From positions 1-64,000 of the forward strand of contig NZ_ARQK01000056.1 in the NCBI RefSeq assembly GCF_000385215.1: DNA of 64,000 nt. Reading direction: 5' to 3'. Of this stretch, positions 1-64,000 are shown in pieces. Source of the stretch: Thioalkalivibrio thiocyanoxidans ARh2 (GTDB lineage: Bacteria > Pseudomonadota > Gammaproteobacteria > Ectothiorhodospirales > Ectothiorhodospiraceae). Both the position numbers and the translations under genes were made by a program. The stretch's first letter is position 1. The number at the start of each line of letters is the position of its first letter. The notes below the pieces were generated by a model that was not told the origin of the DNA, ran no database searches, and worked only from the letters and a program-made list of their open reading frames with translations.

Positions 1-189
1 GTTCATCTCGTACGGCAGGGTCCAGCCGTTCGGCGTGTGCACCGGCATGTAGCCCTGATCGGTGCGCTCGCCGGGCGTGGTTTCGCCCTCGTTGTGGTGC
101 TCGTGACCCGTTTCGGCCATCACCCGGGTCAGGGTGGTTGCCGGCAGCATTGCCGCGCCGGCGGCCAGCAGGAAGTTACGCCGTTTCAT
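1..189 (-). CDS. Multicopper oxidase, N-terminal part (runs off window)
   Basis: Only the first 63 codons are in the window. The protein opens with MKRRNFLLAAGAAMLPATTL, a signal peptide with a twin-Arg-like n-region, followed by a His-rich stretch (GHEHHNEGE) and the segment MPVHTPNGWTLPYEMN. That last segment resembles the region ahead of the first cupredoxin domain in CopA-type multicopper oxidases (family knowledge). Such enzymes oxidise Cu(I) in the periplasm. The start codon overlaps the stop of the upstream TolC-like gene (TGATG), so the two are probably translationally coupled. The copper-binding motifs lie outside the window, so the family call rests on the N-terminus and the operon context. 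Confidence 0.7.
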   Translation of the reverse strand, partial: MKRRNFLLAAGAAMLPATTLTRVMAETGHEHHNEGETTPGERTDQGYMPVHTPNGWTLPYEMN

Positions 190-1811
190 CAGTGATGCCC
201 TCCGTGACCGTCGTCGCCGTGGTCACCGTGATCGCCATGGTCATGATCTCCGTGATCTCCGTGATCTCCGTGATCTCCGTGATCTCCGTGATCCCCGTGA
301 TCTCCGTGATCCCCGTGATCCCCGTGATCCCCGTGATCCCCGTGATCCCCGTGATCCCCGTGATCCCCGTGGTCCCCGTGGTCACCGTGGTCACCGTGGT
401 CACCGTGGTCACCGTGGTCATGATGGTCGTGATCCATCTCGGACGGGTCATGCTCGAGCGCGTCGGTCTCGAGGTAGCCCTCGTCACCCGGCGCTCCATC
501 CGGCAGCTCGCCGGCCACCGTAAAGGCCAGATCCACGCGTGCCCGCCAGTAGTCACCCAGCGCGGCCACGGCCCGCTGCCAGTCGGCCAGCTCTTCCTGC
601 TTGGTCACCAGCAGGTCGAAGACATCGTCGAACATGAAGTTCACACGTTCCTGCATGCGCTCCAGCTCGATCTCGCGGGCCGGCAGCAGCTCGTAGCGCT
701 TGGCGCTGAATTTGTCCCGGTGATGGGCCAGTCGCACAAAGTGCTGGTGGACATCGGCCGTAACGGCCTGCTCCAGCTGGGCCCGTCGGGCCTCGCCGTC
801 CTCCAGTCGTGCCTCGGCGCGGGCGATGCCGGCCTGATTCTGGTTGAAGATCGGCAGGGTGAACGAAATGCCACCGCCCCACAGGCGGGTGCCGTCCGTC
901 TCGCGCTCAAACTCGATACCGGGCTCGATGTCGCCCAACCAGCGATAGCGCCGCACCAGGGCCACACCCTCGGTGAGCCCCTCCAGGGCATGGTCCACGG
1001 CCCGCAGGTCCAGACGCTGCTCCAGGGCCTGTTCGACCAGGCCCTCGCGATCCTCCACGCCGGCCAGCGGCAGCGGCAGCTTGCCGGGGACCTCCCAGTC
1101 ATCGACCTCGCCGGGCAGCCCCATCAGGTGGGCCAGACGCAGACGTGTCTCGCGTTCGCGCTGACGCGCATCCTCGAGCTTCAGCCGCGCCTCGGCGGCA
1201 CGGATGCGCAGCTGCGCGCGTTTAAGGTCCGTCATGTTGCCGGCGTCGTAGAAGCGCTCGCCCAGCAGCGACCCGAGATCCGCCGCCCGGGTCTCCAGCG
1301 CCTGCACCTGAGCCCGCTGGCGCGCGGCCACTGCGTCATACCAGGCGCGCTCCGTGTCCGAGGCAAGGGCCACCATGCCTTCGGCCAGTTGCAGACGGGT
1401 GGACTCCCAGTGGGATTCGGCAATGTCCTGACGCGCACTGCGCATCAGCAGACCGGAAATACCCCAGGCCAGCCCGACCCCGACTTCGTTACCGCCACCG
1501 CCCTCGGGGCGCATCACCGACAGCGACAGGGTGGGATTCGAAAACTGGGAGGCCTCGACCACGTCGGCGGCCGTCAGATCCAGTTTGGCGTAGGCCTGCT
1601 GCATACGCGGGTTGCGCCACAGGGCCTGATGGATGGCCTCCTCGAGCGTCAGCTCGCCAGAGGGGCGGGGCATCTCCGACTCGGGCAGGTCGATCCCCTG
1701 CACCGAGATGTCCTCCGCCAGTTCGGAGCGGTCCAGCTCGGGCGCGGTGACCGCGCAACCGGCGAGGAACAGCACCGAAACGACGGGGAGCAGCAATCGG
1801 GTTGCTCGCAT
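189..1811 (-). CDS. TolC-family outer-membrane efflux lipoprotein with His-Gly-Asp repeat tail
   Basis: A 540-residue protein starting MRATRLLLPVVSVLFLAGC, a lipoprotein signal with lipobox LAGC. An upstream in-frame Met exists, but this ATG has AAGGAG about 8 bases ahead. The body shows the outer membrane efflux pattern (TLEEAIHQALWRNPRMQQAY, two alpha-helical repeats), as in CusC-like components of metal pumps. The last roughly 85 residues are extremely His/Asp/Gly rich, with about 18 consecutive HGD tripeptides and further HD/HG pairs, ending DDGHGGHH. That tail is not part of the usual family length and is a plausible metal-binding appendage. The gene lies between a His/Cys-rich secreted protein and a multicopper oxidase, so a role in copper or other heavy-metal export is likely (inference). 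Confidence 0.85.
   Translation of the reverse strand: MRATRLLLPVVSVLFLAGCAVTAPELDRSELAEDISVQGIDLPESEMPRPSGELTLEEAIHQALWRNPRMQQAYAKLDLTAADVVEASQFSNPTLSLSVMRPEGGGGNEVGVGLAWGISGLLMRSARQDIAESHWESTRLQLAEGMVALASDTERAWYDAVAARQRAQVQALETRAADLGSLLGERFYDAGNMTDLKRAQLRIRAAEARLKLEDARQRERETRLRLAHLMGLPGEVDDWEVPGKLPLPLAGVEDREGLVEQALEQRLDLRAVDHALEGLTEGVALVRRYRWLGDIEPGIEFERETDGTRLWGGGISFTLPIFNQNQAGIARAEARLEDGEARRAQLEQAVTADVHQHFVRLAHHRDKFSAKRYELLPAREIELERMQERVNFMFDDVFDLLVTKQEELADWQRAVAALGDYWRARVDLAFTVAGELPDGAPGDEGYLETDALEHDPSEMDHDHHDHGDHGDHGDHGDHGDHGDHGDHGDHGDHGDHGDHGDHGDHGDHGDHGDHGDHGDHGDHDHGDHGDHGDDGHGGHH
238..428. repeat. 9-bp tandem repeat coding HGD tripeptides
   Basis: About 20 tandem copies of a 9-bp unit, CCGTGATCY grading into CCGTGGTCA towards the right, read on the plus strand. 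On the coding minus strand each unit gives His-Gly-Asp. Synonymous drift between the left block (GATC) and the right block (GGTC) suggests two expansion phases. Because the unit is a multiple of three, slippage changes tail length without a frameshift. Confidence 0.95.
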
Positions 1812-1942
1812 CGTGAAAATCTCCTTGATCGGACTTCGATTCCGCATCCCGCGCGAACGCGCGACACGGCCTTGCCGCCCACCAGTACCGGGTGGAACCC
1901 GGACGTGCGGACAGCCCCGGCGCTCGGGCCGGTACAGTCAGA

Positions 1943-2428
1943 TCAGGAGAGGATCGGGGGTCGGTATAACGCGGTCGCAGGCGGACCGTTCTGGAAGGAG
2001 TACAGGCTCATGGCCTGCGTGACCGGAGTCAGCAGGTGCATGCCGGTGATGGACGGCATGCCCTGGCAGTGGCTGCAGGCCGAGCAACTCGCCAGGCAGG
2101 CGGCATCCACGCAATCCACGTGCTGGATCACCCCGCTGGCAGCAGAGGAATCCGAAGTCTCGTGGGTATGGTCGTCGGCATGCCGGGTGTCGGCATGATC
2201 GTCATGCGCATGGTGATCATGGTCGTCGCCGTGCGCGTGATCATGTGAGTGGGCATCCGGATGATCGTGGGCCGCGTGATCCGCAGCCTTGTCGCCCTTC
2301 GACTGGGCCCCGTGCATCGCATGCCCGGCGTGCCCGTCTTCCACACTCGCAACCGCCGCGAGCGCCGGCAGGCCGGCAATCGCCAGCACCAGCATCCAGC
2401 ACAGCAGTCGGTGGAAGACCCTTTTCAC
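1943..2428 (-). CDS. His/Cys-rich secreted metal-binding protein (CopL/CzcI-like)
   Basis: A 161-residue protein read from a GTG start (GTG AAA AGG GTC). This is the only start that leaves a clean signal peptide, MKRVFHRLLCWMLVLAIAGL followed by PALA. A weak GAGG lies about 13 bases upstream. Residues of roughly 30-95 are dominated by His and Asp (HDHAHGDDHDHHAHDD). A cysteine cluster CVDAACLASCSACSHC follows, and the C-terminus ends ALYRPPILS. Size, export signal, metal-ligand content and the short 'RPP' tail resemble small periplasmic accessory proteins of copper/zinc operons (CopL, CzcI), but I cannot assign it firmly to one family. It is first in the operon with the TolC-like and multicopper oxidase genes; the gap to the next gene is 131 bp. 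Confidence 0.65.
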   Translation of the reverse strand: MKRVFHRLLCWMLVLAIAGLPALAAVASVEDGHAGHAMHGAQSKGDKAADHAAHDHPDAHSHDHAHGDDHDHHAHDDHADTRHADDHTHETSDSSAASGVIQHVDCVDAACLASCSACSHCQGMPSITGMHLLTPVTQAMSLYSFQNGPPATALYRPPILS

Positions 2429-2511
2429 GTCGGCCAAACCTCGTTTGGGGCCATCTCGGCCCAGCAATCGGCGGTCAACATACCACACCCCACACCCTTG
2501 GGCGCCATCCC

Positions 2512-2668
2512 TGTAGGAGGCCAGCCCTCTGGCCGATGGGGACTTAACCAGCGCCCCATCGGCGAGGGGCTCGTCTCCTGCAAATCCGGGGCTACCCACT
2601 GTAGGAGGCCAGCCCCTGGCCGATTGCGACCTGACCAGCACCCATCGGCCAGAGGGCTGGCCTCCTAC
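2512..2668. repeat. REP-like palindromic cluster
   Basis: Four related arms lie between the metal operon and pepN. A 26-bp arm at 2513-2538 (begins GTAGGAGGCCAGCC) is a perfect reverse complement of 2643-2668. Between them are a diverged inverted arm near 2556-2580 and a direct copy near 2600-2625. The stop codon of pepN (2665-2667) lies inside the last arm. The design (GTAGGAG...CTCCTAC) resembles the dispersed REP elements of gammaproteobacteria. It could act as a transcription terminator or mRNA 3' stabiliser for pepN. Confidence 0.85.
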
Positions 2669-5301
2669 GCGAGCGCGCGCTCGATCACGTCGCGCAGGTC
2701 GCGCGACAATTCGAGTGCGGCGAGGCGCTCGAGTTCCGCACGCATCTGCTCGCCGCGAACGCTGTCCACCTTCTGCCAGCGCGTCAGCGGCTGGGCCAGG
2801 CGCGCGGCGGTCTGCGGGTTCATCGGATCCAGCTTCTCGATGAAGGCGCCCATGCGGCGGTAGCCCGCGCCATCTTCCTGGTGGAAATGGCGTTCGTTGC
2901 GCGCCATGAACGGCCCCAGCACCGCACGCACCCGGTTCGGGTTGGTCCAGCGGAACCCGGGGTGCCCCAGCAGCGCCTCCAGGCGCTCGAAGCCGCCGGG
3001 GACCTGGCTGCCGGCCTGCAGGCCGAAGTACTTGTCCAGCACCAGCGGATCGTCGCGGTAGCGCTGCTCGAAGTCCGTCAGCAGCACCTCGCGTGCCTCG
3101 TGATCCAGCTCGTTCACCGCATTCAGCGCACCCATGCGCATGGTCATGCTGCGCGCCTTCTGGCACTGCGCCAGGGCCTCCGGCACCGCGGCCTGGTCGC
3201 CGGCGGCCACACGCAGCGCCAGCAGGCGGTTGCGCAACTGGCGCCGGCCCATCGCCTCGGCGGTGAAGGCGCCGTTGTCCACGGCATCCAGCTTCGGCTG
3301 GATCTGCTGCATCGCGCCGGCCAGCGGGGCGTAAAGGCGCTTCTCCAGGTCGTCGCGCTCCATGCGCAGGCGCACCGGATCGACGCGCTCGAACAGCTCG
3401 GCCAGCTCGCGCGTGGGCGGCAGTTGCAGGATAGTCGCCAGCAGCACCGGCTCGATCGCCGGGTCCTCGATCAGGGCATGCAGGGCGTGCTCGGTGGCGG
3501 CCTCCAGCGCGGAGTCGGCGGCGTCGTGCTGGATGCGCGTGCGGATCGCGCGGCGGAACAGGGTCTGCGCGGCCTCCCAGCGGGAGAAGGCGTCATCGTC
3601 GTGCGCCAGCAGGTGGGCCAGTTCGTCCACGCCCTGGTTGGCGTTCAGGATCACCGGGGCGGAGAAGCCGCGCAGCCAGGAGATCGCGACCGGCTCGGCG
3701 GACAGATTTTCGAAGCAGAAGGTGTGCTCGGCGGCATCCAGCTCGAGCACCCATTCGTCGCGCTCGGCCTCGTCGCCTTCCCGGCGCGCGCGGATGCGCT
3801 GGCCGTCGGCATCGAGAAAGGCCATGCGCACCGGGATCACCACCGGCTCCTTGTGCGCCTGCCCCGGGGTCGGCGGGGTCTCCTGCGCGAGTGTGATACG
3901 GGCCGGTCCGCCGGGGCCGTCGAACGCGGTGCTTGCGGTCACGTGCGGCGTGCCGGCCTGGGTGTACCAGCGCTTGAAGCGGGAGAGATCGCGCCCGCTG
4001 GCCTCGGCCATCACCGCGACAAAGTCGTCTGTCGTCACTGCCTGGCCGTCGAAGCGCTGGAAGTAGAGATCCAGCCCCCGGCGGAAGGTCTCGCGCCCGA
4101 TCAGGGTACGCAGCATGCGGATCAGCTCCGCGCCCTTCTCGTACACCGTCAGGGTGTAGAAGTTGTTGATCTCGGCGTAGTGGTCCGGGCGCACGGGGTG
4201 CGCCAGCGGCCCGGCGTCCTCGGGGAACTGATGGGCGCGCAGCAGCGAGACATCGTCGATGCGCTTGACCCCGAACAGGGTGCAGTCGGTGGTGAACTCC
4301 TGGTCGCGGAAGACCGTGAGCCCCTCCTTCAGCGACAGCTGGAACCAGTCGCGGCAGGTCACGCGGTTACCGGACCAGTTGTGGAAGTACTCGTGGGCGA
4401 TCACCGACTCGATGGCGACAAAGTCGCTGTCGGTGGCGGTGTCGGGGCTGGCGAGCACGTACTTGGCGTTGAACAGGTTCAGCCCCTTGTTCTCCATCGC
4501 CCCCATGTTGAAGTCGTCCACCGCGACGATCATGTACACGTCCAGATCGTATTCGCGGCCGAAGGCCTCCTCGTCATAGCGCATCGCCCGCTTCAGCGAG
4601 GCCAGCGCGTGATCGCAGCGATCGGCGTTGTGCGCCTCCACATAAAGCTCCAGCGCCACCTCGCGCCCGGACATGGTGGTGAAGGTGTCGCGCTGGCAGG
4701 CCAGATCCCCGGCGACCAGCGCGAACAGGTACGACGGCTTGGGAAACGGGTCCTCCCACACCGCGTAGTGGCGCCCGCCGTCCAGCTCGCCGGCCTCCAC
4801 GCGGTTGCCGTTGGCCAGCAGCACCGGGTACTGCGCCCGGTCCGCCTCCAGGCGCACGCGGTAGGTGGTCAGCACATCCGGGCGGTCGGGGAAGAAGGTG
4901 ATGCGGCGAAAGCCCTCCGGCTCGCACTGCGTGCACAGATTGCCGCTGGAGGCGTACAGGCCTTCCAGCGCGGTGTTCTGCTCCGGGTGACAGCGGCTGA
5001 CGATCTCCAGCCGCGCACGCTCCGGCAGGCCGTGCAGCAGCAGGCCCTCGGCATCCTGCTCCAGCAGGTCCTCGCCCGGCTCCGCGCCATCCACGGTCAG
5101 TGACACCAGCTCGACGCCATCGCCGTAGAGCCGCAGCGCCCCGTTCGGCTCCACCGCCTGCGGGTTGCGCCGCACCGCCATGCGCGTGGTCACCTCGGTG
5201 GTCGCCGCGGCCAGATCAAAGTCCAGCTCCAGGTCCTCCACCACAAACGCCGGCGGCTGGTAATCGCTCAGATAAACCGCCTGGGGACTCGCATCACGCA
5301 T
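2665..5301 (-). CDS. pepN: Aminopeptidase N
   Basis: An 878-residue M1-family zinc aminopeptidase, full length for the bacterial PepN type (about 870). The substrate-recognition motif GAMENKGLNLF is present. The gluzincin site HEYFHNWSGN has the third ligand Glu 19 residues after the second His (SLKEGLTVF). The C-terminal alpha-helical superhelix typical of PepN is complete. The enzyme removes N-terminal residues from peptides in the cytoplasm. The gene is monocistronic here; its 3' end overlaps a REP-like palindrome. Confidence 0.97.
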   Translation of the reverse strand: MRDASPQAVYLSDYQPPAFVVEDLELDFDLAAATTEVTTRMAVRRNPQAVEPNGALRLYGDGVELVSLTVDGAEPGEDLLEQDAEGLLLHGLPERARLEIVSRCHPEQNTALEGLYASSGNLCTQCEPEGFRRITFFPDRPDVLTTYRVRLEADRAQYPVLLANGNRVEAGELDGGRHYAVWEDPFPKPSYLFALVAGDLACQRDTFTTMSGREVALELYVEAHNADRCDHALASLKRAMRYDEEAFGREYDLDVYMIVAVDDFNMGAMENKGLNLFNAKYVLASPDTATDSDFVAIESVIAHEYFHNWSGNRVTCRDWFQLSLKEGLTVFRDQEFTTDCTLFGVKRIDDVSLLRAHQFPEDAGPLAHPVRPDHYAEINNFYTLTVYEKGAELIRMLRTLIGRETFRRGLDLYFQRFDGQAVTTDDFVAVMAEASGRDLSRFKRWYTQAGTPHVTASTAFDGPGGPARITLAQETPPTPGQAHKEPVVIPVRMAFLDADGQRIRARREGDEAERDEWVLELDAAEHTFCFENLSAEPVAISWLRGFSAPVILNANQGVDELAHLLAHDDDAFSRWEAAQTLFRRAIRTRIQHDAADSALEAATEHALHALIEDPAIEPVLLATILQLPPTRELAELFERVDPVRLRMERDDLEKRLYAPLAGAMQQIQPKLDAVDNGAFTAEAMGRRQLRNRLLALRVAAGDQAAVPEALAQCQKARSMTMRMGALNAVNELDHEAREVLLTDFEQRYRDDPLVLDKYFGLQAGSQVPGGFERLEALLGHPGFRWTNPNRVRAVLGPFMARNERHFHQEDGAGYRRMGAFIEKLDPMNPQTAARLAQPLTRWQKVDSVRGEQMRAELERLAALELSRDLRDVIERALA

Positions 5302-5379
5302 TCCAAACTCCAGTCATCAATCGCTTTCCACACGTATCACGCCCGGCAAGCACGAACGCTAAACCCCGACAAAGGCAAC

Positions 5380-5499
5380 GTCATTGCGAGGCGCCGAAGG
5401 CGCCGCGGCAACCTCCATCCGCCACTCCCCACGTTTCTCGGTTCCACCACCGGGGCTTCCTCACAGAGATCGCCACGTCGCTGCGCTCCTCGCGATGAC
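5380..5499. repeat. Inverted pair of GTCATTGCGAGG-type repeats, copy 1
   Basis: The left arm starts GTCATTGCGAGGCGCCGAAG. The right arm, ending TCCTCGCGATGAC at 5499, is its approximate reverse complement. The arms flank about 50 bp including CCATCCGCCACTCCC. The sequence belongs to a dispersed palindromic family commonly seen between bacterial genes (family knowledge). It has no coding content. Confidence 0.8.
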
Positions 5500-5515
5500 A
5501 CCGTTCCTTACCCCC

Positions 5516-5624
5516 GTCATTGCGAGGAGCCGAAGGCGACGAAGCAACCTCCATCCGCCACCCCGAGGCGCGACCGAGCCCACCCGAACAGATTGCCACG
5601 GCCCCATTGGCGCCTCGCAATGAC
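5516..5624. repeat. Inverted pair of GTCATTGCGAGG-type repeats, copy 2
   Basis: A second unit in tandem with the first: GTCATTGCGAGGAGCCGAAG at the left and GGCGCCTCGCAATGAC at the right end. The inner arms share CAACCTCCATCCGCCAC with copy 1. Copies 1 and 2 together explain most of the 371-bp gap between pepN and tatD (5302-5672). I see no gene or RNA in the rest of that gap. Confidence 0.8.
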
Positions 5625-5672
5625 GGCGCCGGGGATCTGGCGCTGCGCGTCCAATCCGTTAGCATACCGCGC

Positions 5673-6494
5673 ATGGAATGGATCGATATCTGCTTCAACC
5701 TCACCCACGAATCCTTCAACAAGGAACGCGACGAGGTCCTCGAGCGCGCCCGCGAGGCCGGCGTCTCCTGGATGCTGATCACCGGCGCCGACGCCCACCA
5801 GAGCGAGAAGTGCCTGGAGATCGCCGACCAGTACCCGGACTGCTGCCGCGCCACCCTGGGCGTGCATCCGCACCTGGCCAAACAGTGGACCGACGCGATC
5901 GCCGCGCGGTTCAGTGACCTCGCCCGCGCGGACGAAAACGTGGTCGCCATGGGCGAGATGGGGCTGGACTACAACCGTGACCACTCGCCGCGCCTGCAGC
6001 AGCGCATCGCCTTCGAGGCCCAGCTGGAGCTGGCCGCCGATCTCGGGCTGCCGGTGTTCCTGCACGAACGCGATGCCCACCACGACTTCGCCCAGATCCT
6101 GCGCCGCTGGCGCGACAAGCTGCCGGCCGCCGTGGTGCACTGCTTTACCGGCGAGGCCGACGCCCTGGCCGAATACCTCGACCTCGACTGCCACATCGGC
6201 ATCACCGGCTGGGTCTGCGACGAGCGCCGCGGCACCCACCTGCACCCGCTGGTGCCGCGCATCCCGCGCGGCCGCCTGATGATCGAGACCGACGCCCCCT
6301 ACCTCCTGCCGCGCACCCTGCCCAAGGGCACCGGCAAGAAGCTCGGTAACGGCCGCCGCAACGAACCCGCCTTCCTCCCCCACATCGGCGAATACGTGGC
6401 CCGGTTGCGCGACGAGGCCCCGGAAGACCTCGCCGCCCACACCACCGCCACCGCCCGCGCCTTCTACAACCTGCCCGAGACGGCCAGTGCCTGA
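5673..6494 (+). CDS. tatD: TatD family metal-dependent hydrolase/DNase
   Basis: A 273-residue protein matching TatD along its length: DICFNLTH at the N-terminus, [40 protein letters not shown] and [11 protein letters not shown]. These supply the metal ligands of the TIM-barrel amidohydrolase fold. TatD proteins act as 3'-5' exonucleases in DNA and RNA turnover. The start at MEWIDICFN fits the family; the longer open frame upstream runs through repeats. The end overlaps the next gene by 8 bp. Confidence 0.93.
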
Positions 6495-7254
6495 GACCCC
6501 GGACAGTGGGCCGCAACGGATCGCGCTGGTCACCGGCGCCGCGCGCGGGATCGGCCTCGGCATCGCCGAGCGCCTGATGCAGGATGGCTGGCAGGTGGTG
6601 CTGGCCGATGTCGACGGCCGCGAATGCGAACAGTCCGCCGCGAGCCTGGGGCCCGCCGCCCGGGCCATCGCGCTGGATGTCCGCGACGAGGAACAGGTCC
6701 GCGAGGCCATTCGGCGCACGGAGGAATGGTACGGCGGCCTCGATGCCCTGGTGAACAACGCCGGCATCAGCGACCCGCACTCCGGGCCACTGGAAGAACT
6801 GGAGCTGGCCGACTGGCAGCGCTGGCTGGATACCAACCTGACCGGCGTCTTCCTGCTCGGCAAGTACGCCCTGCCCCTGCTGCGCCGCCGCCGGGGCGCC
6901 ATCGTGAACATCAGCTCCACCCGCGCCCTGCAGTCGGAGCCGGACACCGAGGCCTACGCCGCCAGCAAGGGCGGGCTGGACGCCTTCACCCACGCGCTGG
7001 CCATCAGCGCCGGCCCGGAGGTCCGCGTCAACGCCATCCGCCCCGGCTGGATCGACACCCGCAGCCCCGACCAGCAACAGGCCGAACCGCTGTCCGCACA
7101 GGACCACGCCCAGCACCCGGTCGGCCGCGTCGGCCAGCCCGGCGACATCGCCGCCCTCACCGCCTTTCTGCTCGGCCCCGACGCCGGCTTCGTCACCGGC
7201 CAGATATGGACCGCCGACGGCGGTATGACCCGCCGCATGATCTACGCCGACTGA
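6487..7254 (+). CDS. SDR family NAD(P)-dependent oxidoreductase
   Basis: A 255-residue classical short-chain dehydrogenase. The cofactor motif TGAARGIG is near residues 16-23, followed by VNNAGISD, a catalytic Ser in ISSTRAL, YAASK as the Tyr-Lys pair and the C-terminal [12 protein letters not shown]. The start is GTG, inside the end of tatD, so translation is probably coupled. The substrate cannot be read from sequence. Asp at the end of beta-2 (VVLADVDG) favours NAD over NADP (family rule). Confidence 0.88.
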
Positions 7255-7256
7255 CC

Positions 7257-7287
7257 GCACGGCAGTCACCACGCCTTGTTCGCACGC
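7257..7287 (+). repeat. Probable fragment of the MITE internal region
   Basis: About 31 bp just after the SDR stop (GCACGGCAGTCACCACGCC...) match, with a few changes, the segment GCACGGCGGTCACCGCGCC...CACGC found inside both complete MITE copies (27405-27435 and 46866-46896 regions). No terminal repeat is recognisable, so this looks like a decayed remnant. Short length makes the call tentative. Confidence 0.5.
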
Positions 7288-7360
7288 CTGAATTCAACAG
7301 ATCACTGCAACGCCTCAGTTCGGTTGGGGTGGTCCACAGCAGCCGTAGAACGGGTGGCTG

Positions 7361-7822
7361 TCACGCTTCGACAAAGGGGATACCCTCCGCCTCGAAAAAA
7401 TCGGCGAGGAACGCCTTCAGCGCCTTGTCGCGACAGGCATACCAGTCCTGCTCGATCCCCCTGTCATGGATCAGGTCCTTGAACCGGCGGAACGCACCGC
7501 GACCTCGGATGGCCTCCAGCAGTTTGGCGCGGACTGCCGGATCCTCCTGCAGGCGGCAGAACTGATCCATCACCCCGTACTCGTCAAAGTCGAACTGGTC
7601 CGGAAGCCGCACATAGTCATCCGAGGCGTGTACGGCCCGCACCGTCTGCAGCACCTCCTGCTGCCAGTCCGGAAGATCCAGTGGTTCACACTCGGCCAGG
7701 GCCTCGTCTTCGTCGCTGAAGCCCACCACCTCACCGGTCGCCCGGTGGACATAGGTCTGCCAGCCATCCGTGAGCGGATCCATCTGCTCCACGACGTCCG
7801 TCAACACCACCGGAAGCGGCAT
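7361..7822 (-). CDS. UPF0158 family protein
   Basis: A 153-residue acidic protein read from MPLPVVLTDVVEQMD. This start has GGGAGGG 5-10 bases ahead; the in-frame upstream extension is low quality. Features are consistent with UPF0158: an N-terminal segment with TYVHRATGEVV, a central LPDQFDFDEYGVMDQFC and a C-terminal AFRRFKDLIHDRGIEQDWY. Function is not established for the family. The gene stands alone, convergent with the SDR gene. Confidence 0.72.
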   Translation of the reverse strand: MPLPVVLTDVVEQMDPLTDGWQTYVHRATGEVVGFSDEDEALAECEPLDLPDWQQEVLQTVRAVHASDDYVRLPDQFDFDEYGVMDQFCRLQEDPAVRAKLLEAIRGRGAFRRFKDLIHDRGIEQDWYACRDKALKAFLADFFEAEGIPFVEA

Positions 7823-8082
7823 CGCGCCCTCCCCTGCACAGCTGTTCACATCGTCTTCACGCGCCGGGCAACGCGGGGCAAACGGCGCTACCCCAAAGCA
7901 TATTCCAATGCCCGAACATCGGCATTCAAGCGCCCCCGGCATTGACCGCGCTGCGTCCGCATCAATGCAACAGGGCGTACGCCCCGCCACGTCGAGGTCG
8001 ATAGCGCCCGACAGCGGGAAGGCATCCCCTCTGAAGCAGCCTTCGCCCCGGATGAGCGTTACCGCGCCAAGCGCGGCGGATT
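7823..8082. other. Intergenic region without recognisable feature
   Basis: 260 bp between the start of the UPF0158 gene and the stop of the PEP/pyruvate-binding gene. I see no gene, RNA or clear terminator. It should contain the promoter of the UPF0158 gene. Confidence 0.5.
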
Positions 8083-10707
8083 TCAGCCGTTGGCGGTCTG
8101 ACAGGCGAGCAGGCGCTGTTGCACCACGTCGGCGACCACCCGCAGGGCGGCGTCGCGGGTGTCATGGACCTGCACGGTTGCGAGTACCGCGGGGTCCACG
8201 GGGTCCCCGATGTCGACCTCGGGCGTGTGCGCGGGGCACCCGTCGAGCCAGGCGGGGTGGTACTCGCAGCCCGGTTCGGCGGGGAACAGCGCAGCATAGG
8301 CGATCCGCGCCTCCACCAGGTCCTGGAAGAAGTGGCTGCCGAACGAGAGGTCGGGGACGATACCGGCGTCGGGGTCGGCCACCTCCACCAGCATGCGCAC
8401 GCGGTCGATGTCGGCGAAGCGCACGGGGACGCCCAGCTCGGGGGTGCTGGTGCCCCAGCGGCCGGGGCCGATCAGGAGCGTGGTGCAGTCACCCGCGGTG
8501 GCGTACTGGCGGTTGAGGGCACCCACCAGGCGGGCCACGGCGTATTTCTGCGGGCGGGACAGCACCGCATAGCGGGCACCGTCCACGCGGATGACGCGAT
8601 CGATGACGAGATCCATGTTGCCGCCCATGAAGCGGCCGGCACTGGCGAAGAACAACTGCCCGGGGTCGATCGGGTCCGGCAGTTCCACCGGGCGATCGCT
8701 GCCCAGCGTGGCGAGCGGGCGGCACTGCACCAGGTTCACGCCGGCGGCGCCGTCGGCGTCCAGGTGCACGGTGAACTCGACATCCACCGGATGGGCGTAG
8801 GCGGCCTCCAGGGTCTTGAGCAGGTCGCGCATCAGCGGGGCGAAATCGGTGCGCTGCAGTAGCGGGGTAAAGGTCACCCGCCACAGGCGCTCCTCGCGCC
8901 CCTGCTCGCGGGCGCGGCGGCCGGCCTCGCGGTCGATCTCGCCGAGCAGGTTCAGCGGCAGGCCCGGAGCGGCCTCGGCCAGCGCCTGGATGGGCACGGC
9001 GGCCTCGCGGTTGGCCTCGATGTCGAGCACATCGGCGGCGTGCTGGGAGTAGCGATACGCCTCGTCCCGGCTGTGAAATGGCCGTCGTTCGGGCCGGTCC
9101 AGCGCCACCACGCAGGCATGGTCGCGCGCGACCCGGTCCACCGCGCGGGTGCCCAGCCCCAGCACCAGGCGCAGCATCCCGGCCGCCGGATCCAGCGCGC
9201 CGTCCCAGACGAAGGTGTTCCAGGAGACCCCGACGCCGGCGGCGTCCGGCAGATAGTAGCGCCCGTGGTAGCGGCCGTTGACCCGCTGCAGCAGCAGCGC
9301 CATGGGTTCTTCCTGATCCATCAGCCCACGCTGCTGGCGGTAGCTCAGCGCATCGTCGCTCATCGTCGATGCATAGACCTGGCGGATGGCGTCTTCCAGC
9401 TGGGCCAGGCGCTCGCCGGGGCTGCCCTGGTTCACGCAGAACACGCTCTCGTACTTGCCGGCAAAGGCATTGCCGAACCCGTCTTCCAGCAGGCTGCTGG
9501 AACGTACCAGGATCGGGTACTGGCCATAGTGATCGAGCACGCGTTCCAGCTCGCGGCGCACCTCCGGCGGGATCTCGCCGTGCAGCATGTCGCGGCGCAG
9601 GCTGCGCGCCTCGTCGAAGTAACCCTCCGCGGTGCGCTGGCGCATCAGCCGCGGCCACCAGCCGTTGTGTACCAGATAGGCGTAGTACACGTCCGCGCCG
9701 ATGAAGTGCGAGTCGTGCGGCTCCAGTGAGCGCCCCCAGCGCTGCGGGTCCTGAGCGAGCAGGATTTGCCGCGCCAGCAGCATGCCCGCGGCCTTGCCGC
9801 CGATGTAGCCGCTGCCGACCATGCGGCTGCGGATCGCCAGCAGTTCTTCCAGCCCGAGATGGCGCCGCGCCAGTTCCAGCATGCGCTCGTCACGACCGAT
9901 CAGCACCCGCAGGATGTCGTCCTGCACCCGGGCGCGGTCGGCCGCCGGCGCCTCCTGCGCCAGCGCGTCGGAGGCCGCGAGGAACAGGCGGTCCCAGTAG
10001 TCCAGCAGCTGCCGGCCGTGCGACTGCCCGGGGCGCTGTTCCTCCAGCAGGGCCTGCAGCCGCGTGGCCTCGCTGCTGTCCACCACCGGCTCGAACCGCG
10101 TGCCGTGCTGGCGGTGCGGCAGGAACATGGTCGGCGAGCTGCGCTGCCACACCTTCACCGGCTGTACGTGCACCGCCTCGCCGGCGCGGCGCACGTCGAT
10201 CAGCACCTGCGTTGTCTCGCGGATGCGCGACAGCGTGGTGTGCGAATGGCTGTGCGGATGCAGCGCGAACCAGGCCACCGTGTCCATCTCGTACAGATAC
10301 GGGCAGATGGCGCGGAAGAAGTTGCCCACCATGTGATCGGTGGCCCAGGCATCCAGCAGCTCGGACAGGCAATCGCACAGATAGAACGCGCCGCGACCGT
10401 GCTCGGTGATCAGACGGTAGACGTGGCGGGTGAACGGCTCGAACCCGCGCAGCGCGTCGATGTCCACCACCTCGATCCCCGGGCCGGCCTCCACCAGCGG
10501 CGGATGGGCGCCGAAGCGCAGATAGATGATCGAGCGACGCTGGGTGCGGGCCGCGGCCACGAACGGCCGGACAAAGCGTCGGTAGTCCTCGATGTCGTCG
10601 ACCCGCCAGACCACGTTGTCGCCGATCCGCAGCCCGTCGAGCACCCGGTCCAGGCCGTCCAGCCCGGTGGAGACGGTCTCCTGCTGAGGTTGCGGATCGG
10701 TGGCCAT
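8083..10707 (-). CDS. PEP/pyruvate-binding domain protein with KaiC-like N-terminus
   Basis: An 874-residue protein from MATDPQPQQETV; an in-frame Met 30 codons earlier is less likely. Residues of about 10-200 resemble a KaiC/RecA-like fold (STGLDGLDRVLDGLRIGDNV) but lack the GxxxxGK[ST] P-loop. A PEP synthase/PPDK-type nucleotide-binding domain follows, with VRSSSLLEDGFGNAFAGKYE around residue 400 and NLVQCRPL later. There is no phosphohistidine swivelling domain with the TSHA-type motif and no C-terminal PEP-binding barrel. It is therefore not a complete PEP synthase or pyruvate phosphate dikinase. It may be an ATP-grasp enzyme of unknown substrate. Divergent from the GcvR-like gene. Confidence 0.75.
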   Translation of the reverse strand: MATDPQPQQETVSTGLDGLDRVLDGLRIGDNVVWRVDDIEDYRRFVRPFVAAARTQRRSIIYLRFGAHPPLVEAGPGIEVVDIDALRGFEPFTRHVYRLITEHGRGAFYLCDCLSELLDAWATDHMVGNFFRAICPYLYEMDTVAWFALHPHSHSHTTLSRIRETTQVLIDVRRAGEAVHVQPVKVWQRSSPTMFLPHRQHGTRFEPVVDSSEATRLQALLEEQRPGQSHGRQLLDYWDRLFLAASDALAQEAPAADRARVQDDILRVLIGRDERMLELARRHLGLEELLAIRSRMVGSGYIGGKAAGMLLARQILLAQDPQRWGRSLEPHDSHFIGADVYYAYLVHNGWWPRLMRQRTAEGYFDEARSLRRDMLHGEIPPEVRRELERVLDHYGQYPILVRSSSLLEDGFGNAFAGKYESVFCVNQGSPGERLAQLEDAIRQVYASTMSDDALSYRQQRGLMDQEEPMALLLQRVNGRYHGRYYLPDAAGVGVSWNTFVWDGALDPAAGMLRLVLGLGTRAVDRVARDHACVVALDRPERRPFHSRDEAYRYSQHAADVLDIEANREAAVPIQALAEAAPGLPLNLLGEIDREAGRRAREQGREERLWRVTFTPLLQRTDFAPLMRDLLKTLEAAYAHPVDVEFTVHLDADGAAGVNLVQCRPLATLGSDRPVELPDPIDPGQLFFASAGRFMGGNMDLVIDRVIRVDGARYAVLSRPQKYAVARLVGALNRQYATAGDCTTLLIGPGRWGTSTPELGVPVRFADIDRVRMLVEVADPDAGIVPDLSFGSHFFQDLVEARIAYAALFPAEPGCEYHPAWLDGCPAHTPEVDIGDPVDPAVLATVQVHDTRDAALRVVADVVQQRLLACQTANG

Positions 10708-10859
10708 CAAGCGCCCGTCCAGTCTGGGCGCCCCACAGTACCCCCTGCCCCACAGGCGCTCAACGCTCGGCACACCCGGACGCCCCCGTGAATGCAACTA
10801 ATGGGCATCACTTGACTTACCATGGACTGTCCTGCCCCAGCGGCAACAGGAGATTTACC

Positions 10860-11408
10860 ATGAAGACATCTTTGATTCTGACGCTCATCGGCCCGGACCG
10901 TCCGGGGATGGTCAGCGCGGTGGCGGCCCGGGCGCGTGCGGCGGGCGGCAACTGGCTGGAGAGTCGCATGGCACAACTGGCCGGACAGTTTGCCGGCGTG
11001 GTGCTACTGGAAGTCGACACGGATGCAGCCGACGAGCTGGAGGCGGCGCTGCGCGAGCTGGAAGAAAAGGACGGGTTGAAGGTGCACGTCCAGCGGGGCA
11101 GCGAGCTGCCGGCGACCGCACGGCACTCGGTGTTGCTCGACCTGATCGGACACGACCGACCGGGGATCGTGCAGGATATTACCGCCGTGCTCTCGCGCCA
11201 CGGCGTGAGCGTCGAGACACTGGAGACCGCCTGCGAACCGGGCTCAATGACCGGCGAGCCGATGTTCCGCGCGAAGGCCCGCCTGGGGGTCCCCGAAGGC
11301 CTGGACCTGGATAACCTGCAGGACGACCTGGAGGCCCTGGCCAATGAGCTGATGGTCGACCTCGAACTCCGCGACCCGCTGCAGGAACCACCCGAGGCGG
11401 CGGCCTGA
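10860..11408 (+). CDS. Glycine cleavage repressor-like tandem ACT domain protein
   Basis: A 182-residue protein with two ACT domains: LTLIGPDRPGMVSAVAARAR near the N-terminus and LDLIGHDRPGIVQDITAVLS in the second half. This is the architecture of GcvR-type regulators, which in enterobacteria bind GcvA. No gcv genes are in the window, so the regulatory target is unknown. The start has AGGAG 8 bases ahead (AACAGGAGATTTACCATG). An ATG 24 codons upstream lacks such a site. Confidence 0.82.
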   Translation: MKTSLILTLIGPDRPGMVSAVAARARAAGGNWLESRMAQLAGQFAGVVLLEVDTDAADELEAALRELEEKDGLKVHVQRGSELPATARHSVLLDLIGHDRPGIVQDITAVLSRHGVSVETLETACEPGSMTGEPMFRAKARLGVPEGLDLDNLQDDLEALANELMVDLELRDPLQEPPEAAA

Positions 11409-11427
11409 CCCGGACGGCAACCCACGA

Positions 11428-11795
11428 TTAGTCTCGACGTGCCGCCCGGATGACCGCCTCGGGATCGTTTCCCACCACTTTGCGCAGTACGCGGGCCGGG
11501 CCGGCATCGGCGAAGGCCGGGAGCTGTCGATAGCGCCGCAACAGCTCCGCCTCCTGCCCCGGTGGGAGCGCGATACCCAGCGCCTCGCAGCAGTACCGCA
11601 ACGCCTGCTCGGTGCAGGTATCGAAATCCGCGTGCGCCCCCTCAGCCCGCGCCGGAAGGTGTACTCCAGCTGCTTCTCGCGCCAGGCACGCGCCAGCACC
11701 GTCGCTCGCTCGCCCATCCACCCCTTGAGCGTCGCCGCAATCCCCTGCGTGTCAATCAGCGTCCCGTACACATCAAACGCCAGCGTCTGCCGCAT
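11428..11795 (-). pseudogene. Broken haloacid dehalogenase-like (HAD) gene
   Basis: The first frame starts MRQTLAFDVYGTLIDTQGI, the HAD motif I region of type II haloacid dehalogenases (Asp nucleophile in FDVYGT), with GGAGG before the ATG. It continues to LEYTFRRGL and then loses similarity. The expected continuation (HADFDTCTEQALRYCCEALG) appears in the next frame. The break falls at a run of five G on the coding strand (11637-11641), so a one-base indel is likely. The second frame stops after about 60 more residues, before HAD motifs II-IV; a normal protein is about 220 aa. It is both frameshifted and 3'-truncated. A sequencing error could explain the shift but not the truncation. Confidence 0.75.
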
Positions 11796-11911
11796 ACACC
11801 CTCCCACTCGCGTTGACCCTGCTGCATCCCGCCCGGCGGATGGCGGATCTGGACATCGCCGCTGCTCGGCGAAACACTGCACGCGTTGAATCCAATTGTC
11901 AGGAAATGCCC

Positions 11912-12226
11912 ATGAGCATGCAGGAGACCATTACCCGGAAGCTGGAGGAGCGCTTTGCGCCCGAGCATCTGGAGGTGGTGAACGAGAGCCACATGCACAA
12001 CGTGCCGCCCGGTTCGGAGTCGCATTTCAAGGTGACGGTGGTGTCCGAGGCCTTTCGTGACCAGAAGCTGATCGCGCGACACCGGCTGGTAAACCAGGCC
12101 CTCGCCGACGAGCTGGCCGGTGGCATCCACGCCCTGGCGCTGCACACGCTGGACCCGGACCAGTGGTTCGAGCGTGCCGGCAAGGTCGCCGACTCCCCGC
12201 CCTGCATGGGGGGCGACAAGGACTGA
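11912..12226 (+). CDS. bolA: BolA family protein
   Basis: A 104-residue protein: MSMQETITRKLEERFAPEHL, then VVNESHMHNVPPGSESHFKV, VSEAFRDQKLIARHRLVNQA and ALHTLDPDQW. These are the class II KH-like BolA fold with its conserved His residues, which bind Fe-S clusters together with monothiol glutaredoxins. Three nested ATGs exist; the second gives AGGAA a normal spacing. The sequence ends PPCMGGDKD. It precedes the phosphodiesterase gene by 10 bp. Confidence 0.92.
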   Translation: MSMQETITRKLEERFAPEHLEVVNESHMHNVPPGSESHFKVTVVSEAFRDQKLIARHRLVNQALADELAGGIHALALHTLDPDQWFERAGKVADSPPCMGGDKD

Positions 12227-12236
12227 AATCTTGCCC

Positions 12237-13442
12237 ATGAGGGACACCCCTGCGGCCGAATCGGCCGTCGACCACATCCTGCGCGCCCGGCTGGAAGCAC
12301 CCGGGCTGATGGACCTGCTCGGCCAGATCGAGGCCAGCCTGAGCCCGGCGGCCAGCCACCCGCCGCTGCCGGGCGTATCCGAGCACCTGGGGCCGGACCG
12401 CCACATCGTGCTGTGGCTGATCGACGGCTTCGCCACCCGCTATCGCCGCCATACGCCGCTGCTGGGCGCAGACTACGTAACCGACCTCGAGACCGTGTTC
12501 CCCAGCACCACGGCGACCGCGATCAGCAGCATCCTGACCGGGCGCACACCCGCGCAGCACGGCCTGCTCGGCTGGCACACCCGCCTGCCGTCCGCCGAGT
12601 GCACGCTGACGGTGCTGATGGGCCAGGAGCGCGACGCCGAGGACCGTCCGGCCACGCTCGGTTACCGCGAGCTGACCGGTCGCGTACAGCCGGACCGCCT
12701 GGTCGACCGGCTCGGCTGCCACACGACCATGATCGGCCCGGACTGGATCGGCGGCACACCATACAACCGCATGATGAACGGCTCCGCCGCGTTCATCGGC
12801 TTCGAGGACCTGTCCGAGCTGCCGGCGCGGGTGGCCGCGCATGTGAACGCGACGCCCGGGCCGCATTTCACCTACGTGTACTGGTCGGAGCTGGACCACC
12901 TGGGCCACGCCTATGGCCCGGAGAGCCCGGAGGTGGAGCGCCACCTGAAGCAGCTGGACCTGGCCTACACCGCGACCTGCGCGCAGATCCAGCGCCCGGA
13001 GGGCATCTTCCTGACCACCGCCGACCACGGCATGCGCAGCATGGAACGCCGGCTGGACCTGCGCGAGCACCCGGCGGTGCACGCCTGCCTGCGCCACCGC
13101 CTGACCGGCGAGCCCCGTGCGGCCATCGCTCATGTGCGGGAGGGGCGGGATGCGGAGTTTCGCCGTGCGCTGCACGCCGCGTTCGGCACGGACGTGGCGG
13201 CAGTCCCGGCCGCCGACTGGCTGGGGCCCGGCACGCTGGGCCTGCCCCCGGGGCATCACCGTGAGCACCCCGAGCTCCGGGCACGCGCCGGCGACTACCT
13301 GCTGCTGCCCGCGGAGGACGCCTACCTGGTGGACCCGCCGGCCGACGACGAGGGACCGTTCTTCCGCGGTGCCCACGGCGGCCTGTCGCCGGAGGAACGG
13401 CATATTCCGCTGTTTCTTCGGAATATCGGCCAGTCGCGGTAA
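12237..13442 (+). CDS. Alkaline-phosphatase-superfamily phosphodiesterase
   Basis: A 401-residue type I phosphodiesterase/nucleotide pyrophosphatase-like enzyme. Visible elements are LWLIDGFATRY (first metal Asp), FPSTTATAISSILTGRTPAQ (Thr nucleophile region), GLLGWH, YVYWSELDHLGHAYGPES (metal Asp/His) and TTADHGM, with a distal His in GAHGGLSPEE. No signal peptide is seen, so it is probably cytoplasmic. A TTG two codons upstream is an alternative start. It is 10 bp after bolA and probably cotranscribed. The substrate is unknown. Confidence 0.82.
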   Translation: MRDTPAAESAVDHILRARLEAPGLMDLLGQIEASLSPAASHPPLPGVSEHLGPDRHIVLWLIDGFATRYRRHTPLLGADYVTDLETVFPSTTATAISSILTGRTPAQHGLLGWHTRLPSAECTLTVLMGQERDAEDRPATLGYRELTGRVQPDRLVDRLGCHTTMIGPDWIGGTPYNRMMNGSAAFIGFEDLSELPARVAAHVNATPGPHFTYVYWSELDHLGHAYGPESPEVERHLKQLDLAYTATCAQIQRPEGIFLTTADHGMRSMERRLDLREHPAVHACLRHRLTGEPRAAIAHVREGRDAEFRRALHAAFGTDVAAVPAADWLGPGTLGLPPGHHREHPELRARAGDYLLLPAEDAYLVDPPADDEGPFFRGAHGGLSPEERHIPLFLRNIGQSR

Positions 13443-13507
13443 ACTGTCGGGTTCTGTGCCGGCCAAACGGGCTGGCGCTGGCTGAAACAAGACTGTCCCG
13501 AGATCCC

Positions 13508-13810
13508 ATGAACGACACCGCCGACCAGACCTACAACAACGCCGCCCAGCACCTGATCGAGCTGGCAAACCGGCTCGCCGATGACGGGCAGGCCGCAGAG
13601 ACCGGCGACGTCGCCGACGGCCTGCTGGCCGGTGCCGTGCACTTCTGGCTGTACAGCCGCCAGCCCTGTGGCGATCCGTTGTGCGAAGACTGTGCGCCGT
13701 TCGCGGACGCCGAGAGCCGTCTGGCCATGCTGCACGAGTTGATCGACGAGCTGGCGCGCGACAGCGACTACTTCCACGCCACCACCGACACCACCGTCGG
13801 CCACGCCTGA
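13508..13810 (+). CDS. Small conserved-looking protein with Cys triad
   Basis: 100 residues, not recognised. It is predominantly helical and acidic, with CGDPLCEDC (Cys54, Cys59, Cys62) as the only cysteines, which could hold a metal or form a disulphide. FWLYSRQP precedes the triad. No signal peptide or membrane segment. It lies 18 bp upstream of lhr and is probably cotranscribed with it. The coding call is supported by codon usage like its neighbours and by tight spacing. Confidence 0.65.
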   Translation: MNDTADQTYNNAAQHLIELANRLADDGQAAETGDVADGLLAGAVHFWLYSRQPCGDPLCEDCAPFADAESRLAMLHELIDELARDSDYFHATTDTTVGHA

Positions 13811-13828
13811 CCCGCTACGCCCGAGCCG

Positions 13829-16800
13829 ATGCCGGTCACGCCCTTTCGCCCCGCGACCGATACCTGGTTCGGCGAGGCCTTCGGGCAGGCGACCGCGATC
13901 CAGTCGCGCGGCTGGCCCGCGATCCGGGCCGGCCGCCACTGCCTGCTGATCGCCCCCACCGGCAGCGGCAAGACCCTCGCCGCGTTCCTCAGCGCCATTG
14001 ACCGCCTGACCGGCGAGCTTGCACCGGATGCCCGTCGCGGCTACTCGGTGCTGTACATCTCGCCGCTGAAGGCGCTGGCCACCGATATCGAACGCAACCT
14101 GCGCGCCCCGCTGACCGGGATCGCGCAGACCGCCGCGCGTCTGGACCAGACCGCGGGCCAGACCGTGGACGAGACCCCGGGCGAGCCGGTCGTGCACATC
14201 CGCACCGGCGACACCCCGCAGGCCGAGCGCCGCGCCCAGGCGCGCGAACCCGGCGACATCCTGGTGACCACGCCGGAATCGCTGTACTTGCTGCTGGGCT
14301 CGAAGGCCGCCGAGAACCTCGAGTCCATCCACACGGTGATCATCGACGAGGTACATGCGCTGGCCGGCAACAAGCGCGGCGCGCACCTTGCCCTGTCGCT
14401 GGAACGCCTGGCCGAACGCTGTGGCGAGGACCCGCAGCGCATCGGGCTGTCCGCCACCGTGCACCCGGTGGAAGTAGCGCGCGGCTTCCTCGGCGGCGAC
14501 CGCGAGGTGGAGGTGATCGACGCCGCCGAGCCACCGCGCCTGGACCTCGAGATCCTTGCCCCCGAGGAGCCGCCCGCCGAGCACGCAGCACCGACCGTCG
14601 AGGGCCCGGAGGCGACAAGCCCCATGCCATCCGGCCCGATCCCGTCCGGTTCCATCCTCGGCGCGGTGTACGGCCAGGGCACCGGGCAGCTCCCTACCGG
14701 TGGCGGCGACCGCGCCGCACGCCTGGAGCCGCGCCTGCTGGCCGCGATCCTGGAGCACCGCTCCACCATCGTGTTCGTGAACAGTCGCGGGCTGTGCGAA
14801 CGCCTGGTCCAGCGCATCAACGAGGCCTGGCGGGAGCAGCAGCCGGAGGATGCCGAGCCGGTGGAGGACCTGGTCGCCGCCCACCACGGCAGCGTGTCCC
14901 ACGAGCGCCGTGCCGAGATCGAGGGCCGGCTGAAGACCGGGCGCCTGCGCGGCATCGTCGCCACCAGCTCGCTGGAGCTGGGCATCGACATGGGCGCGGT
15001 GGACCTGGTGATCATGGTCGAATCCCCCGGCGCGGTCGCCCGTGGGCTGCAGCGCGCCGGGCGCGCCGGGCACGGCGTGGGCCAGGTCTCGCGCTCGCTG
15101 CTGCTGCCGCGCTTTCGTGGCGACCTGCTCGAATGCGCGGTGATCGGCGAGCGTATGCAGGCCGGCGCGCTGGAACCGATCCACGCCCCGCACAACCCGC
15201 TGGACGTACTCGCCCAGCAGATCGTCGCGATGGTCTGCGAACGCCCGCGCACGGTGGACGAGCTGCACGCGCTGGTCCGCCGCGCCGCGCCCTGGCGCGA
15301 GCTGTCGCGCCCGCTGCTCGAGGCCACGCTGGACATGCTCTCCGGCCATTACCCGAGCACCGACTTCGCCGACCTGCGCCCCTGGCTCGCCTGGGACCGC
15401 GCCCGCGACGAGCTGACCCCGCGCCGGGGGGCGGCGCTGGCCGCGCGCCTGAACGCCGGGACCATCCCCGACCGCGGGCTGTACGGCGTGCATGTCGGCG
15501 AGGGCGGGCCGCGCATCGGCGAGCTGGACGAGGAGATGGTGTTCGAGCTGAAGACCGGCGAGAACGTGACCCTGGGTGCCAGCACCTGGCACGTGGAGGC
15601 GATTACCCGTGACCGCGTGCTCGTCTCCCCCGCCCCCGGCGAGGTTGGCAAGCTCCCGTTCTGGCATGGCGATGGCCCCGGCCGCCCGATCCAGCTCGGC
15701 CAGGCCATCGGCGCCGCCACCGAGCGGCTGGCCCGCATGGGCCGCGCCGAACGCACGACCTGGCTCAGGGAACACGCGCCACTGTCGGAGGCGGCGGTGG
15801 AGACCCTCTGCGACTACATCGACGAGCAGCGCGAGGCCACCGGGCAGCTGCCATCGGACCAGCGCATTGTGGTCGAGCGCTTCCGCGACGAGGTCGGCGA
15901 CTGGCGCGTCTGCATCCTGACCCCGTTCGGCGCGCGCGTGCACGCCCCCTGGGCGCTGGCCCTTCAGGGCGCGCTGACCAGCCGCTCCGGCTTCGAGGTG
16001 CAGGTGATGTACACCGACGACGGCATCGTGCTGCGCCTGGCCGACAGCGAGGACCTGCCCGAACTGGACGCCTTGTTCCCCGACCCGGAGGAGCTGGAAG
16101 AGGCGGTCACCCGCGAGCTGGGCAACTCCACGCTGTTCGCCAGCGCCTTTCGCGAGAACGCGGCACGCGCCCTGCTGCTGGTACGCAATCGCCCCGGCCA
16201 GCGCACCCCGCTGTGGGCGCAACGCCTGAAGTCGCAGCAGCTGCTGGCCTCGGTGCGCGAGTACGCGAGTTTTCCGGTGGTGCTGGAGACCTACCGCCAG
16301 GTGCTGGCCGACGTGTTCGATCTGGACGCCCTGCGCCAGATCCTGCGCGGCGTGCAGGAACGCCGCATCCGCGTGCACGAGGTAGAGACGCCGCAGGCCT
16401 CGCCGTTCGCCCGCAGCCTGGTGTTCGCCTATGTCGCGGCCTACATCTACGAGCAGGACGCGCCGATGGCCGAGCGCAAGGCCCAGGCGCTCACGCTCGA
16501 CCGCGGCATGCTGGTCGAACTGCTGGGCCAGGCCGAACTGCGCGAGCTGATTGACCCCGACGCCCTGGCCGAGCTGGAGGCCGAGCTAGCACACGCCACC
16601 GAGGCAACCCGGGTGCAGGACGCCGACGCCCTGCACGACCTGCTGCGCCGGCGCGGGGACCTGAGCCCGGACGAAGTGGCGGCCGCCTGCGCCGAGGCGC
16701 CGGGGCCGTGGCTGGAACAGCTCGCCCGGTCCCTGCGCGCGGTGGCGGTGCGCATCGCTGGCGAGCCGCGCTGGATCGCGGCCGAGGACGCCGCGCTGTA

Positions 16801-18385
16801 CCGCGATGCCCTAGGTGTGGTGCCGCCGCCCGGCCTGCCCGCCGCCTTCCTGGAACCGCCGCAGCGCCCGCTGGAACAGCTGCTGCGCCGCTACGCCCGT
16901 ACCCACGGCCCGTTCCGAAGCGAGGACCTGGGCGCACGCTACGGCCTCGCGCCGGGCGCACTGCTGCCGGCGCTCGAGAGCTTGGAGCGCGCCGGCGTGC
17001 TGCTGCGCGGCGAGATCCGCCCGCAGGGCACCGGCGAGGACTGGTGCGAACTGGACATCCTGCGGCGACTGAAACGCCGCACCCTGGCGCGGCTGCGCGA
17101 CGAGGCGGCCGCGGTCGATGCCCGTGCGCTGGGCCGCTTCCTGCCCGCCTGGCAGGGCCTGGCCGAACCCGGCCGCGGGGCGGGCGCCCTGCGCGACACG
17201 CTGACACAACTGGAGGGCATCGCCCTGCCCTGGTCCGCCTGGACCGCCCATGTGCTGCCGATGCGGGTGCGCGACTTCTCGCTGGATGCGCTGGACCGCA
17301 TCACCGCCTCCGGGGAATTCGTCTGGGTCGGAAGTGGCGCGCTGGGCCAGCGCGACGGGCGCATCCGCTTCCTGCGCCGCGAACAGGCGATGGTGCTGCT
17401 GGAACCGGAGGCCGATGCCACGGATACCCCCGCCAGCGACGACCCGCTGGCGCAGGCGATCCTGGAGGCCTTGGACCGGCGCGGCGCCTGCTTCTACCTG
17501 GAGCTGGAACGCGCGGCCCGCAGCGCGCAGCCGGACGCCCGCCAGGACGCGATCGAGGCCGCAATCTGGGACCTGGTCTGGGCCGGGCAGATCACCAACG
17601 ACACCTTCGCGCCACTGCGCAGCCTGGGCCAGCGCAGGACGTCCACACGCGGCCGCCGGCGACCGGGACAGGGTCTGGCCGGCGGGCGCTGGTCACGGGT
17701 CGCCGAGCTGATCGACCCCGGCGTGTCGCTGACCGAGCGCGCCCGCGAACAGGCCGAGAGCCTGCTGGCCCGCTACGGCGTGGTCAGCCGCGAGATGGCC
17801 CGCGCCGAGGGCCTGCCCGGCGGCTTCGGCCGCGTGTACCCCGTCTACCGCGCGATGGAGGATGCCGGCAAGCTGCGCCGCGGCCACTTCGTCGAGGGCC
17901 TGACCGGCGCGCAGTTCGCCCGCGCCGGCGCGGTGGATCGCCTGCGCGCCCTGGAACGCGCGGTCGACGACACCCCCGAACCCCAGTGGCTGGCCAGCGT
18001 CGACCCGGCCAGCCCCTGGGGCCTGCTCCTGCCCTGGCCGGAGCCGCCGGAAGCGGCCGAGGGCCGCCTGCGCCGCGTGGCCGGGGCGCTGGTCGCGCTG
18101 GCCGGTGGCCAGCCGCTGCTATACCTGGCCACTTCCGGCCGCCAGCTGTTCGTCTGGGAGACCATCCCCGGCATCGACACCGGCGAGGCACACGCGGCAC
18201 TCGTCACCGAGGCGATCCGCCAGCTCGCGAGCAGCGGCTGGCTGCCGAAGCGACGCGGCGTAACCATCGAGAGCATCAACGGCGAACCGGCGCGCCAGTC
18301 CCCGTTCGCGGCCGCGCTGCGCGCCGGCGGTGCCATGGGCGAGGTCCGTGGCCTGCGCCTGGAACCGCCCACCGGCCGCCGTTGA
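13829..18385 (+). CDS. lhr: Large helicase-related protein Lhr
   Basis: A 1518-residue superfamily 2 helicase, close to the E. coli Lhr length (1538). Walker A APTGSGKT is at residues 43-50, DEVH at about 173, SATVH at about 208, and motif VI RGLQRAGRAGHGVG follows. The first roughly 900 residues form the Lhr core (RecA domains, winged helix, domain 4). The long C-terminal region with further winged-helix-like segments corresponds to the Lhr C-terminal extension. Lhr-type enzymes translocate 3'-5' on single-stranded DNA and unwind RNA-DNA hybrids; a role in DNA repair has been proposed. An insertion PSGPIPSGSILGAVYG sits between the RecA domains. Confidence 0.95.
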   Translation: MPVTPFRPATDTWFGEAFGQATAIQSRGWPAIRAGRHCLLIAPTGSGKTLAAFLSAIDRLTGELAPDARRGYSVLYISPLKALATDIERNLRAPLTGIAQTAARLDQTAGQTVDETPGEPVVHIRTGDTPQAERRAQAREPGDILVTTPESLYLLLGSKAAENLESIHTVIIDEVHALAGNKRGAHLALSLERLAERCGEDPQRIGLSATVHPVEVARGFLGGDREVEVIDAAEPPRLDLEILAPEEPPAEHAAPTVEGPEATSPMPSGPIPSGSILGAVYGQGTGQLPTGGGDRAARLEPRLLAAILEHRSTIVFVNSRGLCERLVQRINEAWREQQPEDAEPVEDLVAAHHGSVSHERRAEIEGRLKTGRLRGIVATSSLELGIDMGAVDLVIMVESPGAVARGLQRAGRAGHGVGQVSRSLLLPRFRGDLLECAVIGERMQAGALEPIHAPHNPLDVLAQQIVAMVCERPRTVDELHALVRRAAPWRELSRPLLEATLDMLSGHYPSTDFADLRPWLAWDRARDELTPRRGAALAARLNAGTIPDRGLYGVHVGEGGPRIGELDEEMVFELKTGENVTLGASTWHVEAITRDRVLVSPAPGEVGKLPFWHGDGPGRPIQLGQAIGAATERLARMGRAERTTWLREHAPLSEAAVETLCDYIDEQREATGQLPSDQRIVVERFRDEVGDWRVCILTPFGARVHAPWALALQGALTSRSGFEVQVMYTDDGIVLRLADSEDLPELDALFPDPEELEEAVTRELGNSTLFASAFRENAARALLLVRNRPGQRTPLWAQRLKSQQLLASVREYASFPVVLETYRQVLADVFDLDALRQILRGVQERRIRVHEVETPQASPFARSLVFAYVAAYIYEQDAPMAERKAQALTLDRGMLVELLGQAELRELIDPDALAELEAELAHATEATRVQDADALHDLLRRRGDLSPDEVAAACAEAPGPWLEQLARSLRAVAVRIAGEPRWIAAEDAALYRDALGVVPPPGLPAAFLEPPQRPLEQLLRRYARTHGPFRSEDLGARYGLAPGALLPALESLERAGVLLRGEIRPQGTGEDWCELDILRRLKRRTLARLRDEAAAVDARALGRFLPAWQGLAEPGRGAGALRDTLTQLEGIALPWSAWTAHVLPMRVRDFSLDALDRITASGEFVWVGSGALGQRDGRIRFLRREQAMVLLEPEADATDTPASDDPLAQAILEALDRRGACFYLELERAARSAQPDARQDAIEAAIWDLVWAGQITNDTFAPLRSLGQRRTSTRGRRRPGQGLAGGRWSRVAELIDPGVSLTERAREQAESLLARYGVVSREMARAEGLPGGFGRVYPVYRAMEDAGKLRRGHFVEGLTGAQFARAGAVDRLRALERAVDDTPEPQWLASVDPASPWGLLLPWPEPPEAAEGRLRRVAGALVALAGGQPLLYLATSGRQLFVWETIPGIDTGEAHAALVTEAIRQLASSGWLPKRRGVTIESINGEPARQSPFAAALRAGGAMGEVRGLRLEPPTGRR

Positions 18386-18447
18386 TGCGATTCGCCGCGC
18401 TCTGCGCATCCTACGGGGCATGGTCGCAGATCGGGGCAGTGTCGTAG

Positions 18448-18474
18448 GGTGCGTTGAGCCCTGCGAAACGCACC
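18448..18474. repeat. Short dispersed palindrome GGTGCGTT...AACGCACC
   Basis: An 8-bp perfect inverted repeat, 11-bp loop, in the lhr-aroQ gap, in the context GTAGGGTGCGTTGAGC. It resembles a small repeat family seen between genes in many proteobacteria. It may also work as a hairpin after lhr; no T-run follows. Confidence 0.6.
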
Positions 18475-18616
18475 GTTCGCCCGGAATCTCGCGAGGCTCG
18501 AACGGCTGCCCCAACTCATCGGCATATCGCAGTCGCCCATCACACGAGCCCGGGCAAAAAACGCCTGTCTGGCTGGACACTCGCACCACCGGTACGGCAG
18601 AATCCCGTTCATTCGA

Positions 18617-18638
18617 TGCACCCTCCATTTTTGGTGCA
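18617..18638. promoter_or_regulatory. Small inverted repeat upstream of aroQ-accBC
   Basis: TGCACC (18617-18622) and GGTGCA (18633-18638) flank CTCCATTTTT, 44 bp ahead of the aroQ start. The dyad with an A/T-containing centre could be an operator or an attenuator hairpin. I cannot assign a regulator. The 296-bp lhr-aroQ gap otherwise shows only the GGTGCGTT palindrome. Confidence 0.3.
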
Positions 18639-18681
18639 ATCGCGTCCATTCACGACAGGATCGCTGCCGATTCCGCTCATC

Positions 18682-19125
18682 ATGCCTTCTATCCTGCTGC
18701 TCAACGGCCCCAACCTGAACCTGCTGGGACAGCGGGAGCCGGAGCGGTACGGGCACTATACGCTGGCGGACATCGAGGCCGACCTGACGGCGCACGCCCA
18801 GGCCGCCGGGGAAACCCTCGCCTGCTTCCAGAGCAACCATGAAGGCGAGCTGATCGACCGCATCCATGCGGCGCGCAGCGAGGGCGTACGCCGCATCCTG
18901 ATCAACCCGGGCGGCCTGACGCACACCAGCGTAAGCCTGCGCGACGCCCTGCTGGGCGTCGACATCCCGTTTTACGAGATTCACATCAGCAACATCCACG
19001 CGCGCGAGGCGTTTCGCCATACTTCGCGCCTGGCCGATGTCGCCGCCGGCACCCTGAGCGGGTTCGGCGTGATCGGCTACCGGATGGCGCTGGACGCGGC
19101 AATCGCGGCCCTCAAGGAGTCATAG
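18682..19125 (+). CDS. aroQ: 3-dehydroquinate dehydratase, type II
   Basis: A 147-residue type II dehydroquinase: [20 protein letters not shown] (with the catalytic Tyr), [32 protein letters not shown] and [15 protein letters not shown]. It catalyses the third shikimate step. The ATG chosen fits the family N-terminus; the frame upstream is open but unrelated. It is followed after 7 bp by accB, an arrangement seen in other gammaproteobacteria. Confidence 0.96.
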
Positions 19126-19132
19126 ACACCCC

Positions 19133-19585
19133 ATGGATATTCGCAAGGTCAAGAAACTGATCGATCTGCTCGACGAGAGCGGCATCCACGAGATCGAGAT
19201 TCACGAAGGCGAGGAATCGGTGCGCATCACGCGCTCGCCGAGCGGCACGGCCGTGGCGGCCGCCCCGGCGGCGATGCCGGCCCCGGCATCCGCACCGGCC
19301 GCGTCGGCCGGCGACCCCCCCGCCGCGGAACCCGCGGCGCCGGCAGTGGACGGCCACCCGGTCACCGCGCCGATGGTCGGCACCTTCTACCGTGCCCCGA
19401 GCCCCGGCGCGAAGCCCTTTGTCGAGGTCGGCCAGACGGTAGAGGTCGGCGAGACACTGTGCATCATCGAGGCGATGAAGATGCTCAACCCCATCGAGGC
19501 GGACCAGGCCGGCACCATCCGCGACATCCTGGTCGAGAACGGCAACCCGGTGGAATACGGCCAGCCCCTGTTCATCATCGGCTGA
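19133..19585 (+). CDS. accB: Biotin carboxyl carrier protein of acetyl-CoA carboxylase
   Basis: 150 residues: an N-terminal helical segment ([20 protein letters not shown]), an Ala/Pro-rich linker at about residues 37-75, and a biotinyl domain with the EAMKM motif (Lys116 is biotinylated). It carries carboxybiotin between the biotin carboxylase and carboxyltransferase for malonyl-CoA synthesis. First partner of accC, 33 bp downstream. Biotin genes are also present at the right end of the window. Confidence 0.97.
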
Positions 19586-19618
19586 CGCCCCCCGACTCCG
19601 CTGCCTACAGGTCCGAGC

Positions 19619-20965
19619 ATGTTTGAAAAGATTCTGATCGCCAACCGCGGCGAGATCGCCCTGCGGGTCCTGCGCACCTGCCGCGAGATGGGCATCGCGA
19701 CGGTCGCGGTGCACTCCAGCGCCGACCGCGACCTGAAGCACGTGCGCCTGGCCGACGAGTCGGTCTGCATCGGGCCGGCCGCCTCCGGCGAGAGCTACCT
19801 GAATATCCCCGCGCTGATCGCCGCGGCCGAGGTCACCGATGCCGGCGCGATCCACCCCGGCTACGGTTTCCTGTCCGAGAACGCGGACTTCGCCGAGCGC
19901 GTGGAGTCCTCGGGCTTTGCCTTCATCGGCCCGCGCGCCGAGACGATTCGCCTGATGGGCGACAAGGTCTCGGCCAAGCAGGCGATGCTGGACGCCGGCG
20001 TCCCCTGTGTACCCGGCTCCGGCGGCGCGCTGACCGACGACGCCGACACCAACATGGCGCTGGCCCGCGAGATCGGCTACCCGGTGATCATCAAGGCCGC
20101 CGCGGGCGGCGGTGGCCGCGGCATGCGCGTAGTGCACACCGAGGGGGCGCTACTGCATTCGATCTCGCTGACCCGCAGCGAGGCCCAGCAGGGGTTCGGC
20201 AACGACACCCTGTACATGGAGAAGTACCTCGAGCACCCGCGCCACGTGGAATTCCAGATCCTCTCCGACAGCCAGGGCAACGCCATCTGCCTGGGCGAGC
20301 GCGACTGCTCGATGCAGCGCCGCCACCAGAAGGTGATCGAGGAAGCCCCGGCACCGGGCATCACCGACGAGCAGCGCCAGGCCATGAGCGAGCGGCTGGT
20401 CCGGGCCTGCCAGGAGATCGGCTACCGCGGCGCCGGGACCTTCGAGTTCCTGTACGAGAACGGGGAGTTCTACTTCATCGAGATGAACACCCGGCTGCAG
20501 GTCGAGCACACGGTGACCGAGCAGGTCACCGGCATCGACCTGGTGCGCGAGCAGATTCGCATCGCGGCGGGCGAGCCGCTGTCCCTGACCCAGGACCAGG
20601 TGGAGATCCGCGGGCATGCGATCGAGTGCCGCATCAACGCCGAGAATCCGGCCACGTTCATCCCCAGCCCGGGCACCATCCAGCAGTATCACGCCCCTGG
20701 CGGGCTCGGCATCCGCATGGATACCCATATCTACAACGGCTATGCGGTGCCGCCCTACTACGACTCGATGATCGGCAAGCTGATCGCCCACGGTCATAAC
20801 CGTAACGTCGCGATCGCCCGCATGCGCGGCGCGCTCGGCGAGATCGTGATCGACGGGATCGAGACCAACATCGCCCTGCACAGCGAGCTGATAAACGACG
20901 CGAACTTCCAGAACGGTGGGACCGATATCCACTACCTGGAAAAGAAGCTGAAGTCGCTGACCTGA
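19619..20965 (+). CDS. accC: Acetyl-CoA carboxylase, biotin carboxylase subunit
   Basis: A 448-residue ATP-grasp enzyme, standard AccC length. [43 protein letters not shown] (Gly-rich loop), [26 protein letters not shown] and ECRINAENP are all present. It carboxylates biotin on AccB using ATP and bicarbonate. Its stop overlaps the prmA start (TGATG). Confidence 0.98.
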
Positions 20966-21846
20966 TGAGCCTCGCCGAGCTGCAGTGCCAGATCGCCCCG
21001 GAACAGGCCGAGCCCCTGGAGGATGCCCTGTTCGAGCTCGGCGCCGTGAGCGTGGAGCTGCACGACGGCGCCGACGAGCCGCTGTTCGAGCCGCCGCTTG
21101 GCACCCATCCGCTGTGGTCCAGCGTGTGCCTGAAGGCCGTGTTCGCCGACGCCACCCAGGCCGAGCTGGCCGCCGCGTCGCTGGAGCGTCGCCAGCCGGC
21201 ACCGGAGTCCATCTCCGTGGTCGCGATCGAGGACCAGGACTGGGTGCGTGCGGGGCTCGACGGCCTGGGCGCCATCCACTGTGGGGGGCCACTGTGGATC
21301 GTGCCCTCCTGGGAAACCCCGCCCGACGTCGAGGATGGCGTATTCGTGCATCTCGACCCGGGCCTGGCCTTTGGCACCGGCAATCACCCGACCACCGCGA
21401 TGTGCCTGAAATCGCTCGCGGCGAACCCGCCACACGACCAGGAGGTGCTCGACTACGGCTGCGGCTCCGGCATCCTTGCGATTGCCGCGTTGAAGCTGGG
21501 GGCACGGCATGCGGTGGGCACCGACATCGACCGCCAGGCCGTCCAGGCCACCTACAGCAATGCGGCGGCAAACGACATCCCCGAGGACCGGATCGACGTC
21601 GGCCTGACCGACCACCCGATACCGGATGCGGGCTTTGACCTGGTGATCGCCAACATCCTGGCCAAGCCCCTGATCGACCTCGCCCCGGAACTGGCCCGTG
21701 CGGCCCGCCCGGGGGCGCGCCTGCTGCTGGCCGGCCTGCTGGAACGCCAGGCCGACGAGGTCATGGCAGCCTACGCGGACGCCTTCGACATCGGGATCGA
21801 GGACACCCGCGAGGGCTGGGCCCTGCTCAGCGGGCGCCGGCGCTAG
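20965..21846 (+). CDS. prmA: Ribosomal protein L11 methyltransferase
   Basis: 293 residues. The N-terminal substrate-binding domain (FELGAVSVELHDGADEP) is followed by the PrmA signature DPGLAFGTGNHPTTAMCL and a class I SAM site LDYGCGSGILAIAALKLGA, then DLVIANILAKPL (NPPY-like catalytic loop). It trimethylates L11. Translationally coupled to accC, as in other gammaproteobacteria. Confidence 0.96.
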   Translation: MSLAELQCQIAPEQAEPLEDALFELGAVSVELHDGADEPLFEPPLGTHPLWSSVCLKAVFADATQAELAAASLERRQPAPESISVVAIEDQDWVRAGLDGLGAIHCGGPLWIVPSWETPPDVEDGVFVHLDPGLAFGTGNHPTTAMCLKSLAANPPHDQEVLDYGCGSGILAIAALKLGARHAVGTDIDRQAVQATYSNAAANDIPEDRIDVGLTDHPIPDAGFDLVIANILAKPLIDLAPELARAARPGARLLLAGLLERQADEVMAAYADAFDIGIEDTREGWALLSGRRR

Positions 21847-21874
21847 CGTATGCGCACGCGTACGGGCCGCGAAC

Positions 21875-21898
21875 GTGTACATGGGTCAGTGTTTCCCT
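21875..21898 (+). repeat. Solo terminal inverted repeat of the MITE family
   Basis: GTGTACATGGGTCAGTGTTTCCCT, differing in a few bases from the element ends at 27457-27480 and 46643-46666. It stands alone in the 78-bp gap between prmA and the DUF3426 gene. No second end or internal sequence is recognisable, so it is a remnant or a solo end. Confidence 0.75.
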
Positions 21899-21924
21899 AG
21901 TACGGCTGACCGAAGCCCCTCGCG

Positions 21925-22662
21925 ATGCTCGCCCGCTGCCCCCATTGTGGCGTTGCCCACACCCTGACCCGCGGCGAGGAGCTGCGTCTGGACCAGGCAC
22001 ACTGCGATGCCTGCGGCGTGGACTTTGCGCTGTTCCCGGCACTCGAGATCGGCGGCGCCGGCGAACGGGCGACCGGCCCCGGCATCTCGGCGGTGCGCCA
22101 CGCCGTCTCCCTGGATATCGAGCGCAGCCCCCGGCGCCAAGCACAGGAACTCGATATCGATACCCGCCCCGGGCAGGCCACGGCATATCCGGGGCGGCGC
22201 CCGGGGCGGGCGTTCGCCACCTTTTTGACCCTCCTGCTGCTCGCCCTCCTCTCCCTGCAGCTGCTGCTGGCGCCGCCGGTGCCCCCGGGGACCTGGAGCG
22301 GGCTGGACCACGCCCGGGCGAGCCTCTGCACCACCCCCCGTATCGAGGATCTCTGCCCGCCGTGGGAACCCGCACGCGAACCGGAACGCATCCGCGTCTC
22401 GTCCCCGAATCTGGAGACCACCGACGCGGGAGACCTGTCCATCCGATTCGAGCTGACAAGCCCCCTGAGACAGGCCTGGCCGGTGGTGGACATCCAGCTG
22501 TCCGATCGGCTGGGCACACGCCGCGGCAAGTGGCGCCTCCACCCGGCGGATGGCCATGCCAACCTGGACGCATCGATGAGCGCGGGTCGCCGCTATGCGA
22601 TCGAGATCGAATTACCCGATACCGGGCCGCACATCACCGGGGCCGAAATCACGCTGCACTGA
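21925..22662 (+). CDS. Zinc-ribbon, single-pass membrane protein (DUF3426-like)
   Basis: 245 residues. The N-terminal zinc-ribbon MLARCPHCGVAHTLTRGEEL ... CDACG is of the MJ0042 finger type. A linker rich in Arg and Pro follows, then one transmembrane helix (AFATFLTLLLLALLSLQLLL, residues of about 93-112) and a C-terminal domain typical of DUF3426 (LSIRFELTSPLRQAWPVVDI). In related bacteria this gene sits between prmA and dusB, as here. Function unknown. Confidence 0.8.
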   Translation: MLARCPHCGVAHTLTRGEELRLDQAHCDACGVDFALFPALEIGGAGERATGPGISAVRHAVSLDIERSPRRQAQELDIDTRPGQATAYPGRRPGRAFATFLTLLLLALLSLQLLLAPPVPPGTWSGLDHARASLCTTPRIEDLCPPWEPAREPERIRVSSPNLETTDAGDLSIRFELTSPLRQAWPVVDIQLSDRLGTRRGKWRLHPADGHANLDASMSAGRRYAIEIELPDTGPHITGAEITLH

Positions 22663-22723
22663 GCCCGCTTTGCACGGCAGCTGCTAGAATCGCGTGTTCG
22701 ACCCCCGTTGGCCTGAACCCCGC

Positions 22724-23716
22724 ATGCAGCTTGGTCCTCACCATTTCCCCGACCCGCCCGTATTTCTGGCCCCGATGGCAGGCGTCAGCGACCGCCCCCT
22801 GCGCCTGATCGCGCGGCGCCTGGGTGCGAGCGCGGCCGTCTCGGAGATGGTCACCTCGGACACGCGCCTGTGGGGCAGCGACAAGAGCCGGCACCGGCTG
22901 GACCATCGCCAGGAACCCCGCCCGCGCATCGTCCAGCTGCTGGGCAACGAGCCCGAGGCGCTGGCCGAGGCCGCGCGCGAGAACGTGCGCCGCGGGGCGG
23001 ACGTGGTCGACCTGAACCTCGGCTGCCCGGCCAAGAAGGTCTGCAGCAAGGCCGCAGGCTCGGCCCTGCTGGGCGAGCCGGAGCGGGTACACGAACTGCT
23101 GACCGCACTGGTGGAGAGCGTCGAGGTGCCGGTCACGCTGAAGATGCGCCTGGGGCTGGATCGCGAGCGGATCAACGCCGAGACCGTCGCGGGCATCGCG
23201 CAGGATTGCGGTATCGCGATGCTGACGGTACACGGGCGCACCCGCGCCGACGCCTATCGCGGCACGGCCGACTACGAGGCCATCGCGCGTGTGGTACGGG
23301 CCGTTTCCATTCCGGTGCTGGCCAACGGCGACGTAGTCGATATCGACAGTGCGCACCGGGCGCTCGCAATCACCGGCGCCACCGGGCTGATGATCGGGCG
23401 CGGGGCACAGGGGCGCCCCTGGCTGCCCGGCCAGATCCGCGCCGCCCTGGCCGGCAAGCCGGTGCCGGACGACCCGGCATGGGAGGCGCGTCTTGCGCTG
23501 ATCGAGGAACATTTGCGGGCCCTGCATTCGCAATACGGCGAAATGCAGGGCGTACGTATCGCGCGCAAGCACCTGGGCTGGTATCTTCAGCACTTGGGTC
23601 TCGGGGAGGACCCAACCCGGGCGGCACGGGCTTCCCTTCTCGCCGCCACTACCGCTAGTGAACAGCTTGGGCGCCTGCGCGCCATTCTCTCAGGAATCAC
23701 AAGCGAGGCCGCATGA
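22724..23716 (+). CDS. dusB: tRNA-dihydrouridine synthase B
   Basis: 330 residues from MQLGPHHFPDPPVFLAPMAG. FMN-binding barrel features are APMAGVSDRPLR, EMVTSD, VDLNLGCPAKKVCSKAAGSA (catalytic Cys), KMRLGLD, LTVHGRTR, ANGDVVD and IGRGAQGRPWL. It reduces uridine to dihydrouridine in the tRNA D-loop. A GTG 10 codons upstream is possible. Coupled to fis (ATGA overlap), the classic dusB-fis operon. Confidence 0.95.
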   Translation: MQLGPHHFPDPPVFLAPMAGVSDRPLRLIARRLGASAAVSEMVTSDTRLWGSDKSRHRLDHRQEPRPRIVQLLGNEPEALAEAARENVRRGADVVDLNLGCPAKKVCSKAAGSALLGEPERVHELLTALVESVEVPVTLKMRLGLDRERINAETVAGIAQDCGIAMLTVHGRTRADAYRGTADYEAIARVVRAVSIPVLANGDVVDIDSAHRALAITGATGLMIGRGAQGRPWLPGQIRAALAGKPVPDDPAWEARLALIEEHLRALHSQYGEMQGVRIARKHLGWYLQHLGLGEDPTRAARASLLAATTASEQLGRLRAILSGITSEAA

Positions 23717-24039
23717 GGATGGACGTACCCTCTTTCGAACAAGAACAAAGCGGGGAGCCGGTATCATCGGGCAACCTCGCGTCGGGCTGCGTACTCGCCG
23801 AGTCGGTGCGCAATGCGCTGGACCAGTACTTCGAGACGCTGGACGGGCAGAGTAGTCACGATCTCTACGCGCTCGTGATGAACGAGGTCGAGCGCCCGCT
23901 ACTGGCCTGCGTGCTGGAGCGCTGCAACGGCAACCAGAGCCGGGCGGCGGCGCTTCTGGGGCTCAACCGCGCCACGCTGCGCAAGAAGCTGCGCGCCCAT
24001 GGTCTGGTCAGCGAGAACGGCAACGGCGCCCAGCGCTAA
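23713..24039 (+). CDS. fis: Nucleoid protein Fis
   Basis: 108 residues, similar to enterobacterial Fis (98). The C-terminal helix-turn-helix reads NQSRAAALLGLNRATLRKKL, and the dimerisation part is ESVRNALDQYFETLDGQSSH. It bends DNA and modulates rRNA and other promoters and site-specific recombination. A Met two codons in is an alternative start. It overlaps dusB by 4 bp. Confidence 0.95.
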   Translation: MRMDVPSFEQEQSGEPVSSGNLASGCVLAESVRNALDQYFETLDGQSSHDLYALVMNEVERPLLACVLERCNGNQSRAAALLGLNRATLRKKLRAHGLVSENGNGAQR

Positions 24040-24055
24040 CCCCCGACGGACCCGA

Positions 24056-24083
24056 CACACGCCCGCCACCTGACGGGCGTGTG
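24056..24083. terminator. Hairpin between convergent fis and phosphatase genes
   Basis: A 10-bp perfect stem, CACACGCCCG / CGGGCGTGTG, with an 8-base loop, 16 bp after the fis stop and 17 bp before the convergent phosphatase stop. No clear T-run follows on either strand, so it may be a bidirectional terminator of weak intrinsic type. Confidence 0.6.
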
Positions 24084-24100
24084 CGCAATCATCGACCGAA

Positions 24101-24880
24101 CTACACCTTCCAGCCGAGGCGCTGCAGGGCCGTGCGGTGCAGTTCCGGCGTCGCGGCCGCCAGCACGTTGGTGGTCTGCAGGTCCAGTTCGCCGCCGGAC
24201 AGATTGGTGAAGGTCCCACCCGCCTCGCGCACGATCACGGCCAGCGCCGCGATATCGAGGATGTTCACATCCGATTCGATGATCAGGTCGATGCTGCCGC
24301 GCGCCAGCAGGTGGTAGTGGTAGAAGTCGCCATAGCCGCGCGTGCGATTGACCTCGGCCATGATCCCGCCCAGCGCCTTCCAGCCTTCGGCATTCTGCGC
24401 AAGGGTCTTCAGGTTCCCGGTGGACAGCGAGGCGCGGCCCAGTTCGGTGGTCGGGGCGACGGCAATCTTTTCGCCGTTGAGGAAGGCGCCCTGGCCCTTT
24501 TCCGCCCAGGCGCGCTCGCCGAACTGCATACCGTTGGACAGCCCCAGGATCAGCTCGCCCTTGTGCATCAGCGCGATCTGGGTGGAGAAGAACGGGTAGC
24601 GACGCACGAAGCTCTTGGTGCCATCGATCGGGTCGATCAGCCAGACGTAGTCGGAGTCCATGTCCGACTGGCCGGTTTCCTCGCCATAGAAGCCGTGATC
24701 CGGGAAGCGCTCGCGGATCACCTGGCGGATCGCCTGCTCGCTTTCCACGTCGGCGCGCGTCACGGGCGTGTCGTCGGGCTTGGTCTCGACGTCGACGCCG
24801 GCGGCGTAGTAGTGACGGATGACCTTGTCCGCGGCATCGGCGGCGGCCTGGGCGGCCTCCATAAACGCGCTCTGCTGCAT
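24101..24880 (-). CDS. Inositol monophosphatase-family phosphatase (HisN-like)
   Basis: 259 residues from MQQSAFMEAAQ; AAGGGG lies 7 bases ahead of this ATG. Metal-binding motifs of the Mg2+/Li+-sensitive phosphatase family are present: GEETGQSD, WLIDPIDGTKSF and, near the C-terminus, VNILDIAALAVIVREAGG. The wording IDPIDGTKSFVRRYPFFSTQ and LSNGMQFGERAWAEKGQGAF is closer to histidinol-phosphatase HisN than to SuhB (recall, not searched). Substrate is therefore histidinol phosphate or a related sugar/polyol phosphate. Alone on its strand. Confidence 0.8.
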   Translation of the reverse strand: MQQSAFMEAAQAAADAADKVIRHYYAAGVDVETKPDDTPVTRADVESEQAIRQVIRERFPDHGFYGEETGQSDMDSDYVWLIDPIDGTKSFVRRYPFFSTQIALMHKGELILGLSNGMQFGERAWAEKGQGAFLNGEKIAVAPTTELGRASLSTGNLKTLAQNAEGWKALGGIMAEVNRTRGYGDFYHYHLLARGSIDLIIESDVNILDIAALAVIVREAGGTFTNLSGGELDLQTTNVLAAATPELHRTALQRLGWKV

Positions 24881-24999
24881 GCTGCTACCCCTTCGCAAAA
24901 AAGGGCTTATCTTAACACGGGGCCCGTCGGAGCCCGGCAGGCGGTTGTCCCGGCCCCGGCATGCCCCGATAATGCCGCCATCTTTTCGAGGAGTCCGAC

Positions 25000-25317
25000 A
25001 TGCCCAAGAACCTGCCCGACGTCAGCAATCTCGAACGCCTGGAACTGTTCGGCGAGGACTACAACCCGAGCGCGACCATCGAGAACGTGGACGGCCAGAC
25101 CCTGTCGCTGCAGATCTACTACCAGCTGGCGCTGGACTACGGTGGCATCGGCCCGAAGGCCGCCAACTCCGGTTTGCTGATGTACGGCAGCCATGCCGAC
25201 GATGCCCGCGCCAACCCGGGCAAGCACCCCAACATCGACCGCCTGTTCGAGATCCTCGACAAGGGCTACTACCTGTCGGTGAAGGCGGTACCCAAGCGCA
25301 AGAGCCGCGCCGGCTAG
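25000..25317 (+). CDS. DUF2322 family protein
   Basis: 105 residues: LPDVSNLERLELFGEDYNPS, then TIENVDGQTLSLQIYYQLAL and ADDARANPGKHPNIDRLFEI near the C-terminus. The last segment is the conserved stretch I associate with DUF2322. A Shine-Dalgarno CGAGGAG lies 9 bases ahead of the ATG. Soluble, no cysteines, function unknown. Confidence 0.65.
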   Translation: MPKNLPDVSNLERLELFGEDYNPSATIENVDGQTLSLQIYYQLALDYGGIGPKAANSGLLMYGSHADDARANPGKHPNIDRLFEILDKGYYLSVKAVPKRKSRAG

Positions 25318-25381
25318 TTCTTCGAGGAGACGCTCTCCCGTTCCGGCGTGCATGCGCAAACCGGAACGCGTCTTCCGCGCA

Positions 25382-25969
25382 TCACGGCAGGCGGTTGGTG
25401 TGGATCACGCGCCAGCCGCGCGTCGGATGCCGGTGCAGCCGGGTCCGGCTCGCATACTCGCATTCCAGCTGGAACAGCCGCTCGTCCGGAACCCCCATCA
25501 CCCAGCCGACCAGCGCCCGGATGACCCCGGCGTGCACGATCACCAGCACGCGTTCCGCCGACTGGCCGCCGACCGCGGTCTCGAAGGCCGTCTCCACCCG
25601 CCGGCGAAAGGCCCCCAGCGGCTCCGCTCCGGCCGGCCGCGAATGCACCGGATCGGCATAGAACGCCCGGTATTCGTCGGGCCGTTCGCGCTGCAGCTCG
25701 ACCCGTGTACACCCCTCCCAGTCACCAAAGCCGACCTCGCGCAGGCCCGGCTCCAGATGCAGGGACAGGTCACGCTCGTCCACCAGGCGTTCGGCAAACG
25801 CCCGGCAGCGGCGCATCGGCGAGCTGACGACCGCCTGCCAGCCGTCATCGTCGCGCACCGCGTGTTCCATCTGCGTCCATCCCTGCGCGCTGAGCGGGTC
25901 GTCACAGCCATGCCCACGATAGCGCTGCCCGCCCTCCGGTTCGCCGTGTCGCAACAGATCCACAATCAT
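25382..25969 (-). CDS. Histidine phosphatase family protein (phosphoglycerate mutase-like)
   Basis: 195 residues starting MIVDLLRHGEPEGGQRYRGH. The RHGE motif holds the phosphohistidine, and the second catalytic His is in VIVHAGVIRALVG. VSSPMRRCRAFAERL and EVGFGDWEGCT are typical of alpha-ribazole phosphatase/CobC-like members, but no cobalamin genes are nearby, so the substrate is open. It overlaps ampD by 4 bp (ATGA). Confidence 0.85.
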   Translation of the reverse strand: MIVDLLRHGEPEGGQRYRGHGCDDPLSAQGWTQMEHAVRDDDGWQAVVSSPMRRCRAFAERLVDERDLSLHLEPGLREVGFGDWEGCTRVELQRERPDEYRAFYADPVHSRPAGAEPLGAFRRRVETAFETAVGGQSAERVLVIVHAGVIRALVGWVMGVPDERLFQLECEYASRTRLHRHPTRGWRVIHTNRLP

Positions 25970-26532
25970 GCCGTGTCCTCGCTCAGGCAGGCCTCCAGGC
26001 AGGCCCAGTCGAAATGCGGGCCCGGGTCGGTCTTGCGCCCGGGGGCGATGTCGCAGTGGCCCGCCAGCGCATCCGGGGTGATGGCCGGAAAGCGTTCGCG
26101 CAGCCAGCCGATCAGGCGGGCCAGCTCGGCGTACTGTACCGGCGTGAACGGGTCGTCGTCGGTACCCTCGAGTTCGATTCCAATGGAAAAATCGTTGCAG
26201 CGCTCGCGGCCACGCCACTGCGAGACACCGGCATGCCAGGCCCGCCGGGAGAACGGCACAAACTGGGTTGCCGCGCCTTCTCGGTCGATCAGTACATGGG
26301 CGGACACGCGCAGGTCGGCGATCTGCGCAAAGTACGGGTGGGCATCGGGGTCGAGCCGGTTCTGGAACAGCTCGGCCACATGTGACCCGCCAAATTCGCC
26401 CGGCGGCAGGCTGATGGCATGCACAACGATCAGCTCGGGCTCCATCCCCGGAGGGCGCGCGTCCTGGTTCGGGCTCTCGAGCACGCGGGCCGGCGGCCAC
26501 CAGTCGCGATCCATGGCGCAGGCTTCGGTCAC
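25966..26532 (-). CDS. ampD: 1,6-anhydro-N-acetylmuramyl-L-alanine amidase
   Basis: 188 residues. The zinc amidase motifs are VVHAISLPPGEFGG (first His), WHAGVSQWRGRERCND (second His) and GHCDIAPGRKTDPGPHFDW (Asp ligand and catalytic Lys). AmpD cleaves anhydromuropeptides in the cytoplasm during cell-wall recycling. The GTG start overlaps the stop of the thioredoxin-like gene; an ATG six codons in (MDRDWWPP) is the alternative. Confidence 0.95.
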   Translation of the reverse strand: MTEACAMDRDWWPPARVLESPNQDARPPGMEPELIVVHAISLPPGEFGGSHVAELFQNRLDPDAHPYFAQIADLRVSAHVLIDREGAATQFVPFSRRAWHAGVSQWRGRERCNDFSIGIELEGTDDDPFTPVQYAELARLIGWLRERFPAITPDALAGHCDIAPGRKTDPGPHFDWACLEACLSEDTA

Positions 26533-26936
26533 GGGGCCTCCTCGGGTGCGCGCTGCAGACAGGCCGCGAGGGCCTCGCGCAGCAACGGCAGGCGCGGCGG
26601 GGCCTCGAGGCGGCCGTGGTAGGCGCCGGCGTTGAACACAAACAGGGCCGGGAGGTGGAAGACCTCGAACTCGCGCACCAGCGCGGTATCCGTCTCCGCA
26701 TCCACGACGAACAGGGCGGGTGCTTCAGACTCGGCCTGCCACTGCTCCAGCACCCGCCCCATGACCTTGCAGGCCCCGCAGCCCCGGCGGGTGAACAGGA
26801 TCACCGCCGGGCCCGGAACCTCCACCAGGAGGTGTTGATGGAAATCGAACTGCGTCAGACGGGACAGGCCCGTCTGACGCGGGGACGGGTCAGTCGGAGT
26901 TGTCTTCGGCCTGTCGCTCAATGGATTCACCGGCAT
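26529..26936 (-). CDS. Thioredoxin-like protein with CGAC site
   Basis: 135 residues if the ATG at MPVNPLSDRPKT is used. Core: VILFTRRGCGACKVMGRVLE (redox CGAC in the CxxC position), ALFVVDAETDTALVREFEVF and HLPALFVFNAG (cis-Pro). This is a thioredoxin fold, probably cytoplasmic. The start is uncertain: the chosen ATG lies inside the entericidin-like gene in another frame and has no good ribosome site. A strong hairpin (26853-26879) falls within the N-terminal coding region. Codons after the hairpin are possible starts. Coupled downstream to ampD. Confidence 0.78.
   Translation of the reverse strand: MPVNPLSDRPKTTPTDPSPRQTGLSRLTQFDFHQHLLVEVPGPAVILFTRRGCGACKVMGRVLEQWQAESEAPALFVVDAETDTALVREFEVFHLPALFVFNAGAYHGRLEAPPRLPLLREALAACLQRAPEEAP
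26853..26879. promoter_or_regulatory. Perfect 11-bp hairpin after the entericidin-like gene
   Basis: CGTCAGACGGG (26853-26863), loop ACAGG, CCCGTCTGACG (26869-26879). It lies 11 bp past the stop of the small lipoprotein gene on the minus strand. It may terminate that short transcript or insulate the downstream thioredoxin-like gene. No T-run follows, so intrinsic termination is not certain. Confidence 0.55.
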
Positions 26937-27048
26937 CCTGCACGTCTTCGCCAAACCCCTCCATAGTGGCGCAACCGGCGATGCCAAGCGAGCCCAGGGC
27001 CACCAGCAGGATCAGCAGGGCGGCGGGGATACGGGAAGCGAACTGCAT
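26890..27048 (-). CDS. Entericidin A/B-like small lipoprotein
   Basis: A 52-residue protein: MQFASRIPAALLILLVALGS then LGIAGCATMEGFGEDVQDAG. It has a lipoprotein signal with lipobox (IAGC) and the short mature part GCxTMxGxGxDVxxxG that is the hallmark of entericidin-type lipoproteins. A strong GAGGAGG lies 6 bases ahead of the ATG. Entericidins are paired toxin/antidote-like membrane lipoproteins in E. coli, but single copies are common and of unclear role. The 5' part of the thioredoxin-like gene may overlap it. Confidence 0.85.
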   Translation of the reverse strand: MQFASRIPAALLILLVALGSLGIAGCATMEGFGEDVQDAGESIERQAEDNSD

Positions 27049-27227
27049 ACGGCCTCCTCTCTTTCGTGATTCGGTCCTTGATACCGACCTTCAAAGGACG
27101 TTTCCGGGACGGTCACACTTTATGAGGCGCACGCACTGGGGTAGTTTACGCGCCGCCCTCTTTTCGTGAAGGAAGTCGCAACCCCGTGTCCGACCCAGGG
27201 AAACACTGATCAATGTACACACTCGCG

Positions 27228-27326
27228 TTGGTATCCCAGGTTTTCCGAGACAAGGCGCGTCGTGCAGCGGGTAGTGGTTCTACCCGCAAGCGGCGCAACG
27301 CAGGATCGGGGAACCTGGGATACCAA
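27228..27326. repeat. Internal hairpin of MITE copy 1
   Basis: Outer arms TTGGTATCCCAGG (27228-27240) and CCTGGGATACCAA (27314-27326) are a perfect 13-bp inverted repeat. The apex is GCGGGTAG - TGGTT - CTACCCGC (27267-27287). The intervening sequence pairs partly. The copy at 46643-46941 keeps the apex exactly and 11 of 13 outer pairs. It should fold strongly in RNA or single-stranded DNA. Confidence 0.8.
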
Positions 27327-27452
27327 CCCCACAACTTATTGAACGAAGGGGCTCGGCCGCTTTTGCGCGGGAACGGCGTTGCGGCTTCCTTGTGCAGAAT
27401 GACTGCACGGCGGTCACCGCGCCTTGTTCCCACGCAAAAGCGACTCGAGCGC

Positions 27453-27466
27453 GAGGGTGTCCATTG
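27453..27466 (+). promoter_or_regulatory. Element-borne ribosome binding site and TTG start for rep
   Basis: GAGGG (27453-27457), six bases, then TTG (27464-27466), inside the right terminal repeat of the MITE. Reading on gives Met-Ile-Ser-Val-Ser-Leu-Asn-Pro and then the Rep Q-motif. A GTG at 27392, 24 codons earlier in the element, is also in frame but has no comparable ribosome site. Confidence 0.6.
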
Positions 27467-29521
27467 ATCAGTGTTTCCCTAAATCCGCAACAACAGGCGG
27501 CCGTGACCACCACGGACCGCCCCCTGCTGGTGCTGGCCGGGGCCGGTTCGGGCAAGACCCGCGTGATCACCGAGAAGATCGCGCACCTGATCGAGCAGCG
27601 CGGGCTGGAGGCGCGCCGGATTGTCGCGATCACCTTTACCAACAAGGCCGCGCGCGAAATGCGCGAGCGCGTCCAGGGGCGCCTGTCGAAGGAACAGGCA
27701 CGCGGGCTCGGCGTCTCCACCTTCCACACCTTCGGGCTGAACTTCCTGCGTCGCGAACTGGCCGCGGCCGGACTGCGTGCGGGCTTCTCCATCCTCGACC
27801 CGGGCGACTGCCGCTCGCTGCTGCGCGAGATCACCTACCGCGACGATACTGGCTCCGAGGTCGACGCCCTGATTGGCCACATCAGTCGCTGGAAGAACGA
27901 CCTGATGACGCCGGAAGAGGCGCTGCACGAGGCCAGCCAGATGAGCGACGCCCCGGAGGCGACCGCCGCGGCCAACCTCTACCCGCGCTACGAGGATGCC
28001 CTGCGGGCCTACAACGCGGTGGACTTCGACGACCTGATCAAGCGCCCGGTGGACTGCCTGCGCGCGGACGCGGAGCTGCGCAACCGCTGGCAGGACCGCA
28101 TCCGCCACCTGCTGGTGGACGAATACCAGGACACCAACTCCGCGCAGTACCAGCTGGTGCGCCTGCTGGTCGGCGTCAGCGATGGCCTGACGGTGGTCGG
28201 CGACGACGACCAGTCGATCTACGCCTGGCGCGGCGCCCGCCCGGAGAACCTCGCACGTCTGCAGCAGGACTTCCCGCGTCTGGAGGTGATCAAGCTGGAG
28301 CAGAACTACCGCTCAACCAACCGCATCCTGCATACCGCGAATGCGCTGATCGCCAACAACCCACATGTATTCGAGAAACGCCTGTGGAGTGCGCTCGGCG
28401 AGGGCGAGAAGATCGAGGTGATCGGCTGCTCCGACGCCGACACCGAGGCCGCGCGCGTGGTCTCCGAGCTGATGCGCCGGCGCTTCCGCCTGAATGCGGG
28501 CTGGGGCGACTTCGCGATCCTCTACCGCAGCAATCACCAGTCCAGGCTGTTCGAGAAGCTCCTGCGCGAGCAGGGCATCCCCTACCGCCTGAGCGGCGGA
28601 CAGTCGTTCTTCGAGAAGGCCGAAATCAAGGACCTGGTCGCCTACCTGCGCCTGCTCGCCAACCCGGACGACAACACCGCCTTCCTGCGCGTGGTCAACG
28701 TGCCGCGCCGAGAGATCGGCCCGGCGACGCTGGAGAAGCTGGGCCACTACGCCAACCAGCGTGGCACCTCGCTGCTGCAGGCAGCGCGCGGGGCCGGCCT
28801 TTCCGAGTACATGGATGCCCGCGCGCAGGCACGCCTGGAACGCTTCACCGACTGGGTCGACGGCTTCCAGCGTCGCGGCATGGAAGAAGCCCCGGACGCG
28901 CTGCTGCGCGCCCTGATCGAGGACATCGACTACGAATCCTGGCTGCTGGAGAACAGCTCCAACCCGCGGGCCGCGACCCGGCGCATGGAGAACGTGCGCG
29001 AGTTCATCGACTGGGTTGGACGCATGGGCGGCGGCAACACCACCGCGGAGTACGGCGACGACGAGGCGGACGACGCGCAGACCATGGACCTGGCCGATAT
29101 CGTCAACCGCATCAGCCTGATGGACATCCTCGACCGCAACCGGGAGTCCCAGGACGGCGACGAGTCCGTGCAGCTCCTGACCCTGCACACCGCCAAGGGC
29201 CTGGAGTTCCCGCATGTCTGCCTGGTGGGTTTCGAGGAGGAGCTGCTGCCGCACCGGGTCAGCGTGGAGGACGATTCCATCGAGGAGGAGCGGCGGCTCG
29301 CCTATGTCGGGCTGACCCGTGCCCAGCAGACCCTGCTGATCACCTACGCCCAGAACCGGACCCGCTACGGCGAGACCATCGAATGCGAGCCCTCGCGCTT
29401 TCTGGACGAGCTGCCCGAAGAACACCTCGAATGGCCGGACGCCAGGCCGCCGGATCCCGAGACGCAGAAGCTCACCGCCCAGGCCCACCTGGCGGGCCTG
29501 AAGGCCATGCTCGGCAACTAG
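27464..29521 (+). CDS. rep: ATP-dependent DNA helicase Rep (start donated by MITE)
   Basis: 685 residues from the TTG start; E. coli Rep is 673. Superfamily 1A motifs are LNPQQQAAV (Q-motif), VLAGAGSGKTRVI (Walker A), LVDEYQDTN, VVGDDDQSIYAWRGA, LEQNYRS, LTLHTAKGLEFPHV and RRLAYVGLTRA. It unwinds DNA 3'-5' and clears protein roadblocks ahead of replication forks. The first five residues after Met (ISVSL, with Leu shared) are encoded by the MITE terminal repeat. The natural N-terminus (M-x-LNP) has evidently been replaced. A terminator follows. Confidence 0.95.
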   Translation: MISVSLNPQQQAAVTTTDRPLLVLAGAGSGKTRVITEKIAHLIEQRGLEARRIVAITFTNKAAREMRERVQGRLSKEQARGLGVSTFHTFGLNFLRRELAAAGLRAGFSILDPGDCRSLLREITYRDDTGSEVDALIGHISRWKNDLMTPEEALHEASQMSDAPEATAAANLYPRYEDALRAYNAVDFDDLIKRPVDCLRADAELRNRWQDRIRHLLVDEYQDTNSAQYQLVRLLVGVSDGLTVVGDDDQSIYAWRGARPENLARLQQDFPRLEVIKLEQNYRSTNRILHTANALIANNPHVFEKRLWSALGEGEKIEVIGCSDADTEAARVVSELMRRRFRLNAGWGDFAILYRSNHQSRLFEKLLREQGIPYRLSGGQSFFEKAEIKDLVAYLRLLANPDDNTAFLRVVNVPRREIGPATLEKLGHYANQRGTSLLQAARGAGLSEYMDARAQARLERFTDWVDGFQRRGMEEAPDALLRALIEDIDYESWLLENSSNPRAATRRMENVREFIDWVGRMGGGNTTAEYGDDEADDAQTMDLADIVNRISLMDILDRNRESQDGDESVQLLTLHTAKGLEFPHVCLVGFEEELLPHRVSVEDDSIEEERRLAYVGLTRAQQTLLITYAQNRTRYGETIECEPSRFLDELPEEHLEWPDARPPDPETQKLTAQAHLAGLKAMLGN

Positions 29522-29559
29522 TCCCCATCGGCGGCCGGGGGAGTATTCGCTCACGCATT

Positions 29560-29604
29560 GGGGTGCCCGGCCCATTCCGGGCACCCCGGCCCGCCCCCCC
29601 TTTT
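29560..29604 (+). terminator. Intrinsic terminator after rep
   Basis: An 11-bp perfect stem, GGGGTGCCCGG / CCGGGCACCCC, loop CCCATT, followed by a C-rich stretch and TTTT. It lies 39 bp after the rep stop. Confidence 0.85.
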
Positions 29605-29864
29605 CCTCTACAGCCTGAAACGATGCGTGCCGGTCACCGGGCGGCGGCGAAGGCACTGCGAGCATCAATAACGAGGGGCGACCCGCTCGTCCAAAGCCTC
29701 AGACCCACCTCATCCACAAAGTATGAAATTCATCACACTCGTTTCTTCTCTTATATCAAACCCCTCATACCAATTGGAACAACGAATGCCTTCTGTGCTG
29801 ATCCACTGAGGAGAGCGCCCGGGCCAGGGGCCACCGTGGCACCCCGGGAGACGCGCCAGGGGCA
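29605..29864. other. Intergenic region with AT-rich islet
   Basis: The stretch from about 29700 to 29800 is clearly poorer in GC than everything around it (for example TATGAAATTCATCACACTCG and TTCTCTTATATCAAACCCC). It holds one tiny frame, 29723-29809 (MKFITLVSSLISNPSYQLEQ..., 28 aa), without a ribosome site. No gene is supported. It may be a relic of transferred DNA. Confidence 0.5.
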
Positions 29865-31586
<1,722 letters not shown>

Positions 31587-31632
31587 GCGTCGATCATACC
31601 GGAAGCTCCCGACAACCCGCCCGGCCGGCACG

Positions 31633-32625
31633 GTGCGCGTTATGGCCTGCGGGCTGGTTGCCGCGCTGGGTCTCGCGGCGGCACCGGCCGCCGCCGAGCG
31701 CGGCGTCGACGCACTGCACTTCGAGTTCGAGAACGACCTGTTCGCCGGTGAGGACCGCTACTACACCAATGGCTTCCGCATCGGCTGGACGCGCAGCGAA
31801 GAGCGCGTACCCCCCTGGCTGCAGCGGGTCGCGGACGCACTGCCGTACTTCGTCGATCGCGAGGAACGTGGCCGCCTGAAATCGGCTATCCACCTGGGCC
31901 AGAACATGTACACCCCAGAGGACATCGAGCGCTCGCCCGCAGACCCGGACGACCGCCCCTACGCCGGCTGGCTTTATCTGAACTTCAGCCTGGCCGAGGA
32001 TCATGGCGACCGTCTGGACCGCCTGCAGGTCACCGTGGGCACCGTCGGGCCCGCCTCGCTGGCCGACCGCACACAAAAGGAAGTCCACAGCTGGTCCAGC
32101 GCACCGCAACCGCAGGGGTGGGACGACCAGATCGGCAACGAGGCGACCCTGATGGTGGGTTACGAGCGCCAGCTGCGCGGGCGCTCGCATCGCGCCGAGG
32201 GCGGCTGGGGCTGGGACCTGACCCCACACTGGGGCGCGACCGTGGGCAGCCCGTTCACCTTCGCCAACGCCGGCGCGATCGTGCGCGCCGGCCGCAACCT
32301 GCCGCGCGACTACGGCCCGCCCCGGATCAACCCGGCGCTATCGGGTTCGCATACCTTCGAGACAGTCGGCTCCGCAGGCGGCTACCTGTTCGCGGGGGTG
32401 GATACCCGGCTGATGGCCTATGACCTGTTCCTGGACGGCCCGCTGTTTCGCGACGGGCCCTCGGTGAACAAGCATCCGGCGGTTGGGGAGTTGACCGCCG
32501 GGTTCGTGTTCCACGTGGGCGGGGTGCGCCTGGGCTACACCCATGTCTGGCGTTCGCGCGAATTCAGCGGCCAGGCCAAGGGCGCGGCGGAGTTCGGATC
32601 GCTGCACGCCACCTGGCAGTTCTGA
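31633..32625 (+). CDS. LpxR-like outer-membrane lipid A 3'-O-deacylase (DUF2219)
   Basis: 330 residues from a GTG giving MRVMACGLVAALGLAAAPAA, a signal peptide; the ATG three codons later is the alternative. The mature part begins with the LpxR signature FEFENDLFAGEDRYYTNGFR and contains DRPYAGWLY, both conserved in the 12-stranded barrel enzyme. It ends in aromatic WQF as outer-membrane proteins do. LpxR removes the 3'-acyloxyacyl chain from lipid A. It is divergent from cvrA with only 46 bp between starts, so promoters must overlap. Confidence 0.82.
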   Translation: MRVMACGLVAALGLAAAPAAAERGVDALHFEFENDLFAGEDRYYTNGFRIGWTRSEERVPPWLQRVADALPYFVDREERGRLKSAIHLGQNMYTPEDIERSPADPDDRPYAGWLYLNFSLAEDHGDRLDRLQVTVGTVGPASLADRTQKEVHSWSSAPQPQGWDDQIGNEATLMVGYERQLRGRSHRAEGGWGWDLTPHWGATVGSPFTFANAGAIVRAGRNLPRDYGPPRINPALSGSHTFETVGSAGGYLFAGVDTRLMAYDLFLDGPLFRDGPSVNKHPAVGELTAGFVFHVGGVRLGYTHVWRSREFSGQAKGAAEFGSLHATWQF

Positions 32626-32640
32626 CTTCGGCCGCACGTC

Positions 32641-33612
32641 TCAGAACACCGCGGCCTCGACATCGGGGTAGGTCGTGGCGACCGAGCGGTCGATCTTATC
32701 CTCGAACCCGGGGTAGTCCTCGATGATGTCCGCCATGCGCTCGCGCACGAGCGGCACGGTCTCGTAGTCGGGCAGCCCCTGGTCCACGCCCTCCTCGATC
32801 GCGTCCCAGAGGGTGGCCAGGTAGTTCTGCAGGCGTGGCAGGGTCTCCGCCCCTTCGAGCCGGCCATGGCCGGGGACGACCACATCGGGTTCCAGCGCGA
32901 TCAGCTCGTCCAGCAGTTCGATCCACCGCGCGACGTCGCCATCCCAGACCGAGGGGGCACGGTCGCTATACACCACATCCCCGGCCAGCAGGATCTTCGT
33001 CTGCGGCAGCCAGACGATCAGGTCACCCGGCGAGTGGGCACCGCCCGAGGGCACGATCACCACCTCCTTGCCGCCCAGATCGCGCGTGACGCGCTCGTCC
33101 ACGGGCGTATTCGGCAGCAGTGGTGTGGTATCGCCGGTCGCGCCCTCGGTCATCTCGCGAAAGTTCTCGACCCAGGTCTCGGCCTCTGCCTCCATGCGCT
33201 CGATGGCCTCGGGGCCGGCCATGATCTCCGGATCGTCCTCGGCGAAGGCATGATTGCCCAGCCAGTGGTCCCCATGACTGTGGCTGTTCACGATCCAGCG
33301 CACCGGCTGATCGGTGACCTCGCGAATCGCCGCGCGCAGGGCCACGCCCATGGTCTCGGATGAGCCCGTATCGAAAACGAGCACGCCCTCGCCGGTCACC
33401 ACGAATGCCATGTTCGCGTTCCAGCCGAGATTCTCGCGACTGGGGAAATCGCGCGCCGGGGTCATCACCGCATAGACCCCCGGGGCCACAACCTCGGGCT
33501 GCATTTCGTAGTCCTCGGGCGCCGCCGGCCCTCCGGCCGGCGACGACGTCACGAAGACCAATGCCATCGCCAACCCCGCCAGCACCACACCCACCGGTTT
33601 CCATGTACGCAT
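32641..33612 (-). CDS. Exported MBL-fold metallo-hydrolase
   Basis: 323 residues. A signal peptide MRTWKPVGVVLAGLAMALVF precedes the mature domain. Metallo-beta-lactamase-fold ligands are NSHSHGDHWLGN (HxHxDH), SGGAHSPGDL, LAGDVVYSD and VVPGHG. Members of this type include class B beta-lactamase-like and quinoprotein-associated hydrolases; the substrate is not readable. GGGAG lies 8 bases ahead of the start. Convergent with the LpxR-like gene. Confidence 0.87.
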   Translation of the reverse strand: MRTWKPVGVVLAGLAMALVFVTSSPAGGPAAPEDYEMQPEVVAPGVYAVMTPARDFPSRENLGWNANMAFVVTGEGVLVFDTGSSETMGVALRAAIREVTDQPVRWIVNSHSHGDHWLGNHAFAEDDPEIMAGPEAIERMEAEAETWVENFREMTEGATGDTTPLLPNTPVDERVTRDLGGKEVVIVPSGGAHSPGDLIVWLPQTKILLAGDVVYSDRAPSVWDGDVARWIELLDELIALEPDVVVPGHGRLEGAETLPRLQNYLATLWDAIEEGVDQGLPDYETVPLVRERMADIIEDYPGFEDKIDRSVATTYPDVEAAVF

Positions 33613-33737
33613 CGCGGTCACTCCCGAATGATCCTGCATACCCCATGGTAGACCCGCTGGCCATCGCAATGTGCGCAGCGCCGCCCGCGTGCCCGAAACT
33701 GGTAGCATCGGGGCCTCCCCTGGGACGGAGACTGCAG

Positions 33738-34334
33738 GTGCGCAAGATTTCCCGGACCTTCCTGACCGGCCTGGCGGCCATCCTGCCCCTGGTCATCACC
33801 GTGGCCCTGCTCTGGTGGCTGGGCACCACCGCGGAGACGGTGCTGGGCGGGCTGCTGCGCGCGATCCTGCCCGACGCCCTGTATTTCCCGGGCCTGGGCA
33901 TCCTCGCCGGGCTGGGGCTCGTGTTCGCGCTGGGCGTCCTGCTCCAGGCCTATGTGGTGCGCGGCCTGTTCGACTGGATGGAATCGCTGATGCAGCGCAT
34001 CCCGGTGGTCAAGACCATCCACGGGACCGTGCGCGACGTAACGAATCTTCTTTCCGGCGACATCCACCAGCGCTTCGGGCAGGCCGTGCTGGTCACCTTT
34101 CCGGGCAGCGACTTCAAACTGGTCGGCTTTGTCACCCGCGAGGACTTCGAGGGACTGCCGGACAACCTGGGTGGCGCGGAAACCATCGCGGTATACACGC
34201 CAATGAGCTACCAGATCGGCGGCTACACACTGATGCTGCCGCGCAGCCGCGTGGAACCGCTTGATATGTCGCTGGAAGACGCGATGCGCTATGCCCTGAC
34301 CGCCGGCGTCTCCGCGCGCCAGGAAAAGACCTGA
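33738..34334 (+). CDS. DUF502 family membrane protein
   Basis: 198 residues from a GTG with GGAG 8 bases ahead (MRKISRTFLTGLAAILPLVI). Two transmembrane helices (about residues 7-29 and 53-76) are followed by DUF502-typical QRIPVVKTIHGTVRDVTNLL and VYTPMSYQIGGYTLMLPRSR. Function unknown. Located 18 bp upstream of coaBC, probably the first gene of a coaBC-dut operon. Confidence 0.88.
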   Translation: MRKISRTFLTGLAAILPLVITVALLWWLGTTAETVLGGLLRAILPDALYFPGLGILAGLGLVFALGVLLQAYVVRGLFDWMESLMQRIPVVKTIHGTVRDVTNLLSGDIHQRFGQAVLVTFPGSDFKLVGFVTREDFEGLPDNLGGAETIAVYTPMSYQIGGYTLMLPRSRVEPLDMSLEDAMRYALTAGVSARQEKT

Positions 34335-34352
34335 ACGGGTAGAATCCGCCGC

Positions 34353-35561
34353 ATGACGGACCATGAAAGCCAACCTAGGATCCTGATCGGCGTCAGCGGC
34401 GGCATCGCCGCCTACAAGGCCTGCGAGCTGGTGCGCGAGCTGAAGCGCGCCGGTTGCGAGGTGCGCGTGGTCATGACCGCCGGCGCCCGCGCCTTCGTGA
34501 CCCCGCTGACCTTCCAGGCCCTGTCCGGGGCGCCGGTGCGCACCGAGCTGCTGGATGCCGAGGCGGAATCCGGCATGGATCACATCGCCCTGGCGCGCTG
34601 GGCCGACCGCGTCGTGGTCGCCCCGGCCAGCGCCAGCCTGATGGCGCGCTACGCCCAGGGCCTGGCGGACGATCTGCTGAGTACCCTGTTGCTGGCCACC
34701 ACCGCCCCGGTCGCGCTGGCACCGGCGATGAACCATCGCATGTGGACGCATCCGGCCACCCAGGCCAATGTCACAACCCTGATCGAGCGCGGCGTGACCC
34801 TGATCGGGCCGGACAGGGGCGACCAGGCCTGTGGCGAGCAGGGCGAGGGACGCATGCGCGAACCCGCCGCGATCGCACGGGAGCTGCTGCAGCCGGCACA
34901 TGCCCCGCTGGCCGGGCGTCACGTACTGATTACCGCCGGCCCCACCTTCGAGCCGATCGACCCCGTGCGCTTTATCGGCAACCGCAGCTCCGGGCGCATG
35001 GGCTTTGCACTGGCCGCGGCCGCGCGCGACGCGGGCGCACACGTGACCCTGGTGCATGGGCCGACGGCCGAGGCCGTGCCCGCGGGCGTCTCGGGTATTG
35101 CCACGGAAACGGCCGCCGCCATGCACGCCGCAGTGATGGAACGCCTGCCCGAGACCGACATCCTGATCGCGGCCGCGGCGGTGGCCGACTACCGCCCGGC
35201 GGAACCGCAGGCGCAGAAGATCAAGAAGTCCGACCCGTTGATGCACCTGGCGCTGGAGCGCACCCGCGACATCCTGGCCGAGGCGGCGACCCAGGCAGCC
35301 TCCCTCCCCCGGCGCCCGTTCCTGGTCGGCTTTGCAGCCGAAACCGACCACCTGCAGGAACATGCCGAGGCCAAGCGCCGCGCCAAGGGGATCGACCTGA
35401 TCGCCGCCAATCGGGTCGACGAGGGCCGCGCCTTCGGCACGCCCGACAACGAACTGCTGTGTCTCTGGGAAGGTGGCGAGCGCCGGTTCCCGCGCCAATC
35501 GAAGACCCAGCTGGCGCGGGCGCTGATCGACCTGATTGTCGAGCGCCTGGGGCAACACTGA
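34353..35561 (+). CDS. coaBC: Bifunctional CoaBC (phosphopantothenoylcysteine synthetase/decarboxylase)
   Basis: 402 residues, usual length. The CoaC half has ILIGVSGGIAAYKACELVRE (flavin site), the segment APASASLMARYAQGLADDLL and APAMNHRMW. The CoaB half starts near residue 190 with LITAGPTFEPIDPVRFIGNR and has AAAVADYRP and KIKK. It makes 4'-phosphopantetheine for CoA. Followed 30 bp later by dut, the order known from E. coli. Confidence 0.97.
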   Translation: MTDHESQPRILIGVSGGIAAYKACELVRELKRAGCEVRVVMTAGARAFVTPLTFQALSGAPVRTELLDAEAESGMDHIALARWADRVVVAPASASLMARYAQGLADDLLSTLLLATTAPVALAPAMNHRMWTHPATQANVTTLIERGVTLIGPDRGDQACGEQGEGRMREPAAIARELLQPAHAPLAGRHVLITAGPTFEPIDPVRFIGNRSSGRMGFALAAAARDAGAHVTLVHGPTAEAVPAGVSGIATETAAAMHAAVMERLPETDILIAAAAVADYRPAEPQAQKIKKSDPLMHLALERTRDILAEAATQAASLPRRPFLVGFAAETDHLQEHAEAKRRAKGIDLIAANRVDEGRAFGTPDNELLCLWEGGERRFPRQSKTQLARALIDLIVERLGQH

Positions 35562-35591
35562 TCGCATACGAAACGGACCAAGGAACGCCGA

Positions 35592-36053
35592 ATGCCCGTC
35601 CCCGAGATTGACCTGAAGATCCTGGACCCGCGCATGGGCGCGGACTTCCCGCTGCCCGCCCCGGCCACCGACGGCTCGGCTGGCGTCGACCTGCGCGCGA
35701 TGATCGAGGCACCGCTGACGCTTGAACCGGGCACCGCCGAACTGATCCCGACCGGGCTCTCGATCCATATCGAGGACCCGGGCTACGCCGGGATGATCCT
35801 CCCCCGCTCCGGGCTTGGCCACAAGCACGGTCTGGTGCTGGGCAACCTGGTCGGCCTGATCGACGCCGACTACCAGGGGCCGCTGATGGTCTCCTGCTGG
35901 AACCGGGGTGCGCAGGCGTACACCCTGGAGGTGGGCGAGCGCCTGGCGCAACTGGTGATCGTCCCGGTCGTGCAGCCACGCTTCCGCGTGGTCGAGGACT
36001 TCGAGGAGAGTACGCGCGGGATCGGCGGCTTCGGTTCCTCCGGCCGCGGATGA
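35592..36053 (+). CDS. dut: dUTP diphosphatase
   Basis: 153-residue trimeric dUTPase. Motifs: [35 protein letters not shown] (catalytic Asp), ERLAQLVI and the C-terminal GGFGSSG loop. It hydrolyses dUTP to dUMP, keeping uracil out of DNA. Confidence 0.97.
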
Positions 36054-36071
36054 CCGCGACTCGTTGATCCC

Positions 36072-36707
36072 TCAGCCCGAAGGATACGGAACGCCCAGCC
36101 CGCCCAGACCGCAATAGCCGTTGGGCACCTTGGCCAGGTACTGCTGGTGGTAGTCCTCGGCGAAGTACCAGGCGTCCAGGGGCTGGATCTCCGTGGTGAT
36201 GGCGCCGCGCCCCGCAGCGTCCAGCGCGGCCTGGTAGCGCTCGCGGCTGACCTCGGCCGCCGCCTGCTGCTCGGCCGAGTCCACGTATATCGCGGAGCGG
36301 TACTGCGTGCCGACATCATTGCCCTGGCGCATGCCCTGGGTCGGGTCGTGCCCCTCCCAGAACACCCGCAAAAGCGTATCGATCGATACCCGGGCCGGGT
36401 CGAACACGACACGCACCAGCTCCGTGTGCCCGGTCTGCCCGGAACAGACCTCCCGGTAGGTCGGGTTGCGGGTGTAGCCACCGCCATAGCCCACACTGGT
36501 CGAGTACACGCCCTCGATCTGCCAGAACAGGCGCTCCGCACCCCAGAAACAGCCCATGCCCACATGCAGCACCTGCATGCCATCCGGATAGGGCGGCGCG
36601 AGTGGCGTGCCCAGCACCATGTGCCGTGGCGGGACCGGCAGCGGCTCGTCGCGCCCGGGCAGAGCCTCCTCGGGCGCGGGCATGCGCGGCTCGGAAAACG
36701 CAAACAT
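36072..36707 (-). CDS. msrA: Peptide methionine sulfoxide reductase A
   Basis: 211 residues, the long E. coli-type MsrA. The catalytic Cys53 is in [13 protein letters not shown], followed by [20 protein letters not shown] and the recycling Cys near the end ([10 protein letters not shown]). It repairs methionine-S-sulfoxide. Convergent with dut. Confidence 0.96.
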
Positions 36708-36738
36708 TACGGGACTCCGTCGCAGAAACGTGGATTCG

Positions 36739-37899
36739 TCAGCCGGGATCGGCCGGGGTCAGCCGGATCAGTTCGCCCGGGTTGTGGTCGGTCAGGATCC
36801 AGATCGCGCCATCATGCACGCGCACATCGCGGATGCGGCGGCCGAGATCCGGCAGCAGGTCCTGCTCGTTGACCAGTTCGCGATCCTCGAAGGTCAGCCT
36901 GCGCAGGGTCTCCCCGCGCAGCCCGCCGACCAGCAGATCGCCATCCCAGTCTGCAAAGGCCGGATCGCGCAGGATCGCCATACCCGAGGGCGCGATCGCC
37001 GGCGTCCAGTAGTGCAGTGGCGACTCCATTCCCTCCTTCTCGGTCAGGCCCTCTCCAACCGGTCCGCCGGTATATTCCCGCCCCTGGCTGATCACCGGCC
37101 AGCCGTAGTTCAGGCCGCGCTCGATGATGTTCACCTCGTCGCCACCGCGCGGGCCATGCTCGTTCTGCCAGAAGGTGCCGGTCTCGGGGTCGATCACCAT
37201 GCCCTGCGGGTTGCGCACCCCCCAGGCCCACAGTTCCGGTTTGGCCTCGTCATCATCCACCAGCGGGTTGTCATCGGGTACCGAACCATCGTCATGCAGA
37301 CGGACAATACTGCCGATGTGAGTGGACGTGTCCTGTGAATGATCGCGATCTCCACGGTCCCCGATGCTGATAAAGACGTAGTGGTCCGCATCGAACACGA
37401 TGCGCGACCCGAAGTGGCGACCGCCGCGTACTCCCGGCTCGGCCGAGAACAGCACCTCGACATCCTGCAGGGCACCATCGGCGAACCGCCCGCGCGCCAG
37501 GCGGGTCGTCTGACCACCGTCCACCTGCGCGGAATAGGTAAAGTACAGCCAGCCGGTTTCCTCGAAATCCGGGTGCAGGGCCAGATCCAGGAGGCCACCC
37601 TGGTTCTGCGAAACCAGGTCATCCGGCAAGCCGGAGACCAGGTCACCGCGCCCCTCGAGGTTTTCCGCGTCGGCAAAATAGCGGAGCTGTCCGGGCCGCT
37701 CGCTGATCAGCACCCCGCCATCCGGCAGAAAGGCAATCGCCCAGGGATGATTCAGCTCCGTGTGCAGGACCTCGCCCCGCAGGTCGCCATCGGCCGCGTA
37801 GAACTCCTCGGCCGCGATCCCGGCCGAACCCCCACAGGCCACCAGGAGCCCGCCCAGCAATGGGGCCGCCAGCAACCGCCCCGGGTATCGCTTGTCCAT
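36739..37899 (-). CDS. PQQ-dependent sugar dehydrogenase (YliI-like lipoprotein)
   Basis: 386 residues from [20 protein letters not shown] with lipobox LVAC and GAGGGCAGGGAC before the ATG. The six-bladed soluble aldose dehydrogenase fold is evident: [70 protein letters not shown] and GPRGGDEVN. The cofactor PQQ is bound by His/Arg/Lys residues in these loops. It would act in the periplasm. An upstream in-frame extension reaches into a MITE end and is not credible. Confidence 0.88.
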
Positions 37900-37951
37900 G
37901 TCCCTGCCCTCGTTAGGTCCGTATCCGTTGGTGGCCCGTACCCGCCGCCGG

Positions 37952-37999
37952 GTTCCCTGGGGTACCAACGCGAGCGTGTACATTGATCAGTGTTTCCCT
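37952..37999 (-). repeat. One-ended MITE copy at the end of the Nei-type gene
   Basis: About 48 bp matching the hairpin-side end of the complete elements: AGGGAAACACTGATCAATGT then ACACGCTCGCGTTGG on the minus strand. Beyond that, homology stops. The subterminal motif here is GAGCG rather than the GAGGG seen at ends that start genes. The terminal repeat supplies the last codons and stop (GGG AAA CAC TGA) of the adjacent glycosylase gene. Confidence 0.8.
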
Positions 38000-38808
38000 G
38001 GCTGACAGGACGGGCACCAGTAGGTGGAGCGCAGGTGTTCGCCCGCCAGCGCCCGCTCCACCGGTGTCCCGCACGTCCGGCAGGCCTGCCCGCCGCGCCC
38101 GTACACGTTCAGGTACTCGTCCGTCTCGGCCCGCTCGCGCGTGATGCGCGGACCGGGCTTGAGGTTGCGCCGCAGCAGGCGCGCCGCCTCGCGATAGAGC
38201 GCGAGGAGCTTGTCATCCGCAATCGCACCGACCGGGTCGAGCGGATGCCGTCCCTGCAGGAACAGCACCTCCGACTTGTAGATGTTCCCGATGCCGGACG
38301 CCAGCGACTGATCCAGCAGCACGTCCAGGATGGGGCGCACCGGGTCGCTGTGGGCCCGGATGCGTCGGACGACCGCGGTCAGGTCCACCGCCGGGTCCAG
38401 CAGATCCGGTCCTACGCGCGCATCCAGCCGCTCCGGGTCGCCGCGCCCCTCCGGCCGGGGCTGCCAGGCGAGTTCGCGCGGATGAAAACAGACCAGCACC
38501 CGGTCCGCCAGCCGCAGCACGGCCCAGGCCTGATGCTCCGGCTTGTGCCAGGCGGCCCCGGGCGCATACTGGTGCCAGGTCCCGTACATCCCCAGGTGCG
38601 TACGCAGCTGCCAGGCGCGGCCCGCGGCGTCATCCAGCTCGATCAGCAGATGCTTGCCGCGCGCACTCACGCCACGCGCAGCCATGGCCCCATGCTCCAC
38701 CAGTGCCGCACCACGCCGGGACCGGGTCGCCACAACCTCCAGCGCGGCACCGGCCAGCACCGGATCCAGCGCCCGGGCGAGCTTGTGGATGGTATCGCCC
38801 TCGGGCAT
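37987..38808 (-). CDS. Fpg/Nei-family DNA glycosylase, Nei-like
   Basis: 273 residues. The N-terminus MPEGDTIHKLARAL is Nei-type (Pro1 nucleophile, Glu2). It has the H2TH region (LDQSLASGIGNIYKSEVLF) and a C-terminal zinc finger CRTCGTPVERA...STYWCPSCQ. It excises oxidised bases and nicks the abasic site. The final residues GKH and the stop come from a MITE end; the zinc-finger cysteines are upstream of that and intact. Confidence 0.93.
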   Translation of the reverse strand: MPEGDTIHKLARALDPVLAGAALEVVATRSRRGAALVEHGAMAARGVSARGKHLLIELDDAAGRAWQLRTHLGMYGTWHQYAPGAAWHKPEHQAWAVLRLADRVLVCFHPRELAWQPRPEGRGDPERLDARVGPDLLDPAVDLTAVVRRIRAHSDPVRPILDVLLDQSLASGIGNIYKSEVLFLQGRHPLDPVGAIADDKLLALYREAARLLRRNLKPGPRITRERAETDEYLNVYGRGGQACRTCGTPVERALAGEHLRSTYWCPSCQPGKH

Positions 38809-38821
38809 TGCCGCAGGACGA

Positions 38822-39799
38822 TCAGCGCTTGCGGCTGGGATAGAGCTGCGGCTCGCCCTCGGGGCGGGTGCGGAACAGGCGCATGGACCACAGGTACTGG
38901 GCCGGGGCCTGCGTAATCCCGCGTTCGATGGCCTGATTCATCTGCCGGGCATCGGCATGATCGTCGCCGCCGGGGAAGCCCACGAGCGGCGGCCAAAGGC
39001 GCATCACGTACTGGTCCGCCACCGAGTCGTACCAGGCGAAGCTGGGCAGCACGGCCGCCTTCGACATACGCGCCAGGCGGCCCAGCGCGGTGAGCGTCGC
39101 CTTGGGGACCCCGAAGAAGTCGACGAACACCGCCCCCTCGGCACCGAGGTCCTCGTCCGGCAGGTAATAGAAGAAACGGCCGCGGCGGAGCTGGCGAATG
39201 GCCGGGCGCAGGCCCTGCTCGCGGGCGAAGATGTCGCCCGAGTAGCGTGTGCGGCTGCGATGGTTGATCCACTCCAGCACCGGGTTCTTCATCGGCTTGG
39301 CGAACGACACGCCGTCGTACATCTGGCTCATGCGCACGCCGCCGTAGTCCAGTGCCAAGGAGTGCGGGGCAAGGATGATCACCGGCGTGCCGGCCACCTG
39401 CAGGCGCTCGTAGTGCTCCAGCCCCTCCACGCGGATGCGCGCGGCGTGCTGGCCGGGCTTGCCGAACCAGAGCAGGCCGTAGTCCAGCACGGTCTGCGCC
39501 TGGTAGCGGTAATAGGCCTCCATGCGCTTCTCGCGCTCAGCCGGGGTCATCTCGGGGAAACACAGCTCGAGGTTGCGCTCCACCACCGCGCGGCTGCGCC
39601 CGGCGCCCTTGCGGATCAGCCGCCCGAGTCCCCGGGCCAGCGCATGCACGGCCGGGCGCGGCATCTCCTGCAGCACCCAGGCCACGCCCAGCAACAGCCA
39701 GCTGCCCCAGTAGCGCGGGGCGAAATGACGGGCGGTCAGCGGGGCCTGATAGGCGCCCGCCTCAGGACTCGAACGGCCCTCCCCGACCTGTTCGCTCAT
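38822..39799 (-). CDS. Lipid A-type acyltransferase (LpxL/HtrB family)
   Basis: 325 residues. A membrane-anchor segment (YWGSWLLLGVAWVLQEMP) is followed by the acyltransferase motif APHSLALDYGG (H-x4-D) and later FFYYLPDEDLGAEGAVFVDF and RLWPPL. These are features of LpxL/LpxM late acyltransferases that act on Kdo2-lipid IVA at the inner membrane. Which secondary chain it adds cannot be read from sequence. Overlaps the TPR gene by 4 bp. Confidence 0.87.
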   Translation of the reverse strand: MSEQVGEGRSSPEAGAYQAPLTARHFAPRYWGSWLLLGVAWVLQEMPRPAVHALARGLGRLIRKGAGRSRAVVERNLELCFPEMTPAEREKRMEAYYRYQAQTVLDYGLLWFGKPGQHAARIRVEGLEHYERLQVAGTPVIILAPHSLALDYGGVRMSQMYDGVSFAKPMKNPVLEWINHRSRTRYSGDIFAREQGLRPAIRQLRRGRFFYYLPDEDLGAEGAVFVDFFGVPKATLTALGRLARMSKAAVLPSFAWYDSVADQYVMRLWPPLVGFPGGDDHADARQMNQAIERGITQAPAQYLWSMRLFRTRPEGEPQLYPSRKR

Positions 39800-40134
39800 G
39801 CGCCCCCGCCCGCGTCGAGCTGCTTGCGTGCGCGCTTCGCATAGACCTCCATCTCTTTCACCGCCTGCAGGTCGCCCTTCTCGGTAGCGATGGCCATGCC
39901 GCGCTCGCAGGTGGAGAGCGCGGCCTGCGGCCGCTCCAGGTCGACGAGGGTCTTGGCCAGCAGCTTCCAGGCGGCGGAATAGCCGCCATCCAGTTCCAGC
40001 GCGCGTTCCAGGTGCGGGATCGCGGCCTCCTTCTGGCCGTCGGTTGCCAGGGCATTGCCCAGCGAAAAACGCAGCATCGCGGAGTCCTGTCCGCCATCCA
40101 GCATGTTCTGGAAGCGTTCGATCATGTCACTCAT
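39796..40134 (-). CDS. Small tetratricopeptide-repeat protein
   Basis: 112 residues with about two TPR units (SAMLRFSLGNALATDGQKEA and SAAWKLLAKTLVDLERPQAA). Soluble, no signal peptide. It probably serves as a protein interaction module; the partner is unknown. GGAGG before the ATG; 28 bp after trkH. Confidence 0.85.
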   Translation of the reverse strand: MSDMIERFQNMLDGGQDSAMLRFSLGNALATDGQKEAAIPHLERALELDGGYSAAWKLLAKTLVDLERPQAALSTCERGMAIATEKGDLQAVKEMEVYAKRARKQLDAGGGA

Positions 40135-40162
40135 AGGGCTCCTCCTTCTGGATATCTTCAGG

Positions 40163-41617
40163 CTAACGCCGCCAGAAGGCGGGCGACAGAAGCACCAGCA
40201 CGGTAAAGATTTCCAGCCGGCCCATCAGCATGGCCAGCACCAGCACCCACTTGCTGAAGTCGTTGATCGACTGAAAGTTGGGCCCGACTTCGCCCAGCCC
40301 CGGGCCAAGGTTGTTCAGGGTCGCGGCTACCGCAGAAAACGACGTGACCTGATCGAGTCCCGAGGCCATCAGCGCCAGCATCATCACCACGAAGACCATT
40401 ACGTAGGCGGCGAGGAAGCCCCAGACCGCCTGGACCACGCGGTCGGGCGCCTCCTTGCCGTTCACCTTCACCGCGATTCGGGCATGGGGATGGATCAGGC
40501 GCTTGATCTCGCGCAGGCCCTGCTTGGCCAGCAGCAGCACGCGCACCACCTTCATCCCGCCGCCGGTGGAGCCCGTGCAACCTCCAATAAAGGACAGGAA
40601 GATCAGCAGAACCGGCAGGAACCCCGGCCAGAGATAGAAGGCATCGGTCGCATAACCCGTGGTAGTCGCGATAGAGACGACATGGAACACCCCCCGACGC
40701 AGGGCATCACCGACCTGGTCGGTGAAACCGCTCCAGAGCATGAAACCGACCACCACAATCACGGCGGAACCGAGCACCAGCAGGTAGGTGCGCAGTTCCT
40801 CATCCCGCTGGTAGGGCTTCCAGGTCGCGCGGTGCAGCACCAGGAAGTGCAGCGCAAAGTTCATCCCGCCGAGGATCATGAACGCGATCGCGACCGTCTC
40901 GATCGCCACCGAATCGAAGTGGCCGATGCTGGCGTCATAGGTCGAGAAGCCGCCGATAGCCACCGTGGTAAACGAGTGCGCAACCGCGTCGAAGGCCTCC
41001 ATCCCGGCGGCCCAGTAGGCCAGCGCACAGGCCACGGTCAGACCCAGGTAGATGTACCAGAGGTTGCGCGCGGTCTCGGCAATGCGCGGGGTCAGCTTGT
41101 TGTCGCGGATCGGGCCGGGGGTTTCGGCCTTGAACAGCTGCATGCCGCCCACGCCCAGCAGCGGCAGGATCGCCACCGCCAGCACGATGATCCCCATGCC
41201 CCCCAGCCACTGCAGCTGCTGGCGATACCACAGGATCGCGCGCGGCAGGTCGTCCAGCCCGGTAAGCACCGTCGCCCCGGTGGTGGTGAGTCCTGACATC
41301 GACTCGAACACCGCATCGGTAAACGAGACCGGCAGGTTCGGGTCCAGCACCAGCGGTGCCGCCCCGGCGATCCCCAGCCCCAGCCAGAACAGCACCACCA
41401 GGATGAAACCGTCACGCACCTGCAGCTCGCAGCGCGCCTTGTACAGCGAGCCCCACAGGATCCCGCCGATCAGCAGCAACAGCGCGAACGCCTGCAGAAA
41501 CACCCAGGCCGTGGATTCGCCATAGAGAAAGCCGATCAGCGCCGGCGGCAGCATGGTCAGGCTGAACAGCGTCAGCAGGACCCCAAGCAGGCGGGCGGTG
41601 GATGCGAAATGCAGCAT
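40163..41617 (-). CDS. trkH: Trk potassium uptake channel subunit TrkH
   Basis: 484 residues, standard TrkH length, with four M1-P-M2 repeats. Visible pore-loop regions are SMSGLTTTGATVLTGLDDLP, TTVAIGGFSTYD, VVSIATTTGYATD and VAATLNNLGPGLGEV. It imports K+ together with TrkA. TrkA is encoded 13 bp upstream in the same operon. Confidence 0.96.
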   Translation of the reverse strand: MLHFASTARLLGVLLTLFSLTMLPPALIGFLYGESTAWVFLQAFALLLLIGGILWGSLYKARCELQVRDGFILVVLFWLGLGIAGAAPLVLDPNLPVSFTDAVFESMSGLTTTGATVLTGLDDLPRAILWYRQQLQWLGGMGIIVLAVAILPLLGVGGMQLFKAETPGPIRDNKLTPRIAETARNLWYIYLGLTVACALAYWAAGMEAFDAVAHSFTTVAIGGFSTYDASIGHFDSVAIETVAIAFMILGGMNFALHFLVLHRATWKPYQRDEELRTYLLVLGSAVIVVVGFMLWSGFTDQVGDALRRGVFHVVSIATTTGYATDAFYLWPGFLPVLLIFLSFIGGCTGSTGGGMKVVRVLLLAKQGLREIKRLIHPHARIAVKVNGKEAPDRVVQAVWGFLAAYVMVFVVMMLALMASGLDQVTSFSAVAATLNNLGPGLGEVGPNFQSINDFSKWVLVLAMLMGRLEIFTVLVLLSPAFWRR

Positions 41618-41630
41618 CGGCCAGTACGAC

Positions 41631-43010
41631 CTAGAAGAACAGCGCGGAGGGCTGGAACAGGCGCTGCACCTGCTTGACCTTGCGCCGGTCGGTCAGGAAC
41701 AGGATCACGTGGTCGCCGGCCTCGATCACCGTGTCGTGGTGCGGGATGATCACGTCCTCGCCGCGCACCACCGCGCCCACGCTCGTGCCCTCGGGGAAGT
41801 CGATCTCCTCGATCTGCCGGCCGACCACCTGCGAGGTGCGGGCATCGCCGTTCACCACCGTCTCGATCGCCTCGGCCGCGCCGCGACGCAGGGTGTGCAC
41901 GGTGGCCGTCCCGCCCTCGCGCACGCGTGCCAGCAGCGCGCTGATGGTCGCCTGCTGCGGCGAAATCGCGACATCGATCGTGCCGCTTTGCAGCAGGTCC
42001 ACATAGCTCGGGCGGTTGATCAGCGACATTACCTTGCGCACGCCCCAGCGCTTGGCCAGCATGCCGGCAAAGATGTTCGCCTGGTCGTCGTTGGTCACCG
42101 CGCAGAAGACATCATTGTGCTCGATGCCGATCGATTCGAGGAAGCGGTCGTCCGCGCTGTCGCCATGCAGCACGAGCACATTGCTGGGCAGCAAGCGCGC
42201 GAGGTAGTCCGCACGGTCGGGATCACGCTCGATCACCTTGACCCGATAACGCTTGCTGAGCGTCTCCGCCAGGCGCTCGCCGATATTGCCACCCCCGGCG
42301 ATCATGATGCGCTTGTACGGCTTTTCCATCTTGCGCAGCTCCGAGGTCACCGCGCGGATGTTCTTCTTCGCCGCGACGAAGAAGACCTCGTCGTCGGCCT
42401 CGATCACGGTATCGCCATCCGGCTGGATGGAGCGGTTCTTGCGAAAGATGGCGGCGACCCGGGTGTGGATGCCGGGCATGTCGCTTTTGAGGTTTTTCAG
42501 CTCGTGCCCGACCAGCGGCCCACCGTAGTAGGCGCGCACGCCAACCAGCGACACCAGCCCCTCGGCGAACTCCAGCACCTGCAGCGAGCCCGGATGCTCG
42601 ATCAGGCGGTGGATATGGCGGGTGACGATCGCCTCCGGCGAGATCAGCATGTCCACCGGCATCGCATCCTGGGCGAACAGTGCCGGAGTCTCGTGGTAGT
42701 CCCGCGAGCGCACGCGGGCGATCTTGGTTTCGACGTTGAACAGGGTGGAGGCGACCTGACAGGCGATCATGTTCACTTCGTCGGAGTCGGTCACCGCAAT
42801 GACCATCGAGGCGTCCTGAGCCCCGGCGACCTCCAGCACGCTCGGGTGCGAGGCGAAGCCATTCACCGTCTTGATGTCGAACTGATCCTCCAGCTCGGCC
42901 AGGCGCTCGGCGCGGGAGTCGACGATGGTGATGTCGATGCCGTCGGCGCTCAGGGCCTCGGCCAGTGACTGGCCCACCTGCCCGGCGCCGAGGATGATGA
43001 TGTGCTTCAT
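41631..43010 (-). CDS. trkA: Trk potassium transporter regulatory subunit TrkA
   Basis: 459 residues with two RCK modules. The first begins MKHIIILGAGQVGQSLAEAL and the second near residue 233 (RIMIAGGGNIGERLAETLSK), each followed by a TrkA-C domain. It binds NAD(H)/ATP and gates TrkH. ntrX is upstream across a 62-bp gap. Confidence 0.97.
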   Translation of the reverse strand: MKHIIILGAGQVGQSLAEALSADGIDITIVDSRAERLAELEDQFDIKTVNGFASHPSVLEVAGAQDASMVIAVTDSDEVNMIACQVASTLFNVETKIARVRSRDYHETPALFAQDAMPVDMLISPEAIVTRHIHRLIEHPGSLQVLEFAEGLVSLVGVRAYYGGPLVGHELKNLKSDMPGIHTRVAAIFRKNRSIQPDGDTVIEADDEVFFVAAKKNIRAVTSELRKMEKPYKRIMIAGGGNIGERLAETLSKRYRVKVIERDPDRADYLARLLPSNVLVLHGDSADDRFLESIGIEHNDVFCAVTNDDQANIFAGMLAKRWGVRKVMSLINRPSYVDLLQSGTIDVAISPQQATISALLARVREGGTATVHTLRRGAAEAIETVVNGDARTSQVVGRQIEEIDFPEGTSVGAVVRGEDVIIPHHDTVIEAGDHVILFLTDRRKVKQVQRLFQPSALFF

Positions 43011-43072
43011 GCGTCTCCCGTCCCGGAGATGTCAGGGCGCCGTGCCAGGTAAACGAATGTCTCCCTGGCGCC

Positions 43073-44452
43073 TCAGCCGTCGGCCTTCACCCGTTTTGGA
43101 TCGATGCCCAGTGCCTTGAACTTGCGATAGAGATGGGTGCGCTCCAGCCCCACCCGCTCGGCCAGCCGTGTCATGTTGCCTTCCGAACGCTCCAGTTGCT
43201 GGATCAGATACTCGCGCTCGAACTGCTCGCGCGCCTCGCGCAGCGGCAGGTCGGGGATCGCCAGCGCCCCCTCCTCGAACTCATCGCCGCGCTGCGGCTG
43301 GCCGGTCAGGGTGCGCTCGACCTCGTCGCGGGTGATCTCGTCGCCGGAGCCGAGGATCATCATCCGCTGCACGAGGTTGCGCAGCTCGCGCACATTGCCG
43401 GGCCACTGATACTGCTGCAGCCGCTCCAGCGCCGGACGCTGGAACACCCGCATCGGCAGGCCTTCCTGCTGGTGCAGATGACGCATATGGTAGTCCAGCA
43501 GCTCCGGGATGTCCTCCGCGTGCTCGCGCAGCGGTGGGATCGCCAGTGGCAGTACGTTCAGCCGGTAATACAGGTCCTCGCGAAACCGGCCCTGCTCCAC
43601 GGCCTCGCCGAGATCGTGCTGAGTGGCGGCGATCACCCGTACATTGACGCTGATCGGCTGGTCGCCCCCGATCCGGGTGATGCGCTGGGTGTCCAGGGCA
43701 TGCAGCAGCCGGCCCTGCGTCTGCATGTCCATCTCCGCGACCTCGTCGAGAAACAGCACGCCACCGCCCGCCTGCTCCAGCAAGCCATAGCGCACGCGGT
43801 CGCCCTGCTCGCTGCCGAACAGCTCGCCAATCGCCTCCTCGCCCGACAGCGAACCGACCGAGACCACGATGAACGGACTGTCCCGGCGCGCGCTGCGCGC
43901 ATGCAGAAGGCGGGCGAAGGTCTGCTTGCCCACCCCGGGTTCGCCGGTGATCAGCACCCAGGTGTCGTGCTGCGCCATGCGCTGCACCTGGTCGCGCAGA
44001 TTCACCATCACGGCACTGCCGCCCACCGGATCGGCGACCGTGCCGGCATGGCGTTTCAGACCCACATTCTCGCGCTGCAGGCGGGCAGCCTCCAGGGCGT
44101 TGTTCAGCGTGATCAGCAGCTTGTCGATCGACAGCGGCTTTTCGATGAAGTCATAGGCGCCCAGCCGCGTGGCATCGACGGCAGTCTCCACGTTGCCGTG
44201 CCCGGAGATCATCACCACCGGGCACGGCAGGCCCTCGTCGTCGCCCCATTCCTTGAGCAGGGATATCCCGTCACCGTCCGGCATCCAGACGTCGAGCAGG
44301 ATCAGATCGGGTCGCCGGCTGCGGCGCTGGGCCTTGGCCTCGGTCACCGAGCCGGCCAGCGCCACCTGGTAGCCCTCGTCCTCGAGGACATCCTGCAACA
44401 GCATCCGGATATCCGGTTCGTCGTCGACGACCAGTACGTAGGGTTCGCTCAT
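43073..44452 (-). CDS. ntrX: NtrX-type response regulator lacking the GAFTGA loop
   Basis: 459 residues: a receiver domain (phospho-acceptor Asp54 in LILLDVWMPDGDG, Lys in FIEKPLS), an AAA+ domain (GEPGVGKQTFARLL, VLFLDEVAEM) and a Fis-type HTH (MTRLAERVGLERTHLYRKFK). The sigma-54-contacting GAFTGA motif is absent: after GELFGSEQGDRVRYG the chain runs straight on to LLEQAGGGVLF. This matches NtrX proteins of several proteobacteria, which regulate without a classical sigma-54 activator loop (family knowledge). It overlaps the kinase gene by 4 bp. Potassium uptake genes downstream may be cotranscribed. Confidence 0.92.
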   Translation of the reverse strand: MSEPYVLVVDDEPDIRMLLQDVLEDEGYQVALAGSVTEAKAQRRSRRPDLILLDVWMPDGDGISLLKEWGDDEGLPCPVVMISGHGNVETAVDATRLGAYDFIEKPLSIDKLLITLNNALEAARLQRENVGLKRHAGTVADPVGGSAVMVNLRDQVQRMAQHDTWVLITGEPGVGKQTFARLLHARSARRDSPFIVVSVGSLSGEEAIGELFGSEQGDRVRYGLLEQAGGGVLFLDEVAEMDMQTQGRLLHALDTQRITRIGGDQPISVNVRVIAATQHDLGEAVEQGRFREDLYYRLNVLPLAIPPLREHAEDIPELLDYHMRHLHQQEGLPMRVFQRPALERLQQYQWPGNVRELRNLVQRMMILGSGDEITRDEVERTLTGQPQRGDEFEEGALAIPDLPLREAREQFEREYLIQQLERSEGNMTRLAERVGLERTHLYRKFKALGIDPKRVKADG

Positions 44453-46659
44453 TCCCGTTCCTCGTGGGCCAGGGCCTGCGGGGTATGCTCCACCGGGATG
44501 CGGATGCGGAAGACGGCCCCGCCTTCGCCCGCCGGTGCATTATGGCACTCAATCATGCCCCCATGTTCCTCGACGATCTTCTGTGCGACCGCCAAACCGA
44601 GACCGGTTCCACGTGGCTTGTCCGTCGTGTAGGGCTCAAAGATGCGCTCCAGGAGGTCGGGCTTGATCCCAGGGCCGGTGTCGGTTACGCGCAGCTCGAT
44701 GTGCGGCCCGGCCGGATCGTCGAGATAGGCTGTCGCGATATGGACCGTGAACCCGTCCTGCTCCTTGCCGGCCTCCAGCGCATTCTTGATGAGGTTGTGC
44801 AACAGCTGGCGCAGGCGTCCGGCATCGCCACGTATCCCGGGGAGCTCCGGCTCCAGATCGGTCTGCACACGGGAATGCCCGTCGGAATCGACATACAGCT
44901 CGCATACATCCTGGATCAGCTGGTTCAGGTCCACCGAACCAAGCTCCAGGCGCGGGGCCTGGGCGTAGTCGCGGAAGGCGTTGACCAGCGTCTTCATGGC
45001 CTCCACCTGCTGGATGATCGTGCCGGTCGCACGATCCAGAACATCACGGTCGGCCCCGTCCAGGACCTTGCCCAGACGGCGCGACAGACGCTCGGCAGAG
45101 AGCTGGATCGGAGTCAACGGGTTCTTGATCTCGTGCGCCAGGCGGCGTGCTACCTCGCCCCAGGCGGCGTCGCGCTGCGCCTTCAGGAACTCGGTCATGT
45201 CATCGAACACGATCGCATGCAGGCCGCGGCTGGAGCCCGAGGTCGGCAGCCAGACGGCGCGCGTCATCAGTACCTTGCGCCCGCTGCGGGTGAATACGAC
45301 CACCTGCCGTGACCATTCGTCCTCCTGCCGCACCAGGGCATCGCTGATCGCCTCGAAGAACTGCCCGACCAGCGGGCACTCGACACCCAACTCGGAGATC
45401 GGACGGGTGCGGGCGCCCTGCAGCTCGCACTCCAGGATCTGGCCGGCGGCCTCGTTGGCGGTGCGCAGGCGCAGACTGCCGTCCAGCGCCAGCACGCCGG
45501 AACGGAGATGCTGGAGGACACTCTCCAGATAGGCACGCTCGGCATCCAGCAGGCGGCGGTTGCGCTCGGCCTCGTCACGGGCCTCGTTCAGCGTGCGCGT
45601 CATGGCGTTGAACGACTGCACCAGAAAACCCAGCTCGTCGGCCCGTTGCACCGCGAGCCGGGTGGAATAGTCCCCGGCCGCGACCGAGCGTGTCCCCTGC
45701 ACCAGGTCGGAGATCGGGCGCACCATACGTCGCGCGACCAGCAGTCCGGCCCACAACGCCGCCATCAGGGAGATCGCCAGGGCCAGCGACAGGGTGAAGA
45801 TAAAGCCCTGGATAATGGGGCCGCGCAGGTAGGCGAACTCGCGGTAGCCGGCGAAGGCATCCTCCACGCGCTGCGACAGTGCCGACATGCGCGGGTCCAC
45901 CGGGTAGATCCCCTGCAGGATGCGGTTCTCCGCCCCCGGTCGGCGACTGCTGGTGGTGGCCACCACACGGATGACCAGCGAGCCATCGGGCTGCGGCTCC
46001 AGTCGAGAGTAGGGCTGCTCCGGGCGGACCCGCATCAGGATATCGGCCCCCGGCGGGCTCGGCAGGCGGCGGATCGGGCTGTCGGTGGAGGAGGCGATGA
46101 TGCGGTTGTTGGAACCGACCAGGGTCAGTTCCTGGGCCTCGACCTGGCGGCGATAGTCATTCAGGGCCAGCGGGACCAGGCCCTCGGACACGCCTTCCAG
46201 CTCGCTCATCATCTCCTGCGTCTCGGTCGCCAGCTGGCGCACACGCAGATCCAGCGACGAACGCGACAGCTCCAGGGCGTCCTCCAGGGCGGAATCCACG
46301 CGCACGTCGAACCACGAATCCACGCCCTCGTTCAGGAACTCGAAGGAGAAGTAATAGACGACCGAGACCGGCAGCACCGCGACCAGCATGAAGCCCCCGA
46401 CCAGCCTCAGCGTCAGGCGACTGCCGGGCACGCCCTTGCGATACTGGGCGACCATGCGCACGAACTGATGGATGATCAGGCCACCCAGCACCAGTAGGAT
46501 TGCGGCGTGGAATACCAGCAGCCACAGGAACAGCTGCTCGAAGCGGGCCTGGTCCTGCGCCGCCCCGCCCATGACCACCAGCGAGGTCAGCAGCAGCAGG
46601 AACAGCAGGCCCATGCCCAGCAGGCCCCACGGGAAGCGCCTTAGGGAAACGCTGATCAA
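44449..46659 (-). CDS. ntrY: NtrY-type sensor histidine kinase (start donated by MITE)
   Basis: 736 residues from a TTG in the MITE end. Hydrophobic helices near residues 13-33, 45-70 and 85-110 and a fourth before the HAMP domain (RRMVRPISDLVQGTRSVAAG) define a membrane sensor with an extracytoplasmic loop. A PAS domain follows. The kinase core has RRLAHEIKNPLTPIQLSAER (phospho-His at about 509), LLHNLIKNALEA (N box) and DTGPGIKPDLLERIFEPYTT. The first residues MISVSL are from the element; host-like sequence begins RRFPWGLLG. An internal ATG at residue 16 is an alternative start but would shorten the first helix. Confidence 0.9.
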   Translation of the reverse strand: MISVSLRRFPWGLLGMGLLFLLLLTSLVVMGGAAQDQARFEQLFLWLLVFHAAILLVLGGLIIHQFVRMVAQYRKGVPGSRLTLRLVGGFMLVAVLPVSVVYYFSFEFLNEGVDSWFDVRVDSALEDALELSRSSLDLRVRQLATETQEMMSELEGVSEGLVPLALNDYRRQVEAQELTLVGSNNRIIASSTDSPIRRLPSPPGADILMRVRPEQPYSRLEPQPDGSLVIRVVATTSSRRPGAENRILQGIYPVDPRMSALSQRVEDAFAGYREFAYLRGPIIQGFIFTLSLALAISLMAALWAGLLVARRMVRPISDLVQGTRSVAAGDYSTRLAVQRADELGFLVQSFNAMTRTLNEARDEAERNRRLLDAERAYLESVLQHLRSGVLALDGSLRLRTANEAAGQILECELQGARTRPISELGVECPLVGQFFEAISDALVRQEDEWSRQVVVFTRSGRKVLMTRAVWLPTSGSSRGLHAIVFDDMTEFLKAQRDAAWGEVARRLAHEIKNPLTPIQLSAERLSRRLGKVLDGADRDVLDRATGTIIQQVEAMKTLVNAFRDYAQAPRLELGSVDLNQLIQDVCELYVDSDGHSRVQTDLEPELPGIRGDAGRLRQLLHNLIKNALEAGKEQDGFTVHIATAYLDDPAGPHIELRVTDTGPGIKPDLLERIFEPYTTDKPRGTGLGLAVAQKIVEEHGGMIECHNAPAGEGGAVFRIRIPVEHTPQALAHEERE

Positions 46660-46941
46660 TGTACACCCTCGCGTTGGCAACCCAGGTTTTCCGAGACCAG
46701 GTGCGTCGCGCAGCGGGTAGTGGTTCTACCCGCCCGTTCTTGATTGATTCGGGGCGCAACGCAGGATCGGGGAACCTGGGGTACCAACCCCAAGGGGCTC
46801 GGCCGCCCGTTGTTATCAATAACGGGCGCGGGAACGGCGTTTCGGCGCCCTTGTGCAGAATGACTGCACGGCCGTCGCCGCGCCTTGTTCGCACGCAAGA
46901 GCGACGAAGCAGCAAGCGTGTACATTGACCAGCGTTTCCCT
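46643..46941 (-). mobile_element. MITE-like element, copy 2 (between the DUF4390 gene and ntrY)
   Basis: 299 bp, homologous to 27197-27480: same terminal repeats (AGGGAAACGCTGATCAATGT; inverted ATTGACCAGCGTTTCCCT), same hairpin with GCGGGTAG-TGGTT-CTACCCGC and the shared block GTGCAGAATGACTGCACGG. It differs by small insertions, including an extra hairpin CCCGTTGTTATCAATAACGG. It fills the entire gap between two genes of one operon: its right end completes the TAG stop of the DUF4390 gene and its left end supplies the start of ntrY. No transposase gene. Confidence 0.87.
46659..46670 (-). promoter_or_regulatory. Element-borne ribosome binding site and start for ntrY
   Basis: On the minus strand, GAGGG (46670-46666), six bases, then TTG (46659-46657). 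The geometry is identical to the rep junction at 27453-27466. A second TTG seven codons upstream (46680), also in the element, lacks a ribosome site. Confidence 0.6.
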
Positions 46942-47509
46942 AATCCAGGGACCATCGGTGCCACTCCCGCCGGGTGGTGAGGTCGCCGCGCAGTCCGGCA
47001 TCCAGCTGCAACGGCAAGGGCAGCGCCGAATACACCAGGAGCAGGCGCGCCGCCATGTTGTAGTCTTCCGGACGCTCGCGCACCGCACCCGGCACGCCAT
47101 GCATCGGCAGGCGCCCGAGTCGCCGGGCCACATGCTCCAGGGCATCGCCCAGGGTCGGTTTGAGCTCCATCCGGTCGTCGTTCACGTCGGTTACCAGGAA
47201 GTAGCGGTTCAGCGCAAAGTATTGCAGCTTGACGCGGCGTGTCTCGCTCTGCACGGACTCCCGCCCCAGCCAGCGATCTTGTTCGATACGCGCCTCGGCC
47301 TCGAACTCCAGCGTGACACCATTGGCCAGCGCCTCCTCCAGCACCTGAGGCAGCCGCATATCGAGCAGCAGGCGCACCAGCAGGGTGTCATCGTCCATCC
47401 AAAGGTGGCGGGCGTCACGGATCTCCAGCGCCTGTGCCGTGACCGGGAAAAGCGCCAGGACGAGCAACCATGCCATCAGAAATCCGATCACCGACCGCCC
47501 CGCGCGCAT
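46940..47509 (-). CDS. DUF4390 domain protein, secreted
   Basis: 189 residues: signal peptide MRAGRSVIGFLMAWLLVLAL ending VTAQA, then a beta-rich domain with DARHLWMDDDTLLVRLLLDM and VKLQYFALNRYFLVTDVNDD. This gene lies between rsmB and ntrY in related bacteria, and its product has been thought of as a partner of the NtrYX system only from position. Start 3 bp after the rsmB stop. Its stop codon is formed at the MITE junction, so the last residues (WSLD) may differ slightly from the ancestral end. Confidence 0.85.
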   Translation of the reverse strand: MRAGRSVIGFLMAWLLVLALFPVTAQALEIRDARHLWMDDDTLLVRLLLDMRLPQVLEEALANGVTLEFEAEARIEQDRWLGRESVQSETRRVKLQYFALNRYFLVTDVNDDRMELKPTLGDALEHVARRLGRLPMHGVPGAVRERPEDYNMAARLLLVYSALPLPLQLDAGLRGDLTTRREWHRWSLD

Positions 47510-47512
47510 GGC

Positions 47513-48868
47513 TCAATCCTTCGTCAACAACGCGTAGTAGAAGCCATCACCGCCTTCCAGGCCCAGTGGCAGCGCCCAGCCCGCCGACCGCGCGCGGGCG
47601 CCGGCGATCGGCGGACCACCCTCGGGCGCCAGCGCCCGCGCATCCGGCGTACGCTGGAGAAAGCCCGAAACCACCGCGTCATTCTCCTCGGCCAACAGCG
47701 AGCAGGTCGCGTACAGCAGACGCCCTCCGGGGCGCAGCAACCCCCAGGCCGCCTCCAGGATACGCGCCTGCTCCGCCGCCAGGCGCGGGATGTCGTCGGC
47801 GCGGCGCAGGGTCTTGATGTCCGGGTGGCGCCGGATCACTCCGGTCGCCGAGCAGGGGACATCCAGCAGGATCGCATCGAAGGGCTGGCCGTCCCACCAG
47901 GCATCGGGGTCGCCCACGTCGGCCGCGGTCAGCTGCGCGGCAAAACCCAGCCGGTCCAGGTTCTCGCGCACCTGCACCAGGCGCTCGGCGTCGCTGTCCA
48001 GCGCGGTCAACCGGAGTTCGCCACGGGCCCGCTCCAGCAAGTGCCCGGTCTTGCCGCCCGGGGCCGCGCAGGCATCCAGCACACGCTCGCCCGGCTGCGG
48101 ATCGAGCAGCACCGCTGCCCACTGCGCGGACGCGTCCTGCACCGAGAGCCGACCCTCGGCAAAACCGGGCAGCCGGGCCACGTCGGCGGGCTCCTCCAGG
48201 GTCAGGGCCGCCTCCAGTTGCGGATGCGGCTGCGCGGGGTGGCCCGCCACGACCAGTGCCTGGAGGGCGTCCTCGCGCGAGATGCGGGACAGGTTCACGC
48301 GCAGGGTCATGGGCGCGGGCCGGGTGGCCGCCTCCAGCAGCGCCTCCCAGTCGTCGGGCCAGGAGGCGCGGATCGCCTCCAGCAGCCATTCCGGAACGGC
48401 ATAACGCAGCGCCGGGTCTTCCCGGACCGCGGCCTCCAGGGCATCCTGCTCGCGCTGCGCGCGCCGCAGTACCGCATTGATCAGCCCCACGGCACCGGGG
48501 CGATGGATCGCCCGCGCGAGTTCCGCGGTCTCGCGCACCGCCGCGTGGTCCCGGGTGGAGAAATGCATCAGTTCGGCCAGCCCCTGCGCCAACAGCACAC
48601 CGATCACCGCGTCTTTCTTGCGCAGCGGGCGCTCCAGGAACCCGTTCACCAGCGCCGACAGCTGCGGATACCAGCGCAGCGTGGTGTAGGCCAGCGCCTG
48701 CACCCAGGCCGCGTCGCGGGCATTCAGTCCGTCGGTCGCGTGCTCGACCGCGCGCGTCAGGGAATGCCCCTGCAGAACGACCCCCTCGGCCGCCTCCAGT
48801 GCTCGCTGCCGCGGGGAGCGCGAGTCCACCCGCGAGGGCACGATCCGTCCGGAGCGCTTGCCCGCCAT
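47513..48868 (-). CDS. rsmB: 16S rRNA m5C967 methyltransferase
   Basis: 451 residues. The NusB-like N-terminal domain (AAEGVVLQGHSLTRAVEHA) is followed by the SAM-dependent RNA methyltransferase domain: DACAAPGGKTGHLLE, LLDVPCSATGVIRRHPDIKT and the catalytic Cys in YATCSLLAEEND. It lies 3 bp downstream of fmt, the standard def-fmt-rsmB order. Confidence 0.96.
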   Translation of the reverse strand: MAGKRSGRIVPSRVDSRSPRQRALEAAEGVVLQGHSLTRAVEHATDGLNARDAAWVQALAYTTLRWYPQLSALVNGFLERPLRKKDAVIGVLLAQGLAELMHFSTRDHAAVRETAELARAIHRPGAVGLINAVLRRAQREQDALEAAVREDPALRYAVPEWLLEAIRASWPDDWEALLEAATRPAPMTLRVNLSRISREDALQALVVAGHPAQPHPQLEAALTLEEPADVARLPGFAEGRLSVQDASAQWAAVLLDPQPGERVLDACAAPGGKTGHLLERARGELRLTALDSDAERLVQVRENLDRLGFAAQLTAADVGDPDAWWDGQPFDAILLDVPCSATGVIRRHPDIKTLRRADDIPRLAAEQARILEAAWGLLRPGGRLLYATCSLLAEENDAVVSGFLQRTPDARALAPEGGPPIAGARARSAGWALPLGLEGGDGFYYALLTKD

Positions 48869-48871
48869 CGC

Positions 48872-49834
48872 TCAGCCGCCCAAGAGGCGCTGCCCGACCA
48901 GCGCCGTGGTGTTGGCCCAGTCCGCGGCCGCGACCGGACGCTTGCCCGGCAGCTGCACGGTTTCCAGACGCAGCCGGCCCTCCCCGGTGCCGATCTCCAC
49001 CCCGTCGCGGCCCGCGGCACGGATGGTGCCCGGCTCCGGATCCGCCGGCCCGGGCAGCGGGCTCGAGGCATGCACGCGGATCACCTGCTCGCCCCAGCGC
49101 GCCTGGGCGACCGGCCAGGGGTTGAAGGCCCGCACCTGGCGATCCAGCTCCACCGCCGGGCGGGCAAAGTCGAGCCAGGCCTCGTCTTTCTCCAGCTTGT
49201 GCGCGTAGGTCGCGTGGGCATCGTCCTGCGGTTCCGGCTGCGAGCGGCCCGCGAGGATCCCGGGCAGCTGCTCCAGCAGCAGTTCGGCGCCCATCGCGGC
49301 CAGCGTGTCGTGGAGTTCGCCGGTGGTGGTCGTTTCCGTGATCGGGGTCGCGCGACAGGCGTGCACCGGCCCCGTGTCCAGGCCGGGCGCCATCTGCATC
49401 AGGCAGACCCCGGTCTCGGTGTCACCGGCCAGGATCGCGCGGTGGATCGGCGCGGCGCCGCGCCAGCGAGGCAGCAGCGAGGCATGGATGTTCAGTCCGC
49501 CCCGAGGGGGAATGTCCAGCACGGCGCGCGGCAGAATCAGCCCGTAGGCCGCCACGACCAGGATATCCGGGCGCCAGGCGGCCAGTTCGGCCTGCGCCTC
49601 GGGCGATTTCAGGGATTCCGGCTGCAGCACCGGGATGCCGGCTGCCTCGGCGGCGACCTTGACCGGACTCGGGCGCAGCTGACGTCCGCGCCCCGCCGGG
49701 CGATCCGGCTGGGTATACACGGCCACGGGCCGCGGGCCACGCTCGATCAGGGCCTCCAGCGCGGGGACCGCGAAGTCGGGCGTGCCGGCATAGACAATGC
49801 GCAGGGACTCGACGTCCGTGTCCGCCACTCCCAT
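48872..49834 (-). CDS. fmt: Methionyl-tRNA formyltransferase
   Basis: 320 residues. Formyl-transferase motifs are [36 protein letters not shown] and [17 protein letters not shown] (catalytic Asn/His), with the later [10 protein letters not shown]. It formylates initiator Met-tRNA; def removes the group from the finished chain. It overlaps def by one base (TGATG). Confidence 0.97.
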
Positions 49835-50367
49835 CAGACGGCAGGCGCCGCGGCCTTGTCTCCCGCGCCGGCCCGCGCGCCCTGCTTCTCCAGCTTCTTG
49901 CGGATGCGATTGCGCTTCAGGCTGGAGAGGTAGTCCACGAACAGCTTGCCGTCGAGGTGGTCAATCTCGTGCTGGATGCAGACGGCCAGAAGACCATTGA
50001 TGTCCAGTTCGAAGGGCTGGCCATCACGGCCGAGGGCGCGCACGCGGATATGGTCGGCGCGCTGCACCCGTTCGTAGAATCCGGGCACCGACAGGCAGCC
50101 CTCGTCCATCTCCTCCTCGCCGGAGGTCTCGAGGATCTCGGGGTTGATCAGCACGTGCGGCGCGCTCTGGTCATCGGAGACATCCGCCACCAGCACCCGC
50201 TTTTGCACGTTGATCTGGGTGGCCGCCAGACCAATGCCCGGGGCGTCGTACATCGTTTCCAGCATGTCGTCGACCAGAGTGCGGATCTCGTCGTCCACCG
50301 TCTCCACCGGCTCCGCCTTCAGCCGCAGACGGGGATCCGGAAAATGCAGTATTTCGCGCTTGGCCAT
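49834..50367 (-). CDS. def: Peptide deformylase
   Basis: 177 residues from [14 protein letters not shown] with GAGG 6 bases ahead. Metal-site motifs: [16 protein letters not shown] (Cys ligand) and [12 protein letters not shown] (two His). A C-terminal Ala/Gly/Lys-rich tail ([15 protein letters not shown]) is slightly longer than usual. First gene of the def-fmt-rsmB series. Confidence 0.97.
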
Positions 50368-50394
50368 GAAAAACCTCAAACTTTGTACTGTACA

Positions 50395-50447
50395 GATGAC
50401 GCAATTCTGCTAACGTTGGACCGCAATATCCGCGGAATTGCGTCATC
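50395..50447. promoter_or_regulatory. 13-bp perfect inverted repeat between divergent def and LysM genes
   Basis: GATGACGCAATTC (50395-50407) and GAATTGCGTCATC (50435-50447), 27 bp apart, in the 144-bp divergent gap. Arms of this length and spacing could bind a regulator controlling one or both promoters, or be a small palindromic repeat. No known operator matches by eye. Confidence 0.5.
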
Positions 50448-50511
50448 CGCATGGGGCCGGGCTAAAGCAAGGGAAGGCTCGGGGAGCGCGCGGACCTGAC
50501 AGGGGACAGTA

Positions 50512-51690
50512 ATGTACAAGACCAGGGCGACCACGACCTTCGTTCTGCCGGGCATTTTACTCAGTGTAACGCTGTTGCTCGGCGCCTGCGCAGCCACCCA
50601 GACCGAAGAGGGGGCGACCACCTCTTCGGACACAGAAGCCACGCAAACGGCCCGCGACGAGGACAGCTCCCGCGAAAACGGCCGGGCCTCCGACGTTTCC
50701 GAAACCCCGGAGCCCGAACCCGAACTGCGGGAATCGGCGCCCGAACGCTATGTGGTCCGCGAGGGCGACACCCTGTGGGACATCGCCGCGATGTTCCTGC
50801 GCGACCCCTGGTACTGGCCGGAGATCTGGCTGGTGAACCCGGAGGTCGAGAACCCCCATCTGATCTACCCGGGCGACGTCCTCAGCATCTATTACGTGGA
50901 TGGCGAGCCGCGCATCACCGTGGACGGCGGCCCGCGCGTGCGCCCGACCAAGCGCCTGTCGCCCGAGATCCGGGTGGTGGAGCGCGAAGAGGACGTGACC
51001 CCGATCTCCACCCTGCAGTCGTTCATGTTCCGCCCGCAGGTGCTGGACGACGAAACGCTGGACAACGCCCCCTACATCCTCGCCTCGCAGGACGAGCGCG
51101 TGATCTTCGGCCCGGGCGACCGTGTCTACGTGCGCAACGCCGAAGACACGCAGCAATACGACCTCTATCACATCGTGCGTCGCGACGGCGAGCTGGTAGA
51201 TCCGGACACGGGCGAGAAGCTGGGCATCGCGACCCTGCCGATTGGCGAGGCGGAGATCGTCGAGCCCGGCAATGTGGCCCGCGCGAACATCCGCAAGGGC
51301 GAGCGCGAGGCCATCCGCGGCGACCGTCTGGTCCCCTTTGCCGACGAGCAGGACATGCTGTTCGAGATCGGGCGCCCGCCGGAGGACATGGAGGGGACGA
51401 TCATCTCCCTGTTCGACGCGATCAGTCAGATCGGCCAGCTGCAGGCCGCGATCATCAACCGCGGCGCGCGCGACGGTATCGAGAACGGCCAGGTCATGAC
51501 GGCCTACACCGCCGGCCGTCAGGTTCGCGATCCGGTCAGCGACCAGCCGAACAAGGTCGTCACGCTGCCCGAGGAATCGATCGGCACCGTGATGGTGTTC
51601 CAGACCTTCGAGAAGGTCTCCTACATCCTGGTCACGGAAGCCGAGCGCACCCTGCGCGAGGGCGACAAGGTCCGCCATCCGTCGCACTGA
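50512..51690 (+). CDS. LysM-domain lipoprotein
   Basis: 392 residues: a lipoprotein signal (ILLSVTLLLGACAATQ), an acidic/Ser-Thr-rich linker, then a LysM peptidoglycan-binding domain at about residues 80-125 (YVVREGDTLWDIAAMFLRDP, NPHLIYPGDVLSIYYVDG). The rest is a long beta-rich domain. It is probably anchored to a membrane and bound to the cell wall. This gene commonly sits just ahead of dprA, divergent from def. Confidence 0.9.
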   Translation: MYKTRATTTFVLPGILLSVTLLLGACAATQTEEGATTSSDTEATQTARDEDSSRENGRASDVSETPEPEPELRESAPERYVVREGDTLWDIAAMFLRDPWYWPEIWLVNPEVENPHLIYPGDVLSIYYVDGEPRITVDGGPRVRPTKRLSPEIRVVEREEDVTPISTLQSFMFRPQVLDDETLDNAPYILASQDERVIFGPGDRVYVRNAEDTQQYDLYHIVRRDGELVDPDTGEKLGIATLPIGEAEIVEPGNVARANIRKGEREAIRGDRLVPFADEQDMLFEIGRPPEDMEGTIISLFDAISQIGQLQAAIINRGARDGIENGQVMTAYTAGRQVRDPVSDQPNKVVTLPEESIGTVMVFQTFEKVSYILVTEAERTLREGDKVRHPSH

Positions 51691-51718
51691 TCCGCTCGCA
51701 CGGGCATCAGGACCACCG

Positions 51719-52852
51719 ATGGCCGACGACCGGGACCGGGCGGGACATCACCGCGACTGGCTGGAACTGATCAACACCCCGGGGCTCGGCCACCAGCGCC
51801 TGCTGCACCTGGTCAGCGCCTTTGGCGGGCCCGGCGCCGCCCTGGCCGCTCCCCCAGGCGAATGGCGGCGCCACGGCGTCGACCTGGACATCGACCCGGC
51901 GGCCCGCACGGCAGGCGCCGATGCCGACCAGGCCTGGCTGGAGCAGGACGAGCGACATCACCTGCTGTGCCGCGACGACCCGGACTACCCGCCGCTGCTG
52001 GCCGAACTCCCCGATCCGCCGCCCGTCCTGTATCTCAACGGTGATCCAGCGCTGTTGCATCGCCCGCAGATCGCGATCATCGGCGCGCGCGAGTGCACGC
52101 CGCAGGGCGAACGCCTGGCCGGCGAGTTCGCGCGCGAGCTTGCCTGTGCCGGCGTGGTCGTGACCAGCGGTCTGGCGCGCGGCATCGACGGGGCCGCGCA
52201 CGAGGGAGCCCTGGCCGCCGCCGGTGGCCGCACGATCGCGGTCGTCGCGACCGGCCCGGACCGCATCTACCCCGCCCAGCATCGCCGCCTCACCCACCGC
52301 ATCGCGGATCACGGCCTGGTCGTCTCGCTGTGGCCAACCGGCACACGCCCGCTGGCGCGCAACTTCCCGCAGCGCAACCGGGTGATCAGCGGCATGGCCC
52401 TGGGGACGGTCGTCGTCGAGGCCGCGCTGAAGAGCGGCTCGCTGATCACCGCCCGCCTGGCGGCGGAACAGGGCCGGCAGGTCTACGCAGTGCCCGGCTC
52501 GGTCCTGAGCCCGGTTAGCCGCGGCTGCCATCGCCTGATCCGTGACGGCGCTCAACTCGTGGAATCGGCCGACGAAGTGCTGGAGGACCTCGCGGACTGG
52601 CTCGGTGTCGCCCCCGGGGAGACGCCCGGCACATCGCCGGAACCGGCCCGGGAGCCCCTGGACCCCGAGCAGGAACGCGTGCTGAACGCGATGGGTTTTG
52701 ACCCGATTCCGCTGGAAACCCTGCGGGATCGCACCAAATTGACCATCGAACGGCTTTCATCCATGCTGGTTTTGCTGGAACTCAACGGCCGTGTGGCCGC
52801 CCTCGACCACGGGCGCTACCAGCGCCTCGACGCAGGATCCCCTGAATCATGA
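51719..52852 (+). CDS. dprA: DNA-processing protein DprA
   Basis: 377 residues. The central Rossmann-like fold has IIGARECTPQGERLAGEFAR, SGLARGIDGAAHEGALAAAG, RNRVISGMALGTVVVEAALK, GSLITARLAAEQGRQVYAVP and GCHRLIRDGAQLVESADEV. N-terminal helical and C-terminal winged-helix (DprA_WH) parts are present. It loads RecA on incoming single-stranded DNA during transformation; comF further right is also competence-related. Overlaps smg by 4 bp. Confidence 0.95.
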   Translation: MADDRDRAGHHRDWLELINTPGLGHQRLLHLVSAFGGPGAALAAPPGEWRRHGVDLDIDPAARTAGADADQAWLEQDERHHLLCRDDPDYPPLLAELPDPPPVLYLNGDPALLHRPQIAIIGARECTPQGERLAGEFARELACAGVVVTSGLARGIDGAAHEGALAAAGGRTIAVVATGPDRIYPAQHRRLTHRIADHGLVVSLWPTGTRPLARNFPQRNRVISGMALGTVVVEAALKSGSLITARLAAEQGRQVYAVPGSVLSPVSRGCHRLIRDGAQLVESADEVLEDLADWLGVAPGETPGTSPEPAREPLDPEQERVLNAMGFDPIPLETLRDRTKLTIERLSSMLVLLELNGRVAALDHGRYQRLDAGSPES

Positions 52853-53334
52853 ACGAAAGCGTGCTGGATGTGCTCATGTACCTGTTCGAGCACACCATGG
52901 ACGAGGAATCCGACGAGGAGCCGGATCGCGCGGAACTGGAACGCCACCTGGTGGAGGCCGGTTTCGCCCGCCCGGAGATTGACCGCGCCATGGGCTGGCT
53001 GGATCGCCTGATGAGCGAGGCCCCCCTCACCGGCCGCGGCGGCGACAGCGCGGCCCAGCGCATCTATGCCCCGGAGGAGCGCAAGCGCCTGGACACCGAG
53101 GCGCACGGCTTCCTGCTGCACCTGGAGCAAAACGGGCTGCTAACCGCCGGCACCCGCGAGCTGGTGCTGGACCGCGTGATGGAGCTGGACGCCGAGGAGA
53201 TCGATCTCGACCAGCTGCGCTGGGTGGTGCTGATGGTGCTGTTCAACCAGCCCGACGACGCGATCGCCTATTCCCGCCTGGAAGAGGTGATGCGCGACGA
53301 TGCCGGCCCTTCGGCCGTGGATTATCTGCACTGA
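52849..53334 (+). CDS. smg: Smg family protein (DUF494)
   Basis: 161 residues: MNESVLDVLMYLFEHTMDEE, then ERKRLDTEAHGFLLHLEQNG and RELVLDRVMELDAEEIDLDQ. Length and N-terminus match Smg. Soluble, acidic, function unknown, conserved next to dprA and topA as here. Confidence 0.92.
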   Translation: MNESVLDVLMYLFEHTMDEESDEEPDRAELERHLVEAGFARPEIDRAMGWLDRLMSEAPLTGRGGDSAAQRIYAPEERKRLDTEAHGFLLHLEQNGLLTAGTRELVLDRVMELDAEEIDLDQLRWVVLMVLFNQPDDAIAYSRLEEVMRDDAGPSAVDYLH

Positions 53335-53475
53335 ATCCCCCGTCCTTCGGCAACGAAGCGGTAGCCAACCGGCATTTCCTCCTCTAGTCTTTAGCGCCCG
53401 TGAACCCGGTCGCTGCCACGCGACCGCGATCGCCCCGATACGGAACCCGCTGCCACGGAGACGGTCCCGAGCGAC

Positions 53476-56026
53476 ATGAGCAAGCACCTCGTCATCGTAG
53501 AGTCGCCCGCCAAGGGCAAGACCATCGAAAAGTACCTCGGCCCGGACTACCAGGTCATGGCTTCCTATGGCCATGTGCGCGACCTGGTGCCCAAGGAGGG
53601 CGCGGTGGACCCGGAAAACGGGTTCCGCATGAAGTACGACATCATCGAACGCAGCGAAAAGCAGATCGAGGCGATCGCGAAGGCGCTGAAGAAATCCGAC
53701 GACCTGATCCTCGCGACTGACCCCGACCGCGAAGGCGAGGCGATCTCCTGGCATCTCTACGAGGTGCTGCGCGACCGCGGCCTGCTGGACGATCGCGGCG
53801 TGCATCGGGTCGTGTTCCACGAGATCACCAAGAAGGCGATCCAGCAGGCGATCGAGGAGCCGCGCGACCTGGCCCAGCCGCTGATCGACGCCCAGCAGGC
53901 GCGCCGCGCGCTGGACTATCTGGTCGGCTTCAACCTCTCCCCGCTGCTGTGGCGCAAGATCAAGCGCGGCCTGTCCGCCGGGCGCGTGCAGAGCCCGGCA
54001 CTGCGTATGATCTGCGAGCGCGAGGACGAGATCGAGGCCTTCGTCCCGCGCGAATACTGGACCCTGGATGCGAAGGTCGAGCGCCAGGAGCAGCCGTTCA
54101 CCGCGCGCCTGACCTACCTGGACGGCAACAAGCTGGACCAGTTCGACCTGAACAGCGCCGAACTCGCACATGACGCCCAGAAGCGCCTGACCGAGGCCGC
54201 GAACGGCGAGCTGCGCGTCGCGAAGGTCGAGAAGAAGCAGCGCCGCCGCAACCCGGCCGCGCCGTTCACCACCTCGACCCTGCAGCAGGAGGCCTCACGC
54301 AAGCTGGGCTTTACCGCGTCGCGCACCATGCGCACCGCGCAGCAGCTGTACGAGGGGATCGATCTGGGCTCCGGCGCGATCGGCCTGATCACCTACATGC
54401 GTACCGACTCGGTGGCCCTGGCCGGCGAGGCGATTGGCGAGATCCGCGGCCTGATCGAGGAGCGTTACGGCGACAACAACGTCCCCGACAGCCCGCGCCA
54501 GTACAAGACGAAATCGAAGAACGCGCAGGAGGCCCACGAGGCCATCCGCCCGACCTCCGTGCGCCGCCTGCCGAACGAGGTCCGGGCTCGCCTGACCAGT
54601 GACCAGGCACGGCTGTACGACCTGATCTGGAAGCGCACCGTCGCCTGCCAGATGATCCACGCGACCTTCGACACCGTCGCCGCCGATCTGGTCCCGGGCG
54701 ACAGCCGGCACCAGTTCCGCGCCACCGGCTCCACCCTGGTCGACCCCGGTTTCATCGCGGTCTACCAGGAGGGCCGCGACGACGCGCAGGATGACGACGA
54801 GGACAAGCGCCTGCCGGAAATGGCCGAGGGCGACACGGTCAAACTCGAAGAGGTCACCGCCGACCAGCACTTCACCGAGCCGCCGCCGCGCTACACCGAG
54901 GCCAGCCTGGTGAAGACCCTGGAGGAATACGGCATCGGCCGTCCGTCCACCTACGCCAGCATCATCTCCACGCTGCAGTCGCGCGAGTACGTGGAGATGG
55001 ACGGCAAGCGCTTCATCCCGACCGATACCGGCCGGATCGTGAACAGCTTCCTGACCCAGCACTTCGACCGCTACGTGGACTACGACTTCACCGCAAAGCT
55101 CGAGGACGAGCTGGACGCGATCTCGCGCGGCGAGAAGGACTGGGTCCCGGTGCTGGAGGATTTCTGGGGCGACTTCCGCGACCGGGTGAAGGAGAAGGAA
55201 GAAAACGTCACCCGCGCCGAGGCCGTGCAGTCGCGCGAGCTCGGCACCGATCCGAAGAGCGGGCGCCCGGTCAGCGTGCGCCTGGGCCGTTTCGGCCCGA
55301 TCGTGCAGATCGGCACCAAGGACGACGAGGAGAAGCCGCGCTTCGCCGGCCTGCTGCCCGGGCAGAAGATGGACAAGATCACCCTCGACGAGGCGCTGGA
55401 GCTGTTCAAGCTGCCGCGTGACCTCGGCGAGACGCCCGACGGCGAACCGGTGATGGTCAACATCGGCCGCTTCGGCCCGTACGTGAAGTACGGCTCGAAG
55501 TACGCCTCCCTCGGCCCGGACGACGACGTCTGGACCATCGAGCTGCCACGCGCGCTGGAGATTGTCGCCGAGAAGAAGAAGAAGGACGCCGAACGGTTCA
55601 TCAAGAGCTTCGACGAAGAGGGCATCCAGGTCCTCAACGGCCGCTACGGACCGTATGTGACCGACGGCAAGAAGAACGCCAAGATCCCCAAGGAGACCGA
55701 TCCCAAGTCCCTGACGCTGGAGCAGTGCCAGGAACTGATCGCCGCCGCCCCGGAACGCAAGGGCCGCGGCCGCAAGGGGGCGGCCAAGTCGACCGGCAAG
55801 TCCTCCGGGAAGACCGCCTCCAAGTCGTCGACCGCAAAGAAGACGACCACGAAAAAGGCAGCCACCACCAAGAAGGCCGCCAGCAAGACGGGCACGAAAA
55901 AGGCCACCGCAAAGAAGACGAGCACGTCGAAGAAGGCCCCGGCCAAGAAGGCTTCGACCGCCAAGTCTGGTAGCGCGAAATCCGGCAGCGGCGACAGCCG
56001 CCTGAGTGCCCAGCCCTCCGGCGACC

Positions 56027-56040
<14 letters not shown>
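53476..56040 (+). CDS. topA: DNA topoisomerase I with lysine-rich tail
   Basis: 854 residues. Toprim domain (LVIVESPAKGKTIEKYLGPD, ATDPDREGEAISWHL), the catalytic Tyr in GLITYMRTDSVAL and SARRVQS-like SAGRVQSPALRMICEREDEI. The C-terminal part carries three GRFGPYV-type repeats (RLGRFGPIVQIG, NIGRFGPYVKYG, NGRYGPYVTDG) instead of the Cys4 zinc fingers of E. coli TopA. It ends in an approximately 75-residue Lys/Ala/Ser/Thr-rich tail (AKKTTTKKAATTKKAASKTG) resembling histone H1. The tail should bind DNA non-specifically. It relaxes negative supercoils. Confidence 0.96.
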
Positions 56041-59462
<3,422 letters not shown>

Positions 59463-59606
59463 TCCGGCGGGCATTCCCCCAGTGCGTGTGGCACCCCCAT
59501 CGGCTGATGCGGGTCCTGCTTACCGCGGCAGCAATATCCGGCCGGAGATGCCCGGCCGACCCAGCCTGCCTTCATCCGGCGCGCCGGGCTGGTAAGCTTG
59601 GCCGCC

Positions 59607-60476
59607 ATGGACGCACGTGCACGCCTGTGGGAACTGGCCCGACTGGTCCGACTGGACCGGCCCGTCGGCATCTATCTGCTGCTGTGGCCGACCCTGTGGG
59701 CGCTGTGGGTCGCGGCCGAGGGCTGGCCGCCGGGTTCGCTGATCTTCATCTTCGCTGCCGGCGTCGTGCTGATGCGCTCGGCCGGCTGCGCGATCAACGA
59801 CTACGCGGATCGCGACTTCGACGTCCATGTCGCCCGCACGCGCGACCGCCCGCTGGCGCTCGGCACGATCACCCCGAACGAGGCGCTCGTGACCTTCGCG
59901 GTTCTCGCTCTGACCGCCTTCATGCTGGTGCTGTTCACCAACCTGCTGACCATTCTCTATTCCCTGGTCGCAGTGGTGCTGGCCGCCACCTATCCCTTCG
60001 CCAAGCGCTTCCACCACTTTCCGCAGGTGCACCTGGGCGCGGCCTTCGCCTGGGCGGTGCCCATGGCCTTTACCGCGGTCACAGGGGACCACCCGCCCCC
60101 TCTCGCCTGGCTACTGTACGTGACCGTGCTGGCCTGGACCGTGGTGTATGACACCTTCTACGGCATGATCGACCGCGAGGACGACCTGAAAATCGGGGTG
60201 AAGTCCACCGCCATCGCGTTCGGCGAAATGGACCGGCTGATTACGGCGGGACTCCAGGTGCTCGTCTGGCTGGGGCTCTACCTGATTGGCCAGCATGCCG
60301 GGTTCGGCGGCTACTACACGGCGGGGCTGGTGATCGTGGCGATGCTGATGTTCTACCACCAGTTCCTGATCGCCGAACGCGAGCCGGCCGACTGCCTGCG
60401 GGCATTCAAGAACAACCACTACCTCGGCGCCGTGGTGATGCTCGCGATGATCGCAGACCATCATCTGGGGGGCTGA
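59607..60476 (+). CDS. ubiA: 4-hydroxybenzoate octaprenyltransferase
   Basis: 289 residues, about nine membrane helices. The two Mg-diphosphate motifs are NDYADRDFDVHVARTRDRPL and YDTFYGMIDREDDLKIGVKS. RLDRPVGIYLLLWPTLWALW is the characteristic N-terminus. It prenylates 4-hydroxybenzoate in ubiquinone synthesis. A TTG three codons upstream is an alternative start. Convergent with comF, 5 bp between stops. Confidence 0.96.
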   Translation: MDARARLWELARLVRLDRPVGIYLLLWPTLWALWVAAEGWPPGSLIFIFAAGVVLMRSAGCAINDYADRDFDVHVARTRDRPLALGTITPNEALVTFAVLALTAFMLVLFTNLLTILYSLVAVVLAATYPFAKRFHHFPQVHLGAAFAWAVPMAFTAVTGDHPPPLAWLLYVTVLAWTVVYDTFYGMIDREDDLKIGVKSTAIAFGEMDRLITAGLQVLVWLGLYLIGQHAGFGGYYTAGLVIVAMLMFYHQFLIAEREPADCLRAFKNNHYLGAVVMLAMIADHHLGG

Positions 60477-60481
60477 CTCGG

Positions 60482-61234
60482 TTACGCGCGGGCGAGCGCC
60501 AGACCCTCAACCGACGCGGCCCCCGCCTTGAGCAGCGCACGGGCCAGCGCATCCAGGGTCGCCCCGGTCGTGACCACGTCATCCACCACCAGTACCCGTT
60601 CACCCGCAAGCGCCGCATTCACCCCGAACGCATCGCGCAGGTTCCGGCGGCGCTGCGGGCCGCTCAGCGTCTGTTGCGAAGGAGTAGCCCGTACGCGGCG
60701 TACGCATGCGGTATCCAGCGGGACCCCCAGGACCTCGGCGACGCACCGCGCCAGCGGCTCGCACTGATTGAACCCGCGCTCGCGCAGACGCGAGGGGTGA
60801 AGGGGAACCGGCACCACTCGGGTGGGTAACAACGCCGAAGCATCCCTGCGTTCGCGGGCCGTCTGTGCAGCCAGGTCCACGAGGATACGTTCGGCGCGGG
60901 CGTGGCCACTGCGTTTGTAGGCCAGCAGCACCCGGTCCAGTGGCCAGGCATAGGCCCATGGCGCCCGCAGGGCGTCTCCTGCCGGAGGGCGCCGCTGACA
61001 GACGGGGCAGGCCACTGTCGCCGGCAGGGGTGCCGCGCAACCCGGGCACGGCGCCTCCACCCGCACCAGATCCTCGCGGCAGCCGGGACAGACAGCCCCG
61101 CCCGCCGGCAACGGGGCCAGACACAATCCGCAGTGATCGGGGTACAGCGCCCGGGCCGCCCAGGCGCCCAGCGCGTACAGCGCTCCCGATCGCCGGCCAG
61201 TTCGCCGCGGAGTGGCTGAAGGGGTATGAGCCAT
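60482..61234 (-). CDS. comF: ComF family phosphoribosyltransferase-like protein
   Basis: 250 residues. N-terminal cysteine pairs (HCGLCLAPL, CPGCREDL, CPGCAAPL, CPVCQRR) form the double zinc-ribbon. A type I PRTase domain follows with RGFNQCEPLAR and the PRPP loop VLVVDDVVTTGATLDALARA. ComF/GntX proteins take part in DNA uptake in naturally competent bacteria; dprA is also in this window. Divergent from the next gene, 36 bp apart. Confidence 0.92.
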   Translation of the reverse strand: MAHTPSATPRRTGRRSGALYALGAWAARALYPDHCGLCLAPLPAGGAVCPGCREDLVRVEAPCPGCAAPLPATVACPVCQRRPPAGDALRAPWAYAWPLDRVLLAYKRSGHARAERILVDLAAQTARERRDASALLPTRVVPVPLHPSRLRERGFNQCEPLARCVAEVLGVPLDTACVRRVRATPSQQTLSGPQRRRNLRDAFGVNAALAGERVLVVDDVVTTGATLDALARALLKAGAASVEGLALARA

Positions 61235-61270
61235 GATGGTATGCTTCCGCTTTTGCACTCAGGGTAGTCC

Positions 61271-61729
61271 ATGGCGACCAAGACCGTCTCCGGCCGCAAG
61301 TCCCGGCGCGCCGCCTCACTGTTCGATATCGGCAACCTGATCAGTGTCTCCATTGCCGGCATCCCGCTGTTCGTGGTCAGCAGCGACGAGGTCGGGGTCG
61401 GGTTCATCATTGCCGCGATCATGGGCATCGTGCCGCTTGTGCTGTGGTTCGGTGGCTCCATGCTGGTCTATGCCCTGAACAGGCACCACCCGGATCCGCG
61501 GGTCGGGTACCACACCCAGTGGGCCGCCTACCGCTATTACGCCCTGATGGGCGCGCTGATCGTGGTCGCCACCTTCTTCCCGCCGGATCTCGACTACTAC
61601 CGTGCCTACTGGGCGATCGCCGCGGCGATCCTGCTGCCCTGGACGATCTACGCGCTGTACACCATCTACCGCGAGCCGTGGATGGACGTCGAGATTCCGG
61701 ACGACTTCGACGAGGAACATCACCGATGA
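61271..61729 (+). CDS. Four-helix membrane protein ahead of bioB, unknown
   Basis: 152 residues, not recognised. Hydrophobic stretches at about residues 18-36, 42-68, 88-104 and 110-132 suggest four membrane helices. The basic N-terminus ([11 protein letters not shown]) and acidic C-terminus ([11 protein letters not shown]) follow. The stop overlaps the bioB start (ATGA), implying coupled translation with the biotin gene. Whether it relates to biotin (for example uptake) is unknown; no transporter motif is seen. Confidence 0.75.
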
Positions 61730-62721
61730 GCACGCCCCGCCACGACTGGAACATCGACGAGGTCGAGGCCCTGCTCGACCTGCCGCTGAACGACCTGATC
61801 TTTCGCGCGCAGACCGTGCACCGCGAGCACTTCGACCCGAACGCGGTGCAGGTGAGCACGCTGCTGTCGATCAAGACCGGGGCCTGCCCGGAGGACTGCG
61901 CCTACTGCCCGCAGAGCGCGCACCACGACGTGGAGCTGGAACGCGAACGCCTGCTGCCGCTGGAGGAAGTGCTCGAGGCCGCGCGCAACGCCCGCGCCCA
62001 GGGCGCTACCCGCTTCTGCATGGGCGCGGCCTGGCGCAATCCGACCGACAAGAACCTGGAACGCGTGATCGAGATGGTGCGCGCCGTCAAGGACGAGGGG
62101 CTGGAGACCTGCATGACCCTCGGCATGCTGAAGGCCGAGCAGGCGAAACGCCTGTCCGAGGCGGGGCTGGACTACTACAACCACAACCTCGACACCTCGC
62201 CGGAGTTCTACGGCCACATCATCTCCACGCGCACCTATGAGGACCGTCTGGAGACCCTGGAGCACGTGCGCGAGGCCGGCATGAACGTCTGCTGCGGCGG
62301 CATCCTCGGCATGGGCGAGTCGCGCCGCGACCGCGCGCGCCTGCTGCAGCAGATGGCCAACCTGCCGAAGCACCCGGAGTCGGTCCCGATCAACCAGCTG
62401 ATCCAGGTCGAGGGCACCCCACTGCACGGGATCGAGGACCTCGACCCGCTGGAGTTCGTGCGCACCATCGCCGTGACCCGCATCCTGATGCCGGCCTCCT
62501 ACGTGCGCCTATCCGCCGGGCGCACCGAGATGTCCGACGAGATGCAGGCCCTGTGCTTCCTGGCCGGCGCCAACTCGCTGTTCTACGGCGACACCCTGCT
62601 GACCACACCGAACCCCGGCGAGAACCACGACCTCGCGCTGTTCGAACGCCTGGGCCTGCGCCCGGAGACCGGGCCGGAAGCCCCCGCGGAATCGGACCGG
62701 CCCGCCTCCGCATCGGCCTGA
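61726..62721 (+). CDS. bioB: Biotin synthase
   Basis: 331 residues. Radical SAM cluster [11 protein letters not shown] (CxxxCxxC) and conserved [34 protein letters not shown] and RLSAGRTEM are present; the last holds the Arg ligand of the 2Fe-2S cluster. It inserts sulfur into dethiobiotin. The last roughly 15 residues are Ala/Pro/Glu-rich, a non-conserved tail. Confidence 0.97.
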
Positions 62722-62734
62722 GCCGACCGGGCCG

Positions 62735-63487
62735 GTGGCGGGCGACTTTCCCGATCATTTCTCGGCGGTGGCGGCGGCTTATGCCCGCCACCGCCCGGAC
62801 TACCCCGCCGAGCTGTTTGACTGGCTGGCCGCGCACACCCCGCGCCACGCGCGCGCCTGGGACTGCGCCAGCGGCAATGGTCAGGCCGCGCAGGGCCTGA
62901 AGCCTCACTTCCAGCACGTCGTGGCGACCGATGCCGCCCCGGCCCTGCTGGCCACCCTGCCGGTGGCCACCGGGATCGACCGCGTGGCCTGCGTCGCCGA
63001 GGCCTGCGCACTGGCCGATACCTCAGTGGATCTCGCCTGCGTCGCCCAGGCCGCGCACTGGTTTCGCCACGCCGAATTCCATCACGAGGTCGCACGCGTC
63101 CTGCGCCCGGGCGGCCTGCTGGCGATCTGGGGCTACGGCATCCTGCGCGCCGAGGACCCAGCGCTGGACCGCCTGCTGGCCGACTTCCACGACACCACCC
63201 TGGCGCCCTGGTGGCCGGAAGAGCGCAACCATATCCGCAGCCACTACCGCGACCTGCCCTTCCCCTGGCCGGAGATCGAGACGCCCGAGTTTCGTATCGA
63301 CCGCGAGTGGGACCGCGACACCCTGCTCGGCTATCTCGGCACCTGGTCCGCCATCCGCCGCGCGCAGGCCGCCGGGCAGGATCCGCTGGCCGCACTGGAG
63401 CCCGCCCTGCTCGCGCTGTGGCCGAACGCGGACATCACCGCCCGCGTGCACTGGCCGATCTTCCTGCGCGCCGGGCTGCGGCCGTGA
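62735..63487 (+). CDS. Class I SAM-dependent methyltransferase within the bio operon
   Basis: 250 residues from a GTG 13 bp after bioB. FSAVAAAYARHRPDYPAELF, then AWDCASGNGQAAQGL (SAM motif I), VVATDAAP and LACVAQAAHWFRHAEFHHEV, and RVLRPGGLLAIWGYG. The style resembles methyltransferases of the trans-aconitate/Crg1-like type 11 group rather than the usual BioC (malonyl-ACP methyltransferase), although BioC is the biotin-operon methyltransferase. A role as a BioC variant is possible but not supported by a motif I can see. Confidence 0.8.
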   Translation: MAGDFPDHFSAVAAAYARHRPDYPAELFDWLAAHTPRHARAWDCASGNGQAAQGLKPHFQHVVATDAAPALLATLPVATGIDRVACVAEACALADTSVDLACVAQAAHWFRHAEFHHEVARVLRPGGLLAIWGYGILRAEDPALDRLLADFHDTTLAPWWPEERNHIRSHYRDLPFPWPEIETPEFRIDREWDRDTLLGYLGTWSAIRRAQAAGQDPLAALEPALLALWPNADITARVHWPIFLRAGLRP

Positions 63488-63511
63488 GCGATCCAGCATG
63501 AGCCATTCACC

Positions 63512-64000
63512 GTGAGCAAGTCGCTGCAGGCCTTTCTGCAGGCCCGCCTCGACCGCGTGCGCACAGACGAACGCTGGCGCCGTCTGCGCACCCTGAACGG
63601 ACCACAGCAGCCGGAGCAGGTCATCGACGGCCAGCCGGTTGTCGCCTTCTGCTCCAACGACTACCTGGGCCTGGCGGCCGATCCGGCCGTCGCCGCCGCT
63701 GCCCGCGAGGCCCTCGACCGGTACGGGGTCGGGGCCGGGGCCGCCCATCTGATCAACGGCCACACCCGCGCCCATGTGGAGCTGGAACAGGCGCTGGCGC
63801 GATTCACCGGACGCGAACGCGCGCTGCTGTTCTCCACCGGCTACATGGCCAACCTGGCGCTGGTACAGACGCTGGTCGGCCGTCACGACACGGTATTCGA
63901 GGACCGCTGGAACCATGCCTCGCTGATCGATGCGGTACGCCTGGCGGGCGCGCGCAGCCAGCGCTATCGCCATGCCGATCCCGGGCACCTGCGCGACCGC
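63512..64000 (+). CDS. bioF: 8-amino-7-oxononanoate synthase, N-terminal part
   Basis: The first 163 codons from a GTG (MSKSLQAFLQARLDRVRTDE); the gene runs past the window end. AONS motifs: FCSNDYLGLAADP, GAGAAHLINGHTRAHVELEQ, LFSTGYMANLAL and EDRWNHASLIDAVRLAGAR. A PLP enzyme that condenses pimeloyl-ACP/CoA with alanine. An ATG at 63498 opens only a 5-codon frame. Confidence 0.95.
   Translation, partial: MSKSLQAFLQARLDRVRTDERWRRLRTLNGPQQPEQVIDGQPVVAFCSNDYLGLAADPAVAAAAREALDRYGVGAGAAHLINGHTRAHVELEQALARFTGRERALLFSTGYMANLALVQTLVGRHDTVFEDRWNHASLIDAVRLAGARSQRYRHADPGHLRDR

Follow-up and report, generated by a model that had tools for sequence, protein, structure and literature searches.

In the soda-lake sulfur bacterium Thioalkalivibrio thiocyanoxidans ARh2, a 297-bp miniature inverted-repeat element (MITE) separates the DUF4390 gene from the sensor-kinase gene ntrY. 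The reading that we favor, and consider probable, is that the MITE was mobilized by an IS5-type transposase into the stop codon of DUF4390, that the stop was kept, that ntrY lost its ancestral start and was supplied with a TTG by the element, and that NtrY synthesis was lowered or uncoupled. Comparison of genomes shows that the element was inserted, that DUF4390 kept its stop and ntrY lost its start, that the TTG is in frame and that an insertion sequence (IS) with matching ends exists; from this comparison we infer that ntrY is translated from the terminal-repeat TTG. As far as sequences can tell, the insertion is real and its consequence at this one junction is unusual and has arisen twice; the functional effects described below are predicted. 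With 18 empty, 8 filled and 2 separately filled junctions in one genus, the locus offers a clean, replicated natural experiment. It opens the question of how overlapping, presumably coupled genes survive separation by a mobile hairpin.

The Element between DUF4390 and ntrY

The window, the whole stretch of 64,000 nucleotides analyzed here, carries on its minus strand the gene order def-fmt-rsmB-DUF4390-ntrY-ntrX, with a Pfam match for each protein. The DUF4390 gene (46940..47509, minus strand; PF14334) encodes a protein with relatives in Thioalkalivibrio sp. ALJ21 (94% identity) and ALJ3 (91%). Read from its TTG start, ntrY spans 44449..46659 on the minus strand and encodes the domains PF19312 (NtrY_N), HAMP, HisKA and HATPase_c. 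The next gene in the same run, ntrX (43073..44452, minus strand), has response regulator and sigma-54 domains; its best match, NF051870, scored 505 bits, under the curated cut-off of 600.

The gap between DUF4390 and ntrY is fully occupied by the element (46644..46940, minus strand in gene orientation), into which the upstream gene reaches by 1 nt and the downstream gene by 16 nt. The initial annotation had proposed that a MITE exactly fills the gap between these two genes, and this holds: the 297-bp element spans the whole of it. The limits given at the time, 46643-46941, located the element correctly, but the element proper is 46644-46940 with a TA on either side. Its identification rests on the inverted repeat, on the family profile and on the empty site in the related genome G040. 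The repeat (46641-46672 and 46912-46943) measures 32 nt and is 91% complementary with flanking bases included, and the profile matched this copy over positions 1-283 of 283 (E 1.5e-89). Six end-like matches occur in the window, compared with a shuffle mean of 0.00. The longest listed open reading frame wholly within the element encodes 89 aa (46659-46928, plus strand); IS transposases are far longer.

Both ends of the element touch coding signals. The DUF4390 stop codon TAG occupies 46942-46940 and consists of the target TA (46941..46942) and a G (46940) that is also the first base of the element. A second copy of the target TA lies on the ntrY side (46642..46643), where G040 has a single TA (TTAA). 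The earlier suggestion that one element end forms this stop is correct for the shared G; the stop codon itself pre-existed as the target site and was preserved. The suggestion that the other end holds the start of ntrY was borne out by a predicted new start, an in-frame TTG (46657..46659, minus strand) within the terminal repeat, 16 nt inside the ntrY-side end. A Shine-Dalgarno-like GAGGG (46666..46670, minus strand) lies 6 nt before it. The outermost G/C of each end may be part of a 4-bp target duplication, which would place the core at 46645-46939.

MITE Family and IS5-Family Insertion Sequences

The family, with members of about 300 bp, was found in 13 of the 25 Thioalkalivibrio genomes searched (the strain's own and 12 of 24 same-genus relatives) and in 0 of 15 genomes outside the genus, 40 genomes being searched in all. 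A DNA search of the own genome gave at least 40 element places (40 of 115 candidate places were scored) and, besides these, 20 weaker matches, mostly single-arm, among the matches listed. The end pattern occurs at 86 ends in this genome against 0 for the reversed control, and a similar pattern gave 111 ends in G044 against 0 for its control. A total of 69 different full-length copies (G044, 41; G000, 28) came from stretches around the matches; 45 of them lie between same-direction genes, 13 between divergent and 7 between convergent ones, with 4 contexts left unassigned. The 60 seed copies, picked by length (240-340 bp), cluster near 253, 268, 283, 297 and 312 bp, and their alignment contains three optional blocks of roughly 15 columns each. 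A second full-length copy, 282 bp long, lies in the window at 27198..27479 (profile match E 1e-91), and further family remnants or single ends were seen at 37935-37998, 21876-21897 and 7226-7300. Being short, free of a transposase gene, bounded by terminal inverted repeats and present in many dispersed copies, the family is a MITE of a known kind, unreported in the portions of the open-licence literature that were searched.

Insertion sequences with matching ends exist in the genus. G044 holds three IS copies of 1202 bp. Their left end, GGGAAACGCTGATCAATG, is identical over 18 nt to the end that the window copy has on the ntrY side, and their right end agrees with the MITE family over 14 nt, L138 having one mismatch there. 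One IS copy of 1190 bp in G011 has 1 difference over 18 nt from the family consensus. TA dinucleotides flank all four copies. Three proteins from G011 and G013 matched NF033581 (IS5 family) with 270-317 bits against a cut-off of 140, and the IS protein of G044 is 93% identical over 321 aa to the G013 transposase matching this model. The left terminal 18 nt and the TA context are thus the same in IS5-family insertion sequences and in the MITE; the former contain a transposase, the latter has no transposase gene, and the comparison covers the ends only. No PF01609 match was found in the own genome, a draft of 61 contigs. These matching ends lead us to infer that the MITE was mobilized by an IS5-type transposase. 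A MITE copy and a 1202-bp IS were also observed side by side, with TA alone between them (L136, 314-1829).

Empty and Filled Junctions in the Genus

Thirty same-genus genomes were searched, 29 of them with DUF4390; one without a DUF4390 match (G020) and one in which the junction meets a contig end (G019) were left out, as was L061 from another genus. The 28 readable junctions divide into 18 empty ones, 8 with the window-type insertion (G000, G001, G044, G005, G004, G002, G011 and G021) and 2 with a separate, inverted insertion. With the majority of these junctions empty, the element is an insertion, as first annotated. Alignment with element-free relatives reveals the pre-insertion junction: G040 reads GGATTAAGACGC with a single TA, and filled G001 reads GGAT-TA-element-TA-AGACGC, so that an empty site and a target duplication are both seen. 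The same spacer without terminal repeats, which the initial annotation had named as evidence against its claim, was found at 0 of the 28 junctions. That the hairpin is an ancestral intergenic feature instead of an insertion is practically untenable, with no spacer of any kind at 18 of the 28 junctions and dozens of copies elsewhere.

In all 18 empty relatives, DUF4390 ends at the same codon position. The copy in G004 is shortened to 204 bp. G041 and G022 contain an inverted, more diverged copy five bases upstream of the window-type insertion site, and in G022 the ancestral GGACTGAGG is still present after it. The inverted copies are a second insertion event.

The eight same-orientation copies form one clade with a support of 0.888 in a midpoint-rooted tree of 76 copies (57 of the 60 seed copies, with junction rows standing in for the ntrY ones, plus 10 junction copies and 9 taken from other genomes; some of the 57 are orthologs common to G000 and G044). 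This single clade makes one insertion most likely, and branching within it departs somewhat from the gene tree. The insertion would date to an ancestor of several Thioalkalivibrio species. In the gene tree, empty G040 falls near filled G001 and G044 (local support 0.421), and empty G009 is the sister of filled G002 (support 0.999). The empty junction of G040 could be a precise excision or the original allele. That of G009 looks like an original or exchanged allele because it reads GGACTGA, whereas excision would leave GGATTAA. Since both are empty though nested among filled genomes, the insertion is not indispensable.

Target Site and Stop Codons

The IS5 group uses a YTAR-type 4-bp target. 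Among the 69 copies, 19 have TA on both sides and 15 have equal 4-mers when three flanking bases are read together with the terminal base (CTAG/CTAG in 9, TTAA/TTAA in 5). A terminal A goes with an outer TTA and a terminal G with an outer CTA (p 3.5e-5; 69 copies), and this correlation of inner and outer bases favors a 4-bp YTAR duplication. The window copy reads TTAG/CTAA, in which the inner TA alone is an exact duplication. Whether the duplication is TA or YTAR, the stop codon TAR belonged to the target. In the reading that we favor, the non-autonomous element, moved by an IS5-family transposase, would have entered a YTAR target at the DUF4390 stop codon, and the target duplication would have preserved that stop.

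Gene stops lie exactly at the element edge in 17 of the 69 copies, or at 15 of 61 distinct sites (25%; two genomes, G000 and G044). This exceeds the share of random TA sites that fall at stop codons (88 of 906, 9.7%; p 6e-4). The background held 226 YTAR sites, of which 154 were intergenic or at stops and 43 of these were stop codons (28%), a share no different from that observed (p 0.67). All these counts depend on genes called by simple codon usage, for which the score cut-off was 12 at the observed sites and 20 in the background, and the YTAR background consists of the window and of G044 stretches chosen for holding element ends. Active targeting of stop codons was rejected, since the expected 28% matches the observed 25% and no targeting is needed; the hits on stop codons follow from their large share of the harmless targets. 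This gives a simple quantitative reason for elements at gene ends in a GC-rich genus: more than one in four targets usable without gene breakage is a stop codon, and the duplication restores the stop.

The 14 stop-codon sites other than that at ntrY were compared with G040, G001, G005 and G009, with 30 of 56 matches read. An empty relative was seen for 12 of them, and the upstream gene ends at the same codon in 11 of these 12, the exception being L114 in G009. The empty relatives read for L097 and L120 have TGA instead of TAG or TAA, two relatives of L121 keep a short end remnant, and filled relatives also exist for L097, L114 and L127. Judged from these comparisons, a stop-codon insertion would usually leave the upstream gene product unchanged. 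Three of the other stop-codon insertions (L114, 1702-1984; L127, 1609-1920; L134, 5492-5774) lie at what we take to be the uvrC-pgsA, pilC-pilD and glmU-glmS junctions. Where G044 has a full copy, G040 (L192) and G001 (L201) show an element-end stretch, TAA GGAAACACCGATC, possibly a deletion footprint.

The Start of ntrY

In all of the 8 (of 18) empty genomes examined, an ATG or GTG for ntrY lies seven codons ahead of a Phe/Leu-Pro-Trp motif, inside DUF4390, and the two genes overlap across the DUF4390 stop; the same region also offers other in-frame ntrY starts. In filled genomes, these ancestral starts lie beyond the element, 204-312 nt away. The early suspicion that the insertion had changed ntrY translation is confirmed for the start, the ancestral one having been removed as judged from empty and filled junctions. 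Under our preferred reading, ntrY would have been cut off from its start upstream within DUF4390, and the terminal repeat would have supplied the TTG.

This TTG is in frame in all eight same-orientation filled genomes, which read TTG ATC AGC GTT TCC CTA (ACC instead of ATC in G004). It lies one codon farther out than the old ntrY start, so the N-terminus of NtrY would be just one residue longer. No second in-frame ATG, GTG or TTG lies upstream in G002 and G004; further in-frame GTG or TTG codons occur upstream in the element in G000, G001, G044, G005, G011 and G021. In the inverted pair (G041 and G022), an ATG within the element, ten codons before the motif, plays the same start role.

A start of NtrY at the internal ATG at 46614, to which the element would add no coding sequence, is very unlikely. 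It was chosen by the codon-usage gene caller, whose start choice is crude, and this codon is ATC in G002, G004, G011 and G021. The upstream codons are conserved as protein across the 18 genomes compared, and by eye a start at 46614 would cut into the first hydrophobic stretch. Among filled genomes, the codons from the TTG to this ATG encode nearly the same protein, with R/G and L/F differences between groups and with synonymous changes (CCG/CCA/CCT, AGG/AGA).

Five of the 8 junction copies have the GAGGG ahead of the TTG, as does the corresponding end of 1 of 57 other seed copies; G001, G044 and G005 lack it. Its predicted anti-Shine-Dalgarno energy is -6.4 kcal/mol, compared with -3.4 to -3.9 in the other three junction copies and -7.0 kcal/mol in four empty genomes, and it breaks one stem pair. 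This enrichment hints at adaptation. Because the GAGGG-bearing copies are related, they represent one or two evolutionary events, and adaptation is hinted at rather than proven.

TTG is common at element ends generally, being seen at 45 of 114 in other copies. We rejected the idea that the family routinely donates starts: full-length copies face 55 gene starts, and at 3 of these (L002, L006 and L115) the nearest in-frame start is the element's own, with no native one in the following 30 nt. The ATG at 46614 keeps the two ntrY copies narrowly out of this count. The contexts of L002 and L115 are divergent, and at L101 the gene caller placed a start 16 nt inside the element.

Hairpin Folding and Predicted Effect on NtrY

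The transcript strand of the element folds with a predicted energy of -191.3 kcal/mol (z = -9.2; matched by 0 of 100 shuffles). The probability that the start codon is unpaired is 0.00-0.03 in 10 of 10 filled genomes, compared with 0.50-0.94 in empty genomes, of which 4 of the 18 were folded. For the Shine-Dalgarno region the values are 0.00-0.65 in the 10 filled and 0.07-0.32 in the 4 empty genomes, without clear separation. The folds are of the isolated strand, ignore co-transcriptional folding and translating ribosomes, and used stretches of different length for filled and empty genomes. With its start codon inside the hairpin stem, ntrY is likely translated less, or in a decoupled way that depends on ribosomes, helicases or RNase III to open the stem. 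In our preferred reading, NtrY synthesis would fall or lose its link to DUF4390 if neither ribosomes nor an RNase kept the stem open. Coupling by stem melting was also considered; with 12 nt of the 5' arm blocked at the DUF4390 stop to mimic a terminating ribosome, the start was unpaired with a probability of at most 0.17. The constrained fold leaves the start paired, which argues against simple coupling by melting.

It is possible, though doubtful, that the element is a neutral passenger: the insertion and the TTG start would be as described, and the amount of NtrY would be unchanged with the stem kept open by ribosomes or RNase. In line with neutrality, many gene junctions tolerate the family (45 of 69 copies between same-direction genes), the close strains G040 and G009 are without the element here, and pairing of the Shine-Dalgarno region does not exceed that in empty genomes. 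However, the start codon is predicted to be paired in every filled genome, and the GAGGG enrichment at this locus (5/8 vs 1/57) would be odd if translation were unaffected, even if it reflects one or two events only.

The stem might instead act as a bridge, the DUF4390 stop and the ntrY start being paired side by side so that a terminating ribosome crosses and re-initiates. We regard this as improbable. Two separate insertions in opposite orientations at the junction have reached the same stop/start geometry. If true, the bridge would mean that the coupling of the ancestral overlap was rebuilt across a 300-nt hairpin.

An insulating role, in which the hairpin stops transcription and ntrYX is read from a promoter of its own, is highly doubtful. 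The hairpin is very stable, but the element contains no intrinsic terminator (GC stem with T run), the sole such site in 46560-47560 being at 47497-47485. No sigma-70-like promoter was found in 46560-47560, this promoter type and stretch being those scanned. A separate strong ntrY promoter would have counted against the initial annotation, and none of this type emerged in the scanned stretch. For the changed transcriptional read-through that the initial annotation suggested, the element offers neither a terminator-like nor a promoter-like site.

Finally, the hairpin could be a domesticated switch, a processing or regulatory site (for example for RNase III) that sets the DUF4390:NtrY ratio and is under selection. 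Its long stem fits this idea, as does the ratio of element divergence to four-fold-site divergence, which is 0.21-0.51 in 16 of 16 between-group pairs. RNase III cleavage of Correia-element transcripts is a precedent, according to a 2024 review (PMC10969869). The stem pair T-A has become C-G on both sides in 4 of the 8 junction copies, and the outer 22 pairs are free of mismatches in 7 of 8. Against it, 28 of 57 other copies are likewise perfect over the 22 pairs, keeping matching arms, and a search of 46500-47100 against Rfam at E up to 1 found no match. Covariation in the stem was rejected as proof of an RNA function, with a single two-sided change and with other copies also matching arm to arm. 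Within groups, the divergence ratio is 0.23-0.72 in 11 of 12 pairs and 1.77 for G001-G044. Between these two close strains, optional blocks of about 15 nt have been swapped (46644-46940 and its orthologs in L034, L035 and L040), and the end bases are locus-specific despite the swaps. The swaps suggest that dispersed copies undergo gene conversion. The low divergence had suggested purifying selection on the element, which was set aside because of the swaps and the ratio of 1.77, which point to gene conversion rather than constraint. We consider a domesticated switch unlikely.

Comparison with Known Systems

In the open-licence literature, a search for MITEs with translational coupling found nothing, and the portions available contained no report of a MITE replacing a conserved gene's start by splitting an overlap. 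For Thioalkalivibrio, the miniature inverted repeats described in the portions of this literature seen are REP repeats only. Chunjie, a MITE of Geobacter uraniireducens, reportedly leaves operon structure undisturbed, according to the title of Chen et al. (2008). A 2024 review describes Chunjie as disrupting one copy of a phosphate uptake operon (passage in PMC10969869). As here, a MITE of similar size lies in an operon; unlike at the Thioalkalivibrio junction, the relevant passages mention neither a donated start codon nor a split gene overlap (PMC5896051, PMC10969869). The terms "stop codon" and "start codon" are absent from the main text of that review (PMC10969869). Start codons near element ends are noted for an Acinetobacter MITE (PMC6382973).

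Correia/NEMIS and ERIC elements share with the present element the terminal TA, a long transcript stem and a gene-adjacent place in transcripts, and RNase III or RNase E effects are reported for them (PMC10969869, PMC2229807). They are different elements of other bacteria, likened here by description and not by sequence. BOX repeats of Streptococcus pneumoniae encode the stop codon of a gene in 36 cases, with no strong evidence of truncation (PMC3049150), which is the same outcome as that of the Thioalkalivibrio stop-codon insertions. BOX is modular in sequence, unlike the Thioalkalivibrio MITE, and its start codons, as described there, belong to short BOX-encoded reading frames without known relatives and not to a conserved downstream gene (PMC3049150). 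QMITEs of Coxiella burnetii lie at gene 3' ends, as here, and their authors suggest RNase III and stalling effects (PMC5896051). In their enhC example the protein is extended in frame (PMC5896051), whereas the upstream protein in Thioalkalivibrio is unchanged.
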